From Bacteroidota bacterium (GTDB lineage Bacteria > Bacteroidota > Ignavibacteria > Ignavibacteriales > Ignavibacteriaceae): a stretch of DNA of 64,000 nucleotides. A model generated the notes under the pieces. The model ran no database searches. It had not been told where the DNA came from and worked only from the letters and a program-made list of their open reading frames with translations. The position numbers were made by a program, and so were the translations under genes. Below, piece by piece: positions 1-64,000 of this stretch. The stretch lies in NCBI GenBank assembly GCA_020161395.1, contig JAIUOE010000002.1:248001-312000 (forward strand), written 5' to 3'. Position 1 is the first letter of the stretch. The number at the start of each line of letters is the position of its first letter.

Positions 1-19
1 TTTCTTTGTTTTCTGACAT
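1..19 (-). CDS. 5' end of next gene in the cytochrome operon (partial)
   Basis: An ATG on the minus strand at 19 is followed by MSENKE and then the window ends. An AGGAG ribosome site lies about 9 bases upstream, and the start is only 13 bases after the stop of the pentahaem cytochrome. In alternative complex III operons ActA is followed by the iron-sulfur/molybdopterin-like subunit ActB, so this may be actB. Six residues cannot show that, so the identity is inferred from position only. Confidence 0.5.
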
Positions 20-32
20 ATTCTGTTCGCTC

Positions 33-599
33 CTATCTGTGGCAAGCCCAGCAGTGCTCGGGCCCCTTGTTTACTTGTTTCAGATAAGGAAGTTTTTTCT
101 CAGGATTTCTGTGACAATCGAGGCATGCACCCATATTAAATGGATTAACCTGCGAAACTTTATCCATGTTTGCAACATCTCCGTGGCACGATTTGCAATC
201 GATGCCTTTTGATACATGCACGCTGTGGTTGAAATAGGCATATTCAGCGGTACGGTGAATTCGTTTCCAGGGGATTGGCTTGCCTGCTTTGTAATATTCG
301 GTGAGTTTGATGATCTCGGGTCGGTCCGTCCTTGCCTGCGTATGACAATTCATACAGACAGCAGCCGACGGAATACTTGCAAATCTTGTTTTTTCCACTC
401 CTGTATGGCAATATTGGCAGTCTATCTTCATCGTCCCTGCGTGAAGTTTATGAGAGAAATTGATCGGCTGATCAGGTGCATACCCGACTCCGTCTCTTTC
501 GGCTCGTGAGACATAATAAGTGGTTACAAAAGACGCAAGCGCCACGAATATCACTATCGGTAACCGTATTCGTAATAGATAGTCGATAAAACTGCTCAT
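33..599 (-). CDS. actA: Pentahaem c-type cytochrome, ActA-like subunit of alternative complex III
   Basis: The protein has 188 aa. One N-terminal membrane segment (about residues 11-30) is followed by a periplasmic domain with exactly five CXXCH haem motifs (about 61, 82, 135, 159 and 183). Extra histidines (NFSHKLH, FNHSVH) could be distal haem ligands. Length, five haems and one anchor match ActA, which in alternative complex III passes electrons from menaquinol to downstream carriers. The next gene starts directly after it, as expected for an actA-actB order. A multihaem c7/NrfH-like cytochrome of another complex is the alternative. The 270-base gap upstream (600-869) is AT-rich and presumably holds the promoter, but I see no clear consensus there. 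Confidence 0.8.
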   Translation of the reverse strand: MSSFIDYLLRIRLPIVIFVALASFVTTYYVSRAERDGVGYAPDQPINFSHKLHAGTMKIDCQYCHTGVEKTRFASIPSAAVCMNCHTQARTDRPEIIKLTEYYKAGKPIPWKRIHRTAEYAYFNHSVHVSKGIDCKSCHGDVANMDKVSQVNPFNMGACLDCHRNPEKKLPYLKQVNKGPEHCWACHR

Positions 600-869
600 C
601 GCTTACCTTTGCTTAAATTACTGAAAAAATTACGAGTTAAAATAAAATTTGAGGAAGGTGTGGCAGACCTGATATTCTTCGCTGCATTACCTGAAGAATG
701 AAATTGATATAAGGAAATGATGTAATTGTGTATCAATTTGTCGTTATAAACGCGAATTTCTGAATAAATAATTAGCTAATTGAAAGTTTTTTTTGCGGAT
801 TTGTATTAAAGTAACTCCAAAAATTAACAAATTTCCCTTAAAAAAAGAAAAATTTTTCTGATTTTGGAA

Positions 870-2198
870 CTAATTTTTGTGCCTTTTGTAAGACCTGTTT
901 AGAAATGTAGCCAAATGAAGCACTTCCACGGCTTGTTCGTGCTTTTTTACACCGTGTTTTATCTGCCCCATACAACCCGGATTTGCCATCACGACCACTT
1001 CCGAATCGTTGTTTTTGATATTTTCCATCTTCCTTTCCAGAAAATGGAGTGCATCGTCATATCTCGCCACATTGTATATGCCCGCACTTCCACAACACCA
1101 GGATGCTTCCTCGAGTTCTGAAAATTTTATTAATTTTACCGACTTCAAAATCTCGCGGGGTTGTTTTGTAACTTTCTGAGTATGAGCAAGATGACAGGCA
1201 TCATGATAGGTGACGGTTCCTTCAAATTCATAATTTTCAGATCTGAATCCGGTTTCGTGAAGAAACTCGGAGATATCTTTAACCTTCGACGAAAATTCCG
1301 CAGCTTTCCGGGAAATGTCGTCTGAAACTGTGTCGTTTTCTCCTCCGGAAAAAATATGACCATACTCTTTCATATAAGCGCCACAGCCGGCGGAATTGGA
1401 GATGAGGAAGTCATATTTGTACCGTCCAAAGAGTTCCATCGTCTTTTGAGCCAGTTCCATCCCCTTTCTTTGTTCACCGTTATGTGCATGGAGAGACCCA
1501 CAACATCCCTGACCCCTGGGAATGACCACTTCGCAACCATGCTGCAACAGCACCTCGAGTGTATCGGAATTTATGTCAGCGAAAGCAACATCCATCAGGC
1601 AGCCAAGCGGAAGCAACACCCGGTATCTTACAGGCTCTGCAGGTGTGTATATCTCATGCATCATGTCGCTGCTGAATCTCTTTGACATTTTTGGGGAGAG
1701 ACTGTCCACCTGCCCAAGGTTACCGCCCAGTATTTTAAAAAAGCCAATATTGTGGAGAAAATCCTGAATCCCGGTGTTCTGGTAAAAATAGAGAATTTTT
1801 GCAACGAACTTTAGCAGGCTTTGATTTGCAACAATAAAGTTAAGTCCGGCCCGTCTGATGAGCCTGACCATGAACGGTTCAAGATTCTGTATCGAGACTT
1901 CTTCCCGGGCTGCCTCTACTATTGACCCGTATTTGACTCCTGCCGGACAGGCAGTTTCACATGCCTGACAGTCGAGACAGAAATTGATTTCATTGATGAA
2001 TGTTTTATTTATCTCCAGTTTCCCCTCTGCAACACTCTTTATAAGGCGTATTCTGCCACGGGGCGATGATGATTCAAGTCTGGTGATGGAATAAGTTGGA
2101 CATGTAGGAAGACACATGCCACAGTGCATGCACTGAGCAAGAATATCATCGGAGATAATCGCTTTGGAAAGGGTTTGTTGAAGTGGCGATTCGCTCAT
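870..2198 (-). CDS. glcF: Glycolate/D-lactate oxidase iron-sulfur subunit (GlcF-like)
   Basis: The protein has 442 aa. Two ferredoxin-type 4Fe-4S motifs lie near the N terminus (Cys 23/26/29/33 and Cys 74/77/80/84). Two CCG domains follow, with QGCCGS and SWCCGSAG as their cores; these are typical of GlcF and LldE/heterodisulfide-reductase-like proteins. With the flavoprotein GlcD it would oxidise glycolate or D-lactate and hand the electrons to the quinone pool at the membrane. It starts one base after the stop of glcD, so the two are translated as a pair. The substrate (glycolate or D-lactate) cannot be told from sequence. Confidence 0.88.
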   Translation of the reverse strand: MSESPLQQTLSKAIISDDILAQCMHCGMCLPTCPTYSITRLESSSPRGRIRLIKSVAEGKLEINKTFINEINFCLDCQACETACPAGVKYGSIVEAAREEVSIQNLEPFMVRLIRRAGLNFIVANQSLLKFVAKILYFYQNTGIQDFLHNIGFFKILGGNLGQVDSLSPKMSKRFSSDMMHEIYTPAEPVRYRVLLPLGCLMDVAFADINSDTLEVLLQHGCEVVIPRGQGCCGSLHAHNGEQRKGMELAQKTMELFGRYKYDFLISNSAGCGAYMKEYGHIFSGGENDTVSDDISRKAAEFSSKVKDISEFLHETGFRSENYEFEGTVTYHDACHLAHTQKVTKQPREILKSVKLIKFSELEEASWCCGSAGIYNVARYDDALHFLERKMENIKNNDSEVVVMANPGCMGQIKHGVKKHEQAVEVLHLATFLNRSYKRHKN

Positions 2199-2199
2199 T

Positions 2200-3651
2200 T
2201 TAGTGATTATGGGAGTGAGTAAAAGAGTCGATATCCTCCCGCCTTACAGGCATTGCCCCTTCACATTTTGGAGACATGGTAAGAATTTTACCCGGATTGA
2301 GTACATTGTTCTCATCCAGCGTGCCTTTAATCTTCTTCATAAATTCCACTCCCGTCGAACCTGCGACAGCTTCGAGGAATTGCTTTTTGGCAATGCCAGT
2401 ACCGTGTTCACCGGTAATCGTTCCGCCAAGTTTGATAGCTTCATTAAATATGTAGTCGAAAGCCCTGTGAGCATTGGAAATTCCCTTTTGGTCCCGTTCG
2501 TCTGTCAAACAGGTTGGATGAAGGTTGCCATCTCCGGCATGTCCAAAATTTCCGATAACCACATCAAAACTCTTTGCTGCATCTCTGACCTTTTCAATCA
2601 TAACGGGCAGTTCACTTCTTGGGACGGTTGCATCCTCAAGAATTGTTGTCGGTTTCACTCTTGCGAGAGAGCTGAAAGCACTTCTGCGTGCTGATTTAAG
2701 CACCAGTGCCTCATTTTCATTTGATGCAACTTTAACGAACGACGAATTATTCTTTTTTAATGCTGCCAGAACCAGTGATGCATCTTCGTCAACTTCGGCA
2801 CCCTTCCCGTCGAGTTCGATAATAAGTATCGCTTCACTGTTTCTTGGGAGACCGATACCTGTATAATCTTCAACGCAGTTTATCGTGGTGTGATCGAGAA
2901 ATTCCATCATTGCAGGAACAACATGAGCTGCGATGATATCGGACACAGCTTTCCCGCTGTCCAGTAAAGTATCAAAATATGCAGTCATAGTGATCGATTT
3001 CTGAGGTTTCGGGATAAGCTTAAGCAACACCTTGGTAAATATTCCGAGTGTCCCCTCGCTCCCGATCATCACATCTTTAAGATTGTAACCCGCAACATCC
3101 TTTACATTTTTCCCGCCAACGACAAGTAATTCGCCATTTGGCATGATCGCCTCAAAACCAAGTACGAAGTTTTTTGTAACGCCATACTTCAAACCCCTCA
3201 AACCGCCGGCATTTTCAGCAACATTTCCACCAATTGTGCAAATTTTCATGCTCCCGGGGTCTGGTGGATAAAAGAGTCCCATCTTTTCCACTTTATTCTG
3301 CAGGGTTTCAGTTATTACCCCTGGTTCAACCCAGGCAGTGAGATTTTCATTGTCGATTTCCATAATTTTATCCCATCGTGTCATAACAAGTACGACGGAA
3401 TTTTCCACAGGTACAGAGCCTCCGCTCAATCCGGTACCGGATCCACGGGGAACAACTGCAAATTTTTCCTCATTGGCGAGTTTCATGATTGCAGCGATTT
3501 GTCCGGCATTTTCCGGAAAAACCACTGCTTCGGGTAATTGTCTTAAAATCGGTGTGCCGTCGTAAGAATAGGCTTCTTTGTGAACAGGATCGAGCAGGAG
3601 GTTTTTTTTGGTTACTATCTCTCCCAGTTTGGAGAGAGTTGAATCTTTCAT
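2200..3651 (-). CDS. glcD: FAD-linked oxidase, glycolate/D-lactate dehydrogenase subunit (GlcD-like)
   Basis: The protein has 483 aa, the usual GlcD length. It shows the FAD-binding PP-loop (PRGSGTGLSGGS, about residues 68-79), a conserved IGGNVAENAGG segment, and the C-terminal signatures GHAGDGNLHP and TGEHGTG of the FAD_oxidase_C family. It catalyses oxidation of a 2-hydroxy acid to the 2-oxo acid. Its ATG overlaps the stop of the upstream zinc-ribbon gene by 4 bases, and glcF follows after one base, so all three look co-translated. No membrane segment is visible; the complex would attach through partners. Confidence 0.9.
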   Translation of the reverse strand: MKDSTLSKLGEIVTKKNLLLDPVHKEAYSYDGTPILRQLPEAVVFPENAGQIAAIMKLANEEKFAVVPRGSGTGLSGGSVPVENSVVLVMTRWDKIMEIDNENLTAWVEPGVITETLQNKVEKMGLFYPPDPGSMKICTIGGNVAENAGGLRGLKYGVTKNFVLGFEAIMPNGELLVVGGKNVKDVAGYNLKDVMIGSEGTLGIFTKVLLKLIPKPQKSITMTAYFDTLLDSGKAVSDIIAAHVVPAMMEFLDHTTINCVEDYTGIGLPRNSEAILIIELDGKGAEVDEDASLVLAALKKNNSSFVKVASNENEALVLKSARRSAFSSLARVKPTTILEDATVPRSELPVMIEKVRDAAKSFDVVIGNFGHAGDGNLHPTCLTDERDQKGISNAHRAFDYIFNEAIKLGGTITGEHGTGIAKKQFLEAVAGSTGVEFMKKIKGTLDENNVLNPGKILTMSPKCEGAMPVRREDIDSFTHSHNH

Positions 3652-3953
3652 TTGACGAATCTCTGTATTACGAATTTAACCGCATAGCCGGTTGCAAGTG
3701 CTATTGCGAGATATGTGACTATTAGTTTTACCCCATCCATTGTTATAACGAATGTCGATTTATATCCCCTCCAGCCACAATTTGTACATCTGTAAATCTT
3801 GAACCAGGTCAGATTTTTAATTGCCCCTTCCAACAGACTTCGGGTTTTTGACCTTCTTAATGTATTATACTGCTTGCATGAGGGACATTTTGAAAAGGAC
3901 GCATCCCTGTGAAAAACTACTTTCTTCGATTTTAATCTTCGTTTTTGAGCCAT
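3648..3953 (-). CDS. Small zinc-ribbon membrane protein of unknown function
   Basis: The protein has 101 aa. A basic N terminus (MAQKRRLKSKK) precedes two cysteine pairs (CPSC about residue 23, CTNC about residue 57) that look like a zinc ribbon. One C-terminal hydrophobic segment (about residues 74-95) ends in basic residues. A tail-anchored zinc-ribbon protein is the simplest reading. It lies between ctp and glcD and overlaps glcD by 4 bases, but the neighbours do not reveal a role. I do not recognise a named family. Confidence 0.7.
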   Translation of the reverse strand: MAQKRRLKSKKVVFHRDASFSKCPSCKQYNTLRRSKTRSLLEGAIKNLTWFKIYRCTNCGWRGYKSTFVITMDGVKLIVTYLAIALATGYAVKFVIQRFVK

Positions 3954-5615
3954 TTATTTGATTGCCAGTATTTTTCGATAAAGTGGTTTGTTGTTGATTA
4001 TATCAAGTGCGGTCTTGAATTGCAGGTCATTTATTAGTTTGTATCTGATTCTGAAACCGCTGTTGTGGTATCTGCCCGAAAGTTCGGTGAGAAGCTCTGT
4101 CGCAATTTCGTCCTTCTGAAAACGAAGAATATCTTTGGATATGCTGCCAATCTCTTTTGATAATTCATCAAATTTGACTTGCAAATGTACATAATTTTTA
4201 TCTTGTCCGAAAGTTTTAACAAGCTCTTCGAGCTGGCTGCTCTTCGGATGTCTAAATTTATATTTCTTTAAATCCAAAAACTCCCTGAATTCTGCAAAAA
4301 GCTTCTCACTCTTCATTTCGCTAAAATTACTGTTTTTGTGCTTCTCGTAGTATGAATTCACAAATTCAAAAATGAGTCCCTTTGCCAAAAGATCTTTTAA
4401 CAGATCCGATTTCTCCGGGGAAACAACTATGGAATCAGGTACAATTCCCCCTCCACTGTAGACAAGGCGGTTGTTTTTTGTTCGAAATAGTGCCGTAAGC
4501 ACGGAATCATGCTTTCCGATAACCTTGTTTTGTGAAGCATAATCAATTTTTTGAATACTTCTGCCCGAGGGTGTGTAGTACCTTGAGGTGGTTATCTTTA
4601 ATGAAGTGTTAAAACTTAGCGAAGTGATGGTCTGGACAAGCCCCTTGCCGAAAGATTTTTCACCAATCAACACAGCCCGGTCATAGTCCTGTAATGCTCC
4701 TGCCACAATTTCAGAGGCAGACGCAGAACCGTCATCTATCAAAACTGCCATTTCCACTTTTCCGAGTAACGGCTCCTGCTCAGCAAAAAATTTCCTGATA
4801 GAGACAGAATCGCGCCCTTTTGTGGTGACAATCAGACTGCCTTTCTCAAGGAATTTGTTCGAAACATCGATAGCCATATCAAGCAGTCCACCCGGATTTC
4901 CCCGCAAATCAAGAATAACTGATTCAATTTTTCTTACCGAAGCGAGTTTTGCAATTTCACTTCTCAACTCTTCTCCGGCTGTTCGTGTAAATCCTGATAA
5001 TTTGATATACACATTCGAAGAGTTTTCGGGCACAAATCCGGCGTATGTTACATTCTTTACGACGATTTCTTCCCTCATCAGAGTGAAACTTAGTGTGTCG
5101 GCAGGTTCGCCTCTCCTCACTTTCAAATCGACAAAAGTGCCGGGAGTACCTTTCACGAGCTTTGAAATTTCGTCATAGTTGGCGGGTGAAACCCTCGTGC
5201 CTGCCACTTCATGAAGCGCATCCCCGGGAAGCAATCCCTGTTTTTGAGCCGAATAGCCATCAAGAATTTCAATTATGAGGACATTCTCTCCCCTTATGCC
5301 AACCGTAATCCCGATACCGCCGTACTTCCCTTTTGTCATCAGTTCAATATCGTCCTGCCGCTTCTCGTCGATAAATGTGGTATAAGGATCAAGTTCCTTC
5401 AACATTCCCCTGATACCGGCACGAATAAACTCTTCAGCATTGATTTCGTCCACATAATTCAGCGTAATTTCTTTGTAAACCCGGCTGAAAATGTCAATAT
5501 TTTTGCCAATCTCATAGTAGATGTCACCAAAAGTTGAGTACGCTCCGAGTGACAGGCTGACAGCAAAAAATATTACGAGCCACTCGGCTCTTTTTTTAAA
5601 AAAGTTTTTATTCAA
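3954..5615 (-). CDS. ctpA: C-terminal processing peptidase, S41 family (Prc/CtpA)
   Basis: The protein has 553 aa, with an N-terminal signal anchor (about residues 12-28). A PDZ domain (about 95-180; GIGITVG, GLLPGD) is followed by the S41 protease core. That core has DLRGNPGG (about 236-243), the catalytic serine in GSASASE (about 296-302) and the catalytic lysine in FGKG (about 322-325). These enzymes trim C termini of periplasmic proteins. A long C-terminal extension (about 390-553, mostly helical and charged) is typical of the longer Prc-like members. The start overlaps the end of tmk by 4 bases, so it belongs to the same transcript. Confidence 0.9.
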   Translation of the reverse strand: MNKNFFKKRAEWLVIFFAVSLSLGAYSTFGDIYYEIGKNIDIFSRVYKEITLNYVDEINAEEFIRAGIRGMLKELDPYTTFIDEKRQDDIELMTKGKYGGIGITVGIRGENVLIIEILDGYSAQKQGLLPGDALHEVAGTRVSPANYDEISKLVKGTPGTFVDLKVRRGEPADTLSFTLMREEIVVKNVTYAGFVPENSSNVYIKLSGFTRTAGEELRSEIAKLASVRKIESVILDLRGNPGGLLDMAIDVSNKFLEKGSLIVTTKGRDSVSIRKFFAEQEPLLGKVEMAVLIDDGSASASEIVAGALQDYDRAVLIGEKSFGKGLVQTITSLSFNTSLKITTSRYYTPSGRSIQKIDYASQNKVIGKHDSVLTALFRTKNNRLVYSGGGIVPDSIVVSPEKSDLLKDLLAKGLIFEFVNSYYEKHKNSNFSEMKSEKLFAEFREFLDLKKYKFRHPKSSQLEELVKTFGQDKNYVHLQVKFDELSKEIGSISKDILRFQKDEIATELLTELSGRYHNSGFRIRYKLINDLQFKTALDIINNKPLYRKILAIK

Positions 5616-6259
5616 AGCAACTCCCGGTTTTTCTTTTCAACACTGAAATTCATCGTCTCATTTAAAATCTTTACAATATCCAGATGTATCTCCGTGGCAT
5701 CTCTCTCACCGTTCACCGGTTTTATCCTGTCGGGAAATTCCATGGAGATTCTTTCGTAACCGTCAATAACTTTTTTATAAAAATGGTCGTTCGATTTCTC
5801 TATTCTGTCAAGTTCGGCAGCGCAGGCATGTTTTCTGCGCGATGATTCTTCAATTGATATTTTCAGGTAAAAGGTAATATCCGGAACAGTTCCACCGGTA
5901 GCAATCTCGTTTATCTTTTTAACAGCATCGCCGTTCAGTCCCCTTCCAAATCCCTGATATGCAGTCGTTGAGTCATGAAAACGGTCCGCAATTACAACCG
6001 CACCTTCGTTTAACAGGGGCCTGATTACTTCTCTCACAACCTGGGCTCTTGCACCCGAAAAAAGAAATATTTCGGTTTCGTCACACATTTCAAAGTGTTT
6101 CTTGTTCAGCAATATTTCTCTGATTTTTTCGGAAATTTGCGTTCCACCCGGTTCACGAACTATATGGACTTTCCTGCCAAGACGCTCGAGATAATCTCTT
6201 AAGAGGTTTATTTGTGTGGTCTTGCCACAAAAATCGATTCCTTCAAAACTTATAAACAT
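5612..6259 (-). CDS. tmk: Thymidylate kinase (dTMP kinase)
   Basis: The protein has 215 aa, the usual length for Tmk. The P-loop reads FEGIDFCGKTTQ (about residues 4-15). The DR(Y/F) motif is present as ADRFHDSTTAYQG, and REPGG is present near residue 36. It phosphorylates dTMP to dTDP. The first P-loop Gly/Ser pair is Phe-Cys here; a Phe at this place occurs in Bacteroidota-type enzymes. The gene lies 4 bases after the YbbR gene and overlaps ctpA by 4 bases. Its length and motifs are intact, so it should be functional. Confidence 0.93.
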   Translation of the reverse strand: MFISFEGIDFCGKTTQINLLRDYLERLGRKVHIVREPGGTQISEKIREILLNKKHFEMCDETEIFLFSGARAQVVREVIRPLLNEGAVVIADRFHDSTTAYQGFGRGLNGDAVKKINEIATGGTVPDITFYLKISIEESSRRKHACAAELDRIEKSNDHFYKKVIDGYERISMEFPDRIKPVNGERDATEIHLDIVKILNETMNFSVEKKNRELL

Positions 6260-6263
6260 GCTG

Positions 6264-7172
6264 CTACTGCTTTACTAAATATTTAATTCTGGGTGGTTTT
6301 ACATCGATAAAAGTAATGTTGTCCGGAAGCACTATATTTGGCAATGCGGTTCCTGTGGAATCATTCACCAGTTCTCTGTAATTTAACAGAGCTTTTACTT
6401 CTTCCGGTTTTAACGCCCCGATTCTGTCGATACCACCTCTTACAACAACCGTAACTTCCTCCGGCACGAGTACCACTTCCTTACCCTGAGGATTCTCTAT
6501 AACCACAAGCCTGACTCCCTCGATCTCTTTGTCTGCAATTTTTTGTACATCAATTTCTGCAGTAACTTTGCCGGGAAAGATTTCAAGTCCATCAACCAGA
6601 TCAAGATTAATCTCGACTGTGGTCTTCTCTTTCAAACCGGTTAATTCAAATCTTTGAGATTTTATCGATCTGATTTTATCCGTCAGTTGTTTGCTCCCTT
6701 TTATCCTGACCCGGTCAGGAGTTATTTTTACTTTGCTCGCCAATCCGAATCCTTCTTCATACTGCAACACCAGATCGAGTGTTACGGGTTTTTCGGCATA
6801 CTCCACTTCCTCCGTTTTTATTTTGAGAAACGAAGGTGAAATATCAACAATTGTAAAGTCGGATGAAAGCCACCCGTTTTCGGCAATCAGGGTTCGAAGA
6901 TTTATCTCCGAATTGACATTCTCTTTCGATATGGGAATTACGAATTTATTTTCCGGATTGAAATAGAGGGATATAAATTTCCAGCCGGAACCTCTTAACT
7001 TCACATTAACATATCTGGGAATGGTGTAGTCGACAGCCAGATTAGGGGGCAGGTTTGTGTAGGCTATCGGAATGGATGAATTTAAATAAAAATCACCGGA
7101 CAAGGTTATGAATATCCATGCCCCGGCAGCTAAAAGCAGGGAGACAATTATTGATGGCAGATTTTGCTTCAT
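6264..7172 (-). CDS. YbbR-domain membrane protein (CdaR-like)
   Basis: The protein has 302 aa. One N-terminal membrane segment (about residues 8-26) precedes three or so YbbR-like repeats of roughly 80 residues, recognisable from recurring patterns such as VNVKLRGSGW, VRIKGSKQL and VTVVVRGGID. In Firmicutes the YbbR protein CdaR regulates the diadenylate cyclase CdaA encoded beside it. No cyclase gene is seen here, so the same role is not supported. It lies 4 bases upstream of tmk in one leftward transcript. Confidence 0.8.
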   Translation of the reverse strand: MKQNLPSIIVSLLLAAGAWIFITLSGDFYLNSSIPIAYTNLPPNLAVDYTIPRYVNVKLRGSGWKFISLYFNPENKFVIPISKENVNSEINLRTLIAENGWLSSDFTIVDISPSFLKIKTEEVEYAEKPVTLDLVLQYEEGFGLASKVKITPDRVRIKGSKQLTDKIRSIKSQRFELTGLKEKTTVEINLDLVDGLEIFPGKVTAEIDVQKIADKEIEGVRLVVIENPQGKEVVLVPEEVTVVVRGGIDRIGALKPEEVKALLNYRELVNDSTGTALPNIVLPDNITFIDVKPPRIKYLVKQ

Positions 7173-7207
7173 TACTGAGTGCCGTGGATCCCGGGTCTTT
7201 TATCCGT

Positions 7208-7870
7208 TCAGGATCCTTTGCCTAAAGCAGCGAAAAGCCTGAGCAATTCTTCTTTATTGGCAACCGAAATCTCCCTCCCTTTTATCGGGAAACCGGCGGT
7301 CGATCTGGCAAGAGTTCTTAAATCGGTTACCTTCATGTCCTCCAATCCGGCAGGCAATGAAACTTTTGTCACTTCCGGTCGCTGTTTCGGTTCCGGTTTC
7401 GCTTTTGGAGGAGTCACCGGTTTTGCACTTTCAGTCACAGCCGTTTTAGTAACTACAACTTTCGGTTGAAGCGGTGGTGAAGGTACATCTTTCGAAACAG
7501 GTCGGGGTGGTTCTCCTGATGACTTTGGGGTCACAACAGTAGTTTCCCGTGATTTCTCAATTTTTACACTCTCAACAGGCTCCGCTTTTTCAATCACACC
7601 CGGAACAATAAAATCCAGTTGCAGATCAGGGCGGGGTATAACATGGGTGGATACAAGTTCACCAACCCGCGAAGCAGCGGCTGCACCGGCTTCCACCGCC
7701 GTTTTCACAGCCGCTGTTTCACCAATTATTTTAATTGTTATGAGTGCCGGATTGGTTTTTTCTCTCCCGATCAGTTTCACATTGGCTGCCTTGCACATCG
7801 CATCGGCAGCTTCAATGGCTCCTACCAATCCTTTCGTTTCTACCAATCCCAGTGCGGGTTGCTGTTTCAA
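7208..7870 (-). CDS. BMC-H shell protein with long linker and C-terminal Rho-N/SAP-like domain
   Basis: The protein has 220 aa. Residues 1-90 are a BMC domain of the hexamer-forming PduA/EutM type ([34 protein letters not shown]). Residues about 95-170 are a Pro/Lys/Val-rich linker. The last 45 residues (LEDMKVTDLRTLAR...NKEELLRLFAAL) resemble the short helical Rho-N/SAP fold used to bind nucleic acid or partner proteins. The start is a TTG with AGGA five bases upstream. It lies 11 bases after a normal BMC-H gene. Tailed BMC-H proteins such as EutK are known, but EutK has a different tail. The function of the tail is inferred from pattern only. Confidence 0.8.
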   Translation of the reverse strand: MKQQPALGLVETKGLVGAIEAADAMCKAANVKLIGREKTNPALITIKIIGETAAVKTAVEAGAAAASRVGELVSTHVIPRPDLQLDFIVPGVIEKAEPVESVKIEKSRETTVVTPKSSGEPPRPVSKDVPSPPLQPKVVVTKTAVTESAKPVTPPKAKPEPKQRPEVTKVSLPAGLEDMKVTDLRTLARSTAGFPIKGREISVANKEELLRLFAALGKGS

Positions 7871-7881
7871 TTTTGTCCTGC

Positions 7882-8163
7882 TTATTTTGGTCTGTTAGGA
7901 ATGATCAGTTCTACATCGCTGTGTGGTCTTGGAATTACATGAACAGATACAAGTTCACCAACTCTCTGAGCTGCAGCAGCACCGGCATCCGTGGCTGCCT
8001 TCACAGCACCGACATCTCCGCGTACCATTACAGTTACATAACCACCACCGATGGTCTCTTTTCCAATCAATTCAACATTGGCGGCTTTAACCATTGCGTC
8101 TGCAGCCTCGATTGCGCCAACCAATCCTTTTGTTTCGATCATTCCTAAAGCATCTAATGCCAT
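7882..8163 (-). CDS. BMC-H microcompartment shell protein (PduA/EutM/CsoS1-like)
   Basis: The protein has 93 aa, a single BMC domain and the normal length for a hexameric shell tile. It shows the family core [16 protein letters not shown], a GGG-containing pore-loop region ([11 protein letters not shown]) and the conserved end [14 protein letters not shown] good ribosome site (GGAG, 6 bases before ATG) and a candidate promoter lie upstream. No enzyme of a known microcompartment pathway is encoded nearby, so this is a satellite shell locus and the cargo must be elsewhere. It is the first gene of the long leftward run towards glcF. Confidence 0.93.
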
Positions 8164-8197
8164 TATCTTCTCCGAAATTTATGTTATTTTGAACTAT

Positions 8198-8226
8198 AAA
8201 ATAGTCAGTAGAACAATAATAGTCAA
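8198..8226 (-). promoter_or_regulatory. Candidate promoter of the BMC gene run
   Basis: Read on the minus strand, TTGACT is followed by 17 bases and then TATTTT, ending 35 bases before the ATG of the first shell gene. The pattern fits a housekeeping -35/-10 pair. No mapping data exist, and Bacteroidota relatives often use other consensus elements. Confidence 0.45.
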
Positions 8227-8237
8227 TTTAATTCTTA

Positions 8238-9350
8238 CTATTGTGGCAATTCTACCGTAAAAAACATTGAAGTACCCTTGCCCGGGGCACTTTTACACCA
8301 AATTCTGCCGTTCAATTTTGTAATGAACTCGTAACACAGCGTCAAACCAATGCCGGTGCCGGCTTCATTTGCCGTTCCATGGCGGGAGCGAATTCCCGGT
8401 TTAAAGAGCTCTTTTTGAATCTCCTCGTCCATCCCGATCCCCTGATCGCTGATTCTAAAGACCGCATGATTTTTTTCCTCTCTTATCTCTATCTCAATCT
8501 GGCTTCCGGCTGGACTGAATTTAATCGCATTGGAAAGAAGATTGCGGATAACAGTTTTTATCATCTCCTCATCAGTATAAACAACTACAAGAGCATTCCC
8601 CGAGAAATCCACTTTGAGATTCTTCCCGATCAGTTGCCCTGCAAGTTCACCAACCACCAGGGTGGCGAGGTCATTTAAGAGTACCACATCTTTGCAGACT
8701 GAAAGTTTTCCGGTCTGACTTCTCGCCCAGTTTAATAAATTCGATAACAGGCCATAGGTTGATCTCGACACATTTTCAATCTGACTCAGGAAATAAAACC
8801 GCTGCTTCTCCTCGAGTGAGTTCATATCCTTCAATAACAGTTCGGAGAAAGAGATAAGAACATTGAACTGGTTCTTTAAATCGTGCGCAATAATCGAAAA
8901 GAATTTATCCTTTGTCGAGTTGAGTTCACCGAGCCGTTTGTTCATTTCCATAATTTTATCTTCAGCCTCGAGCCTCTCTTTGATGCTTCTGAGTACTGTA
9001 AGAATAGCGTTTTTCCCCCGAAAACTCACCATTGTCAGAGACATTTCAACCGGAACCGGATCCCCTGTTTTTCTCCTTAACAGCCGGGATGACACCACAG
9101 AATCGTGGGTCATAATCTTTTCAAGCTCTTCCGCATTCTCTATCTGCTCATCACAAAAAACAGTCGAGAAGTGTTTCCCGGTAATTTCTGATTTCTTAAA
9201 GCCGGTCGTCGACTCCCAAATATTGTTGACCTCGAGAATTTCTCCTGTCTGTCCGTCAATCAGCATGAGATAATCGAGCATCTCATTAAAAATCTCCCTG
9301 TAGCCGTCGGCTTCCTTTTCACCGGATTTTACCGGAGCGAATGAATCCAT
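8238..9350 (-). CDS. Cytoplasmic PAS-domain sensor histidine kinase
   Basis: The protein has 370 aa from the ATG at 9350. A PAS domain (about residues 15-125) precedes a HisKA dimerisation helix with the phosphoacceptor His in FFSIIAHDLKNQF (about residue 160). A HATPase domain follows with N (RNLLSNAIKFSP), G1 (DQGIGM) and G2 (GTGIGL) boxes. There is no membrane segment, so it senses an intracellular signal. No response regulator is adjacent. The start lies just after the TGA of the LOG gene (TGATAATG), so the two are probably translationally coupled. A TTG six bases further upstream is a less likely start. Confidence 0.9.
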   Translation of the reverse strand: MDSFAPVKSGEKEADGYREIFNEMLDYLMLIDGQTGEILEVNNIWESTTGFKKSEITGKHFSTVFCDEQIENAEELEKIMTHDSVVSSRLLRRKTGDPVPVEMSLTMVSFRGKNAILTVLRSIKERLEAEDKIMEMNKRLGELNSTKDKFFSIIAHDLKNQFNVLISFSELLLKDMNSLEEKQRFYFLSQIENVSRSTYGLLSNLLNWARSQTGKLSVCKDVVLLNDLATLVVGELAGQLIGKNLKVDFSGNALVVVYTDEEMIKTVIRNLLSNAIKFSPAGSQIEIEIREEKNHAVFRISDQGIGMDEEIQKELFKPGIRSRHGTANEAGTGIGLTLCYEFITKLNGRIWCKSAPGKGTSMFFTVELPQ

Positions 9351-9352
9351 TA

Positions 9353-9934
9353 TCAAACCAGAGCTTTATTTATATCGTCCTCACTCCACGAGTGGGAGTT
9401 ATCAATGGCATCATAAATTCTTTCGGAATTTTCCACCACGGTGTACATCTTCAAATGATCCCTCCCCAGAAAATCCTCACTCACTGTGTGCTCCATAAAT
9501 TCGAGCCATTTATCGTAAAAACTGTTTACATTTACAATCACCACAGGATTTGTGTAATGACCGAGTCGCTTCATCGTAAGAACCTGATAAAGTTCTTCCA
9601 TGGTACCACTTCCTCCCGGCAGCACGACTATTGCGACGCTTCCTTCAATCATTTTTAATTTCCGGCTCTCCATATCACCTGTCAGTTCAAGTGAGGAAAT
9701 GTCGTCTCTTCCCCATTCCAAATCCATCATAAACTCAGGAATTATTCCCGCCACTCTTCCACCTGCCGACAGGGCACCGTCAGATACAGCTCCCATCAGT
9801 CCGTGCCGCCCTCCTCCGTACACAAGAATATCATTGTGTGAAGCAATGGTCTCTCCCAGACGAAATGCATCCGAAAGGTAAACTGCCTTCGATTTGGTGC
9901 TTGAAGCACAGAAAACGGCTATTCTTCTATCCAT
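9353..9934 (-). CDS. LOG-family (TIGR00730) nucleotide 5'-monophosphate phosphoribohydrolase-like protein
   Basis: The protein has 193 aa from the ATG at 9934. It contains the Rossmann-type motif GGGRHGLMG and the hallmark PGGSGTMEE of the LOG/lysine-decarboxylase-like fold. Members cleave ribose phosphate from AMP or cytokinin nucleotides and are widespread in bacteria. The true substrate here is unknown. It is followed directly by the PAS histidine kinase and is divergent from the DUF4384-like gene. Confidence 0.88.
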   Translation of the reverse strand: MDRRIAVFCASSTKSKAVYLSDAFRLGETIASHNDILVYGGGRHGLMGAVSDGALSAGGRVAGIIPEFMMDLEWGRDDISSLELTGDMESRKLKMIEGSVAIVVLPGGSGTMEELYQVLTMKRLGHYTNPVVIVNVNSFYDKWLEFMEHTVSEDFLGRDHLKMYTVVENSERIYDAIDNSHSWSEDDINKALV

Positions 9935-10078
9935 CGATTTTATTAAATTCAAAATTGAAATATAGGTATTTCAAAAATTCCCGTAAACATAAAAATAAAT
10001 TATTGTCGTCACATCTGAAGAATGGTAAAATGTCTATATTTGCAGGAACTTATATGCATTTATTTAAGTAAAACCGAC

Positions 10079-10672
10079 ATGAAAACATCAAAATTAGTAA
10101 CAATTATAGCATTGTTCGTGGTTTTTGCCCTTTTTCCACAATCGCTGGTGAAGACAAAAGCCGGGATCCTCGTTTCATCAGGAAATGACCTGGTTAAACT
10201 GAAATCAAACTCCACACTAAAAATTGGAGATAAATACAGAATACTTCTTCAACCTGATTCCGGTGGATACGGTTACTATGTTCTCGTAAGCGGGAAAAGT
10301 GCCAAATCACTTTTTCTTGGAAGGGCGTATAAAAATCAGATACTTGCCTACCCCGGCAAGGGCGATTTTGTCAAATTCCCCTCAAAAGGCGATCACCAGC
10401 TCTTTCTGATCTATTCACTCAAGAAAATATCCGATATTGAATCGTTGTTTAAATCGAAGGATGAAGCGAAGGCGGATGATTTCCTGAAACTTGCGGGGAA
10501 AATTAAAAAGCAGACCAAGCAGAATGTTACAGATGATTCACAGGTCGATATCATCATCGCAGGAAATGCCAGAGGCAATCAGGATGTGCTCGACAAGGAT
10601 TTCCTGCAAAAAGTAAAACCCTTTGCAACAAAGGATATCCTTTTGCTGGAATACAAAATAAAAGTTAAATAA
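10079..10672 (+). CDS. Exported DUF4384-like protein
   Basis: The protein has 197 aa from the ATG at 10,079. A clear signal peptide (MKTSKLVTIIALFVVFALFPQS) is followed by a domain with LKIGDKYRILLQPDSGGYGYYVLV and FLGRAYKNQILAYPG, which resembles the DUF4384 beta-rich fold. In that family the domain is often found in secreted or membrane-bound signalling proteins. A charged second half shows nothing recognisable. The gene is divergent from the LOG gene and convergent with the next histidine kinase, whose stop is only 2 bases away. Confidence 0.7.
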   Translation: MKTSKLVTIIALFVVFALFPQSLVKTKAGILVSSGNDLVKLKSNSTLKIGDKYRILLQPDSGGYGYYVLVSGKSAKSLFLGRAYKNQILAYPGKGDFVKFPSKGDHQLFLIYSLKKISDIESLFKSKDEAKADDFLKLAGKIKKQTKQNVTDDSQVDIIIAGNARGNQDVLDKDFLQKVKPFATKDILLLEYKIKVK

Positions 10673-10674
10673 GT

Positions 10675-11820
10675 CTAAATCAGAGCAGGGATTTTGACAA
10701 AAAATTTGGAGCCGTTCCCCTCTTTGCTTTCAAAGTAGAGGTCGCCTCCATTCTTGAGCATGAATTCTTTTGACAGAATCAGACCAAGGCCTGTGCCCGA
10801 TTCCCCGTCTGTACCCTCACGCGAGACACGATATCCCAATCTAAACATCTTCCTCTGTGAGTCTTCGGAGATACCAATACCGCTGTCAGCCACAAACACA
10901 GTGACGAAACCTTCTTCGACTGTATGACCGACATGTACAACCCCGCCTTTTGGTGTAAACTTCAGTGCATTGGTAATCACATTCCTGATCACAGTGTCCA
11001 CCATGTTTGCATCTGCACACACGGAGAGCCTCTCATTCACAGAATTAATCATATTTATCTCTTTTTTGAGAATTTGTGACTCACACAATTTCAATATTCG
11101 TTCAATGGTCTCCTGAAGATCAAATGGGACAGGTTCAAAATCCATGTTGCCTGTGCGGAGTCTGCTCCATGCAAGAAGATTTTCGATGAGATTGTAAACA
11201 AGTTGAGCCGATTCATACATCCTCACAGAAAAATCACCCAGGTCTTCCTTGCTTATCTCTTCATAATATTTAGCGATATACTCGGAAAAACCGAGGAACC
11301 CGGTGAAGGGATTTTTAAGATCGTGGGCAATTAAGGCAAAGAACTTGTCCTTTGCCACATTCTGCTCTTCAAGTTCGAGGATAGTCCTCTCAAGGTCGTT
11401 TTCCGCCCCGTTTTTATGATCCGAAAGAGATGGTGGCGGGTTTTGAGCGAGGATTCTTTTATAGAGATTTAATCTTTTTTCAACCAGAAGATTATCTGCC
11501 GGAAAGACAAGATGATCAGACATCAATTCCCTCGAATGAGCGCTTAGCAGCCGCACTTCTGTCGATCCTGATACAAGCACAAGTAATTTCCCTGAGCCGG
11601 CTTTCCCGCTGAAGAAATTGAGCGCATCTTCAACCAGCCATGTGTCCTTGGTGAAAAAGATGAAAATCACCGATACACCGGCAAAACTCTGCGATTTATA
11701 GTTCGAATAAGTAAATGATTTTGCGGAAAACCCGCCCGGAGAAAGCAACTTTCCGAAAAGACTCATATCTATCAAGTCTTCGCCGATTATAACGGCAGAA
11801 TATTTTATCGTCTCTTCCAT
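10675..11820 (-). CDS. Cytoplasmic histidine kinase with degenerate receiver-like N terminus
   Basis: The protein has 381 aa. The first 125 residues have alternating hydrophobic strands (YSAVIIGED, SVIFIFF, KLLVLVSG) like a response-regulator fold, but I do not see a clear phosphoacceptor Asp with the usual surroundings, so it may be a pseudo-receiver. The kinase core is complete: H-box FFALIAHDLKNPFTGF (His about 170), N-box RNVITNALKFTP, G1 DSGIGI and G2 GTGLGL. It resembles the other kinase at 8,238-9,350 in its core, with a different input domain. No membrane segment and no paired regulator are seen. Confidence 0.88.
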   Translation of the reverse strand: MEETIKYSAVIIGEDLIDMSLFGKLLSPGGFSAKSFTYSNYKSQSFAGVSVIFIFFTKDTWLVEDALNFFSGKAGSGKLLVLVSGSTEVRLLSAHSRELMSDHLVFPADNLLVEKRLNLYKRILAQNPPPSLSDHKNGAENDLERTILELEEQNVAKDKFFALIAHDLKNPFTGFLGFSEYIAKYYEEISKEDLGDFSVRMYESAQLVYNLIENLLAWSRLRTGNMDFEPVPFDLQETIERILKLCESQILKKEINMINSVNERLSVCADANMVDTVIRNVITNALKFTPKGGVVHVGHTVEEGFVTVFVADSGIGISEDSQRKMFRLGYRVSREGTDGESGTGLGLILSKEFMLKNGGDLYFESKEGNGSKFFVKIPALI

Positions 11821-12050
11821 AAGTATCTTTTGAGCGGCATTCCGGATTCTATGAAAATTTTGTGATTAATGGAAACGAAAATATAAAAAACAATCACATA
11901 ATTGTGTAATTTAAGACCGGGAGAGTAATTATTTCAATATGTTTTTTGCGACATCTCAAATTTTAAAAGTGAATGCAGAATTATTTGTAGATTTAAGCCA
12001 TGGTTTTCTATTTAGTTTTGTATTGAATCAGTGAATAGAAATTATTTTAA

Positions 12051-12080
12051 TTTACACTTGCTGTTAACTAAATTTATTAT
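12051..12080 (+). promoter_or_regulatory. Candidate promoter of the toxin-antitoxin pair
   Basis: TTTACA is followed 17-18 bases later by TTATTAT, ending about 10 bases before the toxin ATG. A GTTAAC palindrome lies between the two elements, where an antitoxin HTH could bind for autoregulation. There is almost no room for a ribosome site, so the toxin may be poorly translated. This is a pattern match only. Confidence 0.35.
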
Positions 12081-12089
12081 ATATTTCAG

Positions 12090-12425
12090 ATGGAAATTTT
12101 ATTTAGTTCGACCAAACTACAAAAATTGGCTAATGATCACAAAAAATGCCAAAAAGAATTGGGAGCTGTCGGTGCAAAAAGATTCAACATGCGCATGTTG
12201 GATTTAAGAGATGCAATTTCTCTCGAGGACCTCAGAAATGCTCCAGGGCGGTTCCATGAATTGAAGGGAAATCGAAAAGGGCAATGGAGTTGCGACTTGG
12301 ATCATCCATATCGATTAATTTTTGAACCGGTTGAAAAGCCAATCCCAACTGTTGAGTCAGGTGCTTACATCTGGGCTCAAATAAAGAAAATTAAAATAAT
12401 TGAAATTGTTGACTATCATGACTAA
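12090..12425 (+). CDS. higB: HigB/RelE-like toxin
   Basis: The protein has 111 aa. It has the RelE/ParE-superfamily layout: a basic helical first half, then LNGNRKGQWS-type segment (ELKGNRKGQWSCDLDHPYRLIFEP), the strand pair that carries the catalytic basic residues in HigB-type mRNA interferases. The last residues overlap the antitoxin gene by 8 bases. The toxin comes first, as in higBA. The family predicts ribosome-dependent mRNA cleavage, though activity cannot be judged from sequence. Confidence 0.8.
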   Translation: MEILFSSTKLQKLANDHKKCQKELGAVGAKRFNMRMLDLRDAISLEDLRNAPGRFHELKGNRKGQWSCDLDHPYRLIFEPVEKPIPTVESGAYIWAQIKKIKIIEIVDYHD

Positions 12426-13515
12426 AGAACTTAAAAATCAGTATTTCCCACAGATTGCTTTCCATCCGGGTGAGACTTTAGCTGAAAAGCTGGAAGAACT
12501 TAAGATGAGTAACAAAGAATTTGCCATTCGAACCGGTAAACCTGAAAAAACTATTACAGCTATTATCAATGGTGAGAGTTCGGTTACTCCGGATATGGCA
12601 GTCATTTTCGAAAATGTACTTAAGATACCCGCTCATTTTTGGATGGCCAAACAACGGCATTTTGATGAATTCAAAGCCCGTGAAAAAAGAAATGAGCTTC
12701 TAAAAGACAGTTTTTCGTGGATGAGAAAATTTCCCGTAAACGAGATGATAAAAAAAGGATGGTTCCCCGAGGTCAAAACTACAGAGGGTAAAACAGCCGC
12801 CCTGCTTAATTTTTTTGCGGTTTCATCGAAATCTGCGTGGGAAAACTACTATCTGAATCAAGAACTCAAAATTGCATTTAGAATTTCGCTTTCTCATTCG
12901 AAGGAACCATACGCTATTTCAGCCTGGTTACGAAAAGGAGAGATAGAAGCAGAAAAGTTGCCATCATTCGAGTTTTCATCAGGAAAATTGAAATCAACAC
13001 TCCCGGAATTAAAAAAACTAATGGCAGATCACCCCGACGACTTTTTCGATAAATTAAGAGAGTTGTTACTCTCCTCAGGTGTTAAACTGGTCTGCACTCC
13101 TTGTTTGCCAAAAGCTCCGATAAATGGTGCGACCCGATGGTTGGCTGGAGATACTCCATTAATTCAAATATCGGGCAGGTATAAAAGAAATGATATTTTT
13201 TGGTTTACGATTTTCCATGAAATTGGACATATTCTGCTCCATGGGAAAAAGGATATTTTCCTGGAGAATACCGATTTTCAGGATAAAGAGAAAGAGGAAG
13301 AAGCAGACAATTTTGCTATAAAATGGACGCTGACAAAAGAGCAGGAGAAAGAAGTCCTCGCCGATTTACCTCTAACAACTGGGAAAATTTGTGAATATGC
13401 CGTAAAATTTGGCACTCATCCTGCAATCATTGTTGGTCGCCTGCAACACGAAGGATTTATCAACCATAATGTTGGTGCAAATTTAATTGTACCGATACAT
13501 ATTGGACAAATATAA
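12418..13515 (+). CDS. higA: HigA-type antitoxin fused to an ImmA/IrrE metallopeptidase domain
   Basis: The protein has 365 aa from the ATG at 12,418, which overlaps the toxin stop. An XRE/HigA helix-turn-helix lies at about residues 20-75 (FHPGETLAEKLEELKMS, RTGKPEKTITAIINGE). A middle linker leads to an ImmA/IrrE-type zinc protease domain with FHEIGHILLHG (HEXXH about 267-271) and a downstream acidic EEEADNFA segment that supplies the third ligand. ImmA-type proteases cleave repressors, so the fusion may tie antitoxin stability to a signal. This architecture is known for long HigA antitoxins. The in-frame TTG upstream is rejected. Confidence 0.85.
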   Translation: MTKELKNQYFPQIAFHPGETLAEKLEELKMSNKEFAIRTGKPEKTITAIINGESSVTPDMAVIFENVLKIPAHFWMAKQRHFDEFKAREKRNELLKDSFSWMRKFPVNEMIKKGWFPEVKTTEGKTAALLNFFAVSSKSAWENYYLNQELKIAFRISLSHSKEPYAISAWLRKGEIEAEKLPSFEFSSGKLKSTLPELKKLMADHPDDFFDKLRELLLSSGVKLVCTPCLPKAPINGATRWLAGDTPLIQISGRYKRNDIFWFTIFHEIGHILLHGKKDIFLENTDFQDKEKEEEADNFAIKWTLTKEQEKEVLADLPLTTGKICEYAVKFGTHPAIIVGRLQHEGFINHNVGANLIVPIHIGQI

Positions 13516-13543
13516 AACCTGACAAAATCAAGAGAAAGAAAAA

Positions 13544-13639
13544 ATGCCGGCTCCGGAAATTAAATTTTGGGATGAAATCAAAAAGAACGAAAAATTGACG
13601 GGCATTCGTTGTCTGAAGATAGATAGAGATGAAGTTTAA
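13544..13639 (+). CDS. Possible 31-aa small protein or gene remnant
   Basis: A short frame (MPAPEIKFWDEIKK...KIDRDEV) begins 28 bases after the antitoxin stop, with AGAGAAAG upstream of its ATG. It has no recognisable family. It may be a remnant at the edge of the toxin-antitoxin insertion. The next 140 bases (13,640-13,781) show nothing I can assign. Confidence 0.3.
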   Translation: MPAPEIKFWDEIKKNEKLTGIRCLKIDRDEV

Positions 13640-13781
13640 GCTTTAAAGAATAAGGATTCAGTTTTTTGCTTTTGACATTTGATTTTTGAATACGGTGTCG
13701 ACTTCATTAAGAGTTGGAAGTTTGGATGAAAAGCCATCCAATTGTATCTGTCTGCAGAGCAATTTCCTGCCCGTCGTTTAT

Positions 13782-14225
13782 CTAAATTTTTACAGTGTGA
13801 TTGTAAGTATCCAGCTCATCCTGCAGGTCATTGATTTGCCCTGTAAGCGAATCAATTTCCTTCTGGACAAAAATACTGTCCATTTGGGCTGATCTGATCT
13901 CTTCCTGGCTTGTTCCGTCAAACCGGTTCTTGACAAAAGATCTTCCCTCGAATGTGTCCACTTCTTTCAAAAATGACACTATTGCCTTCAACTCGCTCAG
14001 TCTAAAAATTTTATTAGCCACAGAGCTGTTCAACCGGGCTATATCTGTTTTAATTTCTATAAGTTTATTGGTCAGCTCCAACAGATCAGCATACTGTTTG
14101 CGTACATCCCATTTGCTCACATTATTATTTTGAACAATGTTTTCGGATTCTATCCTCCTTTTCACATCATTTATTTTTGTGATGATGGTGTTTTTTTCTT
14201 TCAGCAATTTTGCAAGTGTTTTCAT
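13782..14225 (-). CDS. Coiled-coil DIP1984/DUF6847-like protein
   Basis: The protein has 147 aa and is almost wholly helical and charged. Its layout matches the DIP1984 family (sometimes annotated septicolysin-like): an N-terminal helix (LAKLLKEKNTIITKINDVKRRI), a second helix with LLELTNKLIEIKTDIARLNS, then LSELKAIVSFLKE, and a final helix ending in DELDTYNHTVKI. The family has no established function. A hydrophilic, soluble protein is predicted. The gene stands alone, divergent from the small 54-aa gene. Confidence 0.65.
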   Translation of the reverse strand: MKTLAKLLKEKNTIITKINDVKRRIESENIVQNNNVSKWDVRKQYADLLELTNKLIEIKTDIARLNSSVANKIFRLSELKAIVSFLKEVDTFEGRSFVKNRFDGTSQEEIRSAQMDSIFVQKEIDSLTGQINDLQDELDTYNHTVKI

Positions 14226-14428
14226 CTTGGTTCCTGTAATATTTTGTTTTTACCAACTGCGTTCCCGCTTAAAACTTATTCCTTTGAAGTATGTGGCAGG
14301 TTCCGGACTGCCCGGCTACCGTCATCTGAATTAGTAGAGTAAAATTAAATTGAGTTTTCCGGAAATCCTCCAATAAATCACTTTATTTTAATAAATATAT
14401 GTAAGGTTTTTGATACAGCGAAGAGGGT

Positions 14429-14593
14429 ATGCTTGATAGATTCTTTTTGAACGGAGATTGGATACCCTTAAATGCTGTCGAGATAGCTGAAGCAGGCGAA
14501 GGTTTTGTTGTTGTAAAGGTAAACGAAGGCACCGAATATCTGAACCTGCTGGCTCCCGAAAAGGGAGAGCAAATTATTAAGTCCGGCAAGTAA
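14429..14593 (+). CDS. Small 54-aa hypothetical protein beside the attachment site
   Basis: The frame reads MLDRFFLNGDWIPLNAVEIA... to IIKSGK and has an excellent ribosome site (AAGAGGGT just before ATG). The antisense frame over the same bases has low-complexity composition and is a shadow. The protein is acidic and beta-like, with no family I recognise. It ends 18 bases before a bidirectional terminator and so lies in the chromosome, just outside the prophage. Confidence 0.6.
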   Translation: MLDRFFLNGDWIPLNAVEIAEAGEGFVVVKVNEGTEYLNLLAPEKGEQIIKSGK

Positions 14594-14610
14594 TCACCCG
14601 ATTTAAAAAC

Positions 14611-14657
14611 AAAAAACCCTGCAACAATTTATATAATAAAGAGTTACAGGGTTTTTT
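14611..14657. terminator. Bidirectional terminator, original downstream flank of tRNA-Ala
   Basis: AAAAAACCCTG at 14,611-14,621 pairs perfectly with CAGGGTTTTTT at 14,647-14,657. It can end the 54-aa gene (plus) and would have ended the tRNA-Ala transcript (minus) before the prophage entered. Confidence 0.8.
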
Positions 14658-14658
14658 C

Positions 14659-14710
<52 letters not shown>

Positions 14711-14742
14711 AATAACCCATACAGCTTAACAACTTAACTGTT

Positions 14743-14765
14743 ACTGTGCTATTTTTGTGCTAATA
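14743..14765. promoter_or_regulatory. Left integrase arm-type site
   Basis: ACTGTGCTATTTTTGTGCTA at 14,743-14,762 occurs again, base for base, at 38,058-38,077 near the other end of the prophage. TTTGTGCTAATA (14,754-14,765) also occurs inverted at 38,118-38,129. Repeats flanking the core in this way are typical arm binding sites of lambda-type integrases. They lie just ahead of the integrase ATG, so integrase may also autoregulate. Confidence 0.7.
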
Positions 14766-14792
14766 TTTTGATGTAACATAAGGTACATCATA

Positions 14793-15839
14793 ATGAAACT
14801 TTCAAAGCGTGCATCAAATGGAATGTATTATATAACCTACATTCAGGATGGTAAGCAAGTAAGATTTTCAACAAAAACATCTAATCAAAAAATTGCCAAT
14901 GAAATATTTAAAAAATTTCAGACTGGTAATTATATACCAACCGTTGAATTAAAAAAGGAATCCGTAACTACTAAAAAAAATACAGTTCATTATTTGGTGT
15001 TTCAGTATCTGAAATATGCTGAAAAACATTTCACCAGTGAAACAATGGTATCTGTAAAATCTCATATGAAAACCTTATTAAATAAGACTCCCCAAAATAT
15101 GGATATAACTGATTTAACCTTTCAAAAACTGAATGAGATTGTAAATAATCAGTGTTCACCATATCAATCCCTTTTATGCAGGAATTATCTGAACATGCTT
15201 TTTAACTGGTTAATCGACAATGGATATTTTACTGGTGTTAATCCAGTTGCTAAAATTAAAAAACCAAAGATAGTTCAAAAGTTACCTTGTTATATTGGTG
15301 TGCCTGAACTTGAATTAATCTTGAATGAAACTAAAAATCTAAATTTTGATATTAGATCATTAACATTTGATATCACTCTTTTTGCATTTTACACAGGAAT
15401 GCGACTTAATGAAATTACATCATTGCAGTGGAATCAAGTTAATTTTGATACTGGAACAATTAAACTCGATAACCAGACTTCAAAAACAAAGAGTGGTAAG
15501 GTTAGAGTAATACCGATTTCATCTAAAATTTTACCAATGTTACTACATCGGTATGAAAATAGATCACTGGATACCATGGTATTTAATCATTCATTTAGCA
15601 CTAAAAATTTTAATGACCTTATATCTAAAAATTTTAAAAAGTGCATCAAAAGACTTCCCCAACTGAATCAAAAAATACATTTTCATACCCTTAGACATAG
15701 CTTTGCATCCCAACTAATATTACATAATGTAAATCTGCTGGTAGTAAGTAAGTTGATGGGTCACAGTAAACTTTCAACAACTTTAGTATATGCACATGTA
15801 CAAGATAATTTGTTAACCGATGCAATAAACACACTATAA
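14793..15839 (+). CDS. int: Tyrosine-recombinase integrase
   Basis: The protein has 348 aa. An N-terminal arm-binding/SAM-like region (about residues 1-165) precedes the catalytic domain. Visible active-site residues are Arg204 (GMRLNE), the beta-hairpin Lys in TKSGKVR, His298 and Arg301 (HTLRHS), His324 (GHSK) and Tyr333 (VYAHV). It recombines the attP core with the tRNA-Ala gene. It is the only clear rightward gene together with the next one, and sits 83 bases from attL. No excisionase was recognised; the RHH protein at the other end is a candidate. Confidence 0.95.
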   Translation: MKLSKRASNGMYYITYIQDGKQVRFSTKTSNQKIANEIFKKFQTGNYIPTVELKKESVTTKKNTVHYLVFQYLKYAEKHFTSETMVSVKSHMKTLLNKTPQNMDITDLTFQKLNEIVNNQCSPYQSLLCRNYLNMLFNWLIDNGYFTGVNPVAKIKKPKIVQKLPCYIGVPELELILNETKNLNFDIRSLTFDITLFAFYTGMRLNEITSLQWNQVNFDTGTIKLDNQTSKTKSGKVRVIPISSKILPMLLHRYENRSLDTMVFNHSFSTKNFNDLISKNFKKCIKRLPQLNQKIHFHTLRHSFASQLILHNVNLLVVSKLMGHSKLSTTLVYAHVQDNLLTDAINTL

Positions 15840-15880
15840 ACTCTGAAAGGATATAATTATATGTAAAAAAGGAATTTCAT

Positions 15881-16366
15881 ATGAATAACAATAAAATTGC
15901 CATGATAATAATGGCTGTGTTAACCGTACTAATTGTTTGTTATTTTATATTCAAACCAGTTGATAAACCTGAAACAGTTTACATTAAGGGAAAAGATTCA
16001 GTAGTAACCAAATCAGATACTGTAATCCAGTTCGTACCTAAATTTATCGTAACGGAAAAAATCATTAGTGACACCGTACATATTACCCACTTCCAAACTG
16101 ATTCCAGCATTGTCCGTGATACTGTGATACAAAATATGGATACAGTAATTGCCACTATTACCACCTATCCAAAGGTAGATAGTTTGAAATATAATTTGGA
16201 TTTACGATTATCTGAAAGATTAACTACTATCCATGATAGTATCTGGATCACTAGAGTGGATACTGTAAAAACTTATAAAAACACACAGGATTGGTGGGAT
16301 ACATATATTGTTGGAACATTAACCACAGTAATTATTGCTGTAATTGCATTTTTTGGATTAAAATAG
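15881..16366 (+). CDS. Two-transmembrane phage protein with DTV repeats
   Basis: The protein has 161 aa. Hydrophobic segments lie at both ends (about residues 6-24 and 140-158). Between them is an extended hydrophilic region with recurring DTV units (KSDTVIQF, ISDTVHIT, VRDTVIQN, MDTVIATI, RVDTVKTY). It follows the integrase by 41 bases on the same strand and would be expressed in the lysogen. A superinfection-exclusion or spanin-like role is possible, but nothing proves either. I do not recognise a family. Confidence 0.6.
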   Translation: MNNNKIAMIIMAVLTVLIVCYFIFKPVDKPETVYIKGKDSVVTKSDTVIQFVPKFIVTEKIISDTVHITHFQTDSSIVRDTVIQNMDTVIATITTYPKVDSLKYNLDLRLSERLTTIHDSIWITRVDTVKTYKNTQDWWDTYIVGTLTTVIIAVIAFFGLK

Positions 16367-16397
16367 TAATTTTGTTATTTTAGTCAAAAAAAATGAC

Positions 16398-16432
16398 TTC
16401 GTAGGAAGCCCTACAACGAACGATCTTTTTTT
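16398..16432 (+). terminator. Probable terminator of the int transcript
   Basis: TTCG...GTAGG pairs with CCTAC...CGAA around an AAGC loop (16,398-16,420), followed five bases later by seven T. The rest of 16,433-16,598 has weaker pairings (AGACA with TGTCT) but no gene. Confidence 0.5.
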
Positions 16433-16598
16433 AGACATAGTAAACCATGCCTAAAATATGTGTGTCTTTTAGGATTGTTCCTATGCAATCTGGGTGGATT
16501 TTAAGATAAAAATATTAAAAGTACAACTATAAATTATCTATGTTTTATGTAAATATATAAAAGGTTAAAAATAAGATAATAATCTTATAAAAAATAAA

Positions 16599-16632
16599 AA
16601 GCACACCTTAAAATTAATTAAAATGTGCCTTT
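16599..16632 (-). terminator. Terminator of the tail gene block
   Basis: An AT-rich hairpin (AGCACACCTTAAAA pairing imperfectly with TTTTAAATGTGCCT-type arm) lies directly after the tail-tip stop. On the minus strand it is followed by TTTTTATTTTTT. It would stop leftward late transcription before it reaches int. Confidence 0.6.
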
Positions 16633-16640
16633 TGAGGGAT

Positions 16641-17942
16641 TTAAAATATTTGAACTAAATCTAAAGTTGTTTGATTTTTTTCCACATCAATTTTTAACAT
16701 CCTGCAACGATATGTGTAAGTATCCAGTTCTCTTGCAATTGTATAATAATCCATATAGTCCCAGTCTATACCATTAACTGTAATTACTGTATTCCGTCGG
16801 TTCGTTAGTACATTAGATGCAATTGGCTCTGTTAGGACATCCGCAAGATTACCAAATGCACTTCCACCATCCACACTAAATTCCGTAATTATGTAATTGG
16901 CATTATATCTTATGTCTCCGGGATAACCACCAACATAATTACCACCTGCATAGATATTGTGGACATTAAGTGTTTCCACCTGTGAACTGTTTGCAATAGT
17001 TCCATCTGCATTATAAGTAACAATGCCCTCTGTGTAGGTGTTATCTAAAAGCCATGTTGTACCGTTCCAACTCCATACTTTTACCACCAATCCATCTTTT
17101 CCTAAAATAGTTCTCGTATAATGATCTATTGTCTGTTCTCTTGTAATTGAAGTTGTAGTTTTCCCAGATATTTTCCAACGAGACTGTAAATAATATTTAT
17201 TTTCCAGTCCAACTGTAAATATTAATCCTAATTCCTTTGCAAGATTTTTTAGTGTATCACCTAACTGTGCAGGAGCATTATTTGCATATCCTGTGCTAAA
17301 CCAATAAGGATTTACGGTTGTTAAGTAACTCGTAAATGTTGTATTATTATATCCATCAACTGTGCTATAAAAAAATCCACCTAAACCATCATCATATCGA
17401 CCTATAATATTTTCATCAACAATTAGTGTGTTATAATGCGGACTAAGATTTTGATACTCAAAAAATTTATCGTAATAATACCATATAAAGTAATTGTTTG
17501 TCATCGGAGCAGTTGAACTTATATTAAAACCAAGTGGATTAGTTTTTGAATCCGTTGATTTTGTTATAAATGATGCAAAAGACACATTTATTTTAATACT
17601 ATAATTATATGGATTAATTTCCGTCTGCACTGGGTCTACATATCCTTTAAAATATGTTGAACCATCCTTTGTTATAGTTACTTCGGTGGTATAGATCGTA
17701 AAAAGGTTAAAAAACAAATTTAAATTTTGTTCAGTTAATGGTCTGATTGCAATCTCCAAATCCACATTTGGTGGTAAATTAAAACTTTCATCTAAGTCAC
17801 TCTGTGAACCAATAGAGAACTCACCTAATTTTAGTAACACACAATCTGAATAAGTTGCAGATGTTGGGGAATTAGATACTAAACTAATAGACCAGTCCCC
17901 TGTTGCAAGATGTCTGGGTGTAATATTTACTGTTACTGCCAT
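16641..17942 (-). CDS. Probable tail-tip/distal tail protein
   Basis: The protein has 433 aa and is the last gene of the leftward tail block, 4 bases after the tape measure. It is beta-rich and rich in Thr, Asn and Tyr, as expected for a baseplate or tip protein. The first half (KLGEFSIGSQSDLDESF...YFKGYVDP) suggests a distal-tail-like beta sandwich. No hydrolase motif is seen. The assignment rests on position and composition, since I do not recognise a family. It is the only candidate for the tail tip, so the tip must be simple or use the LamG-like protein as well. Confidence 0.6.
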   Translation of the reverse strand: MAVTVNITPRHLATGDWSISLVSNSPTSATYSDCVLLKLGEFSIGSQSDLDESFNLPPNVDLEIAIRPLTEQNLNLFFNLFTIYTTEVTITKDGSTYFKGYVDPVQTEINPYNYSIKINVSFASFITKSTDSKTNPLGFNISSTAPMTNNYFIWYYYDKFFEYQNLSPHYNTLIVDENIIGRYDDGLGGFFYSTVDGYNNTTFTSYLTTVNPYWFSTGYANNAPAQLGDTLKNLAKELGLIFTVGLENKYYLQSRWKISGKTTTSITREQTIDHYTRTILGKDGLVVKVWSWNGTTWLLDNTYTEGIVTYNADGTIANSSQVETLNVHNIYAGGNYVGGYPGDIRYNANYIITEFSVDGGSAFGNLADVLTEPIASNVLTNRRNTVITVNGIDWDYMDYYTIARELDTYTYRCRMLKIDVEKNQTTLDLVQIF

Positions 17943-17946
17943 ATTT

Positions 17947-20295
17947 TTATATTCCTAACCTTCCCTGTAATTGTGTATTCCTTTCCACAGCCACAATTAA
18001 ATCATTTCCTTTAATTTTCAAATGTCCAATTAAACCACCCTGATTTGCATTATAATTTGTGACTTGATTAATTAATTGCTTTGAATAGCTCATAAAATCT
18101 CTCTGTGGAGCAATTATTTCCGCACCAGCCTCACCCACGAGTCCTAAAGTAGGTTTAGATACTAATCCACCTTTTGCATATGCAGGAACTTCCACAGATG
18201 CAATTGTTGCAACATTTGCCAATCCAGATGCAATTACCGCAGCAGCTTGTATTTCTCCCCACGGTGGAAGTAATAACAGTGCTTTTGTAGCAGCAGTATA
18301 AGTATCCATTATTACCTGTGCTATAGCAAATGCTTTATATGCCAGTGTATGCTTTGCGAATAATTGCCCTATACTACTTAGTGCATTAGATATAATTCCA
18401 ATTTTTGCATCCTGTGTTTGCTGTTCTATGTCTTTACTGGCATTTGCATAATTTTCATCGTACAATAATTTAGTTTCCAGATAAGACTTGTAACTATCTG
18501 CCTTTAATTTATCTATACTTAATATTGCACTATTATCTGGACTTAATCCACTATCCAACAATCTTTGTTTTTCAGCATTTAGTTCACCTTCCAATTTTAA
18601 CCAATCTGTGCCTAAACTTTCCATCGCTTTTGTATATTTTGAAAAATTGGATTTTTGTTGATTTGCTAATGCATCAAAAATTGACAATTCGTATTTTGGA
18701 TTTTCATCTCTCTGCATTTGTGCAGATTTAATAAAATTATCTGCTTTATTTTTTAATTGGATTTCATGAACCTTGTTAATAACATCCGCTGGAATTCCAA
18801 ATATTTTTGACAAATCATCCTGTGAACCAAATCCACCTAATAATGTCCTACCAAAAATGTTATCATTATATTTTTTGAATTCATTTGTTAAATTTTTTAA
18901 CTCTTCATTATTTTTTAGTATTTCATTGTAAGTTGAATTTTGTTGACTTGAATCTAATTGACCAAATTGTTCGGAATTTGAATATTGTGACATATAAGTT
19001 CTTTTGCGTTCCAAATAGTCTCTATACTGTTGTAATCGCTGTAACAATGTAGCATTTTCATTTTCAACTTGCCACTTAGACCAGTCTTTTTCAATCTGTT
19101 CCAGTGCATCTTTTTTAGCTTCCTCAAATAATTTTAGTTCATCGATTGCCTCTTTTTTAGCCCCTGCATTTGGAGTGGGAGTGGTTGTTGTTTTTTCATT
19201 TTCAGTAGCAGTCCCACCAGTAGTCCAAGTAAATGAGTCCATACCATAAGATGTTGTACCTAGTGCAGTATTTACAAGTTGATTTTTAAACTGTCTTAAC
19301 TCTTCATCGAGTTTACTGAACATACTTTTTATTTTATTAAATGGGTCATCAAATACTTTTGAAGTTTCTAATGCTGCTTTTTCAAATTGACCAGTTATAG
19401 CATAAAATAATGCTTTACCCATAGTACCAATAGCAGATATCAAATCCCAGACAATTGCTATCATAAACCCAAAATGATATCCCATTAATTTTACTGCTTC
19501 AACCACTAACATAAAACCAACTGCAATTCCTCTTGCTATAGCCTGTAAAGGAGTTAGTTTATCTTTTAGACTGGTGGATTTCCCACTGGCAGTTTCCATA
19601 CCGCCACTTAAATCATCTATGGCTGGCATAAGTGCTAAAACTAATTCCTGTGTAAAACCCTTTGCAGCATTAGTTAAAGTTGTAAGTGAATCGTTAAATC
19701 TTTCAGCTTTTTTAGCACTTACTGAATCAAAAGTTATCCCCAAATTTTCCGCTTCAATCATCTGTGCTCTTATTGCTTCACTTCCACCATTAAGTAAAGG
19801 TATCATGTCTGCACCTGCTTTACCGAATATCTCTGTTGCTAAAGCAGTCTTAGTTGCTCCATCTTCCATTCCTGCAAATGCATCTGCAACATCCATTAAT
19901 ATAGTCTCGTTACTTTTTAATGTACCGTTACTGTCTTTTAGATTTATGTTGAGTTTTTGAAATGCAGGTGAATTACCGTCTACTGATTTTGAAAGTTTGA
20001 TGAAAGACTTTTCGAGTGTCTCTAATGAAACATCTGATAATTCAGCGGCATATTTTAGTGCAGATAACGATTCAGTTGAAAATCCAGTTTTAGATGACAT
20101 CTTAGATATTTTATCCATTGTGTCTAAAGTGTCTTTCATTTGTGTACCAAGATATGCAAATGCTGTACCAAGTGCAGCTACACCGAGTGAACCATCTTTA
20201 GCCATCTTTTTAATTTCAGACCCGACATTGCCAGCAACTTTTTTAAATTGACTGTCCTCTGCTGTAAATTTATATCTTACTTCATTTTGTGCCAT
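17947..20295 (-). CDS. Tail tape measure protein
   Basis: The protein has 782 aa and is the longest product of the prophage. It begins with a TP901-type core (DTMDKISKMSSKTGFSTESLSALKYAAE region) and has membrane-like hydrophobic helices at about residues 250-300 and 665-700. Its centre is a long charged helical region, and it has the typical end AYAKGGLVSKPTLGLVGEAG. Tape measures set tail length; this short one predicts a short flexible tail. It follows the chaperone frame by one base and is followed by the tail-tip gene. Confidence 0.92.
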   Translation of the reverse strand: MAQNEVRYKFTAEDSQFKKVAGNVGSEIKKMAKDGSLGVAALGTAFAYLGTQMKDTLDTMDKISKMSSKTGFSTESLSALKYAAELSDVSLETLEKSFIKLSKSVDGNSPAFQKLNINLKDSNGTLKSNETILMDVADAFAGMEDGATKTALATEIFGKAGADMIPLLNGGSEAIRAQMIEAENLGITFDSVSAKKAERFNDSLTTLTNAAKGFTQELVLALMPAIDDLSGGMETASGKSTSLKDKLTPLQAIARGIAVGFMLVVEAVKLMGYHFGFMIAIVWDLISAIGTMGKALFYAITGQFEKAALETSKVFDDPFNKIKSMFSKLDEELRQFKNQLVNTALGTTSYGMDSFTWTTGGTATENEKTTTTPTPNAGAKKEAIDELKLFEEAKKDALEQIEKDWSKWQVENENATLLQRLQQYRDYLERKRTYMSQYSNSEQFGQLDSSQQNSTYNEILKNNEELKNLTNEFKKYNDNIFGRTLLGGFGSQDDLSKIFGIPADVINKVHEIQLKNKADNFIKSAQMQRDENPKYELSIFDALANQQKSNFSKYTKAMESLGTDWLKLEGELNAEKQRLLDSGLSPDNSAILSIDKLKADSYKSYLETKLLYDENYANASKDIEQQTQDAKIGIISNALSSIGQLFAKHTLAYKAFAIAQVIMDTYTAATKALLLLPPWGEIQAAAVIASGLANVATIASVEVPAYAKGGLVSKPTLGLVGEAGAEIIAPQRDFMSYSKQLINQVTNYNANQGGLIGHLKIKGNDLIVAVERNTQLQGRLGI

Positions 20296-20296
20296 A

Positions 20297-20784
20297 TTAA
20301 TTTATCCTCTTAATACTATCCCTGTGGGAATACATTTCATTAATAATTTTTTGTTTTTTCAAAATAATCCAGTCATACACTGTTTTATAACAGGTATCTA
20401 AAATAAAAGGGATGGCTTTAATGTCACCATCCCCTAAAAAATAGAGTAAACTATTGATATCATCAAATAGAGTTACTTCAAAATTTTCAACTTTATTTGA
20501 TTTTGTTATTGACTGTATATCAGATGCGACATATTCCATCTCATCATTTAATCTTTTATTTTCTCTTGAAAAGATTTCATCATTTTGTTTTTTTTTGAAA
20601 TATATTGTGCGAATATGTCTAATAATTCCTCTTCGTCACATTCCATTATGTCTTTAATATCACTTCCATCATCTTCACAGGCGATTGCATTTATGATAAA
20701 AGGCATATTTTCTTCCAGTCCGTCTGCATACCAATTTGCAATTTTTTGGCTGGTTTTTAAAGTAATTTTATCTCGTAATTTCAT
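20297..20784 (-). CDS. Tail assembly chaperone, -1 frameshift fusion product (gpGT-like)
   Basis: The zero frame from 20,784 slips back one base at A_AAA_AAC (20,587-20,593) and then reads an open frame to 20,297. The fusion has 162 aa: 66 from the first frame and 96 from the second. The second frame has no ribosome site of its own; its first ATG (20,539) lies 16 codons inside the open -1 frame. This matches the lambda G/GT and related chaperones, which sit directly before the tape measure gene and are needed in a fixed ratio. Sequence similarity to known chaperones is not evident. Confidence 0.82.
20548..20784 (-). CDS. Tail assembly chaperone, zero-frame product (gpG-like)
   Basis: The protein has 78 aa from the ATG at 20,784, with GAGG nine bases upstream. 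A TTG five codons earlier is less likely. It is helical and acidic in the middle (CEDDGSDIKDIMECDEEELLD). Its position between major tail protein and tape measure, and its frameshift site twelve codons before the stop, identify it as the short form of the tail chaperone. It follows a terminator that separates it from the major tail gene, so readthrough sets its level below that of the tail tube protein. Confidence 0.82.
   Translation of the reverse strand: MKLRDKITLKTSQKIANWYADGLEENMPFIINAIACEDDGSDIKDIMECDEEELLDIFAQYISKKNKMMKSFQEKIKD
20587..20593 (-). promoter_or_regulatory. Programmed -1 ribosomal frameshift heptamer A AAA AAC
   Basis: On the minus strand the zero frame reads AAA AAA AAC across this site, so both tRNAs can re-pair after a one-base slip. 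Nine A residues precede the C. The -1 frame stays open from here to 20,297. No strong downstream stem is obvious within 20 bases. Confidence 0.85.
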
Positions 20785-20814
20785 TTTTGTTTCCCTCAAA
20801 AATTTAATTTAAAA

Positions 20815-20842
20815 AAATAGTTGGGTGGGTTTAATCCCACCC
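20815..20842 (-). terminator. Terminator after the major tail gene
   Basis: GGGTGGG (20,823-20,829) pairs with CCCACCC (20,836-20,842). On the minus strand the hairpin is followed by AACTATTTTTTT. It should reduce transcription into the chaperone and tape measure genes. Confidence 0.75.
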
Positions 20843-20850
20843 TAAATTAA

Positions 20851-21792
20851 TTATAATGTATAGGTATAAGTGTTTGCAACATCTGCATAGCTTATTTGAT
20901 CCAATGGTATTTTCCCTTTGAAAGTTAATTTCAAAAACCTGTCATCTTCACCAAATGTTGCCATATTTTTTAGTGATAGAACACCAACCTGAAATTCATG
21001 TACTTCATGTGCACCAGTTGAATTCCTTTCCTGTATTTTCACCCCAGGAGCAAAATTTGTCTTAACAAGATCATTAAGTGCTTTGTATTTTGTTGGAGAT
21101 GCATTTAGTATAGTATACTCTGCTGTGGCTTCCAAATAGTCTACCACAGATTTGTTGTATACATTTTTACGACCAACAGTTTTAAGTGTAAATGATCTTT
21201 CCTTTATTTCCTCACTTTCAAATGCAACGGTGTAAGCACTTCCTGATGTGGCTTTATATCCGACCATACCAAATGCTGGTGAAAAATATTGTGCAGTTTC
21301 AAACTGATAACTTTCAGACAGCCCCAAAGATGAACTGGCAATTAGTGTATTTGTTACCATTGCATCTGTTATTACCGAACCAGATGTAAAATCAAATTTA
21401 CCCTCTAAAGTAATTTTGGCAACTCTTTCCTGCCCAGTAAAAGTATATTCATAATCAAGTCCTAAATAATTTGAACCTGTTATTTGTAATACACCAGATG
21501 TTGACGGAGTTAGAACAGCTTCAACTCTTGTTTCACCTGTTTTAGCATGATTAAGCAAATAGTATCCTAATGGTCTACCGATATTATGTGCAGATGCTTC
21601 AATTTTAAATGACTTATACAGTGGAAGTTGACGACCTTTTACATCGTCTACTGTTTCATCATCTATAATTGCACTTCCTGCTGTACGGATGTTCAAATCT
21701 ATTATATTTGCAGCATTAAGATCACCTTCTGTTACTGCAGCATTCCATATTACAAGTCTTTTTATACCTGCTCTACTGTTATTTATACTCAT
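20851..21792 (-). CDS. Major tail (tube) protein
   Basis: The protein has 313 aa. It stands between the tail-terminator-like protein and the chaperone pair, which is the place of lambda V. It is beta-rich, lacks Cys, and is flanked by its own late-type promoter and its own strong terminator, as expected for a protein made in large amounts. The ribosome site AGAGGA lies 7 bases before ATG. A C-terminal part (FLKLTFKGKIPL) resembles tail-tube beta folds in pattern only. The function is inferred from gene order. Confidence 0.75.
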   Translation of the reverse strand: MSINNSRAGIKRLVIWNAAVTEGDLNAANIIDLNIRTAGSAIIDDETVDDVKGRQLPLYKSFKIEASAHNIGRPLGYYLLNHAKTGETRVEAVLTPSTSGVLQITGSNYLGLDYEYTFTGQERVAKITLEGKFDFTSGSVITDAMVTNTLIASSSLGLSESYQFETAQYFSPAFGMVGYKATSGSAYTVAFESEEIKERSFTLKTVGRKNVYNKSVVDYLEATAEYTILNASPTKYKALNDLVKTNFAPGVKIQERNSTGAHEVHEFQVGVLSLKNMATFGEDDRFLKLTFKGKIPLDQISYADVANTYTYTL

Positions 21793-21822
21793 TTTTATTC
21801 CTCTTTTTTAATTTTTATAATA

Positions 21823-21844
21823 ATAAATATTGTTTTTTTAGTTT
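21823..21844 (-). promoter_or_regulatory. Late-type promoter motif P-late(tail)
   Basis: The minus strand reads AAACT, nine bases, then ATATTTAT, ending 31 bases before the ATG of the major tail gene. The AAACT element overlaps the stop codon of the preceding gene. It is one of five copies in the prophage. Confidence 0.65.
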
Positions 21845-22310
21845 AACAATGTGTGTCCGGGTCAAATGATTTTTGACGGAAATATGCAGTTAAATTAATG
21901 TTCCCAGTTCCAATTATTTTTTCCTCTCGTTCAATTGTAATTTCATTTCCAGATATGAAAAATCTGATAGATGGATATAGTGTTCTTAATGTTTCATAGT
22001 TATTGCCTATCATTTTTTCCACATCTAATACAGCATTTCTTAAATATCTCAATGTGTCTGTACCTTTCCGTATCTGTATGATAATATCAAATGATACACT
22101 GCCATCTACTGGATATACTAAACTAAAATTTCCTGTGTCTTCAAAATTTTGAAACTTGTCTAAAATATAAACTTGTATTTCACTTTCATTTGCAACATCT
22201 GATTGATATTCATTGATGTAATTTCCAATGTTAGTTGCATATCCTGAACCAGTTGTAATTGATTTTAGACTACCTGATATACTGTTGTAAAGTTCCTCTC
22301 TAAAATACAT
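21843..22310 (-). CDS. Tail-terminator-like protein (gpU position)
   Basis: The protein has 155 aa. It contains VDGSVSFDIIIQIRKG and RNAVLDVEKMIG, an alpha/beta pattern like that of phage tail terminators, which cap the tail tube. It occupies the U position between FII-like and major tail genes. Its ATG overlaps the stop of the preceding gene (TAATG). No sequence family is firmly recognised. Confidence 0.6.
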   Translation of the reverse strand: MYFREELYNSISGSLKSITTGSGYATNIGNYINEYQSDVANESEIQVYILDKFQNFEDTGNFSLVYPVDGSVSFDIIIQIRKGTDTLRYLRNAVLDVEKMIGNNYETLRTLYPSIRFFISGNEITIEREEKIIGTGNINLTAYFRQKSFDPDTHC

Positions 22311-22582
22311 TATACACCCCTCAACATGTGTGTGTAAATTCCGTGGTCTTCAACTATAAAATGAACTGTATAATTAGTTCCTCTTACTGTACAGGATGTT
22401 CCAACTGCATATTTAGTTTTTGCCATAAAACCTATCTTACTTACAGATGTATCCAATCCAACAAAATTAACAATGTCACTTTCAGTTAATACAATTCCTT
22501 TTACAGTTGCTGTATTAATTATAATATCCTCTTCAAATCCTGAATTAAAAAACACATCTATTATATTATTATCAAAATACAT
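22310..22582 (-). CDS. Head-tail joining protein (FII-like)
   Basis: The protein has 90 aa, the size of lambda FII-type joiners. The pattern VRGTNYTVHFIVEDHGIYTHMLRGV at its end, with a Gly-Thr turn and a final Asp-Gly strand, fits that beta-barrel family. It lies between the Z-like and U-like proteins and is coupled by TAATG to the next gene. Confidence 0.6.
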   Translation of the reverse strand: MYFDNNIIDVFFNSGFEEDIIINTATVKGIVLTESDIVNFVGLDTSVSKIGFMAKTKYAVGTSCTVRGTNYTVHFIVEDHGIYTHMLRGV

Positions 22583-22593
22583 TTTAATCTCTC

Positions 22594-23175
22594 TTACATC
22601 TTAATATGAACTGTGGATTCAATCAATTTATTTGCATACTTTTGGTTCAGTTTAGACTGTTCGTACTCATACCGTTTTTTGAAATTTGTTAAATATGAAT
22701 CTCTTACTTTGTTTTCATCAACTGATTCCACAAATGCAGTAATAGGTGGAGTTTTAGCAACTATTTCAATAGGATATGATGTTTTACCAGTTCGTCTAAA
22801 TGCCATTTGTCCATCATTTTCATTTTCACTTAAAGTTTTTGGAATAAATGCAGATGGATATATTTTATTAATTTTATAATCTCCGTGACTATATGGTTTC
22901 CTGAATTGAACACCTTTTGTATTTTGCTTTGCTCCAAAAAATTTATGACTTAATTTTGTTTTAGTTGATATCCATAATGATGCATTTAATGTGTTTGGAT
23001 TGCTTTTGCGTATCTTAATATACTTGATGGGAAATGTAAATTGTTGTTCTCTCTTTATTTCCTTAGTTATAAAAGTACGAGTGGAAGTAACTGCTCTGTT
23101 AATAGCACTATTTACAGCCTTAGCATGTGCTTTACTCATTTCCTCTACACCTTTTACATGTTCAAAAAGTGTCAT
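22594..23175 (-). CDS. Minor tail protein Z-like
   Basis: The protein has 193 aa. The N-terminal half (VEEMSKAHAKAVNSAINRAV, RTFITKEIKREQQF, KYIKIRKSNP) matches the prophage minor tail protein Z pattern: an Ala-rich helix, then a basic segment on folding of the C-terminal domain. The family helps complete the tail. The ATG overlaps the stop of the membrane/coiled-coil gene (ATGA). Confidence 0.7.
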   Translation of the reverse strand: MTLFEHVKGVEEMSKAHAKAVNSAINRAVTSTRTFITKEIKREQQFTFPIKYIKIRKSNPNTLNASLWISTKTKLSHKFFGAKQNTKGVQFRKPYSHGDYKINKIYPSAFIPKTLSENENDGQMAFRRTGKTSYPIEIVAKTPPITAFVESVDENKVRDSYLTNFKKRYEYEQSKLNQKYANKLIESTVHIKM

Positions 23176-23429
23176 TTAATTCCTTTTGCTTCAATCAATC
23201 TATCCAATTTTTTGTTAATATCGGACACTTTAATTTCCAATCTTTCCAGTATTACATTATTTTGTGCCGTCTGGATTTCCACCAGTTTTAGTCTCGTTTC
23301 ATGGTTGCTTAAAACTTCCTTATTTGATTCCAACTTTGCATTTGTTGTAAAATAAAAACCAACTATAATAACCGTTACCGTAATAATCTGAACTGTATAT
23401 CGCTCCCAAAATGTTTTTACTTTTTCCAT
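23172..23429 (-). CDS. Membrane-anchored coiled-coil protein (XhlA-like)
   Basis: The protein has 85 aa from the ATG at 23,429, with GAGG upstream. One membrane segment (about residues 12-29) is followed by a coiled coil with Asn/Leu heptads to the end. It resembles XhlA/haemolysin-type lysis accessories or Rz-like proteins. It is oddly placed between the capsid terminator and the Z gene, away from holin and amidase. Confidence 0.6.
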   Translation of the reverse strand: MEKVKTFWERYTVQIITVTVIIVGFYFTTNAKLESNKEVLSNHETRLKLVEIQTAQNNVILERLEIKVSDINKKLDRLIEAKGIK

Positions 23430-23448
23430 CAAAAAATCCTCAATTTAA

Positions 23449-23478
23449 AATTATTGGGAGCACCGTTGGATGCTCCCA
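23449..23478 (-). terminator. Terminator after the capsid gene
   Basis: TGGGAGCA (23,455-23,462) pairs with TGCTCCCA (23,471-23,478), 8 bp perfect. The downstream T-tract is weak (AATAATTTT), so partial readthrough into the tail genes is likely. Confidence 0.65.
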
Positions 23479-23500
23479 TTTATTATTTATTTTACCCTGA

Positions 23501-25159
23501 CTAAGATACAGTTGTACTTTTTGCAAATGCATTGGTATCCAATGTTGCAACATCCATTAAGACCTGTGTAGTAAGAACTACTAAACCTGATCTTGCTTGT
23601 GTGTACTCATCAATCACCATTTCAACTCCACCAAACTGTCCAACGAGAACTTTACTAAAGTCTCCAAAAATTACAGTTGATGAACCTATTTGGTTAGATT
23701 CAAACACCTTGTAACCAGCCATCATGCCATCTTCGCTTAAAACATAAGTTGGATATCCAGTTTCCTTTGCTCTTGCTTTCAAAGTTGCAGCAGTAGTTGG
23801 ATTAGCAACAAAATACAAGTTTCCACCAAGTCTGTTTGCAACAGCCACTGTTGATGGGAAACTTAAAGCAGTTGCATAGCTGAAACTTGAACCAGATATA
23901 CTTGTAATTCCTGCATTAAGCACACCAGTAGGTTGATTGCTGTTTCCTGAGCCATTAAATATTGCATTATCCATACCAACAGCTACTGCACTATTTATGT
24001 TTTCCATTAACCATTGGTTTAATGTAGGTGTGGATTGTTTTAACAGTTGAAGTGAATATGATGTAGATGATCCACCTCTTTTTGGTGACAATGTTACCTG
24101 TGAACCAGATACATTAGACAGTGCAATTTCACCAGTTTCCCCTACCCAACTGAAAGCAGCAGCAGATGTAACTTTAGGAACGGTAAGGTTAGATGTTAAC
24201 CCAGGCAGGTATCTTACACCAATCTGTGCACCTAAAGTCTGATTAAATGCATATCCTAAATACTCGTTTGCGTTTACAGTTGCAACAAAATCTGCACCAA
24301 CATGTCCACCGCCAACAGTCATATTACGATTAGCGAGAACTTGTGCAGGAATGAAGATACCGCTAGTTGTTCTACCAGTTAATTTTTCAATCTCTCTGGA
24401 CACTTCCAATTCAAATCCTGCATCCACTAATTGACCTTTTACTTTACTCAAAATTGCTTTTGAGATGTCATAAGTTCTTATTTCCTTTGCACTCAATTCA
24501 GGTTCAAAATTTTTAGTGTTTACTGGTTTACTCTGTAATCTTTCAATTACTAGATTTTGAAACTGTTCAGTTGAAAGATTCGATCTCTCAGCAAAATTTA
24601 TATCTGACTCATTCAAACCATATTGTTTTCCTAAGTCTCTATAGTTTATATTTTCCATTTTTAATTCCTCTTTGATTATTTCAATTTTTGTTATTTTTTG
24701 TTCTTTTTTTTCAACTTCCATGCTCCGACCTATTCCCACTGTAATATCAGCAGGGATTGATACGATAGATACTTCATAGGGTGTCCAAGATTTTGCATAT
24801 AATATGCCGTCTCTATCTTCATACTTATGCACAATGTATCCTAAAGACACAGATGTTAATGTTCCGTCTGCAATCATAGGGAAATACTCACTATTTTGTG
24901 AAAATTTTGCTTTCACTCTCAGTTTTCCATCCTCTATATATGCATCCAGTATTTTTCCAACTACTTCATCTGCATCGTGATTGAACACTATATTACCAGC
25001 AGTTCTTAATCTTTCCAATTGAACACTTACGGTGTCCATAGTTAAAACTTCCACACCAAACGACATTGATATGGGAGCATCGGATGCAACTGAAAAATCC
25101 AGTATGTAATCTTCATCCATTTTAGATTCAATTTGTAGTTCTCTTTTTATTAATTTCAT
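23501..25159 (-). CDS. HK97-type prohead protease fused to major capsid protein, with internal capsid start
   Basis: The protein has 552 aa. Residues 1-150 are a U35/S78 prohead protease with His61 in VFNHDAD and Ser105 in TSVSLGYIV. After a Lys/Glu-rich linker (150-167) comes an HK97-fold capsid protein with a helical N-terminal delta-like region, then the core (LKQSTPTLNQWLMENINSAV; GMDNAIFNGSG; TGVL; final VDEYTQARSG). Inside the linker, ATG 24,658 (Met168) has AAGAGG eight bases upstream and would yield a free 385-aa capsid protein. The gene has its own late promoter and a terminator. The fusion is known in other phages; the internal start is read from the DNA here. Confidence 0.92.
   Translation of the reverse strand: MKLIKRELQIESKMDEDYILDFSVASDAPISMSFGVEVLTMDTVSVQLERLRTAGNIVFNHDADEVVGKILDAYIEDGKLRVKAKFSQNSEYFPMIADGTLTSVSLGYIVHKYEDRDGILYAKSWTPYEVSIVSIPADITVGIGRSMEVEKKEQKITKIEIIKEELKMENINYRDLGKQYGLNESDINFAERSNLSTEQFQNLVIERLQSKPVNTKNFEPELSAKEIRTYDISKAILSKVKGQLVDAGFELEVSREIEKLTGRTTSGIFIPAQVLANRNMTVGGGHVGADFVATVNANEYLGYAFNQTLGAQIGVRYLPGLTSNLTVPKVTSAAAFSWVGETGEIALSNVSGSQVTLSPKRGGSSTSYSLQLLKQSTPTLNQWLMENINSAVAVGMDNAIFNGSGNSNQPTGVLNAGITSISGSSFSYATALSFPSTVAVANRLGGNLYFVANPTTAATLKARAKETGYPTYVLSEDGMMAGYKVFESNQIGSSTVIFGDFSKVLVGQFGGVEMVIDEYTQARSGLVVLTTQVLMDVATLDTNAFAKSTTVS
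24658..24674 (-). promoter_or_regulatory. Internal ribosome site and start for the free capsid protein
   Basis: The minus strand reads AAGAGG, eight bases, then ATG GAA AAT ATA, in frame in the protease-capsid gene. The product would start at MENINYRD and have 385 aa. Confidence 0.65.
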
Positions 25160-25185
25160 TTAATTATCCCATTTATAATTTAATA

Positions 25186-25207
25186 ATAAATATTATTTAT
25201 TTAGTTC
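25186..25207 (-). promoter_or_regulatory. Late-type promoter motif P-late(capsid)
   Basis: The minus strand reads GAACT, nine bases, ATATTTAT, ending 27 bases before the capsid-fusion ATG. GAACT overlaps the TGA stop of the portal gene. Confidence 0.65.
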
Positions 25208-26663
25208 AGTTTAAATTTTTTTGGTCTATATTTTGTATTAGACCATATTTTTCCATCAATTTTTTTTCATTTGCAACTTTTTGAAAATGATCTTCAAGAT
25301 CAATCCCTTTTTTTGCTAATACATCTGTGAGTGTAGTCATATTATTATTCAGTGCATTTATATCTGCATTTATATCATCTATTGGGTTGACATACTCAAA
25401 GCTCTTTGGAATCCATTCATAATTTTTAAATTTATCCAATTTTTGAAATGGAAGTGGACTTAATGAATTTGATGCAAGTGCACTAACTAACCATCTTTCA
25501 AAGACTGGATTATAAAACTTTTCAGTTAGCAATGTCTGTAATTTCCTGTATGAATCTCTTTCCAAATCCACACCGATACGACCTGAACTGTAACTAAAAT
25601 CACTCAAATCCATTGTTAAACTACCGTAACTAACACCTAATGCAGTTGCAATGCTCCGTAACATATGTTTTATAAATGCATCTATACTTGCATCTGGAAA
25701 TGCTGGATTAAATTGTTCAAAGCTATAACCCTCTGGGAGCACTTCAATTTCACCCGGCTCAACCGATTTAACAAAATTACCGTTAAAGTCCGTTTGTGCT
25801 CCTGTATATTCAGCCACAGATGCTCCTGCTTTTGTTATGAATCCCATCTTAGATGCTGCCACTCTAATATTGGTTAGACTTGCTTCGTCAATTGAGTTCA
25901 ACATCCTTAGTCTATGTATAGCAGATGCCATCCAACTATATCCCCTGCCTTGTGATACTCTATTTTTTTTAAAAATATGGAGCATGTTTGCCATAGGAAT
26001 ACGAACATATTCAGTGGGACAATTTAAATGTTCTCTGTTTGCATCTGGTGGAAAAATTGAAACATATACTGCAACTGGAGCATGATATCTATTATATTCA
26101 ATTCCGTGACGGATATAACTTCCATTAATTAATGTTTCATTTTTTTGATAATCCACATAATCAGCTTCAATTATTTGTAGCATCATTCCATATGGATTAT
26201 CATTGCTGGTTACCATGTGAATAAATATTTCACCATCTCGGAGCATTGATCTTAATATAATATTTTGCAGTTCCACCCAACTTGTTTGACCATCCACTGT
26301 ACAATTTTTTGACCATTTAAAAAAACTATTTTCAATCAGACTGTTTGCATATGTATCTGGTGTACTATCAGCATTTTGAATCCGTAGTTGCAAATTAAAA
26401 CCTGATTTTCCTATTACATTTTTTTCCATGTTCTCAAAAAATGCAGATGCGTATGCGTTATTAATTTCAAGGTCTCTCGCTTTTGCTCTAAGAGTTGGAA
26501 CATCGTATTTAAAGTTTCCATCTCCTGTGGAATCCACAATTACTTGCCAATCGCTGTTCAGTTGCTGGTTTTTTAAAAACTCAAAAAAGTTACGCTGGAA
26601 CATATCTGGTTTTTGTTCAGGCTCTTTAATGAACATTTTCCTAAAATTTTGTATTAATCCCAT
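25206..26663 (-). CDS. Phage portal protein (lambda gpB family)
   Basis: The protein has 485 aa from the ATG at 26,663, which overlaps the previous stop (TAATG) and has GGGGGAG seven bases upstream. Family features are the N-terminal DWQV/TLRARARDLEINNAYA region, MLQIIEADYVD, HIFKKNRVSQGRGYSW and the DLSDFSYSS segment. The portal forms the dodecameric ring through which DNA is packaged. It follows the gpW-like gene and precedes protease-capsid, exactly the lambda W-B-C order. Confidence 0.93.
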   Translation of the reverse strand: MGLIQNFRKMFIKEPEQKPDMFQRNFFEFLKNQQLNSDWQVIVDSTGDGNFKYDVPTLRAKARDLEINNAYASAFFENMEKNVIGKSGFNLQLRIQNADSTPDTYANSLIENSFFKWSKNCTVDGQTSWVELQNIILRSMLRDGEIFIHMVTSNDNPYGMMLQIIEADYVDYQKNETLINGSYIRHGIEYNRYHAPVAVYVSIFPPDANREHLNCPTEYVRIPMANMLHIFKKNRVSQGRGYSWMASAIHRLRMLNSIDEASLTNIRVAASKMGFITKAGASVAEYTGAQTDFNGNFVKSVEPGEIEVLPEGYSFEQFNPAFPDASIDAFIKHMLRSIATALGVSYGSLTMDLSDFSYSSGRIGVDLERDSYRKLQTLLTEKFYNPVFERWLVSALASNSLSPLPFQKLDKFKNYEWIPKSFEYVNPIDDINADINALNNNMTTLTDVLAKKGIDLEDHFQKVANEKKLMEKYGLIQNIDQKNLN

Positions 26664-27160
26664 TATGATCTCCCCCACCTTGTTATAATTTTTTGACCTG
26701 TTTTTTGGTATAGACCATTTTCAATTTTTTCCTGTTGTACCAATCTTTTGTATTCCGATCTGAACCTTAACAACTCTCCCAATGGAATATACTGTACCTG
26801 TCTACCAGCAATTGCTATACTTGCTTGCTCTTTAGTTGCTCTACTCTCTATTACCGCTTCAATCGCAGATAGTACCTTTTCAGCATGGCTCTGTGTAGTA
26901 GTAGTTAATTCCACAATAGTTGCCTCTCCAACTGGATTTGGTATATTGTCTACCACTGCAAATACCTGTACACTTCCTGTTGGGAATGTAGTTGTTGTTG
27001 CAGATGGTATGTAAACATTTACACCATTTGCCACCGAACTAAAACTACCTGTGATACTAAAACTACCTGTGATAGGTACTACAAATTGTATGGATGTTGG
27101 AATACTATCCAGATTTACTACAAAATTTGTGTCATATCCTCTGTATATTTTAAATGTCAT
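26663..27160 (-). CDS. gpW-like head-tail joining protein with extra N-terminal beta domain
   Basis: The protein has 165 aa. Its last 75 residues are gpW-like: AEKVLSAIEAVIESRA, the beta turn SIAIAGRQVQYIP, and LGELLRFRSEYKRLV. Lambda gpW is only 68 aa. The first 90 residues form a separate Thr/Val-rich beta domain (FVVPITGSFSITGS) of unknown origin. The gpW part closes the portal after packaging. It is coupled to the portal gene by TAATG. Confidence 0.78.
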   Translation of the reverse strand: MTFKIYRGYDTNFVVNLDSIPTSIQFVVPITGSFSITGSFSSVANGVNVYIPSATTTTFPTGSVQVFAVVDNIPNPVGEATIVELTTTTQSHAEKVLSAIEAVIESRATKEQASIAIAGRQVQYIPLGELLRFRSEYKRLVQQEKIENGLYQKTGQKIITRWGRS

Positions 27161-27161
27161 A

Positions 27162-27329
27162 TTATTTTACCTCTTCAATAAATATCTTTTTCACACCATA
27201 TTCCATGTTCCTATTACTCAATTCCTTTGCTAAAATCGCAAATAAAATTGTAATATCTGTACATGAATAAATTTCATTTGTTGCACATCCATTGTTATCA
27301 ATGTAAGTGACTTCATACATCTTTTTCAT
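27162..27329 (-). CDS. Small 55-aa phage protein
   Basis: The frame MKKMYEVTYIDNNG...VKKIFIEEVK starts inside the stop of the upstream gene (TAATG), stops one base before the gpW-like gene, and so fills the gap exactly. It has an alternating strand-helix pattern and no recognised family. The tight coupling on both sides makes it a real gene. Confidence 0.7.
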   Translation of the reverse strand: MKKMYEVTYIDNNGCATNEIYSCTDITILFAILAKELSNRNMEYGVKKIFIEEVK

Positions 27330-27544
27330 TATGGTTCAGGCTCTGGAATAGGTTCAATTATTACAGGTTTGGGGATATGATTTTCCTCAACTTTTGCAAA
27401 TACTTCAACATCATAAAATGATGGTAAATTTGTGATAGTTATTCCACCGTTCACCAATTCAAATTCACTTCCATCAACTCGAACTATGTCACCTGTACTA
27501 TTTGTAATTATCACGCTCTTATTTCCACTATCTATTGTTATCAT
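27329..27544 (-). CDS. Small beta-rich phage protein with Pro/Glu tail
   Basis: The protein has 71 aa. It is made of short beta strands and ends in PKPVIIEPIPEPEP. It overlaps its neighbours by TAATG on both sides. Position beside the LamG protein suggests a virion accessory role. No family is recognised. Confidence 0.6.
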   Translation of the reverse strand: MITIDSGNKSVIITNSTGDIVRVDGSEFELVNGGITITNLPSFYDVEVFAKVEENHIPKPVIIEPIPEPEP

Positions 27545-29457
27545 TATGATACCTTTTTCCTATTGCTAATGTCTATGTTAACTGCTGTTACAGTTTGTGA
27601 TTTAGGTGAATAATCTCTGAGACAATTCAATATTGATGTGCCATCCTGAAATGTCAATCGCAATATCTCTTCAGTTCCCCCACCTACTGGATATTGAACA
27701 CCCACTATGGAATTATTGAAAGTGCTTTGTGATATGTTTTCAAATCTGATTATCTGTAATAATGAAATTTGACCAGTAAATTTTTCACCAGCAGATGTAT
27801 TTGCCGCAATCCTAAATGGTGTTAATTCAGTAACATTATCAATGAATTTACCAACCGATGTAACACTAACACCAGTAGGTACTACACCATTTTTAATGAT
27901 GTACATTTTATCAGTGGAATTTACCAATGAACATATATTAGTCCATTCATTTGCTGAGTATGATACCTGTGTATTTTCAAATGCTGTGTTTACACCATCC
28001 CCTATGTTAAGTCTTACTTTACCTTCAACTCTCGTTTCAACATAATTTTGTCCATCTTGTATTATAATAGTTGAAGTTGCAAGTGAAGTTGCTTTGAACT
28101 TTTTAATTATTACTCTATCATATCTTTGTGTAAGTGAAAGTTTGTCAACATAAGCTGATCCAGCCCCACTCAAATACAATTTCAAATCTTGTGATACCTC
28201 TGCACTTGTTGCTTCAAAGTTTAATACAAACTTTGTAAATGTTCCAGCCACGATTGACAATGCTGAACTTGTTACACTTTTAGTTCCTAACTGTGCAGTT
28301 AGATTAACCATATCTGCTTGTTGAAGTGTTAAAGTAAAATCATCAAGTGTCGTTGTTCCAGCCACAGCAGACCTAACATTAAAAGTAGTTGCAGTAGCAA
28401 CAAAATAAAATGTCTCTGAAAAATTAGTTGGATATGTTTTTAATATATTTCCACCTTCCATTAATTTTATTGAACCTGATACTGTACCAGATGTTACAAC
28501 CTTGTAGATTTTTCCAACTGTTAAATATGCTCTATATACACCATTATTACTTGTGGTAATACTAAGACTATTTGCATCTACTTTTGTTACACTTACATCG
28601 GTTCCAACCCAACTCGCTGAAGTGAAATCAACTCCACCAACTAAATCACTTGCATATGTTAATGTTGTTGCATCGAGTCTAGCAAATCCTTCCAATGTAT
28701 ATTTTTTACCTGATACACATGATTCAATGTTTGCACTTGTTAATTTTACATGATTTGTTATTGAACTACCAGATATCGAACCACTAATCAATAATGATCC
28801 TGAACCTTCATATTTGTCAACAGTTGATAATGATGCTGAGTATGCACCTGAACCTGTCCAGTTTGTTGTACTACCGTTAAAATTCCAGTTATTTGAATGC
28901 AGGATTTGTTCCTGATCACGATTAAGATCAAATCCCTGATCAAACTTTACTGATATGTAATCTATAATACAAGCACCAGATGCTGGAGCATCAAACACAA
29001 TTAATGTTGACTCTGCTGTAAATATTTTTGAAACTGTATTCCATTCACCAAGTGTATCTGGAAGTACAAAATAAGTACCGAGACCTGAACCAAAAGTTAA
29101 TCCGTCTTCACCAGCCTGATACCTAATTTTGAATTTGTATTTTTGACCTACTATCAAGCCTGAAATAGTTTTAGATGTCCCTTTGTCTGCTGAAATGATA
29201 ATGGTATTAGTATAGGTTTTTCCAGTAGTTGTACCAGCCCAATTTATACCATCATCTGTCCATCCAGCAATTGCTGAACCTACACTATATAGATCATTTG
29301 CAGATGCATTTAATATATTAAGTGGTAAAGCAATTTGTAAATATTCGTCTGATCCATTAAATTCCATAGCATATCCTAAATTACGGTCTATGCTTGTGGC
29401 ATCATTTCCCTTACGGACATCAACATTCCTACCTGTTAATCCTTGTCTAGGTGTCAT
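27544..29457 (-). CDS. LamG/carbohydrate-binding-like phage structural protein
   Basis: The protein has 637 aa, with AGGAG six bases before ATG. It opens with AMEFNGSDEYLQI, the typical first strand of a LamG/concanavalin-like domain, whose last strands appear only near residue 560 (FTGQISLLQIIRF). Inserted between are two or more jelly-roll carbohydrate-binding-like units (residues about 60-420) with YKFKIRYQAG and YTLEGFARL. It probably binds host glycans as a fibre or decoration. Its place between amidase and gpW-like genes is unusual for a receptor-binding protein. Confidence 0.65.
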   Translation of the reverse strand: MTPRQGLTGRNVDVRKGNDATSIDRNLGYAMEFNGSDEYLQIALPLNILNASANDLYSVGSAIAGWTDDGINWAGTTTGKTYTNTIIISADKGTSKTISGLIVGQKYKFKIRYQAGEDGLTFGSGLGTYFVLPDTLGEWNTVSKIFTAESTLIVFDAPASGACIIDYISVKFDQGFDLNRDQEQILHSNNWNFNGSTTNWTGSGAYSASLSTVDKYEGSGSLLISGSISGSSITNHVKLTSANIESCVSGKKYTLEGFARLDATTLTYASDLVGGVDFTSASWVGTDVSVTKVDANSLSITTSNNGVYRAYLTVGKIYKVVTSGTVSGSIKLMEGGNILKTYPTNFSETFYFVATATTFNVRSAVAGTTTLDDFTLTLQQADMVNLTAQLGTKSVTSSALSIVAGTFTKFVLNFEATSAEVSQDLKLYLSGAGSAYVDKLSLTQRYDRVIIKKFKATSLATSTIIIQDGQNYVETRVEGKVRLNIGDGVNTAFENTQVSYSANEWTNICSLVNSTDKMYIIKNGVVPTGVSVTSVGKFIDNVTELTPFRIAANTSAGEKFTGQISLLQIIRFENISQSTFNNSIVGVQYPVGGGTEEILRLTFQDGTSILNCLRDYSPKSQTVTAVNIDISNRKKVS

Positions 29458-29470
29458 TGTCGACTCCTAG

Positions 29471-29743
29471 TTATACAGTTTCATACGCTAAAACTGCTGA
29501 TCCAGTGTGAACCTGAATAGTAGTATATCGACCATAAATTATTGTACCACTAGCCCATTGCACTGCACTTCCACTATCTGTACTAGCAAATGCAATTGAA
29601 CCTGTGATATTGGTGTGACTATATCCATCTGCTCTGGTAAGTGTGTGAAATTTTGTATCATTTACTATCTGAATCGATGTGAATGTTTTCCCTACACTTG
29701 CTGTAACAGCCGAATTTGCACTAATAAATTTTGTACCGTTCAT
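29471..29743 (-). CDS. Small beta-structured phage protein
   Basis: The protein has 90 aa. Repeating short strands (FTSIQIVND, GSIAFAST, TIQVHTGSAVLAYE) suggest a small beta barrel of the kind found in virion-decorating proteins. It ends 2 bases before the amidase is finished upstream and is followed by the LamG protein. No specific family is recognised. Confidence 0.55.
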   Translation of the reverse strand: MNGTKFISANSAVTASVGKTFTSIQIVNDTKFHTLTRADGYSHTNITGSIAFASTDSGSAVQWASGTIIYGRYTTIQVHTGSAVLAYETV

Positions 29744-29745
29744 AG

Positions 29746-30420
29746 TTATTTTTCCTCTTCAATTTTTATATTTAAATTTTTTAACATTGCTATCATTTCA
29801 GGCTGTGGATGGATGTCGGATTTGTCAAGTCTGTATGAATTATGTGTATAAATCCCAGCAACTTTACGGTGTGCATTTTCACTCAATTCCCACATATCTT
29901 TTTCACGATAATCCAACGGAATACCATATATCTTATTCCAATATCGTAGTAATTTTTCCACACTATCAATTTGTGCCTGAGTGTATTTTTGGAAATATTT
30001 TTGTCCTCTGAATCCTCTGGGATACTCAACTACCTGATCTTTTGGGACTTCCTGATTAGTCCATGAATAAAACTTTTCCCCTTTTTTAGTTAGGAATCCC
30101 CAGTTGCAAATCTCTACACCAATAGTATTTTGACTGTAATCGTAAAATGGCAATCCCCACTTTGCTAATCCGTGTGCCTGTCCGATATGTGCACCCCAAA
30201 ATTTGGAACTAAATCCCTGCCATATCTTTCCGTCTCCAGCTACAACTACACAAGTTGCAACTCTCTCTGCTGTGCTATTCCAATAATCATATACATTTTT
30301 TGCTTGTGCATTTCCTGCTGTGCCATGTAATACAACTGCATTTTTTGCAGTTTCAACTTGCATATATTGGTTCAAAGGCATTGGATATTGTATTATATCT
30401 TTTGTTAGGTCTAATGTCAT
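29746..30420 (-). CDS. Endolysin: N-acetylmuramoyl-L-alanine amidase (Amidase_2)
   Basis: The protein has 224 aa. The Amidase_2 zinc fold shows its first His ligand in VVLHGTAG (about residue 31), the core strand NTIGVEICNWG, and the C-terminal ligand region THNSYRLDKSDIHP. It cuts the bond between muramic acid and the peptide stem. No signal peptide is seen, so it needs the holin. It has its own late-type promoter and lies directly downstream of the putative holin. Confidence 0.92.
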   Translation of the reverse strand: MTLDLTKDIIQYPMPLNQYMQVETAKNAVVLHGTAGNAQAKNVYDYWNSTAERVATCVVVAGDGKIWQGFSSKFWGAHIGQAHGLAKWGLPFYDYSQNTIGVEICNWGFLTKKGEKFYSWTNQEVPKDQVVEYPRGFRGQKYFQKYTQAQIDSVEKLLRYWNKIYGIPLDYREKDMWELSENAHRKVAGIYTHNSYRLDKSDIHPQPEMIAMLKNLNIKIEEEK

Positions 30421-30448
30421 TAATTAATTATCCTCTTTATTATATTAA

Positions 30449-30470
30449 ATAAATATATTATTTTTAGTTT
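30449..30470 (-). promoter_or_regulatory. Late-type promoter motif P-late(lysis)
   Basis: The minus strand reads AAACT, nine bases, ATATTTAT, ending 29 bases before the amidase ATG. Confidence 0.65.
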
Positions 30471-30489
30471 AGATTGTATTTTTTTTTAG

Positions 30490-30681
30490 TTATACCTTAT
30501 TTTTTTGTGCAACATTTCCTGCAAAGTATGCACCTGTAATCATTGTTAATCCAGTTGCTACACTTACTAATATTGTACCTGTATCTGGCACTGCATTTAG
30601 TAGACAATATATTGTCACACCGATATAAAAAATCAATGAGATTATTAGGATTAAGAACTTCCTTCCATATTTTGCGATCAT
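30490..30681 (-). CDS. Putative holin
   Basis: The protein has 63 aa from the ATG at 30,681, which has AGGTGG five bases upstream; ATG follows the terL stop after 1 base. Two hydrophobic helices (about residues 9-27 and 34-53) are followed by a polar tail (NVAQKNKV). Size, topology and position next to the amidase fit a class II holin. No sequence family is firmly recognised. Confidence 0.65.
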   Translation of the reverse strand: MIAKYGRKFLILIISLIFYIGVTIYCLLNAVPDTGTILVSVATGLTMITGAYFAGNVAQKNKV

Positions 30682-30682
30682 G

Positions 30683-32539
30683 TTACCACCTTTTTGCATA
30701 AGATTGTCTGTGTAATTTTTGTACTACCTGTTGTTGCTGTGGCTGTGGAACTGCTGTGACCTTTTCAATCATCTTTTCATTTTCAGACTGTTCCAATTCC
30801 ACATTGCGTTCTCTTTTTTCAGTATTTTCCAAAAGTAGTTTCCAGTTCACATTCAAAGTTTTCAACCCATGCAAGGCATATACCATACAGTCTAAGACTT
30901 CATTGTTTGCTTTTTCACTAATCTTTTCATAATACGCCTTTCCCTGTTTGGATTTTACCATACGCTCTGAAAAAAACTGATTAAAAAATCTTTCATCGCA
31001 TATGTCTTTATGCCAATGTATTACACCGCCACCAGACTTTTTCAATATCTTTGCTCTCTGATACAGCATAGTTTTTGCACTAATTGTGCCTACAAAATAC
31101 AATGGTACTCTGTAACGGTTTTTAAAACTGGGTCTGTAATCGCATACACTCCGTATGTTATCGCCTGAACCTTTAATTGGGTATACTTTATTGTGAATGT
31201 TGTTTTTGCAAAATTGATATACTGCATCCGTATTATGTCCACCAGAGTCTATGTTTGTTATCGTAATATTGCGTTCAATAATATATTTTTCCACATCTGT
31301 CCAAAATTCAGGTAGGCTGGGATTCCCAGGAAATATAGGTCTATCAAGTATCCAACTCTCTTCATTATTATCCCAACCAACTAATACACCTTCCACTCGT
31401 GAATCTTGTGTGTCCAAACCTAATGTTGTAATTACATAGTCTTTTGTATCCCTACTGAACTCTTCAACTCTTGTTAATATCTCTGGTATATCAACATCTG
31501 AACTGTAATCCTCTTCCCAAGGCAATGCAAGAGTAGTATTACGGAATACTTGTATCTTAGAGTAGTCACCTGCCTTTGCTAATTCATTAGCCTCAACAAA
31601 TCTTTTTACTATGTCATCCCAACTTGAAAATGGTGAATACAACTCATTTATATGGAATCCAACAGATTTTTTTGTATTAGATGCAACCCATTTTCCCTTT
31701 TCCACCATTTCATTTTTATGTTTTTCATAGATTTTAGTGGAGCAATTAGGACATATATAATGTATATCGTCTGTGTTTCCATCTGTTTCAGTCCATCGCA
31801 TTTGCTTAAAATCTAAAGGCTGGAAGTGTCCACAATTAACACATGGTACATGGAAATATTGTTGATTTGTATTTTGGAATTCATGCCAGATTTTTGAAGT
31901 TTCAATGTTCGCTGGTGAACTTGCCATTATAATTTTACGATTCCTTGCATATGTCTTAGTTCTCTGGGATGCAATTTGAACTGGATCACCTTCCACATTA
32001 TCGGAATACCTATCCACTTCATCGAGTATGAGATACCTAATTGCAGCAGATGCGAGACCCCCAGGTGAATTACTACCAACATGAGTAATTGAACCACCAG
32101 CATACTCGACATAGTCGAGCGTATTACCAGCTTTCCTTGAATCCATATCCACTGTACCAGCAAGAACTGGCATATCTCGTAGCATACTACGAAATCTTGT
32201 TTTCACATATTTTGTTGCCATTTTCAAACTATAATGAACATACAATGTTGGGGATGGGTCTTCCACTATTTGATAAATTAAAAAGTTTGACAGGATTTGT
32301 GATTTTCCAATTTGACTACTGGCTACTATTACAACTTGTCGATTCAATGGGTCACTTATGGAATCTAATATATCTCTCTGAAAACTAATGCATTGAAATT
32401 GACCTGTTTCAGCAGCATACGCAGATGAAAGAACAATGTTTTCCTCACTCCATTTTGAAAGTGGAATGGTTTTTTTAGTCTGGATATCCTTTATTTTATT
32501 AAAAAAATATTGGTCAAATTTTTCATTTCCCCTGAACAT
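30683..32539 (-). CDS. terL: Terminase large subunit (GpA family)
   Basis: The protein has 618 aa from ATG 32,539 (MFRGNEKF). It has a GpA-type Walker A (ASSQIGKSQ), Walker B (YLILDEVDRY), a zinc-ribbon pair (CVNCGH...CPNCS) and a nuclease domain with LGLDTQDSRVEGVLVGW. It cuts and pumps DNA into the prohead. GpA terminases usually make cos ends. A further 18 codons upstream are in frame but overlap terS, so the internal ATG is preferred. Confidence 0.93.
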   Translation of the reverse strand: MFRGNEKFDQYFFNKIKDIQTKKTIPLSKWSEENIVLSSAYAAETGQFQCISFQRDILDSISDPLNRQVVIVASSQIGKSQILSNFLIYQIVEDPSPTLYVHYSLKMATKYVKTRFRSMLRDMPVLAGTVDMDSRKAGNTLDYVEYAGGSITHVGSNSPGGLASAAIRYLILDEVDRYSDNVEGDPVQIASQRTKTYARNRKIIMASSPANIETSKIWHEFQNTNQQYFHVPCVNCGHFQPLDFKQMRWTETDGNTDDIHYICPNCSTKIYEKHKNEMVEKGKWVASNTKKSVGFHINELYSPFSSWDDIVKRFVEANELAKAGDYSKIQVFRNTTLALPWEEDYSSDVDIPEILTRVEEFSRDTKDYVITTLGLDTQDSRVEGVLVGWDNNEESWILDRPIFPGNPSLPEFWTDVEKYIIERNITITNIDSGGHNTDAVYQFCKNNIHNKVYPIKGSGDNIRSVCDYRPSFKNRYRVPLYFVGTISAKTMLYQRAKILKKSGGGVIHWHKDICDERFFNQFFSERMVKSKQGKAYYEKISEKANNEVLDCMVYALHGLKTLNVNWKLLLENTEKRERNVELEQSENEKMIEKVTAVPQPQQQQVVQKLHRQSYAKRW

Positions 32540-33020
32540 TATCAATATCCCGTAATAGTTTTTCAATTTCAACAGCAATAATGTCTTTTGCAATTACCTC
32601 AATTTCCATCTCTGATCTGTTATCAGTTTTTTTTGAAATTTTGCGTGGCAATTGCTCTAAGGTTTGCTTAATTTTTTGTGTGATTTTTTGAATTGTATCT
32701 TTTATGTGATCAATTTCAACCAGTTCATTTTCCTGTTCTCTTATACTAAGTTCCAATTTTTTAGATTGTAATTCCAACAGTCTTAATTTTGCATCTGTGG
32801 TTGTATTAGCTTTAGTCGTTCCGTTTTTTTGAAAAAAATGAATGCACTCTAACAGGTTGTATTTTTTAGTAGGCTGTATTTTTGGAAAGTCTGAATTTGT
32901 CTGGATTAATTTTTCAATAGTCTGCAATGAGATTTTGAAAATTACTTTCATATCCTGTTTAGTTATTTCAATTTCATTGTATTTCATATCATTTACACTT
33001 TCACTATTTTTCAATCTCAT
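32523..33020 (-). CDS. terS: Terminase small subunit (Nu1-like)
   Basis: The protein has 165 aa. The N-terminal third has a winged-helix/excisionase-like pattern (ITKQDMKVIFKISLQTIEKLI...FPKIQPTKKYNLLECIHFF). A coiled coil (KLRLLELQSKKLELSIREQE) and a helical tail follow. This matches lambda Nu1, which recognises cos and recruits GpA. It overlaps terL by 17 bases. The start may be 33,020 or the ATG 11 codons later; neither has a strong ribosome site. Confidence 0.8.
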   Translation of the reverse strand: MRLKNSESVNDMKYNEIEITKQDMKVIFKISLQTIEKLIQTNSDFPKIQPTKKYNLLECIHFFQKNGTTKANTTTDAKLRLLELQSKKLELSIREQENELVEIDHIKDTIQKITQKIKQTLEQLPRKISKKTDNRSEMEIEVIAKDIIAVEIEKLLRDIDNVQGK

Positions 33021-33044
33021 CTAATTTTAGTTTTGGCGAACAGC

Positions 33045-33140
33045 CTACAGCGTATATGTGCCAACTGTAGGAGTACCTTGCTCTAATTGCCCCATATAAC
33101 GCATAGGAAAGGCACTGTAACGATTAAATCTTTTAGGCAT
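33045..33140 (-). CDS. Possible 31-aa phage protein
   Basis: The frame MPKRFNRYSAFPMRYMGQ...TYTL has GAGG seven bases upstream of ATG and lies just ahead of terS in the late transcript. An even shorter frame (MNALERHQSTNRLKEDI, from 33,195) ends right at its start. The protein is basic and unmatched. The region might instead be a structured leader or the cos site, since cos commonly lies next to terS. Confidence 0.4.
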   Translation of the reverse strand: MPKRFNRYSAFPMRYMGQLEQGTPTVGTYTL

Positions 33141-33255
33141 ATCATATATCCTCTTTGAGTCTGTTCGTGCTCTGGTGACGCTCTAATGCGTTCATTAATA
33201 TGTATGCTTTGATTTATTTTTTATTTGCACTATTTGCCTTTCCTACTATTTTCAT

Positions 33256-33277
33256 ATAAATATAAAATTTATAGTTC
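33256..33277 (-). promoter_or_regulatory. Late-type promoter motif P-late(packaging)
   Basis: The minus strand reads GAACT, nine bases, ATATTTAT. GAACT overlaps the stop of the 60-aa gene. The first likely coding start downstream is at 33,195 or 33,140, before terS. Confidence 0.6.
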
Positions 33278-33451
33278 AGTCTCATTTATTTTTCCTGCAT
33301 ATATCTTTGCCACTATATCTGTCTTATGTTTGCATTTATATATCTTCAAATGTTGTAATGTAATTTTCCTGTATATCCTGTTGTACTCTTCAATCGTCTT
33401 ATCTATTGTTAATCCATTTGCCCAAATCTTTTCATTGTTATCTTGTTTCAT
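33269..33451 (-). CDS. Small 60-aa phage protein
   Basis: The frame MKQDNNEKIWANG...KINETEL overlaps the end of the preceding gene by 14 bases. Its first half (IDKTIEEYNRIYRKITLQHLKIY) looks like an HTH-type pair of helices. It may be a small regulator, but no family is recognised. Confidence 0.5.
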   Translation of the reverse strand: MKQDNNEKIWANGLTIDKTIEEYNRIYRKITLQHLKIYKCKHKTDIVAKIYAGKINETEL

Positions 33452-34061
33452 TATCTATCTCCGCTTTAATTTGTTGAATCATTGCATTCATTTTAATTTG
33501 CTTTGCTATGTTGTACTCTGCTGTATTATTGTGGTGGCATACTACTACACCATCTAATGCATTAAGTATATCCCAATCCACACACATAAAGTTGGCATTG
33601 CTATCTGGGTTATCATGGATAGTATATTTGAATCGATCATTATATAATGCCTCTTTTAACTTTGATACATTTACTAATCCTACATTCCATATCTTATCAT
33701 ATGCCACTCTACAATGCAGATAATAATCTGCTTCAATATCCTTAATCTCTCCCCATTCATTAGTGAATCTATTATTCATATATTCAATAGTGAAGTGATT
33801 ATAATCCATATCTTGTATGGTTTTTATCTGGAATGTCTTTGATAGATTTATAGATTTATGTTGGTATGTTATAGTTGCATCAATATGTTTTTCAATATCA
33901 GTTGGGTTGTTACTGTGAAGTGTGCAGATTACATTATCGTATTTGTACATTATATTATCTTGTATCCATTGCAATGCGACTGGCATATATCTATTAGATA
34001 TGTCCATTTGGGTATTGTGCATTAATTTGCGTTGGTTGCCTGTATTATGTATTATTTGCAT
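33438..34061 (-). CDS. Phage protein of unknown function, faint nuclease-like pattern
   Basis: The protein has 207 aa. The segment HIDATITYQHKS...SKTFQIKTIQ has the spacing of a PD-(D/E)XK core (Asp, then a strand with QxK), and a following strand with FTIEYMNN, which could mean a restriction-like nuclease. That is weak evidence. The rest is mixed helix/strand. It lies in the middle region between early and packaging genes and is coupled to a 36-aa frame upstream (overlap of 10 bases). Confidence 0.55.
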   Translation of the reverse strand: MQIIHNTGNQRKLMHNTQMDISNRYMPVALQWIQDNIMYKYDNVICTLHSNNPTDIEKHIDATITYQHKSINLSKTFQIKTIQDMDYNHFTIEYMNNRFTNEWGEIKDIEADYYLHCRVAYDKIWNVGLVNVSKLKEALYNDRFKYTIHDNPDSNANFMCVDWDILNALDGVVVCHHNNTAEYNIAKQIKMNAMIQQIKAEIDNETR

Positions 34062-34162
34062 TTTTGTTCTCCCAATCTTTTCAGCATCTCTTTTATCTCT
34101 ATTATTGCTAATCTTATTTGTATATCTTTTAAGTTTTTTTCCAATTCCAATATCTTTTCCAT
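34052..34162 (-). CDS. Small 36-aa helical phage protein
   Basis: The frame MEKILELEKNLKDIQIRLAI...GEQKCK has GGAG seven bases before ATG and overlaps the next gene's start. It is a single amphipathic helix with leucine heptads, so a short coiled coil. A TTTATATTTAT element lies 39 bases upstream (34,201-34,208 on the complementary strand), similar to the -10 part of the late motif. Confidence 0.5.
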   Translation of the reverse strand: MEKILELEKNLKDIQIRLAIIEIKEMLKRLGEQKCK

Positions 34163-34264
34163 ATTATATCTCCAATGATTATATGATTTATTAATTACTT
34201 ATAAATATAAATTTATTTTAAAAATTGACTGGAATTTGTAATATTTTTAACATTTATTTTTAAA

Positions 34265-34291
34265 ATGAAAAAGGCTGGATTAACCAGCCTT
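34265..34291 (-). terminator. Terminator after the HTH gene
   Basis: AAGGCTGG (34,271-34,278) pairs with CCAGCCTT (34,284-34,291); on the minus strand TTTCATTTT follows. It separates the early region from the middle genes. Confidence 0.75.
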
Positions 34292-34330
34292 AAACAACAT
34301 GATAAACTATATATGGTACAACATAATAAA

Positions 34331-34708
34331 CTATTTCCTGTGCTTTGTTATAGTATGTCTTTTTATCCCTTTAAATGGATTTTGTTTGGATAACATTTCA
34401 TAATTTGCAACTGGATCACCTTTCATCCTACCAGCTTGTGCCATTATATCAGTTAGGTAATCAAAGTACTCTGGTGTGGCTTTTGTAACCGTGATTGTGT
34501 CTGGTCTTTTTTCATTGTCTTTCCATCCAGATGCAATTTGTTTTTTGTTCCTTTTGCGTGGTATACCAGCTTCATCGAGAGCATCTGTTATTTGCTGTAC
34601 ACCAACTTTATATCTAGCACTTAATTTACCTAAGCTCATTTTTGCTTTATACAATTTTACGATTTCAATTTTATCATTTTCACTTAATTCATTTTTATGA
34701 TATGGCAT
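34331..34708 (-). CDS. Small HTH protein, candidate phage regulator
   Basis: The protein has 125 aa. Residues about 8-50 (LSENDKIEIVKLYKAKMSLGKLSARYKVGVQQITDALDEAGI) form a homeodomain-like helix-turn-helix of the resolvase/transposase type. A basic stretch RKRNKK follows. The second half has no known fold. It is bounded by terminators on both sides, so it is a single-gene unit. It is the best candidate for an activator of the late-type promoters, though no direct evidence exists. Confidence 0.65.
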   Translation of the reverse strand: MPYHKNELSENDKIEIVKLYKAKMSLGKLSARYKVGVQQITDALDEAGIPRKRNKKQIASGWKDNEKRPDTITVTKATPEYFDYLTDIMAQAGRMKGDPVANYEMLSKQNPFKGIKRHTITKHRK

Positions 34709-34735
34709 ATTATTTATTCCTTATTTAATTTAAAA

Positions 34736-34766
34736 AAAATAAAGCCCAGTTTTTTAGGCTGGGCTT
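34736..34766 (-). terminator. Terminator after the acidic-protein gene
   Basis: AAGCCCAG (34,742-34,749) pairs with CTGGGCTT (34,759-34,766); on the minus strand the hairpin is followed by TATTTTTTTTAAA. Confidence 0.8.
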
Positions 34767-34785
34767 GGATAACAACATGGAAAAA

Positions 34786-35445
34786 TTACATCCAAATAAT
34801 ACGATAGTCTTTTAATATTTCCTGTACTTGTTCATCTGTCATTTCCCAAGTATCATCTTCATCTTCACATTCACATTCACATTCCCACTCTCCATCATCA
34901 TTCCATATTCCTTCACAATCACATTCATGTTCTTTTGGATTTCCATCATATATGGTATATATATCTGGATATTCATGTGGATATTCATCGTTTTCATATA
35001 TCTCCACTGAAATACGATAATTCATGTCTGAAAATTTCATGTAAGTACCATCATATATCACATTTCCATCATTTTCAGCTAATACTATTGCCTTTGCAAT
35101 TTCCTCTTCACTTGTTCCACTGTGTGCACTCTTAACATATAACCTATCCTGTTCAATGCAATGATCTCTTTTAAAATTGCTCCAACAAAAATCTGCTGGA
35201 TTTTTTAAATTTGGATAAAGAGTATTTCCACCATTTCCATTCAGTTCCCAACATCCATTAATAAAGAACTCTCGAACATCCTCTTCAGGTGCATCTGGAT
35301 CAATTTTATATTCCATGTATATATTTACCAGTTGTTCATCAATCCACTCACTAAATTCCTCTGAATCAACTAACTCTTGCTGTGTTTCAAATTGTACCAT
35401 TTTATTCAGTTTGTTGCTCCAAACTTCAATTTTCATATTTTCCAT
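34786..35445 (-). CDS. Highly acidic early phage protein (possible DNA mimic)
   Basis: The protein has 219 aa, with GGAG before its ATG. It is strongly acidic, most of all at the end (HECDCEGIWNDDGEWECECE then DEDDTWEM). Residues 20-190 contain many Asp/Glu/Tyr with regular spacing. Phage proteins of this composition often mimic DNA and block restriction or other host DNA-binding proteins (for example ArdA, Ocr). The Cys-Glu alternation could also bind metal. No homologue is recognised. A possible TTTG-N20-TATATTAG promoter lies at about 35,484-35,530. Confidence 0.6.
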   Translation of the reverse strand: MENMKIEVWSNKLNKMVQFETQQELVDSEEFSEWIDEQLVNIYMEYKIDPDAPEEDVREFFINGCWELNGNGGNTLYPNLKNPADFCWSNFKRDHCIEQDRLYVKSAHSGTSEEEIAKAIVLAENDGNVIYDGTYMKFSDMNYRISVEIYENDEYPHEYPDIYTIYDGNPKEHECDCEGIWNDDGEWECECECEDEDDTWEMTDEQVQEILKDYRIIWM

Positions 35446-35572
35446 GTTATTACTCCAATCGTTTATGATTAATTATTTTTATTTGCTCCTCTAATATACA
35501 AAAAAAATCTGAATTGGGCAAATATTTTTACCTTGTTTTTCATATTAATTTTACTATGTATATTTTTACTAA

Positions 35573-36874
35573 TTATATATCTAATGTTGGATCAAATGAT
35601 GTATCGTTTATAAAAGACTGATTCAAATACTTGTCAGCATTTGCTTTTAATGTAGCTGTATCTATTTTTCCAACTGGTTTCCAATCCGTATCATCTGGCT
35701 CTGTATTTGTTATTATTTTTTTCCTTGCATCTGCACCAAAGGCATCATCTACCATTGCATCTAAATTATCAATCTTTGTATACAATCCATCCCCAAATAA
35801 ACTAAATGCCTTATCATATAAATTATCATTTAATTTTTGTTGTTCAGTCTTTTCAATAATAGGTGTTATAACATCTATTGCGGAATGAACACTATCATTA
35901 TTACTATTTATGTTTTCCTGAGCGGAATCATTAATGGCTGTGGATACATTAATACTATCTAATTTATTATTTTCATCTTCAATTTTTAAATTAGCTGTAA
36001 TATCAGGAAACATTTCATTGTCATCAATTATTTCATTATCGTTTAATTTAATTTTCATATTTTTTTCACTTTCATTATTAGTTAAATTTTCAATTTTAAT
36101 AGCTGTGGTATCAATTGGTAAATCTCTCATTATTATTTTACTCTCAGCTTTAATTTTTTCAAAAATTACATTGTCAGACTGTGGAACATTTTGCAGAGCT
36201 TGCGAAGCAAAATTTTCACTATAAAAAATCGAGCCTTTAGGCGAAGATTTTTTATCAAGTATCCCAGTGGAATTACTATTAAAATTATCACTATTTAAGT
36301 TTTCATTATTAGAGTTTTCATTATTTAAGTTATCATTATTAAGTAGCCCAGTTTTTGACCCCTCAATATTTGACCCCTCAATATTTGACCCCTCAATATT
36401 TGACCCCTCAATATTTGACCCCTGATTTTTAGCCTGTTTTTCAGGGGTCAATTTTTGACCCCTAACTTTAGTATTTGTAGGGTCAATTTTTGACCCCTGA
36501 ATTTTATTATTTGTAGGGTCGGTTTTTGACCCCTGAAATGAGATAGCTGAAATTGTATAGTGGTATCTATTATGTCCAGTCTGATCAATTTTCAAATATC
36601 CATTTTCAATTAAATTTTGTATTCCATCTTTAACCGTATTTTTTGACATACTTAATTTGCGTGCAATTACTTTTTGATTAGGTGAAAACGATTCATTGTT
36701 TGAAAGTAAATACATTAAGATACGGAATGCAGCAGATGTAACATTTGGATTTGTAATTGCTTCATTGTCAGTAGTTGAATAAAATCTTTTTCCAGATTCA
36801 TATAATTTTGAACTTGAATGTAATTTTATCATTGATGCAGTATTAATAGGATTGTAATTTTTTGCAGTTTCCAT
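35573..36874 (-). CDS. Replication initiator with HTH domain and internal origin iterons (lambda O-like)
   Basis: The protein has 433 aa, with AGGAG eight bases before ATG. A winged-helix domain lies at about residues 45-110 (ILMYLLSNNESFSPNQKVIARKLSMS, MSKNTVKDGIQNLIENGYL), like the N terminus of lambda O and plasmid replication proteins. Residues about 115-175 are encoded by the iteron array and read as Gly-Ser-Asn/Lys-Ile repeats. An Asn-rich linker and an acidic C-terminal region without a known motif follow. In lambda O the C-terminal half recruits a helicase loader; no loader gene is seen here, so the host's must be used. Confidence 0.75.
   Translation of the reverse strand: METAKNYNPINTASMIKLHSSSKLYESGKRFYSTTDNEAITNPNVTSAAFRILMYLLSNNESFSPNQKVIARKLSMSKNTVKDGIQNLIENGYLKIDQTGHNRYHYTISAISFQGSKTDPTNNKIQGSKIDPTNTKVRGQKLTPEKQAKNQGSNIEGSNIEGSNIEGSNIEGSKTGLLNNDNLNNENSNNENLNSDNFNSNSTGILDKKSSPKGSIFYSENFASQALQNVPQSDNVIFEKIKAESKIIMRDLPIDTTAIKIENLTNNESEKNMKIKLNDNEIIDDNEMFPDITANLKIEDENNKLDSINVSTAINDSAQENINSNNDSVHSAIDVITPIIEKTEQQKLNDNLYDKAFSLFGDGLYTKIDNLDAMVDDAFGADARKKIITNTEPDDTDWKPVGKIDTATLKANADKYLNQSFINDTSFDPTLDI
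36354..36534. other. Probable phage replication origin: iteron array inside the initiator gene
   Basis: TTTGACCCCT occurs eight times on the plus strand. Five copies start exactly 15 bases apart (36,354, 36,369, 36,384, 36,399 and 36,414), and three more start at 36,454, 36,489 and 36,525. The copy at 36,454 is preceded by its perfect inverse (AGGGGTCAA at 36,443-36,451, 3-base gap), and the last two have imperfect inverse copies. An AT-rich stretch of about 100 bases (36,240-36,350) lies on one side. The layout copies lambda ori inside gene O. Confidence 0.8.
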
Positions 36875-36889
36875 GTGGAATCTCCTTTT

Positions 36890-36987
36890 GTTAAATTGTT
36901 AAAATTTCCATCCTGATTTAAATGTGGGAGCTGTTACACTCCCACTTAACAATTTAACCAAGGATGGTATATTAGCCGTCGCTAATA
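36890..36987 (-). promoter_or_regulatory. Structured leader of the initiator gene with interleaved inverted repeats
   Basis: Four inverted-repeat pairs lie in the 118 bases before the rep ATG: 36,890-36,900 with 36,948-36,958 (11 bp); 36,908-36,914 with 36,961-36,967 (7 bp); 36,924-36,930 with 36,939-36,945 (7 bp); and 36,970-36,976 with 36,981-36,987 (7 bp). The first two pairs interleave, so they form either a pseudoknot or alternative folds. The 36,890-36,900 arm abuts the ribosome site of rep, which suggests translational control. Confidence 0.6.
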
Positions 36988-36991
36988 CCTT

Positions 36992-37019
36992 TATAAATAG
37001 TATTTTATTTTTCCAAACA
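36992..37019 (-). promoter_or_regulatory. Early-type promoter motif ahead of rep
   Basis: The minus strand reads TGTTTGG, thirteen bases, TATTTATA, 118 bases before the rep ATG. The same motif with the same spacing stands ahead of the ribbon-helix-helix gene. Confidence 0.6.
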
Positions 37020-37056
37020 CTCATTTTAGCACGATTTATTTTTCAATATTTTTAAA

Positions 37057-37569
37057 TTAATTTATAGATGCCATAAATTCAGTATTCAATAATTCAATTC
37101 CATTGGATATATAATATTGGATAGTCTTTATTTCCATTTGTATCGCTTGTTGTTTAGTTTCAATCCCTTCAATAATTGGTTCAATTTTAAATATTTCATA
37201 AAATGAATTTTTATCAGATACACTTCGAACAAACTCAAAAAACTTTGATTTACGATCTGAACTGAATATAGATGCATAATGACTACTTAATCTACCAGTT
37301 AGTCTATAACCAGTTGAACCGATATATACAAAGTCATTAATCGAGTTGGTTATTTTATAAACTGTATAAGTTGCAGATTTCCTTAACATTAAATGTCTAT
37401 CCCTTGTTGCTGGATCATTATGATATTTTGCTTTAACTCGATTTAGATTAGTCTCTCTAAAATTATTATCATATTTTCGTCTCCATCGTAGGTAATCTAT
37501 TTTATATTGCCTCTTATCTTCATAGTCTTTATAACATGGTATTTCAGGTATTTCATTTGTATTACTCAT
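37057..37569 (-). CDS. GIY-YIG family nuclease
   Basis: The protein has 170 aa from the ATG at 37,569; the GTG three codons earlier is less likely because ATG overlaps the previous stop. The GIY-YIG core shows as YTVYKITNSIN, FVYIGSTGYRLTGRLSSHY with the catalytic Arg, and a distal Glu region. An N-terminal basic helix (about residues 1-45) could bind DNA. It is either a free-standing homing-type endonuclease or a host-attack/repair nuclease. It is coupled to the RHH gene. Confidence 0.85.
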   Translation of the reverse strand: MSNTNEIPEIPCYKDYEDKRQYKIDYLRWRRKYDNNFRETNLNRVKAKYHNDPATRDRHLMLRKSATYTVYKITNSINDFVYIGSTGYRLTGRLSSHYASIFSSDRKSKFFEFVRSVSDKNSFYEIFKIEPIIEGIETKQQAIQMEIKTIQYYISNGIELLNTEFMASIN

Positions 37570-37732
37570 TTGAACCACCTGATTTTTGATTGTTCAAAAA
37601 TGTTTCCACTAATTTTTGAATCAGTGCAGACATAGGAATTAAACTTTCCTGACTGTATAATTTTAATTCATTGATAGTATCCAGTCTCATAGTGATAGTG
37701 ATATTTTTGGATTTTGATGTGTTTGTTTTCAT
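37562..37732 (-). CDS. Ribbon-helix-helix DNA-binding protein
   Basis: The protein has 56 aa. The strand SKNITITMRLDTINELKLY and two helices (NELKLYSQES; MSALIQKLVETFLNN) form the usual ribbon-helix-helix of CopG/Arc-type regulators. GAGG stands eight bases upstream and an early-type promoter motif 41 bases upstream. Its stop overlaps the start of the GIY-YIG gene. It is the first gene of the right end and is the best candidate for the prophage repressor or excisionase-like regulator. Confidence 0.75.
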   Translation of the reverse strand: MKTNTSKSKNITITMRLDTINELKLYSQESLIPMSALIQKLVETFLNNQKSGGSNE

Positions 37733-37772
37733 TTGAGATTCCTCATAATATTTAACATTGATTAATTATGAG

Positions 37773-37800
37773 TATAAATACAGTTGAGATTTCCCAAACA
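37773..37800 (-). promoter_or_regulatory. Early-type promoter motif ahead of the RHH gene
   Basis: The minus strand reads TGTTTGG, thirteen bases, TATTTATA, 41 bases before the RHH ATG. Confidence 0.6.
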
Positions 37801-37843
37801 TCAATTTTTTTTCAAAAAACTTCAACTTTTTTTAAAAAAAGCG

Positions 37844-37859
37844 TCGGTCGAACGACCGA
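37844..37859. repeat. Perfect palindrome upstream of the early promoter
   Basis: TCGGTCG and CGACCGA are separated by AA. The site stands 44 bases upstream of the early promoter motif and is GC-rich in an AT-rich region. It may be an operator for a regulator. Confidence 0.5.
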
Positions 37860-37874
37860 GTACTATATAGACAT

Positions 37875-37930
37875 AAAAAAAGCCACCCTAAAAAGAGTGG
37901 CTAACATAATTGGAGATTATTATGCCTTAT
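37875..37930 (-). ncRNA. Candidate tiny RNA between a late-type promoter and a terminator
   Basis: A late-type promoter motif ends at 37,938. Only about 35 bases further on the minus strand a terminator hairpin begins (AGCCAC 37,881-37,886 with GTGGCT 37,897-37,902) followed by seven T. A transcript of roughly 50-60 bases would result, with no credible reading frame. It could equally be a leader attenuator for the RHH transcript. Confidence 0.45.
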
Positions 37931-37937
37931 AACTACA

Positions 37938-37959
37938 ATAAATATAATTTTTTTAGTTT
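37938..37959 (-). promoter_or_regulatory. Late-type promoter motif at the right end
   Basis: The minus strand reads AAACT, nine bases, ATATTTAT. Its upstream 15 bases (GTTAAACTAAAAAAA) match the copy ahead of the major tail gene. Confidence 0.6.
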
Positions 37960-38004
37960 AACCTACAATAAATTTACAAGCGTAAAACTGTATTTAAAAT
38001 TTTA

Positions 38005-38129
38005 CCTGTGCTATTTTTTCAGCTAAATATATATAAAATCATATTTTATGCATAGGAACTGTGCTATTTTTGTGCTATATTTCCCCTTCAAATCACTGTT
38101 TTTTAACAAAATCGGAGTATTAGCACAAA
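38005..38129. promoter_or_regulatory. Right-end integrase arm-type sites
   Basis: Three related sites are seen: CCTGTGCTATTTTTTCAGCTA-like at 38,005-38,025, an exact copy of the left 20-base site at 38,058-38,077, and an inverted TTTGTGCTAATA at 38,118-38,129. They lie 60-180 bases from the attR core. The stretch 37,733-38,191 holds no gene; besides these sites it holds promoters, a palindrome and terminators. Confidence 0.7.
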
Positions 38130-38145
38130 TTGGTTTAAAATGAAA

Positions 38146-38185
38146 AACCCTTAAAATGAGCTAAAAACGCAACATTTTAAGGGTT
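38146..38185 (-). terminator. Prophage-supplied terminator for tRNA-Ala
   Basis: A perfect 13-bp stem (38,146-38,158 with 38,173-38,185) on the minus strand is followed by TTTTTCATTTT, right behind the tRNA 3' end. The original terminator stayed at 14,611-14,657 after integration, so this one replaces it. Confidence 0.8.
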
Positions 38186-38188
38186 AAA

Positions 38189-38264
<76 letters not shown>

Positions 38265-38311
38265 GGAATTCAGACTGCAAATATAAAAAAAATTTATTTT
38301 CTGTGCAAAAG

Positions 38312-39556
38312 TTACCTGGATTCGGGTGCCAGTTTTGGATCTTCCGTCCTCATTCTCCACATAAGAGCCACACCCAGTATTGACATAACAAAGCAGGCAA
38401 TCCACATCCACTTCGACCCCAGTCCTTCCATCATGAAAGCACCTGTTGCGGGACCAATAAACAGTGAGATATTAAATACAAGCTGCAGAAATCCCATGTA
38501 CATTCCCTTCGAATTGACTGGGGCTATTTCTGCAAGATAGTTTGCTGAAGCCGGAGAAAATATCATCTCGCCAAAAGTCAATATGACCATGCATATTACA
38601 AGTGCGGGTACTGTGGTGGAGAAAGCAAACATTCCGAAACCTATCCCTGTGAGGATACCTCCGAGACTGAGCAGTTTTCGGTCTTCCCAGTCGGTCATTG
38701 CATTATTGATCGGCACTTCAAGGAAAATAATCATTATTGTATTCACCAAAAAGAGGACGCCGATGAATGGTTCGGGAAACTTAAGTTCGTTGACAACATA
38801 GAGCGAAACGGTACTGATTTGCGAGAAAAAAACGATGTAAACTGGTGACAGTGCTATCACATAGTAGATCAGTCGGGGGTCTTTGAACGGATTCAACTTT
38901 GTTTCACCAGCCTGCCGTCCTCTTTCCGCCACCTCCCTCCGTTCCTTCTCTTCCCGTGAAAGCGAAGTGAAATAGAGAAAAGCCAAAGCAGACAGTGAGG
39001 TGAGACCGTCGAAAATGAACATCCAGTGGTAATCAAAAATTATTAAAAATCCACCGAGAAGCGGACCTATACTGAATCCAAGATTAACTGCCAGACGGTT
39101 CAACGCAAAGGCTATTTTACGGTCTTCGGGCTTTACAATTTCCGAAATCAAAGCAAGGTTTGCAGGTCTGAATCCCTCGCTCACCCAGGAAAGAAGTGTC
39201 GTCAGAACAATTATCATCCAGAATTCGTGAAAAAACGGGAAGATGAAGAGAACTACAGCACTTAGAAAAAGGGAGAGTTTCATTATCGGCATATTGCCAA
39301 ACTTGTCCGCAAGTTTTCCTACAACAGGACCCGCTGCAAGCGATCCGATTCCATACGCGGCAAGTACATACCCGGCATAATCTATCGAGTATCCCTGATA
39401 TTTTGTCAGATAGATTGCAAGAAAAGTCAGGAACATCGACCCGGCACGGTTGATGAAAGTTGCGAATGAGATAGCCCACATGCTCTTCGGCATCCGTGCG
39501 AGCGAACTCCAGGGATTTATTTTCCGTAATACCGGTTTTATTTTTTTAGAAACCAA
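38312..39556 (-). CDS. MFS drug-type exporter
   Basis: The protein has 414 aa with 12 predicted membrane segments. The first helix FATFINRAGSMFLTFLAIYLT and the loop GKLADKFGN are typical of MFS multidrug-type exporters. The TTG at 39,556 is taken as start because the segment after it (RKINPWSSLARMPKSMW) is conserved in the family; the first ATG would remove it. The start overlaps the end of the M28 peptidase gene by 11 bases, so the two are coupled. The substrate is unknown. Confidence 0.85.
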   Translation of the reverse strand: MVSKKIKPVLRKINPWSSLARMPKSMWAISFATFINRAGSMFLTFLAIYLTKYQGYSIDYAGYVLAAYGIGSLAAGPVVGKLADKFGNMPIMKLSLFLSAVVLFIFPFFHEFWMIIVLTTLLSWVSEGFRPANLALISEIVKPEDRKIAFALNRLAVNLGFSIGPLLGGFLIIFDYHWMFIFDGLTSLSALAFLYFTSLSREEKERREVAERGRQAGETKLNPFKDPRLIYYVIALSPVYIVFFSQISTVSLYVVNELKFPEPFIGVLFLVNTIMIIFLEVPINNAMTDWEDRKLLSLGGILTGIGFGMFAFSTTVPALVICMVILTFGEMIFSPASANYLAEIAPVNSKGMYMGFLQLVFNISLFIGPATGAFMMEGLGSKWMWIACFVMSILGVALMWRMRTEDPKLAPESR

Positions 39557-40949
39557 ACTCTGAAATCAAAATTGTTAATATTGTTATAGCAACTGAACCG
39601 AGTTCAAGTTCCCGATGATTAACTGCTTCAAAAACATCATTATCTGAATGGTGAAAATCGAAGTAGCGCTGGCTGTCAGGGACATAACCAATCAGCGCCC
39701 TGGCATTTTTTATTCGTGAAATGTCGGCACCACTTCCCCCTTTTCGGAACCATTCGATGCCTGTTCTTCTAAAGTAAGGTAGCCATGATTCCATTTTGCT
39801 GATAATTTCCGGAGTCGAATCGACACTGAAACCCCTGGGAGTGAAACCTCCCCTGTCTGACTCTATAGCTGCATAATGGGTATTTTTTTCAGCAGCAGCA
39901 AATTCGCCGTAACCTTTTCCACCAACAAGCCCGTTTTCCTCGTTTGCAAAAAGCACAGCCCTGATGGTTCTTTTCGGTCTGAATCCCGTTTTTTTAATCA
40001 ATTGAAGGACTTCCACAGCCTGTACACAACCGGCTCCGTCATCGTGAGCCCCGTCCCCTTTATCCCATGAATCGAGGTGAGCCCCAGTGACTATTATTTC
40101 GTTCGGTCTTTCGCTCCCCCAAATTTCTGCGATAATATTTCGAACAGTCGTGTTCCCCTTTGTTTGACAGTCGAGTTCCAGTTCAAAAATGTATTTTTCC
40201 GGATTCGGAGATTGAGCGATGCCGGCAAGAATTTTATTTAACCTGATTGCACTCTGAACTCCGAGAGCAGCAGCAGGAATTTTGGGAATCGTATCGAAGT
40301 ATCTTAAAGTACCTGTGTGAGGAGTGTCGTCAAAATTTGATGCCACTGACCGGATAAGTACTGCCGTTGCACCGTAATCCGCAGCTCTGTGTGCTCCATT
40401 AACCCTGTAGTTTACTGCAGGTCCATACGATTCAAAAGATTCGTAAACATCCTGTGGGAATTCGAAATTAAAGAAAACAATCTTTCCTTTTACTTCCTCT
40501 TTTCTTTTTTCCAGCTCATCAAAATCGGATATTTCTATAACTGAACCTCTTAAGATTCCTTCCGTACCAACCGAACCGCCCAAAGCAGCGATATTAAAAT
40601 ATGTATCAGCGCCTGTGTTTTTCCCGCGCAACTTGAATTTCTCTCTGCTCCCTCTCTGCCAGTTTACGGTAGTAAAAGTCTGTGTGTAAACTGTATCTAC
40701 ACCAATTTCTTTTAACTTCTGTATGAAAAAATCCTCAGCTCGAACAAGATTTTTGCTTCCGGCTAATCTGCTGCCGATTGTGCAAAGTTCACGAAGAAGA
40801 TTATAGCCGAATGTGTCAACAAGGGCAGTTCTGTGCATCATCCGAAAAGTCTTCTCCAGTGTGGAGTCGGTTTTTTCGATGGATTGAGAAGCGGAACTAA
40901 AAGATAATACAGACAGGGCGAGTAGTAATAAGCAGAAAAAGCGTCTCAT
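39546..40949 (-). CDS. Secreted M28-family zinc peptidase with PA domain
   Basis: The protein has 467 aa with a signal peptide (MRRFFCLLLLALSVLSFSSA). A PA-type insert (about residues 130-245) precedes the M28 core with zinc ligands in GAHLDSWDKGDGAHDDGAG, the catalytic glutamates in NEENGLVG, and further ligands in ESDRGG and HHSDNDVFE. Such enzymes are aminopeptidases or carboxypeptidases in the periplasm or outside. Expression is shared with the exporter downstream. The 295 bases upstream (40,950-41,244) hold the divergent promoters. Confidence 0.9.
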   Translation of the reverse strand: MRRFFCLLLLALSVLSFSSASQSIEKTDSTLEKTFRMMHRTALVDTFGYNLLRELCTIGSRLAGSKNLVRAEDFFIQKLKEIGVDTVYTQTFTTVNWQRGSREKFKLRGKNTGADTYFNIAALGGSVGTEGILRGSVIEISDFDELEKRKEEVKGKIVFFNFEFPQDVYESFESYGPAVNYRVNGAHRAADYGATAVLIRSVASNFDDTPHTGTLRYFDTIPKIPAAALGVQSAIRLNKILAGIAQSPNPEKYIFELELDCQTKGNTTVRNIIAEIWGSERPNEIIVTGAHLDSWDKGDGAHDDGAGCVQAVEVLQLIKKTGFRPKRTIRAVLFANEENGLVGGKGYGEFAAAEKNTHYAAIESDRGGFTPRGFSVDSTPEIISKMESWLPYFRRTGIEWFRKGGSGADISRIKNARALIGYVPDSQRYFDFHHSDNDVFEAVNHRELELGSVAITILTILISEFGF

Positions 40950-41192
40950 AAGCCGATAAAGGTACCTGAAAAAATGAAACGCAAAGATACTTTAATCGGA
41001 GAGAATATTCAATGAAAATAAATGTGGGTGAATCCGGGTATATAATCTGTTGAGGCAGTAATGGCAGAACCGAATATCCGGATGTTGGATTGGAACATTT
41101 TACCTGTATTATTATGAGACACAATTCATGATTATTCTCATTTTGAGAATGGAAATATCTTTATTTTAATTCGAAAACAGCATAATACCTTT

Positions 41193-41208
41193 TGGTACGG
41201 TTTTTGCA
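41193..41208 (+). promoter_or_regulatory. Sigma-54 type promoter
   Basis: TGGTAC-GGTTT-TTGCA fits the -24/-12 consensus TGGCAC-N5-TTGCA with one mismatch, and lies 37 bases before the ATG of the large cargo protein. Transcription would start near 41,220. Confidence 0.6.
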
Positions 41209-41244
41209 TATTCATTCTTTATTTTTTAATCAATTATATGTCAG

Positions 41245-44200
41245 ATGAATAACATGCCGAATAACAAGACAATTTTTTCAAAGGTTATTGCAATTGCAAT
41301 GTTCCTTGCGCTGTTGCTTACGGGCACACCAGAGATTTTTTCCCAGGTCACAACACCGTTTCAACCCAGGTTTCAATCTAATGAAAAGGGTGATATTCAA
41401 ATATTTGGAAACGCATTGTTGAAATGCCCTGCGGGAAACTGCGGCGGTAACAACAACAGCTACAGCATGGTAAATATTGATATTGACAGTGATGCCTCCA
41501 CTTTTAACTCCAGTTCTGCAAATTTCACTCTCCCCGCAGGTGCTACGGTGTTATGGGCGGGCCTCTACTGGAACGGCATCTCAACCAATTCTGCAAGAAA
41601 TACGGCATTGTTCAAAACACCCGCATCGGGTGGATATGTGAGTCTGACAGGTATCACCTACGACAACAGCTACGGTTATCAAGGTTTTAAAGATGTGACT
41701 TCCCTCGTCCAGGCTGGTGGTACAGGCACATACATTACAGCAAATGTCAGAACAAATACCGGTACAAACACATGGGCTGGATGGGCACTTGTCGTTGTTT
41801 ACAGAGACCCTTCAAAACCACAAAGAAACCTGACAGTTTTTGACGGTTTGGCAAATGTAAGTACAAGCAATGCTAATGTAAATATTACTATAAGTGGATT
41901 TACAACACCCCTTTTCGGTCCTGTGAATGTTGCCCTCGGCGTAGTTGCTTACGACGGTGATGCTGATTTGACTGGCGATGCTCTCAAATTTAACAATCAG
42001 GTTATCTCAAACGGATTAAATCCTGCATCCAACTTCTTTAACAGTACAATCAGCAGATTCGGCACTCTGATAACTGATAAAAATCCAAACTATGCAAATC
42101 AGTTGGGACTTGATATTGACATCGTGGATGCAACCGGAAAATTGAGCAACGGGCAGACAAGTGCTGTGCTTAATCTTACAACCGGAGGTGAAAGCTACAA
42201 TCCCGGTGTGGTTACAACAGTTATCGACATCTTCGCACCTGACATTAACATCACTAAAAATTTCACAGATCTGAATGGTGGAAGTGTAACTCCTGGCGAT
42301 ACCCTTCTCTACACTGTCAGTCTCGTAAACAACGGACAGGATGCCGCCAACAAAGTAGTAGTTGTCGACTCAATTCAGAATTACATGACTTATCTTCCCG
42401 GCAGCATGGTTGTTACAAGCGGAGCAAACAGCGGAAATAAAACCGATGCAGCAGGTGACGATCAGGCATTTTTTGCTTCAGGAAAAGTAAACTTTAACCT
42501 TGGATCGGGTGCAACATCTTCTACCGGAGGTAATCTTAATCCCGGTGAATCGACTGCCGTCAGCTTCAAAGTGGTGACTGACCAGCCACTCCCCGACAGT
42601 TTGAGTGCAAACAATTTCGCTTTGGCAACCTACAAAAGTCAGTCCATTCCAATCAGAGACTACTCAAGTCAGTCTGCCACAGTTACGGCACCAATTATCT
42701 CATTATCCGATCTGTCACTTACTAAAACAGTTTCAAATTCTGCTCCCGTGGTCGGAAGCAATATCGTATATACAGTTAAAGTGACAAATTCAGGACCGGA
42801 AATCGCAACCAGCGTAAGTGTTAACGATCTCCTCCCCTCAGGTTTGCAATTCGTTAGTTATTCCTCCTCAACAGGAACCTATGACGATGCCACAGGTGAC
42901 TGGGTTATCGGTACAATGAATCCGGGCAGAACTGATTCTTTAAGAATCACAGTTTTGGTAAATGGTACCACAGGAATTACCAATTTCGCAGAAGTAAAAT
43001 CTCTTGATCAGACCGATCCCGATTCGAGCCCAAACAATGGAAATCCTGCCGAAGACGATTACGCTTCTGTTTCGATAAATCCTGTTAATTCTGCAGACTT
43101 GAAAATCAGGAAATTAGTAACTCCTGCCAATCCAACCGTTGGCTCAACTGTCACTTATACCATAACGGTGTCAAATGATGGTCCCGGTAATGCGACAAAT
43201 GTAATGGTAAATGACAAACTTCCAGCAGGTATATCATATGTTTCTCATACTGCCTCCCAGGGTTCGTATGTCCCCGCTACAGGTGACTGGAACATCGGTA
43301 CTATCAATAATGCAGGTGATGTGGTTCTAACTCTCGTTGGAACAAAAACTTCACCGAATATAATTACCAATATTGCAGAAATAACTGCGGCTGATCAGTC
43401 GGATCCATTTCCATTGGACAGGAAAGACAGTGCCACAATTCCGATTCAGGTTGCTGATCTTTCCATCAGCAAATCAGTGTCTCCACAGGCTCCTCAGTAT
43501 GGTCAGCAGGCAACATTCAGAGTTGTTCTGAAAAACAACGGACCAACGGCTGCAACAGGAGTAATTGCACAGGATTCACTCGTAAGTGGTTTGAGTTATG
43601 TGAGTTCAACTGTCACACAGGGTGTCTACGACCCGGTATCGGGTGAATGGTTTATTGGCACAATCGCCAACGGTGACAGTGTCGTCTTGCTGATAACGGT
43701 TAATATAACATCATCGATAGGTTTAACCAATACGGCATCGATCAAGTTTTCACACGAGATAGACCCGACTTTGGGTGACAGAACCGCGTCCGTAAACTTT
43801 ACGGCAGCCTCTTCCGATCTGAGTATTTTGAAGACAGTTGATGATGCAAACCCGGGAGATGGCACAACCATTAACTACACAATAACGATTACCAATAACG
43901 GGCCCTCAGCATCAACAAATTCCACAGTATATGACAAACTGCCGAATGGTCTGGTCTATCAGTCTCATTCAACCTCGCAGGGTCTGTACAATATTGCTAC
44001 AGACGAGTGGGAAACGGGTCCAATTCCGTCAGGTGGTTCTGCAACCTTGCATATTACTGCAAAAGTTATCTTTGACAGCCTTAGTGCTACTGTAATCAAT
44101 CTCGGACCCGCGACAGGCTTCAACCTCTTTGTTTTGAACGATTTTTCCGCTCCTTCATCGGATGTTGAGGGTAAAGCTGCGATAGGCAGAGATGTGAATG

Positions 44201-46155
44201 TAGCCGGTTACAGTTTTGGTGACAAGTATCCAAACTCGAACGGAACTGAAGATATTCTGATCGTCGGAAGAAATCTTACATATATCTCAGGAGCCATCTA
44301 TTCAGGAAATGTGGTGTATGGCAACTCCACCAACCTGCCGATTAATGGTGTTTCCATCAACAACGGAACACTTAGAAAAGATACAGTTATAGACTTCGCT
44401 GCAGCAGCCACTTATCTGCAGAGTCTTTCAACTTCCATCAGCCTCTATCCTGTGAATGGCTCCACCCATTTTGAATGGAACGGACTTGAACTTACAGGTA
44501 CAAATCCATTCCTGAATGTATTCTCGGTATCAGGTGCACAACTCTCCCAGGCAAACAGCGTTGCATTGAATGTACCGAACGGTTCTGCCGTATTGGTGAA
44601 TGTCAGCGGAACAAATGTAAGCTGGACAGGTGGACTTACAGTAACCGGAACAGCAAAAGAAAATGTAATCTATAATTTCTATGAAGCCACTGCTCTCAGG
44701 ATTGTTGGTATCGACATCCGGGGTGCCGTTCTCGCTCCGTTCGCTTATGTTACTTTCCCTTCAGGTGTTCACAATGGACAGATGATAGCATATAATGTAA
44801 CAGGAAGCGGACAGTTTAATCTTTCCAATTTTATGGGAAATATTCCAATAAACAAAGATATCTGGAATGTTGCGGAAATCATGTCCGCCGATCAGTATGA
44901 TCCCGACTCAACCCCCGGTAATAACGATCCTTCGGAAGATGATTATTCCAAAGTAAAGATTCATGTCACTAATATCGTTCCCGCTCCAAATCTCAACTTT
45001 GGAAACTGGAACTACATGACCAACTTTGGGCAGGATCAGATGGTCATGACCATTGCCCGTGACAACACTAATATTCTGTTCGCCGGAACTCTTGGAGGTG
45101 TGGTTTACAAATCCACCGACAACGGTACCAACTGGACACAATTACTCAATACCATTAACAATGCCACCCTTATCTGGAATATAAAAGTACTCCAGAACGG
45201 AAAAATTCTTGCTGCTACCGAACAGGGTATCTATATCTCTTCAGATAATGGTGCAAGCTGGGAACTCTCCACCCTGAACGGGAAAGATACCAGATCGATT
45301 GTTGTTGATTCTCAGGGTATCATCTATGTTTCCACATGGGGAAGTGGTGTTTATAAATCTGCCGACAATGGAAATACATGGACAGCCATGAACACGGGTC
45401 TGACAAATAACAATATCAACACCCTTGCAATAAATGCGCAGGGAACCCTGTTTGCAGGTTCATTCGGTGACGGGGTTTTCAGATCAAACGGCACCGGTTG
45501 GGACCGCCTAACCGGAGACAACCATTTTGTCTGGACACTTTATGTCGACGGACAAGGGTCACTCATCTGTGGTACATATGGAGCCGGTGTCTTCACCTCC
45601 AACGATAATGGATCATCTTGGACACATCTTGCCCTCTCCTCCAACCTGAACTATACCTACGGAATTACAGGTGATCAGAACGATAATCTCTATTTCATCT
45701 CCTTCACGGGAGGTGTCACTGTGAGAAATCACCAGACAGGGGCTTTCAACATGCTTGGCCTTTCAGCTCTTGGCGTTAGTTCGATATATATAAACCAGAA
45801 CAATCAGGTTATTGTCGGTACTTCACCCGGATACCTTTACAAAAACGATTCACCATTGACTTCTGTTCAGACCGAAAACAACGGTATCCCTGCGAAATTC
45901 GAACTGAATCAAAATTTCCCGAATCCGTTTAATCCTTCGACTCAGATAAGTTTCGCTGTACCACAGAAATCATTCGTGTCTCTCAAGATTTACGATGTTC
46001 AAGGTTCTGAAGTGGCAACTTTGGTTAATGAAGACAAGGAACCCGGGTTCTACTCAATCAATTTTGACGCCAAAAAACTGTCGAGCGGTGTTTATTTCTA
46101 TAAAGTTATCGCCGGTGACTTTAACGCAGTAAGAAAAATGATTTTACTCAAGTAA
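41245..46155 (+). CDS. Giant T9SS cargo protein with DUF11 repeats, inserted anchor-A domain and BNR-like repeats
   Basis: The protein has 1,636 aa with a signal peptide (about 1-34). A DUF3344-like beta domain lies at about 55-330. Five DUF11 repeats follow (each with a GxxVxYTxxVxNxGP core). The fifth is interrupted at about residues 942-1,205 by a choice-of-anchor-A/collagen-binding-like domain (GPATGFNLFVLNDF, GAAIGRDV-like) and resumes with NVAEIMSADQYDPDS. Five BNR/YCF48-like blades (YKSTDNGTNW) follow at about 1,250-1,520, then the T9SS sorting domain. It is probably a cell-surface adhesin. Confidence 0.85.
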   Translation: MNNMPNNKTIFSKVIAIAMFLALLLTGTPEIFSQVTTPFQPRFQSNEKGDIQIFGNALLKCPAGNCGGNNNSYSMVNIDIDSDASTFNSSSANFTLPAGATVLWAGLYWNGISTNSARNTALFKTPASGGYVSLTGITYDNSYGYQGFKDVTSLVQAGGTGTYITANVRTNTGTNTWAGWALVVVYRDPSKPQRNLTVFDGLANVSTSNANVNITISGFTTPLFGPVNVALGVVAYDGDADLTGDALKFNNQVISNGLNPASNFFNSTISRFGTLITDKNPNYANQLGLDIDIVDATGKLSNGQTSAVLNLTTGGESYNPGVVTTVIDIFAPDINITKNFTDLNGGSVTPGDTLLYTVSLVNNGQDAANKVVVVDSIQNYMTYLPGSMVVTSGANSGNKTDAAGDDQAFFASGKVNFNLGSGATSSTGGNLNPGESTAVSFKVVTDQPLPDSLSANNFALATYKSQSIPIRDYSSQSATVTAPIISLSDLSLTKTVSNSAPVVGSNIVYTVKVTNSGPEIATSVSVNDLLPSGLQFVSYSSSTGTYDDATGDWVIGTMNPGRTDSLRITVLVNGTTGITNFAEVKSLDQTDPDSSPNNGNPAEDDYASVSINPVNSADLKIRKLVTPANPTVGSTVTYTITVSNDGPGNATNVMVNDKLPAGISYVSHTASQGSYVPATGDWNIGTINNAGDVVLTLVGTKTSPNIITNIAEITAADQSDPFPLDRKDSATIPIQVADLSISKSVSPQAPQYGQQATFRVVLKNNGPTAATGVIAQDSLVSGLSYVSSTVTQGVYDPVSGEWFIGTIANGDSVVLLITVNITSSIGLTNTASIKFSHEIDPTLGDRTASVNFTAASSDLSILKTVDDANPGDGTTINYTITITNNGPSASTNSTVYDKLPNGLVYQSHSTSQGLYNIATDEWETGPIPSGGSATLHITAKVIFDSLSATVINLGPATGFNLFVLNDFSAPSSDVEGKAAIGRDVNVAGYSFGDKYPNSNGTEDILIVGRNLTYISGAIYSGNVVYGNSTNLPINGVSINNGTLRKDTVIDFAAAATYLQSLSTSISLYPVNGSTHFEWNGLELTGTNPFLNVFSVSGAQLSQANSVALNVPNGSAVLVNVSGTNVSWTGGLTVTGTAKENVIYNFYEATALRIVGIDIRGAVLAPFAYVTFPSGVHNGQMIAYNVTGSGQFNLSNFMGNIPINKDIWNVAEIMSADQYDPDSTPGNNDPSEDDYSKVKIHVTNIVPAPNLNFGNWNYMTNFGQDQMVMTIARDNTNILFAGTLGGVVYKSTDNGTNWTQLLNTINNATLIWNIKVLQNGKILAATEQGIYISSDNGASWELSTLNGKDTRSIVVDSQGIIYVSTWGSGVYKSADNGNTWTAMNTGLTNNNINTLAINAQGTLFAGSFGDGVFRSNGTGWDRLTGDNHFVWTLYVDGQGSLICGTYGAGVFTSNDNGSSWTHLALSSNLNYTYGITGDQNDNLYFISFTGGVTVRNHQTGAFNMLGLSALGVSSIYINQNNQVIVGTSPGYLYKNDSPLTSVQTENNGIPAKFELNQNFPNPFNPSTQISFAVPQKSFVSLKIYDVQGSEVATLVNEDKEPGFYSINFDAKKLSSGVYFYKVIAGDFNAVRKMILLK

Positions 46156-46226
46156 TGCAGTAATCCAATAATGCAGTAATGCAGTAATTTTTGTGGCATC
46201 CGGGGTTCGGGTGCCATTTTTTTTTG
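46156..46226 (+). terminator. Short-repeat tract and terminator after the DUF11 cargo gene
   Basis: TAATGCAG recurs three times within 35 bases after the stop. TGGCATCC (46,194-46,201) then pairs with GGGTGCCA (46,209-46,216) before a T9 tract. Confidence 0.75.
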
Positions 46227-46431
46227 CTTCCATTCCCGTCCCACAACCATTATAATTTCGTGGAAAAAAAGTTAATTTTCCCTGAAACTGTGCTGTACCT
46301 CACATATATATCCGATGACTTAAAAAAATATCTTCCAATCAGAAAAAAAATGTAAAAATTAACTTTGATTGCAATAATACTTTGATTACATTAATGTAGC
46401 TAAATTTTAATAATCAGTTAACCGTCGAATA

Positions 46432-46467
46432 AGAGCGGTTCGTCGACGGAAAATCATCATTCGACGA
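46432..46467 (+). promoter_or_regulatory. Mutually exclusive hairpins in the leader of the next cargo gene
   Basis: CCGTCGA (46,432-46,438) can pair with TCGACGG (46,443-46,449). CGTCGAAT (46,433-46,440) can instead pair with ATTCGACG (46,459-46,466). The rest of 46,227-46,509 is AT-rich and holds no gene; it presumably contains the promoter, but I see no sigma-54 pattern. Confidence 0.45.
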
Positions 46468-46509
46468 AAATATTGTTTTTAATCACCTCATAATCAAAGG
46501 AACAAATAC

Positions 46510-49500
46510 ATGAAGTATTTTAAGTTCTTTTTGTCAGTTTTTGTTCTGTTCTCGGTCGCATTCACTTTGAATGCACAACCAACCGTGAACATAACGAATC
46601 CGGTACCAGCTTCTACAGGTGTCACGCTTACGCCAACACTTGAATGGAGTATTGGAGCCGGCACACCTCCTTATAACAGCACAGTTTACATCTACACTGA
46701 TGGAACTTTTTCCACTTTGTTGCATACTGCAAATGTTGGAGTTGCAACAAGTTACGCTGTCCCCGGTGGCGTGCTGCAGAACAATTGGAGATATTGGTGG
46801 ATAGTTGAAGTTACTGACGGCGCATTTATTGGGTCCGTAACTGCATCAGCTAATTTTACCACACTTCTCGCTACACCTGTTCTCGCTTCGCCCGCCGATG
46901 CATACATTTCCAACACAATGACTCCAACACTTTCCTGGACAATGGACGATAATAAAGGAAATGTGAGATACAGACTTCTGACAGGAACCTCCCCCGGTTT
47001 AACTGTTGGTGCCAACCTTAACAGCACCACCGGTGTAAATCCAGGCTCCCTTTCAACCACACCATTGGCTTTACTTCCCGCCACGAAATACTGGTGGACA
47101 ATCAATGCCGAGGTAAGCAGTGGAACAGCTGCAAATAATGGTGAAACAGCCCAGGCTGCCACTGAAAGGACCTTCTACACCCCGCTTGATGTTCTAACCA
47201 CTCCGATAAACGGAGTAACCGGTCATACACTCGAACCGACCTTCGCCTGGACAGATGTGAATTTCGAGACAGAGTATGAACTTAGAATTTCAACCGCAGG
47301 TGGATCACAGGTCGCTTTTGATGCCGGACTGGTTTTCACCGATCTCGCAATACCTGCGAATTCCACTTCGGTGATTTACAACGAAAACACACTTAACGAG
47401 GGACCGGGCTCAACATATCCGTTCCCGCTCAATGCCAACACAACCTACTACTGGCAACTCGTTGCTAAAGATGGAAGTGTAAGTGTCCCGTCACCAATCT
47501 GGCATTTTACCACTTATCCGGTTGTTACCGTAAGTCAGTTTAATCCTGCTAACGGAGATATTGTCTATCTGAACGATGTAATTTTCTCTTATGGCATCAA
47601 TCAGGCAACCAATGACCTGAAGTTTAAATTGCAGGTTAAGTCTGCTTTGGTTCCTCCGGTAAAAACAGACTGGCTCACATCCAATTTTACAGGAACTTCG
47701 GTTAATTTAAACCAGACTGTCAACCTTTTAGGAGGCACAAAATATTACTGGAGAGTCGTCCTTCTGAACAACTCAAATCAGGTAATGGCGTATTCACCAA
47801 CCAGTTACTTCACCACGAGTGGAGGGGCTACAGTTCCCTATCCCTCATGGCCCATTGGTAATCCTAAAGTGTATACCAATTCTCCACAACTTTACTGGTA
47901 CACAGCCGGATACAGCGCTGACATAACATTCGATGTGCAGGTTAAACTGTTACCTTTGGGTGTACCTGTTTACAGTGCGACCAACATAACAAACATTTAT
48001 CATCAGATATCTACTAATCTCCTCCCGGGTACGATGTACTACTGGCAGGTTAGAAGTGTCTATAAGAGAGGCACTCCCGATGAACAGACATCCGCCTGGA
48101 GTGCTGACAACACCTTCACAACCTGGGGTGCCGGAACACTTGTCGTGCCTAATCCTTCATATCCTGTTGATAACCTGTTGGTTTACACCACTTCACCATA
48201 TCTTTACTGGTGGCTGGGTCAGGATGGAACAGGTTTAACCTACGACATCAGATACGGAACTGATCCAACACTTACAGTTTATGCTTCGGTAGCAGGTGTT
48301 ACCAATCTGTTCCATCAGCTTTCTAACCTTGTTCCCGGTGCCACCTACTACTGGCAGGTTCGTTCAAACAATGGTTCAAGCACTTCGGCATTCTCTGCAA
48401 TTCAGTCATTTTCGATCGCAGGTGGAGTTGCTAATGGATTTACAGTTCTTAACTGGCCAACCGGCAATCCAACTGTTTACACAACAACACCAACCCTCTC
48501 ATGGTACCTTGAAGGTTCACCTATGGGTATTACAGGTTACCATGTCAGATGGAAAACCGGTTCAAATTCATCCAACTGGGATGCTGATTATACCGGATTT
48601 GCTTTTGTCGGTGATGCATATAATACCTCATACACATTTTCAGTACCTTTCGCTGAAGGTCAGGTAGTTTACTGGGCAGTAGCTGCCACAAACGGTATTA
48701 CACATTCTGCCTGGTCAAGCGATCATTTCACGATTTACAGTGGTGCCACACCGGGTGCTCCTGTCATTTCTTGGCCCTCCGGTAACGCTTTGATCTATAC
48801 CGTCGATCCTCAGTTGAACTGGTGGGTAAATGGTTCCACGAGCGGAATCGTTGGTTATCAGGTTGTCTACAGCTATTCCGATGTATTCGCTCCTGCTGCT
48901 ACCACCACAGCTTATTCCACATCAACATCCCTGAATGTTACAGGTCTTGTTGAAGGCGCAACCTACTGGTGGAAAGTAAGAGCTCATTTGGGTGGTATGT
49001 CCTATGGTGCATTCTCGGCAGTTGAATCGTTCACTGTCAATCCCGGTTCGTTTGCTCCAGTAACTCCAATAGTTGGAGGACCGAACAATGTTATGATCAG
49101 CACCACTACTCCAATACTGTCGTGGGCACTTCCTGCAGCTCCTCCTGCGGGTGCTAAATTTGAACTTGAAGTTGCTGACAATTCACAGTTTACAGGTTCA
49201 ACCGTTTTCAACAACCTGACAGCAAACAACAAAATGCTTCAGGGATTGACAACAAATAAAAGCTACTTCTGGAGAGTAAGGACAAAGACCAGCGACGGAA
49301 GTTATTCATTCTACTCAGGAATGGGCAAGTTCAATGTAATGGATGGAGCAACTGATGTAAAAGAAGTTGCAGAAATCCCGAAAGAGTTCAACCTCGATCA
49401 GAACTATCCAAATCCGTTCAATCCTTCAACCAACATCAGATTTGCCTTACCGGCAGATGCGAATGTAAAACTTGATGTGTACAACACACTCGGTGAAAAA

Positions 49501-49644
49501 GTTGCCGAACTGCTTAACGGTCCAATGACTGCAGGCAATTACGCAATCGCTTTTAACGCATCCGCATTACCATCAGGTATCTACTTCTACAGAATTGAAG
49601 CAGGCAGCAACATTGCCGTTCGCAAGATGATTCTGATGAAATGA
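46510..49644 (+). CDS. T9SS cargo protein of fibronectin-like Trp/Tyr-rich modules
   Basis: The protein has 1,044 aa with a signal peptide (about 1-22). About ten beta modules of roughly 90 residues follow, each with the pattern PTLxW...YWW/YYWQV, resembling fibronectin type III units. The T9SS sorting domain closes it (YPNPFNPST, about residue 960, to KMILMK). It lacks the LamG half of its two paralogues at 49,931 and 59,737 but matches them from the first module on. It is probably a surface adhesin or glycan-binding protein. AAGGAA ribosome site upstream. Confidence 0.82.
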   Translation: MKYFKFFLSVFVLFSVAFTLNAQPTVNITNPVPASTGVTLTPTLEWSIGAGTPPYNSTVYIYTDGTFSTLLHTANVGVATSYAVPGGVLQNNWRYWWIVEVTDGAFIGSVTASANFTTLLATPVLASPADAYISNTMTPTLSWTMDDNKGNVRYRLLTGTSPGLTVGANLNSTTGVNPGSLSTTPLALLPATKYWWTINAEVSSGTAANNGETAQAATERTFYTPLDVLTTPINGVTGHTLEPTFAWTDVNFETEYELRISTAGGSQVAFDAGLVFTDLAIPANSTSVIYNENTLNEGPGSTYPFPLNANTTYYWQLVAKDGSVSVPSPIWHFTTYPVVTVSQFNPANGDIVYLNDVIFSYGINQATNDLKFKLQVKSALVPPVKTDWLTSNFTGTSVNLNQTVNLLGGTKYYWRVVLLNNSNQVMAYSPTSYFTTSGGATVPYPSWPIGNPKVYTNSPQLYWYTAGYSADITFDVQVKLLPLGVPVYSATNITNIYHQISTNLLPGTMYYWQVRSVYKRGTPDEQTSAWSADNTFTTWGAGTLVVPNPSYPVDNLLVYTTSPYLYWWLGQDGTGLTYDIRYGTDPTLTVYASVAGVTNLFHQLSNLVPGATYYWQVRSNNGSSTSAFSAIQSFSIAGGVANGFTVLNWPTGNPTVYTTTPTLSWYLEGSPMGITGYHVRWKTGSNSSNWDADYTGFAFVGDAYNTSYTFSVPFAEGQVVYWAVAATNGITHSAWSSDHFTIYSGATPGAPVISWPSGNALIYTVDPQLNWWVNGSTSGIVGYQVVYSYSDVFAPAATTTAYSTSTSLNVTGLVEGATYWWKVRAHLGGMSYGAFSAVESFTVNPGSFAPVTPIVGGPNNVMISTTTPILSWALPAAPPAGAKFELEVADNSQFTGSTVFNNLTANNKMLQGLTTNKSYFWRVRTKTSDGSYSFYSGMGKFNVMDGATDVKEVAEIPKEFNLDQNYPNPFNPSTNIRFALPADANVKLDVYNTLGEKVAELLNGPMTAGNYAIAFNASALPSGIYFYRIEAGSNIAVRKMILMK

Positions 49645-49741
49645 TCTGAAGGCTGAATAGCGAAAGTTGAATGACTGAATAGCGAAGGCTGAAAGTCATA
49701 ATTCATAATTAAAAAGCCGCCCCTAAAACGGGCGGTTTTTT
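49645..49741 (+). terminator. GGCTGAA-type repeat tract and terminator
   Basis: After the stop, CTGAA-containing units (GGCTGAATAGCGAA and variants) repeat four times to about 49,697. AAAGCCGCCC then pairs with GGGCGGTTTT (ending 49,738), followed by T. Confidence 0.8.
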
Positions 49742-49930
49742 TTTGTGATTTTTCGCACAATTCCTTCATCTCCTGATTTATTTTTTTCATATTCAATTTT
49801 TCGTTAGGTAGATAATAATACTTATATTAAATTATAACCGGGAACCATATCTTTTTGAATCTTCTGTGTTGCAATTTTATTCTCAAAAATGTGTACAAAG
49901 ATTTTATCTAATTTAACCGACGGAGAAACG

Positions 49931-52900
49931 ATGAAGTATTTAAGATACTTTTTATCTGTTCTGACTCTTCTTTTTTTTACCCAGCCTCTTTTTGGACAGA
50001 ATGGCGGAAACGCTCTCAGTTTTGACGGTTCTGATGATTATGTAAAAGTTGATGCAGGAGCCGGAACGGGTCTGAACCTCGGTGGATCGAGCCAGTTTAC
50101 AGCCTCTTTTTGGGTATATCCCAATAACCCCGCTTCTGTAGTGAATCAATATTTATTCCACAAACACTTTAGCGCTATCGGGACTGTGCAATACTCAATC
50201 TGGATCAATTCAGGAGTGGTAAGCTGCCGGATCGACAGATTCTCTGCAGGTGGCAATTACTTTTTAACAGGTCCCTCAGCCATTATAACCCAGTCGAAAT
50301 GGTATTACATCTCCTTTGTTAAAACTGCCACTCAATTGCAGGTTTATGTCGACGGAATTCTTTATAACGCAGGTAATATCCCTGTCACTCAACTTGGTGC
50401 TTCCGCTTCAAATGGAAATGTCATGTTCGGACGCGATGATGCCGGCACTTTCCCCCTCGACGGTAAAATGGATGAGATTAAAGTATGGAATGGTGCACGA
50501 ACCGCGGATCAGATCCGTCAGGATATGTACCGAAACGAGTCATCTGCCACGACGAATCTGACTCTTTATCTTCCTCTAAATGAAGGAACCGGGCAGGTAC
50601 CGACGGATTTTGGAAATACTCCGGCTAACACCGTGACACTGGGACCCACCTCGGGTGCCGAGTCTCAAGACCCGACCTGGGCTGTCTCCGGTGCCACTGC
50701 AGGACCTCGCCAGTCAATCAAATTTGATGGCTTGGATGAATTTGGACAATCATCGTCCCCCGATCCGGTTCTTAACACCACTGATTTATCTGTGGAGTTT
50801 TGGTTAAGACATACCGGTGGCGGATCAGAACAGGTTGTTCTCAAACAAGGGACAGCTTCCAATAACCAGCAACTTACCCTGGGTTTTAAATCGTCATCGG
50901 ATATTAATAATCCAAACGCTTTCTATATCTCTTTTTACGGAAATGAACTTGTGGGTCCCGGGGGTTTACTCGATGTAAACTGGCACCATTATGCAGCGAC
51001 TTACAACAGAACCTCCGGACAGAGGAAACTGTATAAGGATGGACTGGTGATTGCACAGGATATATCGCCAGGTACATTAAACTCCTCCGGTACCATGTTT
51101 CTCGGTTCACTGGATGGTGTTCAGAAATTTGTAAATGCATATATGGATGAACTGAGGATTTGGACAACCGAAAGAAGTGAGTCACAAATTCTCGAAAATA
51201 TGAATACTTCCGTCAATAGTGATGAAACCGGATTATATGCACAATATCGCTTTGACCAGACACCGGAATTATCTCAAAATCAGGCTTATGATTTCACTTC
51301 CAACAAATTTAATTTAATCCTTTCCAACATTGAAGGTGATCTCGATTTTTCTGATCAGGCACCATTCCATTCATGGACAGGTGGAGTCAGCAGTGACATA
51401 ACCAACGCATTAAACTGGGGCAATCTCTCAGTACCTGACCCCTTTAGCAGTGTAGGATTTAATGCAATCTCTTCCCTTGCGAACATTCCCTTGCTCACCG
51501 GGGGTATGTCCTGGTTTAATGCCACCATAACAACACCCGGTATTACAAGTGCATCGGGAATGAATATTCAGGGCAGCCTTTTGGGTACCACTCTGCCACT
51601 GAACCTCTCCGGAAGCAATGTGTTTATGGGGCAGTTCGGAAATCTTGTTGAATCAGGCTCGGGTATCTTAAGCAATGGCACGATTATGATGAGTTTGATC
51701 CTGAATGCACCCAATAATGTGAATGCAGCCAACTTTGGGATGACTTTCACTTCTTCAGCTAATTTTGGTCCCACGCTCGTTCAGCGGACTCACTTTGGCT
51801 GGATTCTTGGAGCTTCAACCGCAATTACAAGATTCTTTAAAATAAGTCCCTCCTTGAACACAGGTCTTAATGCCACTCTTGTTTTTCATTACGATGAATC
51901 AGAGCTTAATGGTAACACAGAAAGTAACCTGAAGATATTAAAATCAACTGACAATGGCATTACCTGGTTCGGTGTACCGGCAACACAAAATGTTGTAGAC
52001 AACTCGTTTACAATTACAGGACAAAATTCGCTCGGAATGTATACTGCATTTGGATATGCCGCACCGATTATTATTCCGGTACAGCCGGGTGTAAATCAAC
52101 CTCTGGTTTCATTGACTCCAACCATCGGTTGGATTATGGGAGGAGGTATGCCCGCTTTTAGTTTCGTAGTTGAAATTTACAGCGATGCGGCACTGACAAA
52201 TCTTGTTCACGCTTCGAGTTCGTTTTCAGGAGCGCCAATTTACAATGTTCCTCCATCAGTCCTGCAGTACAATACCAGATATTACTGGAGAGCTGCTGTA
52301 ACTGATGCGGCAGGTGTCGTAAATTACTCCCCGACAAGAGCTTTTACCACTCTTCTCGATACCCCTGCGCTCGTCTTCCCTGCAACTGAATTTGAATCGT
52401 TACTGATGTCGCCTGACCTGGAATTCAGCATAAACCCAAGTACAACCAATGTCCTATATCATCTGCTTGTCGGTACAGCTCCCGGATTGACTGTTGGTGC
52501 AAACACAAATCTAACGACCGCAGTAAATCCCGGTTCTTTCGTCCTTAATCCGGTGGGACTTGCAATAGCCACAAAATACTGGTGGACAGTAAATGCGCAG
52601 GTGAGTGATATCACAGCTCATAACAACGGGGAAAATTACACTGCAGCAACAGAAAGGACATTTTACACCCCGCTCGCTATTCAAACCTCTCCTGTTAATG
52701 GTGTAACCGGTCATACCCTTGAGCCTTCTTTTACCTGGGATGATGTTGCCTGGGAAACGGGTTATGAATTGAGAATCTCAACGGCAGGAAGTTCACAGAC
52801 CGCATTCAACAATGGTGTGATTTTCACGGATTTGAATCTACCGGCAAATACAACAAGTGTGGTTTATAACGAAAACACCGAGGATGAACTTGCCCCCGGG

Positions 52901-55135
52901 ACATTCCCTTTTCCACTTGCTCCGAATACCATTTACTACTGGCAACTCGTGGGTAAAGATGGTGTTGTGAGCATTAAATCCCCCATATGGCATTTCACCA
53001 CTTATCCGGCAGTTTCAGTGAGCCAGTATTATCCTGCCAGCGGTGACTCTGTCTTCCTGAACAGTATTTTGTTCACTTATGGTTTAAATCAGGCAACCAA
53101 CGGCTTAAAATTCAAGTTACAAGTAAAGTCTGCCCTCACTCCCCCTGTCAGAACAGACTGGCTTACTTCAAATTTCTCAGGCACCTCAACAAATCTGTTT
53201 CAAACAGTCAATCTGCTCGGCGGGCTGAAATATTACTGGAGAGTGGTCTTGCTAAATAACGCAAATCAGGTATTGGCTTACTCTGCAACTAAATACTTCA
53301 GCACAAGCGGTGGAGCAACAATACCGATACCTTCCTGGCCCCTGAATTCAGTAAGAGTGTATACAAACACACCACAATTAAACTGGTACACCGCAGGATA
53401 CAGTCCCGATATAACATTTGATGTCGAAGTGAGGGCAGGTTCAATCGTTTCACCCGTGGTCTATTCAAGTACCAATATCACTAATATTTATCACCAGATT
53501 ACAACCCCTCTGACTGCGGCGGCATATCATTACTGGAGAGTAAGAAGTGTCTATAAACGCGGAACCGGGTTTGAACGGACTTCTGATTGGAGCCCCTTCC
53601 AAATATTTCAGCCATGGGGTGGCGGAGCTCTTGTAACTCCACAGTTATCATATCCGATCAACAACGCTGTGGTTTACACGACTGCTCCATACATTCACTG
53701 GTATCTTGGCGAAGCCGGTACAGGACTCGACTTCTATGTCAGAATCAGCTCCAGTCCCTCTTTCTCAAGTTGGACAGACTTTTACGCCGGAACCAGTCTT
53801 TTTGTACAGGTATCCAATCTTACTCCGGGAACGACATACTACTATCAGGTACGGGCGCAGAACGGACTCGGGCAGAGTGTTAATTCCGCCTTGGGAATAT
53901 TTACTGTTGCCGGAGGAGTTGCGAACGGTTATCCCGTCTTAAGTTGGCCCACAGGCAATCCAACTGTGTACACTACCCTTCCGTCACTTTCCTGGTACCT
54001 CGAAGGGTCTCCCCTGGGAATAACTGAATATGTAGTGAGATGGAAAGTTGGTTCCAATTCAAGCAATTGGGCATCAGATTATACGGGTACGGCAACTGTA
54101 GCCGGAGTCCACAATACCTTCTATAATTTCACCATCCCGTTCTCGGAAGGTCAAGTGGTTTACTGGGCAGTTGCTTCGTCAAACGGCTCTTCATTGTCAT
54201 CATGGTCATCGGATTATTTCACAATATACAGCGGAAGCACACCCGGAGCTCCTGTTCTTTCGTGGCCCGTTGGAAATGCCATGTTATTTACTGTCGATCC
54301 TCAATTAAACTGGTGGGTTAACGGCTCAACAAGTGGAATTGTTGGTTACGAAGTTGTATACAGCTACTCAGATGTGTTCGCGAATGGTGCTACAACCACA
54401 GCTTACTCCACAATCACTTCGTTAAATGTTGCAGGTCTCGTGGAAGGAGCAACCTACTGGTGGAAAGTCAGAGCCCACTTCGGAGGTCTTTCATACGGTG
54501 CATTCTCATCAGTGGAATCGTTTACGATAAATCCGGGAGCTTTCACTCCTGTTACTCCAATCGCAGGCGGACCCAATAATGTCATAGTCGGTACAATCTC
54601 ACCTGTTATTTCATGGGGGCTCCCTGCAGCCGTTACACCCGGAATCAAATTCGAACTCGAGATCGCTGAAAATGCAAACTTCACAAACTCAACCATCTTT
54701 GAGAACTTAACTTCAGTGAATGTGTCACTTCAAGGTTTGTCGCCAAACAAATCGTATTTCTGGAGAGTAAGAACGAAAAACAGTGACGGCAACTACTCTT
54801 ACTATTCAGCAATGTGCAAGTTTAAAGTAATGGATGGTGCTACCGATATCAAGGATAACTCATCCATTCCGGCAGAATTTGCATTGGGTCAGAATTTCCC
54901 TAATCCATTTAATCCTTCAACCACTATTAAGTTTGCTCTTCCGGCTGACGCGAATGTAAGACTGGTTGTTTACAATACTCTCGGTGAGAAGGTTGCTGAA
55001 CTGGTAAACGGACCAATGACGGCAGGAAACTACTCAATAGCTTTCAACGCTTCATCACTCCCCTCCGGTATCTACTTCTACAGAATTGAAGCCGGCAGCA
55101 ATGTCGCTGTTCGCAAAATGATTCTGATGAAATGA
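49931..55135 (+). CDS. T9SS cargo protein with two LamG domains and fibronectin-like modules
   Basis: The protein has 1,734 aa from the ATG at 49,931 (GGAG five bases upstream); the ATG 14 codons before is not favoured. After a signal peptide come two LamG/concanavalin domains (about 25-210 and 240-435; NALSFDGSDDYVKV, SIKFDGLDEFGQSS), then a beta domain (about 440-700), then the same Trp/Tyr-rich modules as in the 46,510 gene, then the T9SS sorting domain. LamG domains bind glycans, so a polysaccharide-binding surface protein is likely. The codon choice differs from the paralogues at many silent sites, so the duplication is old. Confidence 0.85.
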   Translation: MKYLRYFLSVLTLLFFTQPLFGQNGGNALSFDGSDDYVKVDAGAGTGLNLGGSSQFTASFWVYPNNPASVVNQYLFHKHFSAIGTVQYSIWINSGVVSCRIDRFSAGGNYFLTGPSAIITQSKWYYISFVKTATQLQVYVDGILYNAGNIPVTQLGASASNGNVMFGRDDAGTFPLDGKMDEIKVWNGARTADQIRQDMYRNESSATTNLTLYLPLNEGTGQVPTDFGNTPANTVTLGPTSGAESQDPTWAVSGATAGPRQSIKFDGLDEFGQSSSPDPVLNTTDLSVEFWLRHTGGGSEQVVLKQGTASNNQQLTLGFKSSSDINNPNAFYISFYGNELVGPGGLLDVNWHHYAATYNRTSGQRKLYKDGLVIAQDISPGTLNSSGTMFLGSLDGVQKFVNAYMDELRIWTTERSESQILENMNTSVNSDETGLYAQYRFDQTPELSQNQAYDFTSNKFNLILSNIEGDLDFSDQAPFHSWTGGVSSDITNALNWGNLSVPDPFSSVGFNAISSLANIPLLTGGMSWFNATITTPGITSASGMNIQGSLLGTTLPLNLSGSNVFMGQFGNLVESGSGILSNGTIMMSLILNAPNNVNAANFGMTFTSSANFGPTLVQRTHFGWILGASTAITRFFKISPSLNTGLNATLVFHYDESELNGNTESNLKILKSTDNGITWFGVPATQNVVDNSFTITGQNSLGMYTAFGYAAPIIIPVQPGVNQPLVSLTPTIGWIMGGGMPAFSFVVEIYSDAALTNLVHASSSFSGAPIYNVPPSVLQYNTRYYWRAAVTDAAGVVNYSPTRAFTTLLDTPALVFPATEFESLLMSPDLEFSINPSTTNVLYHLLVGTAPGLTVGANTNLTTAVNPGSFVLNPVGLAIATKYWWTVNAQVSDITAHNNGENYTAATERTFYTPLAIQTSPVNGVTGHTLEPSFTWDDVAWETGYELRISTAGSSQTAFNNGVIFTDLNLPANTTSVVYNENTEDELAPGTFPFPLAPNTIYYWQLVGKDGVVSIKSPIWHFTTYPAVSVSQYYPASGDSVFLNSILFTYGLNQATNGLKFKLQVKSALTPPVRTDWLTSNFSGTSTNLFQTVNLLGGLKYYWRVVLLNNANQVLAYSATKYFSTSGGATIPIPSWPLNSVRVYTNTPQLNWYTAGYSPDITFDVEVRAGSIVSPVVYSSTNITNIYHQITTPLTAAAYHYWRVRSVYKRGTGFERTSDWSPFQIFQPWGGGALVTPQLSYPINNAVVYTTAPYIHWYLGEAGTGLDFYVRISSSPSFSSWTDFYAGTSLFVQVSNLTPGTTYYYQVRAQNGLGQSVNSALGIFTVAGGVANGYPVLSWPTGNPTVYTTLPSLSWYLEGSPLGITEYVVRWKVGSNSSNWASDYTGTATVAGVHNTFYNFTIPFSEGQVVYWAVASSNGSSLSSWSSDYFTIYSGSTPGAPVLSWPVGNAMLFTVDPQLNWWVNGSTSGIVGYEVVYSYSDVFANGATTTAYSTITSLNVAGLVEGATYWWKVRAHFGGLSYGAFSSVESFTINPGAFTPVTPIAGGPNNVIVGTISPVISWGLPAAVTPGIKFELEIAENANFTNSTIFENLTSVNVSLQGLSPNKSYFWRVRTKNSDGNYSYYSAMCKFKVMDGATDIKDNSSIPAEFALGQNFPNPFNPSTTIKFALPADANVRLVVYNTLGEKVAELVNGPMTAGNYSIAFNASSLPSGIYFYRIEAGSNVAVRKMILMK

Positions 55136-55220
55136 TGTGAAGGCTGAATATCGAAGGCTGAAGGCTGAAAGTCGATAAATGATAATTCAAAAGCCGCTCT
55201 GAAAAAGGGCGGCTTTCTTA
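55136..55220 (+). terminator. GGCTGAA-type repeat tract and terminator
   Basis: GAAGGCTGAA units repeat three times after the stop. AAAGCCGC (55,190-55,197) then pairs with GCGGCTTT, and T-rich sequence follows. Confidence 0.78.
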
Positions 55221-55242
55221 TTTTAAATATCATTGGGGATAA

Positions 55243-56703
55243 TTATTTTTTGAAGGGCAGTTTTATTCTGTCAATCGAGAAAACAAGCACACCGATAACG
55301 AGTGCCTCTACAGGGAACTTGAATCTGCTTGCATCATTGATCGTATTGAAAATAACATTGGTCATCAGGAGGGCATCAACGACAAGTATAAGGGAGATGA
55401 TGATAAAATTCGATTGCTCCTTCACATTCCTTGTCAGTTTAATCAGCAGGTATGTTGACACAAAAACGAAAGACACCATGACCAGCAACCAGTATAGTTT
55501 GTGGAGCGTGATTACAAAACCGGGTAGAACATTAAAATTAATGTCCCCCTTCTCCGGTGAGTTCTGAAGGCTTGATGAAACCCACAATGAATAAACAACT
55601 GAGACCACTCGAATCAGATTTACTTTTCCGGAGGTCTGCTGATAAATTTCATCATAAAATCCGCCGAGTTTTTCATTCAACAGGGCTTCATTTGCGGAAT
55701 TTATTTTGTAGTAATCGAAAAGTTTCAGCGTGGCTTCATTGTAAACTTTGTAACCGATAAATGAGCTTGCGAGAGTTTGTTTGTTTTCCTCGCCCAGAAT
55801 GTTCATCCAACTGTTCGCATCGATGCGGTTTTTTGTTTGAATTTTTTCTCTCGCATCCAAAAATATTTGCAGCACTTTCTGATTCTCAACACTCACTTTC
55901 ACACTGCTGTCGATCGTTGCTATGAGCGCATTTCTCCCGACATAAAATGGAACACCCGTTCCCTTCTTTGCTCCTCCTGACACACCGGCTCCCGGAAACA
56001 ATCCGAAATTACCGTTCACATTCAGATTTACGAAACTCCAGCAAACAAGAATAGCAAGGAGTGGCAAACCATAAACAGCAGGTTTCAGGAATATCTCTTT
56101 CACAAAATTCGTACCCGGCTCTTTACGCTGAATAAAAAGTCTTACAATGATGATGATAAAAAAGAGAGGCAGAAGAGGAATCAGGTTATACCGGGAGAGA
56201 ATAGTAATCCCTGTTGACAGACCTGCAAACGCATAATATCTGTTGTCACCCGAAACGATAGCCTTAAGCAGGAAACAGATGGAAAGTGTGAACAGAAACC
56301 ACGAAAGCACTTCTGTGATGAACATAAAAGAATAATAAAGTGCCGACAGATTAAAAAATGTCAGATAAAGTATCAGGTTAAGCTTCTTTTCTGAAAGTCC
56401 GACCAGTGAGAAAGTTTTTCTGACAAGCAAACTTGTGCAGAAAATCAAAAAAAGCTGTATCGCCAGAACAAGGTTTGGCAGGGCTGCATATCCAAAAAGT
56501 TTGATCAGTCCCGCAAGAATCAAGGGATAAAGTGGAGAACGGTACGGGAAAAGGATGGAATTAAGACCAAGGAATTTTTCGGCGTATCGGAGGTAATCGG
56601 CACAATCACCTTCATCCAAAACGGGTGTAAAGTAGAAGAACAGAATTACAGTGACAAATGCCAGAAAATATTCGGATTTATGCTTCGAAATATTCTCTTT
56701 CAA
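55243..56703 (-). CDS. GT39/ArnT-like membrane glycosyltransferase
   Basis: The protein has 486 aa with about ten membrane segments. An acidic first loop (VLDEGDCADYLRYAEKFLG) follows helix 1, as in GT-C enzymes that use the loop-1 Asp/Glu for catalysis. It would move a sugar from a lipid carrier on the outer face of the inner membrane. The start is a TTG, 32 bases after the ATP-grasp stop; no closer ATG exists. It closes the four-gene glycan cassette and may glycosylate nearby cargo proteins. Confidence 0.75.
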   Translation of the reverse strand: MKENISKHKSEYFLAFVTVILFFYFTPVLDEGDCADYLRYAEKFLGLNSILFPYRSPLYPLILAGLIKLFGYAALPNLVLAIQLFLIFCTSLLVRKTFSLVGLSEKKLNLILYLTFFNLSALYYSFMFITEVLSWFLFTLSICFLLKAIVSGDNRYYAFAGLSTGITILSRYNLIPLLPLFFIIIIVRLFIQRKEPGTNFVKEIFLKPAVYGLPLLAILVCWSFVNLNVNGNFGLFPGAGVSGGAKKGTGVPFYVGRNALIATIDSSVKVSVENQKVLQIFLDAREKIQTKNRIDANSWMNILGEENKQTLASSFIGYKVYNEATLKLFDYYKINSANEALLNEKLGGFYDEIYQQTSGKVNLIRVVSVVYSLWVSSSLQNSPEKGDINFNVLPGFVITLHKLYWLLVMVSFVFVSTYLLIKLTRNVKEQSNFIIISLILVVDALLMTNVIFNTINDASRFKFPVEALVIGVLVFSIDRIKLPFKK

Positions 56704-56735
56704 CAGTATGGCTGGTCTCTCGAAAATCGTAACCT

Positions 56736-57896
56736 CTACCCGGTTATTATCTGAAGAATGGATGGATCATATTTGAATTTCCCTGACTTCGACTTGTAGA
56801 TGAACGATGCCGCCCTTTGGTTGCTTTCTTTCACCTCAGGCAGATGGTAACCTGTCTTGTAATAAACCTCTGTCTGAACAATCTCCGGGTAAAGATGAGT
56901 ATTGACTATGACCTCTGTTATGACACCTGGTTTTGGGATTTCGTAATAAATCCCCGAAAAAGCGGGATCATCCAACACAGGCTCTTCAAACTCTCCCAAA
57001 GCAACAAGGATTGTTCCCATGAGGAAATCATAACCCGTCGAGAGCTGAACAAGATGCGAGCCGATGTAGTCGCCCCCCATTCTTGCACCCGTCTCAACAA
57101 TGTAAACCTCATCACTTTTTGTAACGAGCACTTCGGTATGCGAAGCACCATTTGTCACTTCGAGAGCATCCAGTGCAGCAGTTACTGTTTTAATGATTCC
57201 GGTTTTGACTGTTGCAGAAAGATCTGCAGGTTGATGCTGCCCGCTCTCCACAAAATATGGGGCACCTGTGGTTTCCTTTTCAGTAATTTGCAGGAAGTGG
57301 TGCTCACCTCTGAATGAAATCATTTCAACACTGTACTCTTTTCCCGTAACAAATTCTTCGATTACACACTCACCGGCAAACGATTCGGTTATTGCTCTCG
57401 ATATGGCATCAGACATCTCGAACATGGTCTCAATTTTGGTTACTCCCCTGCTTCCCGATCTGTCAACCGGTTTTATTATCAACGGGTATTTGAGGTGGTT
57501 TGCATCAACACTCCCGGTACCTGATGTGTGCTTCACAAAACCGGGACACAGCACTCCCCGTTCTGCAAGTCGCTCACGCATGAGGAATTTATTCGTTGTC
57601 AATGCCGAGCATCTCATGGTATTACCGGGAAGACCAAGTTTTTCTGCAAGATAATTTACAGTGATTGAGGCGAGATCGGAACCGATTGAAACAACTGCGG
57701 CTGGAGCCAGTTTTCCGGCAATGGAAAGGATCTCATCTTTTTCAATGATCGAGACAGGATAAAACCGGTCGCAAAACTCTCTGCCAACAGCACCCTCTTC
57801 CCACGCAAACACATGTGTCTCAAAGCCCATTTCACGGGCTTTCCTGATGAGAGGAACCTGAAAATTGTTTGCACCGATGATTACAATTTTTTTCAT
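56736..57896 (-). CDS. ATP-grasp ligase-like protein
   Basis: The protein has 386 aa. A Rossmann-like preATP-grasp part (VIIGANNFQVPLIRKARE; residues 1-95) precedes the ATP-grasp core: KYPLIIKPVDRSGSRGV, ECVIEEFVTGKEYSVEM, and the metal-binding VYIVETGARMGGDYIGSHL. Such enzymes join a carboxylate and an amine or thiol using ATP. In a glycan cassette it could attach an amino acid or similar group to a sugar, but the substrate is unknown. It lies 8 bases from the NeuD-like gene. Confidence 0.85.
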   Translation of the reverse strand: MKKIVIIGANNFQVPLIRKAREMGFETHVFAWEEGAVGREFCDRFYPVSIIEKDEILSIAGKLAPAAVVSIGSDLASITVNYLAEKLGLPGNTMRCSALTTNKFLMRERLAERGVLCPGFVKHTSGTGSVDANHLKYPLIIKPVDRSGSRGVTKIETMFEMSDAISRAITESFAGECVIEEFVTGKEYSVEMISFRGEHHFLQITEKETTGAPYFVESGQHQPADLSATVKTGIIKTVTAALDALEVTNGASHTEVLVTKSDEVYIVETGARMGGDYIGSHLVQLSTGYDFLMGTILVALGEFEEPVLDDPAFSGIYYEIPKPGVITEVIVNTHLYPEIVQTEVYYKTGYHLPEVKESNQRAASFIYKSKSGKFKYDPSILQIITG

Positions 57897-57904
57897 TAAT
57901 AACT

Positions 57905-58537
57905 TTATTGTAAGTTAATAGTGGCAAAACGAAAAGGATTGCCAACACCTTTAACATTATCGGGGACACTTTTGGTAATTACAGAACCGGCACCAATAAC
58001 GCATCCCGAACCAATCGTCAGGTTGTTTGCTGTCACAGTCCCTGAACCGATGAATGTACACTCCCCTATCTCCACTACTCCGGAAATAACTACAGCAGCC
58101 CCGAAATAACTCGATCTACCAACGATTGAATTGTGAGAAACCACCGATGAATTGTTCAACAGGACACCATCTTCAAGTACCACCTCCTCATCAACATTAC
58201 ACTTCGGATAGATGACAATTCCTGCGCCAAGTTTTGCGGTTTTGCTTACATAGGCAGTGGAATGAATCAAGTTGTAAAGTTTCCTTCCGCTCAATTTTAA
58301 TTCAGCCAGTATTTCTCTTTTCAACTTCAGGTGATGGTAGCCCAGACATACCATATATTCAATGCTCACTTCGGGATTGTCCCTGTAACCGTAGAAAGGT
58401 GCCACCAGTCCGGGATTCTCCTTATGTTTAATATCATCAAAATAAACAAATTTAACCGCTTCCGTGCTTTCACCAAGTATCATCTTTTCAAACTGGACTC
58501 CGAGAGCTCCATAGCCGATTAATCCAATGGTTCTCAA
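57905..58537 (-). CDS. NeuD/PglD-like left-handed beta-helix acyltransferase
   Basis: The protein has 210 aa. An N-terminal Rossmann-like domain (MRTIGLIGYGALGVQFEK) is followed by hexapeptide repeats of a left-handed beta helix (AKLGAGIVIYPKCNVDEEVVLEDGVLL... IGSGCVIGAGSVITKSV). This is the NeuD/PglD architecture, which N- or O-acetylates amino sugars. The start is a TTG. It should act with the ATP-grasp enzyme next to it in making a modified sugar. Confidence 0.85.
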   Translation of the reverse strand: MRTIGLIGYGALGVQFEKMILGESTEAVKFVYFDDIKHKENPGLVAPFYGYRDNPEVSIEYMVCLGYHHLKLKREILAELKLSGRKLYNLIHSTAYVSKTAKLGAGIVIYPKCNVDEEVVLEDGVLLNNSSVVSHNSIVGRSSYFGAAVVISGVVEIGECTFIGSGTVTANNLTIGSGCVIGAGSVITKSVPDNVKGVGNPFRFATINLQ

Positions 58538-58601
58538 TATATTTCTCTTGTATTTTCCTCAATAACGAAACCGAATAACACCTTTGTGAAATAAAATGCT
58601 C

Positions 58602-59525
58602 TCATTTTACCTCTTTTCTAACAAGAAAGTTGGGTCGTTTGGTCGATTTCATATTAATTCTGTGAATATACTCACCTATTATTCCCAAACCCATCAGTAT
58701 GCTGCCAATGCCAAAACCAAGTATAATTGCAAATGTGGCAAACCCCGAAACAAAATCATTAAAAATCAGTTTTCGCAGTATCACATAGATGGTATAAATT
58801 ATGGAGAGTCCAAAAATCCCAAAAGATGAAACAGTCAAAAACCTCACAGGGAGATCAGAAAAAGTGACAAAAACATTAATCGAGTGATTTATCAGTTTCA
58901 TCAGGGTGTAGGAACTGCTGCCGGCTTCACTTTGCGAGTGGCTGACACTTACACTTGCAACATTGGATGTAATCCACGAAAGGTAACCATCCAGAAAAGT
59001 ATAGGAATTACTCATCTCTGTTGTGTGTTTGGCAATCTCACTTTTTAATATTCTTAATGAAGTGTAGTCGGGATGCAGTTCCGGGATTCCAATTGCCAGC
59101 GCCTTCTTCATAATCTTCGAAGTGATGTTTCGAAACCAGTTGTGCTCCCGTTCTGAATAGTTGCCGTAGACGAGATCATAATCCCCTTCTTTTTGCTTCG
59201 CTATCAGTTTTTCAATATCTTTTGCAGAATGCTGAAGGTCTTCATCCATTGTAATGATAAATTCACCGTCCGCAGCATCTATTCCGGCTATGATTGCATT
59301 ATGCTGACCAAAATTTCGAGTTAGAGAAACTCCTCTCACAACACCGGGGTATTTTTTACACAAATCCTGAATCACGCTCCATGAATTATCTCTGCCACAG
59401 TCCCACACGAAGATTACCTCAAAAGAAAATCCGAGCCTCTCCATTTCCCGTTTAATATCGGAAAATAATTTACCGATCGTCTTTTCACCCCTGTAAACGG
59501 GGACTACAAAAGAATAGTTTGTCAT
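58602..59525 (-). CDS. GT2 glycosyltransferase with two C-terminal membrane segments (GtrB/DPM1-like)
   Basis: The protein has 307 aa from the ATG at 59,525. The GT2 core has VVPVYRGEKTIGKLF, the DxD-type MDEDLQHS and GIDAADGEF; two membrane helices near residues 220-285 (LPVRFLTVSSFGIFGL; FVSGFATFAIILGFG) end the protein. Relatives load a sugar on undecaprenyl or dolichyl phosphate, which a GT39-like enzyme can then use. That pairing fits the cassette. Confidence 0.88.
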   Translation of the reverse strand: MTNYSFVVPVYRGEKTIGKLFSDIKREMERLGFSFEVIFVWDCGRDNSWSVIQDLCKKYPGVVRGVSLTRNFGQHNAIIAGIDAADGEFIITMDEDLQHSAKDIEKLIAKQKEGDYDLVYGNYSEREHNWFRNITSKIMKKALAIGIPELHPDYTSLRILKSEIAKHTTEMSNSYTFLDGYLSWITSNVASVSVSHSQSEAGSSSYTLMKLINHSINVFVTFSDLPVRFLTVSSFGIFGLSIIYTIYVILRKLIFNDFVSGFATFAIILGFGIGSILMGLGIIGEYIHRINMKSTKRPNFLVRKEVK

Positions 59526-59638
59526 CAAAATCTTTTCAATAAGAGAATTAAAAAGTGCAAAATTGTGTCTTAAAACTTAAAATAACCTGATTACAAAGTT
59601 AAGACTCACAACTCTATATGCAAAGAGCAATCTCAAAT

Positions 59639-59735
59639 AAAAAAGCCGCCCCTGTTAAGAGCGGCTTTTAAATTATCAGCCTTCGTCATTCAGCCTTCAG
59701 CCTTCGCTATTCAGCCTTCAGATTTCAGCCTTCAC
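59639..59735 (-). terminator. GGCTGAA-type repeat tract and terminator of the last cargo gene
   Basis: On the minus strand six GGCTGA units follow the stop within 75 bases (CGAAGGCTGAA and variants). AAAAGCCGCTC then pairs with the GGGGCGGCTTTT-type arm before a T tract. The stretch 59,529-59,638 holds nothing else I can assign. Confidence 0.8.
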
Positions 59736-59736
59736 A

Positions 59737-62700
59737 TCACTTCATCAGAATCATTTTGCGGACTGCAACATTGCTGCCTGCTTCAATTCTGTAGAAATAG
59801 ATACCCGATGGTAATAATGATGCATCAAAAGCGATTGAGTAGCTGCCTGCGGTCATTGGTCCATTAACCAGTTCCGCAACTTTCTCTCCGAGAGTATTGT
59901 AAACATCCAGTTTCACATTCATATCGGTTGGTATCGCAAACCTGATACTTGTTGAAGGATTAAACGGATTCGGGTAGTTCTGTGAAAGGTTAAACTCCTT
60001 CGGAACTTCTGCAACTTCTTTAATATCGGTTGCTCCGTCCATCACCTTGAATTTACCCAAAGCCGAGTAGTAGGAATAATTTCCGTCACTCGTCTTTGTT
60101 CTTACTCTCCAGAAGTAGCTCTTGTTTGCTGTCAAACCCTGGATCAACTTGCTGTTAGCTGTTAAGTTCTCGATAACTGTTGAATTCGTGAATTGCGGGT
60201 TATCAGCAACTTCAAGTTCAAACTTTGCACCCGTGGGGAGAGCGGCAGGAAGTGCCCAGGAGATGACAGGTGAGGTAGTACCAATGAGAACATTATGTGG
60301 TCCTCCGACTATCGGAGTTACAGGAGCAAATGAACCGGGATTAACTGTGAAAGATTCCACCGCTGAGTATGGTCCATATGAGAGACCACCGAAATGGGCT
60401 CTTACTTTCCACCAGTATGTGGCTCCTTCAACGAGACCTGAAACATTCAACCATGTGTTTGTGGAATAGGTGGTAGTTGTCGCACCGTTTGCAAATACAT
60501 CAGAGTAGCTGTAAACAACTTCATAACCAATAATTCCACTTGTGGAACCGTTAACCCACCAGCTCAACTGAGGGCTTACTGTGTAAACAAGTGCATTGCC
60601 TGAGGGCCATGAAATTACGGGAGCACCCGGAGTTGTTCCACTGTAGATAGTGAAATAATCGCTTGCCCAGGCAGAAAGTGATGTACCGTTAGTTGCGGCA
60701 ACTGCCCAGTAAATAACCTGACCTTCAGCGAATGGTACAGTGAAAGAATAAGAAGTGTTATAGACATCTGTAACTGTGGTTGTGCCTGTGTAGTCACTGT
60801 TCCAGTTGCTTGAATTTGATCCAACTTTCCATCTCACTACATAACCGGTAATACCCATTGGTGATCCCTCAAGATACCAGGAAAGGGTAGGCAGAGTAGT
60901 GTAAACCGTTGGATTACCCGCAGGCCAGTTGATCACAGTGTATCCGTTGGCAACACCTCCGGCAACTGAAAATGACTGAATTGCTGAGAATGCAGAAGTG
61001 CCTGAACCATTGTTGGAGCGAACCTGCCAGTAGTAGGTAGCACCCGGAACAAGGTTTGAAAGCTGATGGAATAAATTGGTTACTCCTGTCACTGATGTGT
61101 AAACACTAAGTGTCGGATCGGTACCATATCTGATGTCGTAGGTCAATCCGGTTCCGTCCTGACCAAGCCACCAGTAAAGATATGGTGATGTAGTGTAAAC
61201 TGTAAGACTTCCGACAGGGTATGAAGGATTGGGAATAACAAGTGTTCCGGCACCCCATGTTGTGAAGGTATTGTCCGAGCTCCATGCCGATATCTGCTCA
61301 TCAGGTGTGCCTCTCTTGTAAACACTCCTTACCTGCCAGTAGTACAAGGTACCGGGCAGAAGGTTTGAAGTCAACTGATGATAAATGTTAGTTATATTGG
61401 TTGCACTGTAAACAGGTGCACCCAATGGTAACAATTTGACCTGAACATCAAATGTGATGTCGGAACTGTAACCCGCCGTGTACCAGTAAAGCTGAGGGGC
61501 ATTAGTATATACATGTGGATTACCAACAGGCCATGATGGATATGGAACAGTTGCACCACCACTGGTATGGAAGTAACTTGTCGGCGAATATGCCATCACC
61601 TGATTTGAATTGTTCAGAAGAACAACTCTCCAGTAATATTTCAATCCACCTAATAGGTTAACAGTCTGGAAAAGGTCTGTAGAGGTACCGGTGAAATTGG
61701 AAGTAAGCCAGTCTGTTTTGACAGGTGCCACAAGAGCTGATTTAACCTGCAACTTGAACTTCAACCCGTTTGTTGCCTGGTTGATTCCGTATGTAAACAT
61801 TGCATTGTTCAGATAGATGGTGTCACCTGTACCCGGATTATGCTGACTTACAGTAACAGCCGGATAGGTCGTAAAATGCCAGATTGGCGATTTAATGCTT
61901 ACACCGCCATCTTTGGCAACCAGTTGCCAGTAATATTTGGTATTCGGAGTTAACGGGAATACATACTGTGAACCCGGTCCCTCGTTAAGCGTATTTTCAT
62001 TGTAGATTACTGAAGTACTGTTTGCAGGAATTGCAAGATCAGTAAATATAACACCGGCGTTGAAATCGAGTTGTGTTCCACCCGCTGTCGAAATCCTCAA
62101 TTCATATTCGGTTTCAAAAGCCACATCAGTCCATGCAAACGAAGGCTCAAGGGTGTGTCCGGTTACTCCGTTGATTGGAGTGGTGAGTACATCAAGAGGA
62201 GTATAGAAAGTCCTCTCCGGAGAAGCCACCTTAAACTCACCATTGTTTGCGGCTGATCCATCAAACACTTCAGCTCTTACCGTCCACCAGTATTTTGTTG
62301 CAACTGCGAGACCGACAGGATTGAGTGTCAGTGTTCCCGGGTTTACTCCTGATGTCACATTTGTGTTTGCAGGGTCGGAAAGTCCCGGAGATGTGCCAAC
62401 CAAAAGCTTATATCTGACATTCGATCTGTTGTTTGCTATAGCCCAGCTTAAATCAGGTGACATCACGAGTGATTCAAACTCGGTTGCCGGTGAAGTAAGA
62501 ACAGGAGTGTCAAGAAGGGTGGTAAAAGTTATTACCGGGCCATTGTTTGTAACATTTGCACCATCGGTGACGACGATTCTCCACCAGTATCTCCTGTTAT
62601 ACTCGAGCACAGCACCAGGAACCACATAGCTGAGTGCTCCACCAACATTCGCAGAATGAACCAGAGTAGTTAAACCGGGGTCACTGTAGATCTGAACTGT

Positions 62701-64000
62701 GGCACTAAAAGCCGGTATTCCACCGGTAATAGTCCATTCAAGAGTTGGTGTAAGGGAAAGAAACGCCTGATTGACAGTTGGATTTGTCAAAGTCACTGCC
62801 GGGGCTACATAGCCAAATGCTGTGTACAATCCCAGGTAGTTTTCACCAGTCAGTGTAAAAGTATTATCAACTGTATTATGTGTACCGGTAAGCACTGTCC
62901 ATGAAGTGCCGTTATCAGTGGATTTAAAGAATTTCAAATTCGCTTCCGGATTTCCGTTAAGCTCAGAGTCATCATATCTTAAAACCAGAGATGCATTCAA
63001 ACCGGTGTTTGTTGCAGGAGCAAAAGAATATGTTCTGTTAATACCTGTTGCCGCACCATAACCGTAGGCTGTGTGTGCTCTCCTTACCAGAGTTGCGCCC
63101 AAATTTGCGGAACTGGTCAGGGATGCACCAAATCCTGCAATATTCTCGTTGGAAGGAGCATTGATCGCTCTGCTGGAAAGCAGCTCACCGTTCGAGAAAA
63201 GGTTCGAACCTGTCTCAACGAGGCTTCCGGTCATTCCAATAGAGACCATGTTACCTCCGACATTAAGAGGAATGGCAAGTCCAAGATTACCCAGTATTCC
63301 CAGGCTCCCGGCAAGTGTTGTGCCCGATGCTGTAAATGTCGCATTTCTGTAAACAGAGGACGACATTATGTTGGCTGGAGGAGTGAGTAAAGTGGAGACA
63401 TCAAACCCGACATTGTCATTGTTTGAAGGAGTTAAACCTGTGCTCCAGTTTCCGGGAGATGTTGTTTGATTATCCACACTCCCAATCCAGGTATGAAAAG
63501 CTGTTGAACTTACAAAATCAACATCCTGCTCAATATTTACCAGATCGAGATCAAGAAGATCGCTTGCAGTGTTTAGTGCTCTGTTTTGTGAGGTATGAGC
63601 AATCTGGTCGAATCTGTAGTACGCAGTCAACCCGCTTTCATTTCCGACAAGAGAACGGCTCATATTGGCAACTGTTTGCTGATGAGTTCTTACGCTTTGC
63701 CAGATTCTCAACTCATCGACCATCCCGCTGAAATAGTCAGTAATTACACCGGTTGAACCAACTGTTACATTACCACCAGTGCTGAAAGAAGTCGCAGCGG
63801 TATCAATTGCTACAAGCTTTCCGTTTCGGTACAGACTTCTCTCACCTGTCGAGCTGTTGTATGTTGCAGAGTAATGATTCCATGCCACATCAGTCGCTCC
63901 GAGGGATGAAGCCAGAATGTCGGAATCAAATGCGATAAAAAATCCGTTCGGGTTATCAGGATCACCCGGTGAAAGAAAACCAATCTGAATCAGGTTTGGA
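59737..64000 (-). CDS. T9SS cargo protein with LamG and fibronectin-like modules (5' end beyond the window)
   Basis: At least 1,420 aa are visible; the frame stays open to the right edge (PNLIQIGFLSPGDPDNPNG...), so the signal peptide and part of a LamG domain are missing. A LamG remainder, the same central beta domain, the Trp/Tyr-rich modules and the T9SS sorting domain follow, as in the 49,931 gene. Long stretches are nearly identical in protein to the 46,510 and 49,931 products. The GTG at 63,888 is not a start, because coding clearly continues upstream. It is convergent with 49,931, with the glycan cassette in between. Confidence 0.85.
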   Translation of the reverse strand, partial: PNLIQIGFLSPGDPDNPNGFFIAFDSDILASSLGATDVAWNHYSATYNSSTGERSLYRNGKLVAIDTAATSFSTGGNVTVGSTGVITDYFSGMVDELRIWQSVRTHQQTVANMSRSLVGNESGLTAYYRFDQIAHTSQNRALNTASDLLDLDLVNIEQDVDFVSSTAFHTWIGSVDNQTTSPGNWSTGLTPSNNDNVGFDVSTLLTPPANIMSSSVYRNATFTASGTTLAGSLGILGNLGLAIPLNVGGNMVSIGMTGSLVETGSNLFSNGELLSSRAINAPSNENIAGFGASLTSSANLGATLVRRAHTAYGYGAATGINRTYSFAPATNTGLNASLVLRYDDSELNGNPEANLKFFKSTDNGTSWTVLTGTHNTVDNTFTLTGENYLGLYTAFGYVAPAVTLTNPTVNQAFLSLTPTLEWTITGGIPAFSATVQIYSDPGLTTLVHSANVGGALSYVVPGAVLEYNRRYWWRIVVTDGANVTNNGPVITFTTLLDTPVLTSPATEFESLVMSPDLSWAIANNRSNVRYKLLVGTSPGLSDPANTNVTSGVNPGTLTLNPVGLAVATKYWWTVRAEVFDGSAANNGEFKVASPERTFYTPLDVLTTPINGVTGHTLEPSFAWTDVAFETEYELRISTAGGTQLDFNAGVIFTDLAIPANSTSVIYNENTLNEGPGSQYVFPLTPNTKYYWQLVAKDGGVSIKSPIWHFTTYPAVTVSQHNPGTGDTIYLNNAMFTYGINQATNGLKFKLQVKSALVAPVKTDWLTSNFTGTSTDLFQTVNLLGGLKYYWRVVLLNNSNQVMAYSPTSYFHTSGGATVPYPSWPVGNPHVYTNAPQLYWYTAGYSSDITFDVQVKLLPLGAPVYSATNITNIYHQLTSNLLPGTLYYWQVRSVYKRGTPDEQISAWSSDNTFTTWGAGTLVIPNPSYPVGSLTVYTTSPYLYWWLGQDGTGLTYDIRYGTDPTLSVYTSVTGVTNLFHQLSNLVPGATYYWQVRSNNGSGTSAFSAIQSFSVAGGVANGYTVINWPAGNPTVYTTLPTLSWYLEGSPMGITGYVVRWKVGSNSSNWNSDYTGTTTVTDVYNTSYSFTVPFAEGQVIYWAVAATNGTSLSAWASDYFTIYSGTTPGAPVISWPSGNALVYTVSPQLSWWVNGSTSGIIGYEVVYSYSDVFANGATTTTYSTNTWLNVSGLVEGATYWWKVRAHFGGLSYGPYSAVESFTVNPGSFAPVTPIVGGPHNVLIGTTSPVISWALPAALPTGAKFELEVADNPQFTNSTVIENLTANSKLIQGLTANKSYFWRVRTKTSDGNYSYYSALGKFKVMDGATDIKEVAEVPKEFNLSQNYPNPFNPSTSIRFAIPTDMNVKLDVYNTLGEKVAELVNGPMTAGSYSIAFDASLLPSGIYFYRIEAGSNVAVRKMILMK

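Follow-up and report, generated by a model that had tools for sequence, protein, structure and literature searches.

A probable replication origin inside the gene of a prophage's own candidate initiator

Introduction

In the O gene of phage lambda, the segment for the DNA-binding domain, the repeats and the AT tract follow one another in this order in the direction of transcription. The lambda origin lies in the middle of that gene, and its iterons, which are accompanied by an AT tract, are each an imperfect inverted repeat (PMC7466680). In phage phi80, the sequence record marks four binding sites for gp15 within gene 15. In the RepA_N plasmid pSK41, the initiator has an N-terminal winged helix-turn-helix (wHTH), the origin is central in the rep gene, and the linker encoded there is dispensable; in pPR9, an N-terminal PF13730 part has been exchanged along with the origin region, and replication is autonomous (PMC5703833). 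In phage SPP1, oriL is located in gene 38, where the origin-binding protein recognises direct repeats within the gene that encodes it, and an AT-rich region adjoins them (PMC6316719). The arrangement is already known, and the prophage described here is a well-supported new example of it.

Results

The window analysed here is a stretch of 64,000 nucleotides from an Ignavibacteriaceae genome (contig JAIUOE010000002.1, positions 248,001 to 312,000), to which the coordinates below refer. It contains a prophage of about 23.5 kb (14659-38240) flanked by 52-bp copies of a tRNA-Ala 3' end (14659-14710 and 38189-38240), in which genes for an integrase (14793-15839), a GpA-type terminase, a portal, a capsid-protease, a tape measure and an amidase were recognised. 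Note that the IMG/VR entry IMGVR_UViG_3300026302_000094 is 100% identical to the prophage over every compared stretch and enters the same host flank, and therefore represents the integrated prophage itself, from this strain or a near-identical one. (Contig C3 of G000, which belongs to the same genome as the window, encodes at 44581-46422 another GpA-type terminase, diverged to 31% identity, which is probably part of another prophage.)

The candidate initiator gene, rep (35573-36874, minus strand), encodes a protein of 433 amino acids. Rep matches HTH_36 (PF13730) at 2.9e-07 and 30.6 bits, over the curated Pfam cut-off of 25, as well as the replication families phrog_1456, phrog_186, phrog_8102 and phrog_270; by PF13730 and the PHROGs, the gene belongs to a replication-initiation family with a DNA-binding domain, as the host genes of intragenic origins do. 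The match to phrog_186 (DnaD-like helicase loaders) covers residues 35-207 only, the C-terminal part being unmatched, and a DnaD_N match scores under its cut-off. The winged helix-turn-helix domain (residues 46-94; 36593-36739, minus strand) is placed by the Pfam match and by a low-confidence structural model (pLDDT 50), which predicts a helix-helix-helix-strand-strand order for the N-terminal domain. A sequence search of the PDB with Rep gave nothing beyond chance matches and weak wHTH ones.

Eight exact copies of AGGGGTCAAA are present in rep, and every one of them falls within this single 433-aa ORF. In the plus-strand form, TTTGACCCCT, they start at 36354, 36369, 36384, 36399, 36414, 36454, 36489 and 36525, and an inverted copy with one mismatch (9/10) starts at 36443. 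The first five form a tandem at exact 15-bp steps (36354-36423, minus strand; codons 151-174), in which successive units create TTGA-GGGG-TCAA dyads between them. The three non-tandem copies are 35-36 bp apart, and each forms one half of a 21-bp dyad, the left arm, with the right arm worn in two cases: the dyad at codon 114 (AGGGGTCAAAAACCGACCCTA; 36514-36534, minus strand) has a degenerate second arm, that at codon 126 (AGGGGTCAAAAATTGACCCTA; 36478-36498, minus strand) is near-perfect, and that at codon 138 (AGGGGTCAAAAATTGACCCCT; 36443-36463) is perfect and is read in another frame (RGQKLTP).

Initiator-type repeats inside the gene go beyond chance: the array reaches the prophage-wide maximum for one 10-mer within 200 bp, which is eight copies, and in 2000 codon-shuffled versions of rep no 10-mer exceeded five copies (mean 2.2). 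A sequence scan and these shuffles thus confirm what an earlier, sequence-only reading had reported, namely eight copies, five of them in 15-base phase, inside rep. That reading had placed the feature at 36240-36534; the array is real, with limits corrected to 36354-36534 for the repeats and 36266-36343 for the AT-rich tract. It had also described the repeats as encoding Gly-Ser-Asn-Ile, which holds for four units, GSNI(E), the others being QGSK and, at codon 138, RGQK. (An Rfam match to MIR1515 over the array scored under the curated threshold and was discarded as a hairpin artefact of the dyads.)

Directly downstream of the repeats within rep is the AT-rich tract (36266-36343, minus strand; codons 178-203), a candidate unwinding region made of five 15-bp units that encodes the Asn-rich stretch NNDNLNNENSNNENLNSDNFNSNS. 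Its 15-bp period (lag-15 identity 0.73) was reached by 0 of 5000 codon shuffles. The tract is 81% AT over 70 bp. Among the windows of this AT-rich prophage it ranks in the top 3%, yet not at the extreme; an AT-rich tract stands beside the repeats, as in other intragenic origins, with an AT content that is moderate for the prophage. GC skew gave no informative origin mark.

Seven of the eight repeat copies read CAG GGG TCA AAA (QGSK), while the copy at codon 138 differs in frame and reads GTT AGG GGT CAA AAA TTG ACC CCT (VRGQKLTP). The Gly codon is GGG in 7/7 in-frame copies versus 31/335 (9.3%) in fifteen other prophage genes, and in 3/3 of the non-tandem in-frame copies (p=0.0009). The tandem copies cannot be counted as independent, so most weight falls on the frame change and on the spaced copies. 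The repeats have very probably been kept as DNA words even where the protein changes as a result. The suggestion that DNA function has shaped the protein is therefore supported by the frame change, by the use of GGG throughout and by the multi-frame repeats in initiators of the same type (below).

Diverged homologues of rep were found neither among 97 relatives, nor among 164 genomes of the order (searched with phrog_1456), nor in the genome contig collection, and phages and plasmids yielded no rep homologue beyond about 30% identity; the sole IMG/VR match to rep is 100% identical. Structural genes of the prophage, used as queries, reached no related prophages, and an alignment-based viral scan gave no stretch of sufficient conservation.

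A broader comparison was made with 48 distinct winged-helix initiator genes, obtained from PF13730 and phrog_186 searches of the phylum, with 105 neighbouring ORFs of the same loci as controls; sets of exact 9-mer repeats were called significant when matched in at most 5 of 200 codon shuffles. Significant in-gene repeats were present in 13/48 initiator genes, as opposed to 1/105 neighbouring ORFs (the neighbours are shorter on average, for which the shuffle null compensates partly), and 35 of the 48 initiator genes have no significant exact 9-mer set. The surveyed repeat sets are mostly directly 3' of the DNA-binding domain. Among 17 genes with sets at a threshold of at most 10/200, the words occupy two or three frames in 16, versus 42% of shuffle-derived sets, and the median span is 34 codons, versus 184 in shuffle sets; in the 30 codons that follow, Asn is at 16% versus 6% (p=0.002) and AT at 60% versus 54% (p=0.0025). 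For example, CAACCAACG occurs in three frames in L066, L086 likewise has words in three frames, and L042 has GGACAAAAATGTCC dyads. Of note, codons 102-126 of L058 contain a unit of about 22 bp read successively in three frames (VKKKTSTP, SRRKLLHP, QEENFQ), which is a textbook case of DNA-level selection.

A viral scan for GGGGTCAAA-N6-GGGGTCAAA returned 15 other contigs. Only L096 and L101 have the pair inside PF13730 genes, directly after the domain; most of the 15 were rejected as structural-protein repeats (e.g. L100, L102) or as lying outside wHTH genes. Within the HTH_36 'O' group, L096 and L101 were tested for the PF13730 domain and have it. Both share with rep the exact 9-bp word GGGGTCAAA, the 15-bp step and the position after the PF13730 domain, and L096 has in addition the peptide EGSNIEGSNI in common with Rep. 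L096 is homologous to replication protein O of SfII, Klebsiella, Yersinia and E. coli phages, and it resembles the C-terminal half of phi80 gp15. In the lambdoid O-type genes of SfII, Klebsiella P7641, Yersinia YeP1 and Phi06, as in rep, this position within the gene is occupied by 15-bp units, which are based, like those of L096 and L101, on TGANNNNTCA. In the SfII-type O genes the Ser codon is TCA in 22/25 cases in repeat units versus 40/179 elsewhere (p=2e-10, uncorrected for relatedness), and the tandem units of rep fit the same dyad as these arrays, TTGA-GGGG-TCAA. Related phages, which the sequence-only reading had expected to have repeats at the same place, do have them there in L096, in L101 and in the SfII type. 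These proteins differ from Rep in that the winged helix is about 25-40% identical over 40-61 residues and the C-terminal parts are unrelated. In Nebkiss/Gaia gp66, the closest annotated phage protein, repeats are near chance. (A GGGGTCAAA pair at a 15-bp step also occurs in L093 at about 3350, L094 at about 4130 and L103 at about 1265, either close to the end of a gene or immediately downstream of one, the genes concerned ending in helix-turn-helix-like segments of the form '(S/G)K(S/T)KNT(V/I)R', a second layout with the same word.)

Compared with the described systems, rep resembles lambda O/ori in having a mid-gene origin candidate with an N-terminal DNA-binding part, then iterons, then an AT-rich tract, with a step of 15 bp versus about 20 in lambda and phi80. 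The proposal that the plan equals that of lambda O/ori is well supported by the anatomy and the relatives, but membership of the lambda O family does not follow at the sequence level: a Pfam scan gave Rep no PF04492 (Phage_rep_O) match, the match to phrog_391 ('O-like') is weak (1e-4), and there is no significant sequence similarity to phi80 gp15. Like the prophage gene, pPR9 rep has repeats followed by 15-bp Asn- and AT-rich units, as found here, and its best 9-mer is not significant in the exact-repeat test. The Pfam scan likewise found neither a RepA_N domain (PF06970) nor a matching C-terminal domain in Rep. Since Rep lacks both the RepA_N and the Phage_rep_O domains, it would work like those systems while being a member of neither family.

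Plasmid initiators of Nostoc and Halotia (pANSO36A and relatives) also have a wHTH followed by 15-bp in-gene repeats, in this case GGGTCATCCATAGGT with a GGGTCA core; they differ from the prophage gene in belonging to plasmids, in their iteron and, in most, in a DnaB-type gene downstream. In Nostoc UHCC 0870, GGGAACACCC occurs in two frames. In Nostoc HK-01 and TCL26-01 the 5-residue period is kept while silent sites drift, which limits a DNA-only reading there.

The sequence-only reading also proposed that, once replication is initiated, this phage depends entirely on its host. The ORFs scanned gave no match to a family of helicases, loaders, primases or polymerases, and no lambda P-like partner gene was recognised in the prophage; SPP1, by comparison, encodes both a helicase and a loader for it. 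Dependence on the host is therefore likely, but four small ORFs that adjoin rep have no assigned function.

Discussion

The array and the adjoining AT-rich tract are very likely a phage replication origin situated within the gene for the cognate initiator, a reading that is strongly supported because the anatomy and the comparison with other replicons both point to it. We infer, by analogy with lambda O, phi80 gp15 and the RepA_N proteins, that the N-terminal winged helix of Rep would bind the array at all eight copies of AGGGGTCAAA, in the dyads as well as in the 15-bp tandem, that the resulting multi-Rep complex would open the adjoining 78-bp AT-rich tract, and that the rest of Rep would recruit host replication proteins. 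On this view, the array translates into a linker peptide, the sequence of which would mostly be a side effect of the DNA sites.

We considered whether the array might instead be a coding tandem repeat grown by slippage, under protein-level selection or none, with no role as DNA. Its five phased units are in frame and nearly identical, as they would be after a recent amplification (which they could be), and some Nostoc relatives retain the peptide period with variable codons. Such an account is nonetheless very unlikely, given that the three spaced copies are not tandem, that one of them is in another frame, that all in-frame copies use a rare Gly codon, that the DNA dyads reach past the repeated peptide and that the similar genes L058, L066 and L086 have words in three frames.

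It is also very unlikely that Rep binds the array mainly for self-repression or for pairing molecules, with replication starting elsewhere. Plasmids have operator/iteron pairs in which dyads are beside direct repeats, and the prophage array looks like such a pair; moreover, the strong RNA structure of the rep leader suggests that rep expression is probably controlled. However, the sites are 340-520 bp inside the gene, distant from a start-site operator, they abut the periodic AT-rich tract, and the studied examples of this layout (lambda O, phi80 gene 15 and pSK41) are origins. A packaging (cos/pac) site recognised by the small terminase, itself with a DNA-binding domain, seems extremely improbable: about 3.3 kb separate the array from the gene of the small terminase (32523-33020), and the large subunit is GpA-type, but the array is in a replication gene rather than next to those for the terminase, and plasmid initiators, which have no packaging, show the same layout.

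The replication-origin reading gives an uncharacterised prophage a probable origin with coordinates. It may reach further, and we lean towards a family-wide rule under which the HTH_36/DnaD-type initiators of phages and plasmids from several phyla have the origin placed in the linker that directly follows the winged helix. The words of the iterons could then stand in any frame, so that the low-complexity linker, including its Asn-rich stretch, would be a translation of the origin. If this rule is true, a protein sequence alone could suffice to locate a replication origin; odd repeats in HTH_36 linkers would be explained, and for many unstudied phages and plasmids the linker could reveal where the origin is. 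The occurrence of the same word in several frames is a simple way to tell DNA-level from peptide-level selection.

Two further observations concern the surroundings of rep. The rep mRNA leader (36862-37015, minus strand), which matched no Rfam family, is predicted to fold far more strongly than its shuffled versions do (z -5.4). A long stem overlaps part of the ribosome-binding site, and this structure likely controls Rep synthesis. Directly upstream of rep is a gene for a GIY-YIG endonuclease (37057-37578), possibly a homing endonuclease adjoining the candidate origin.
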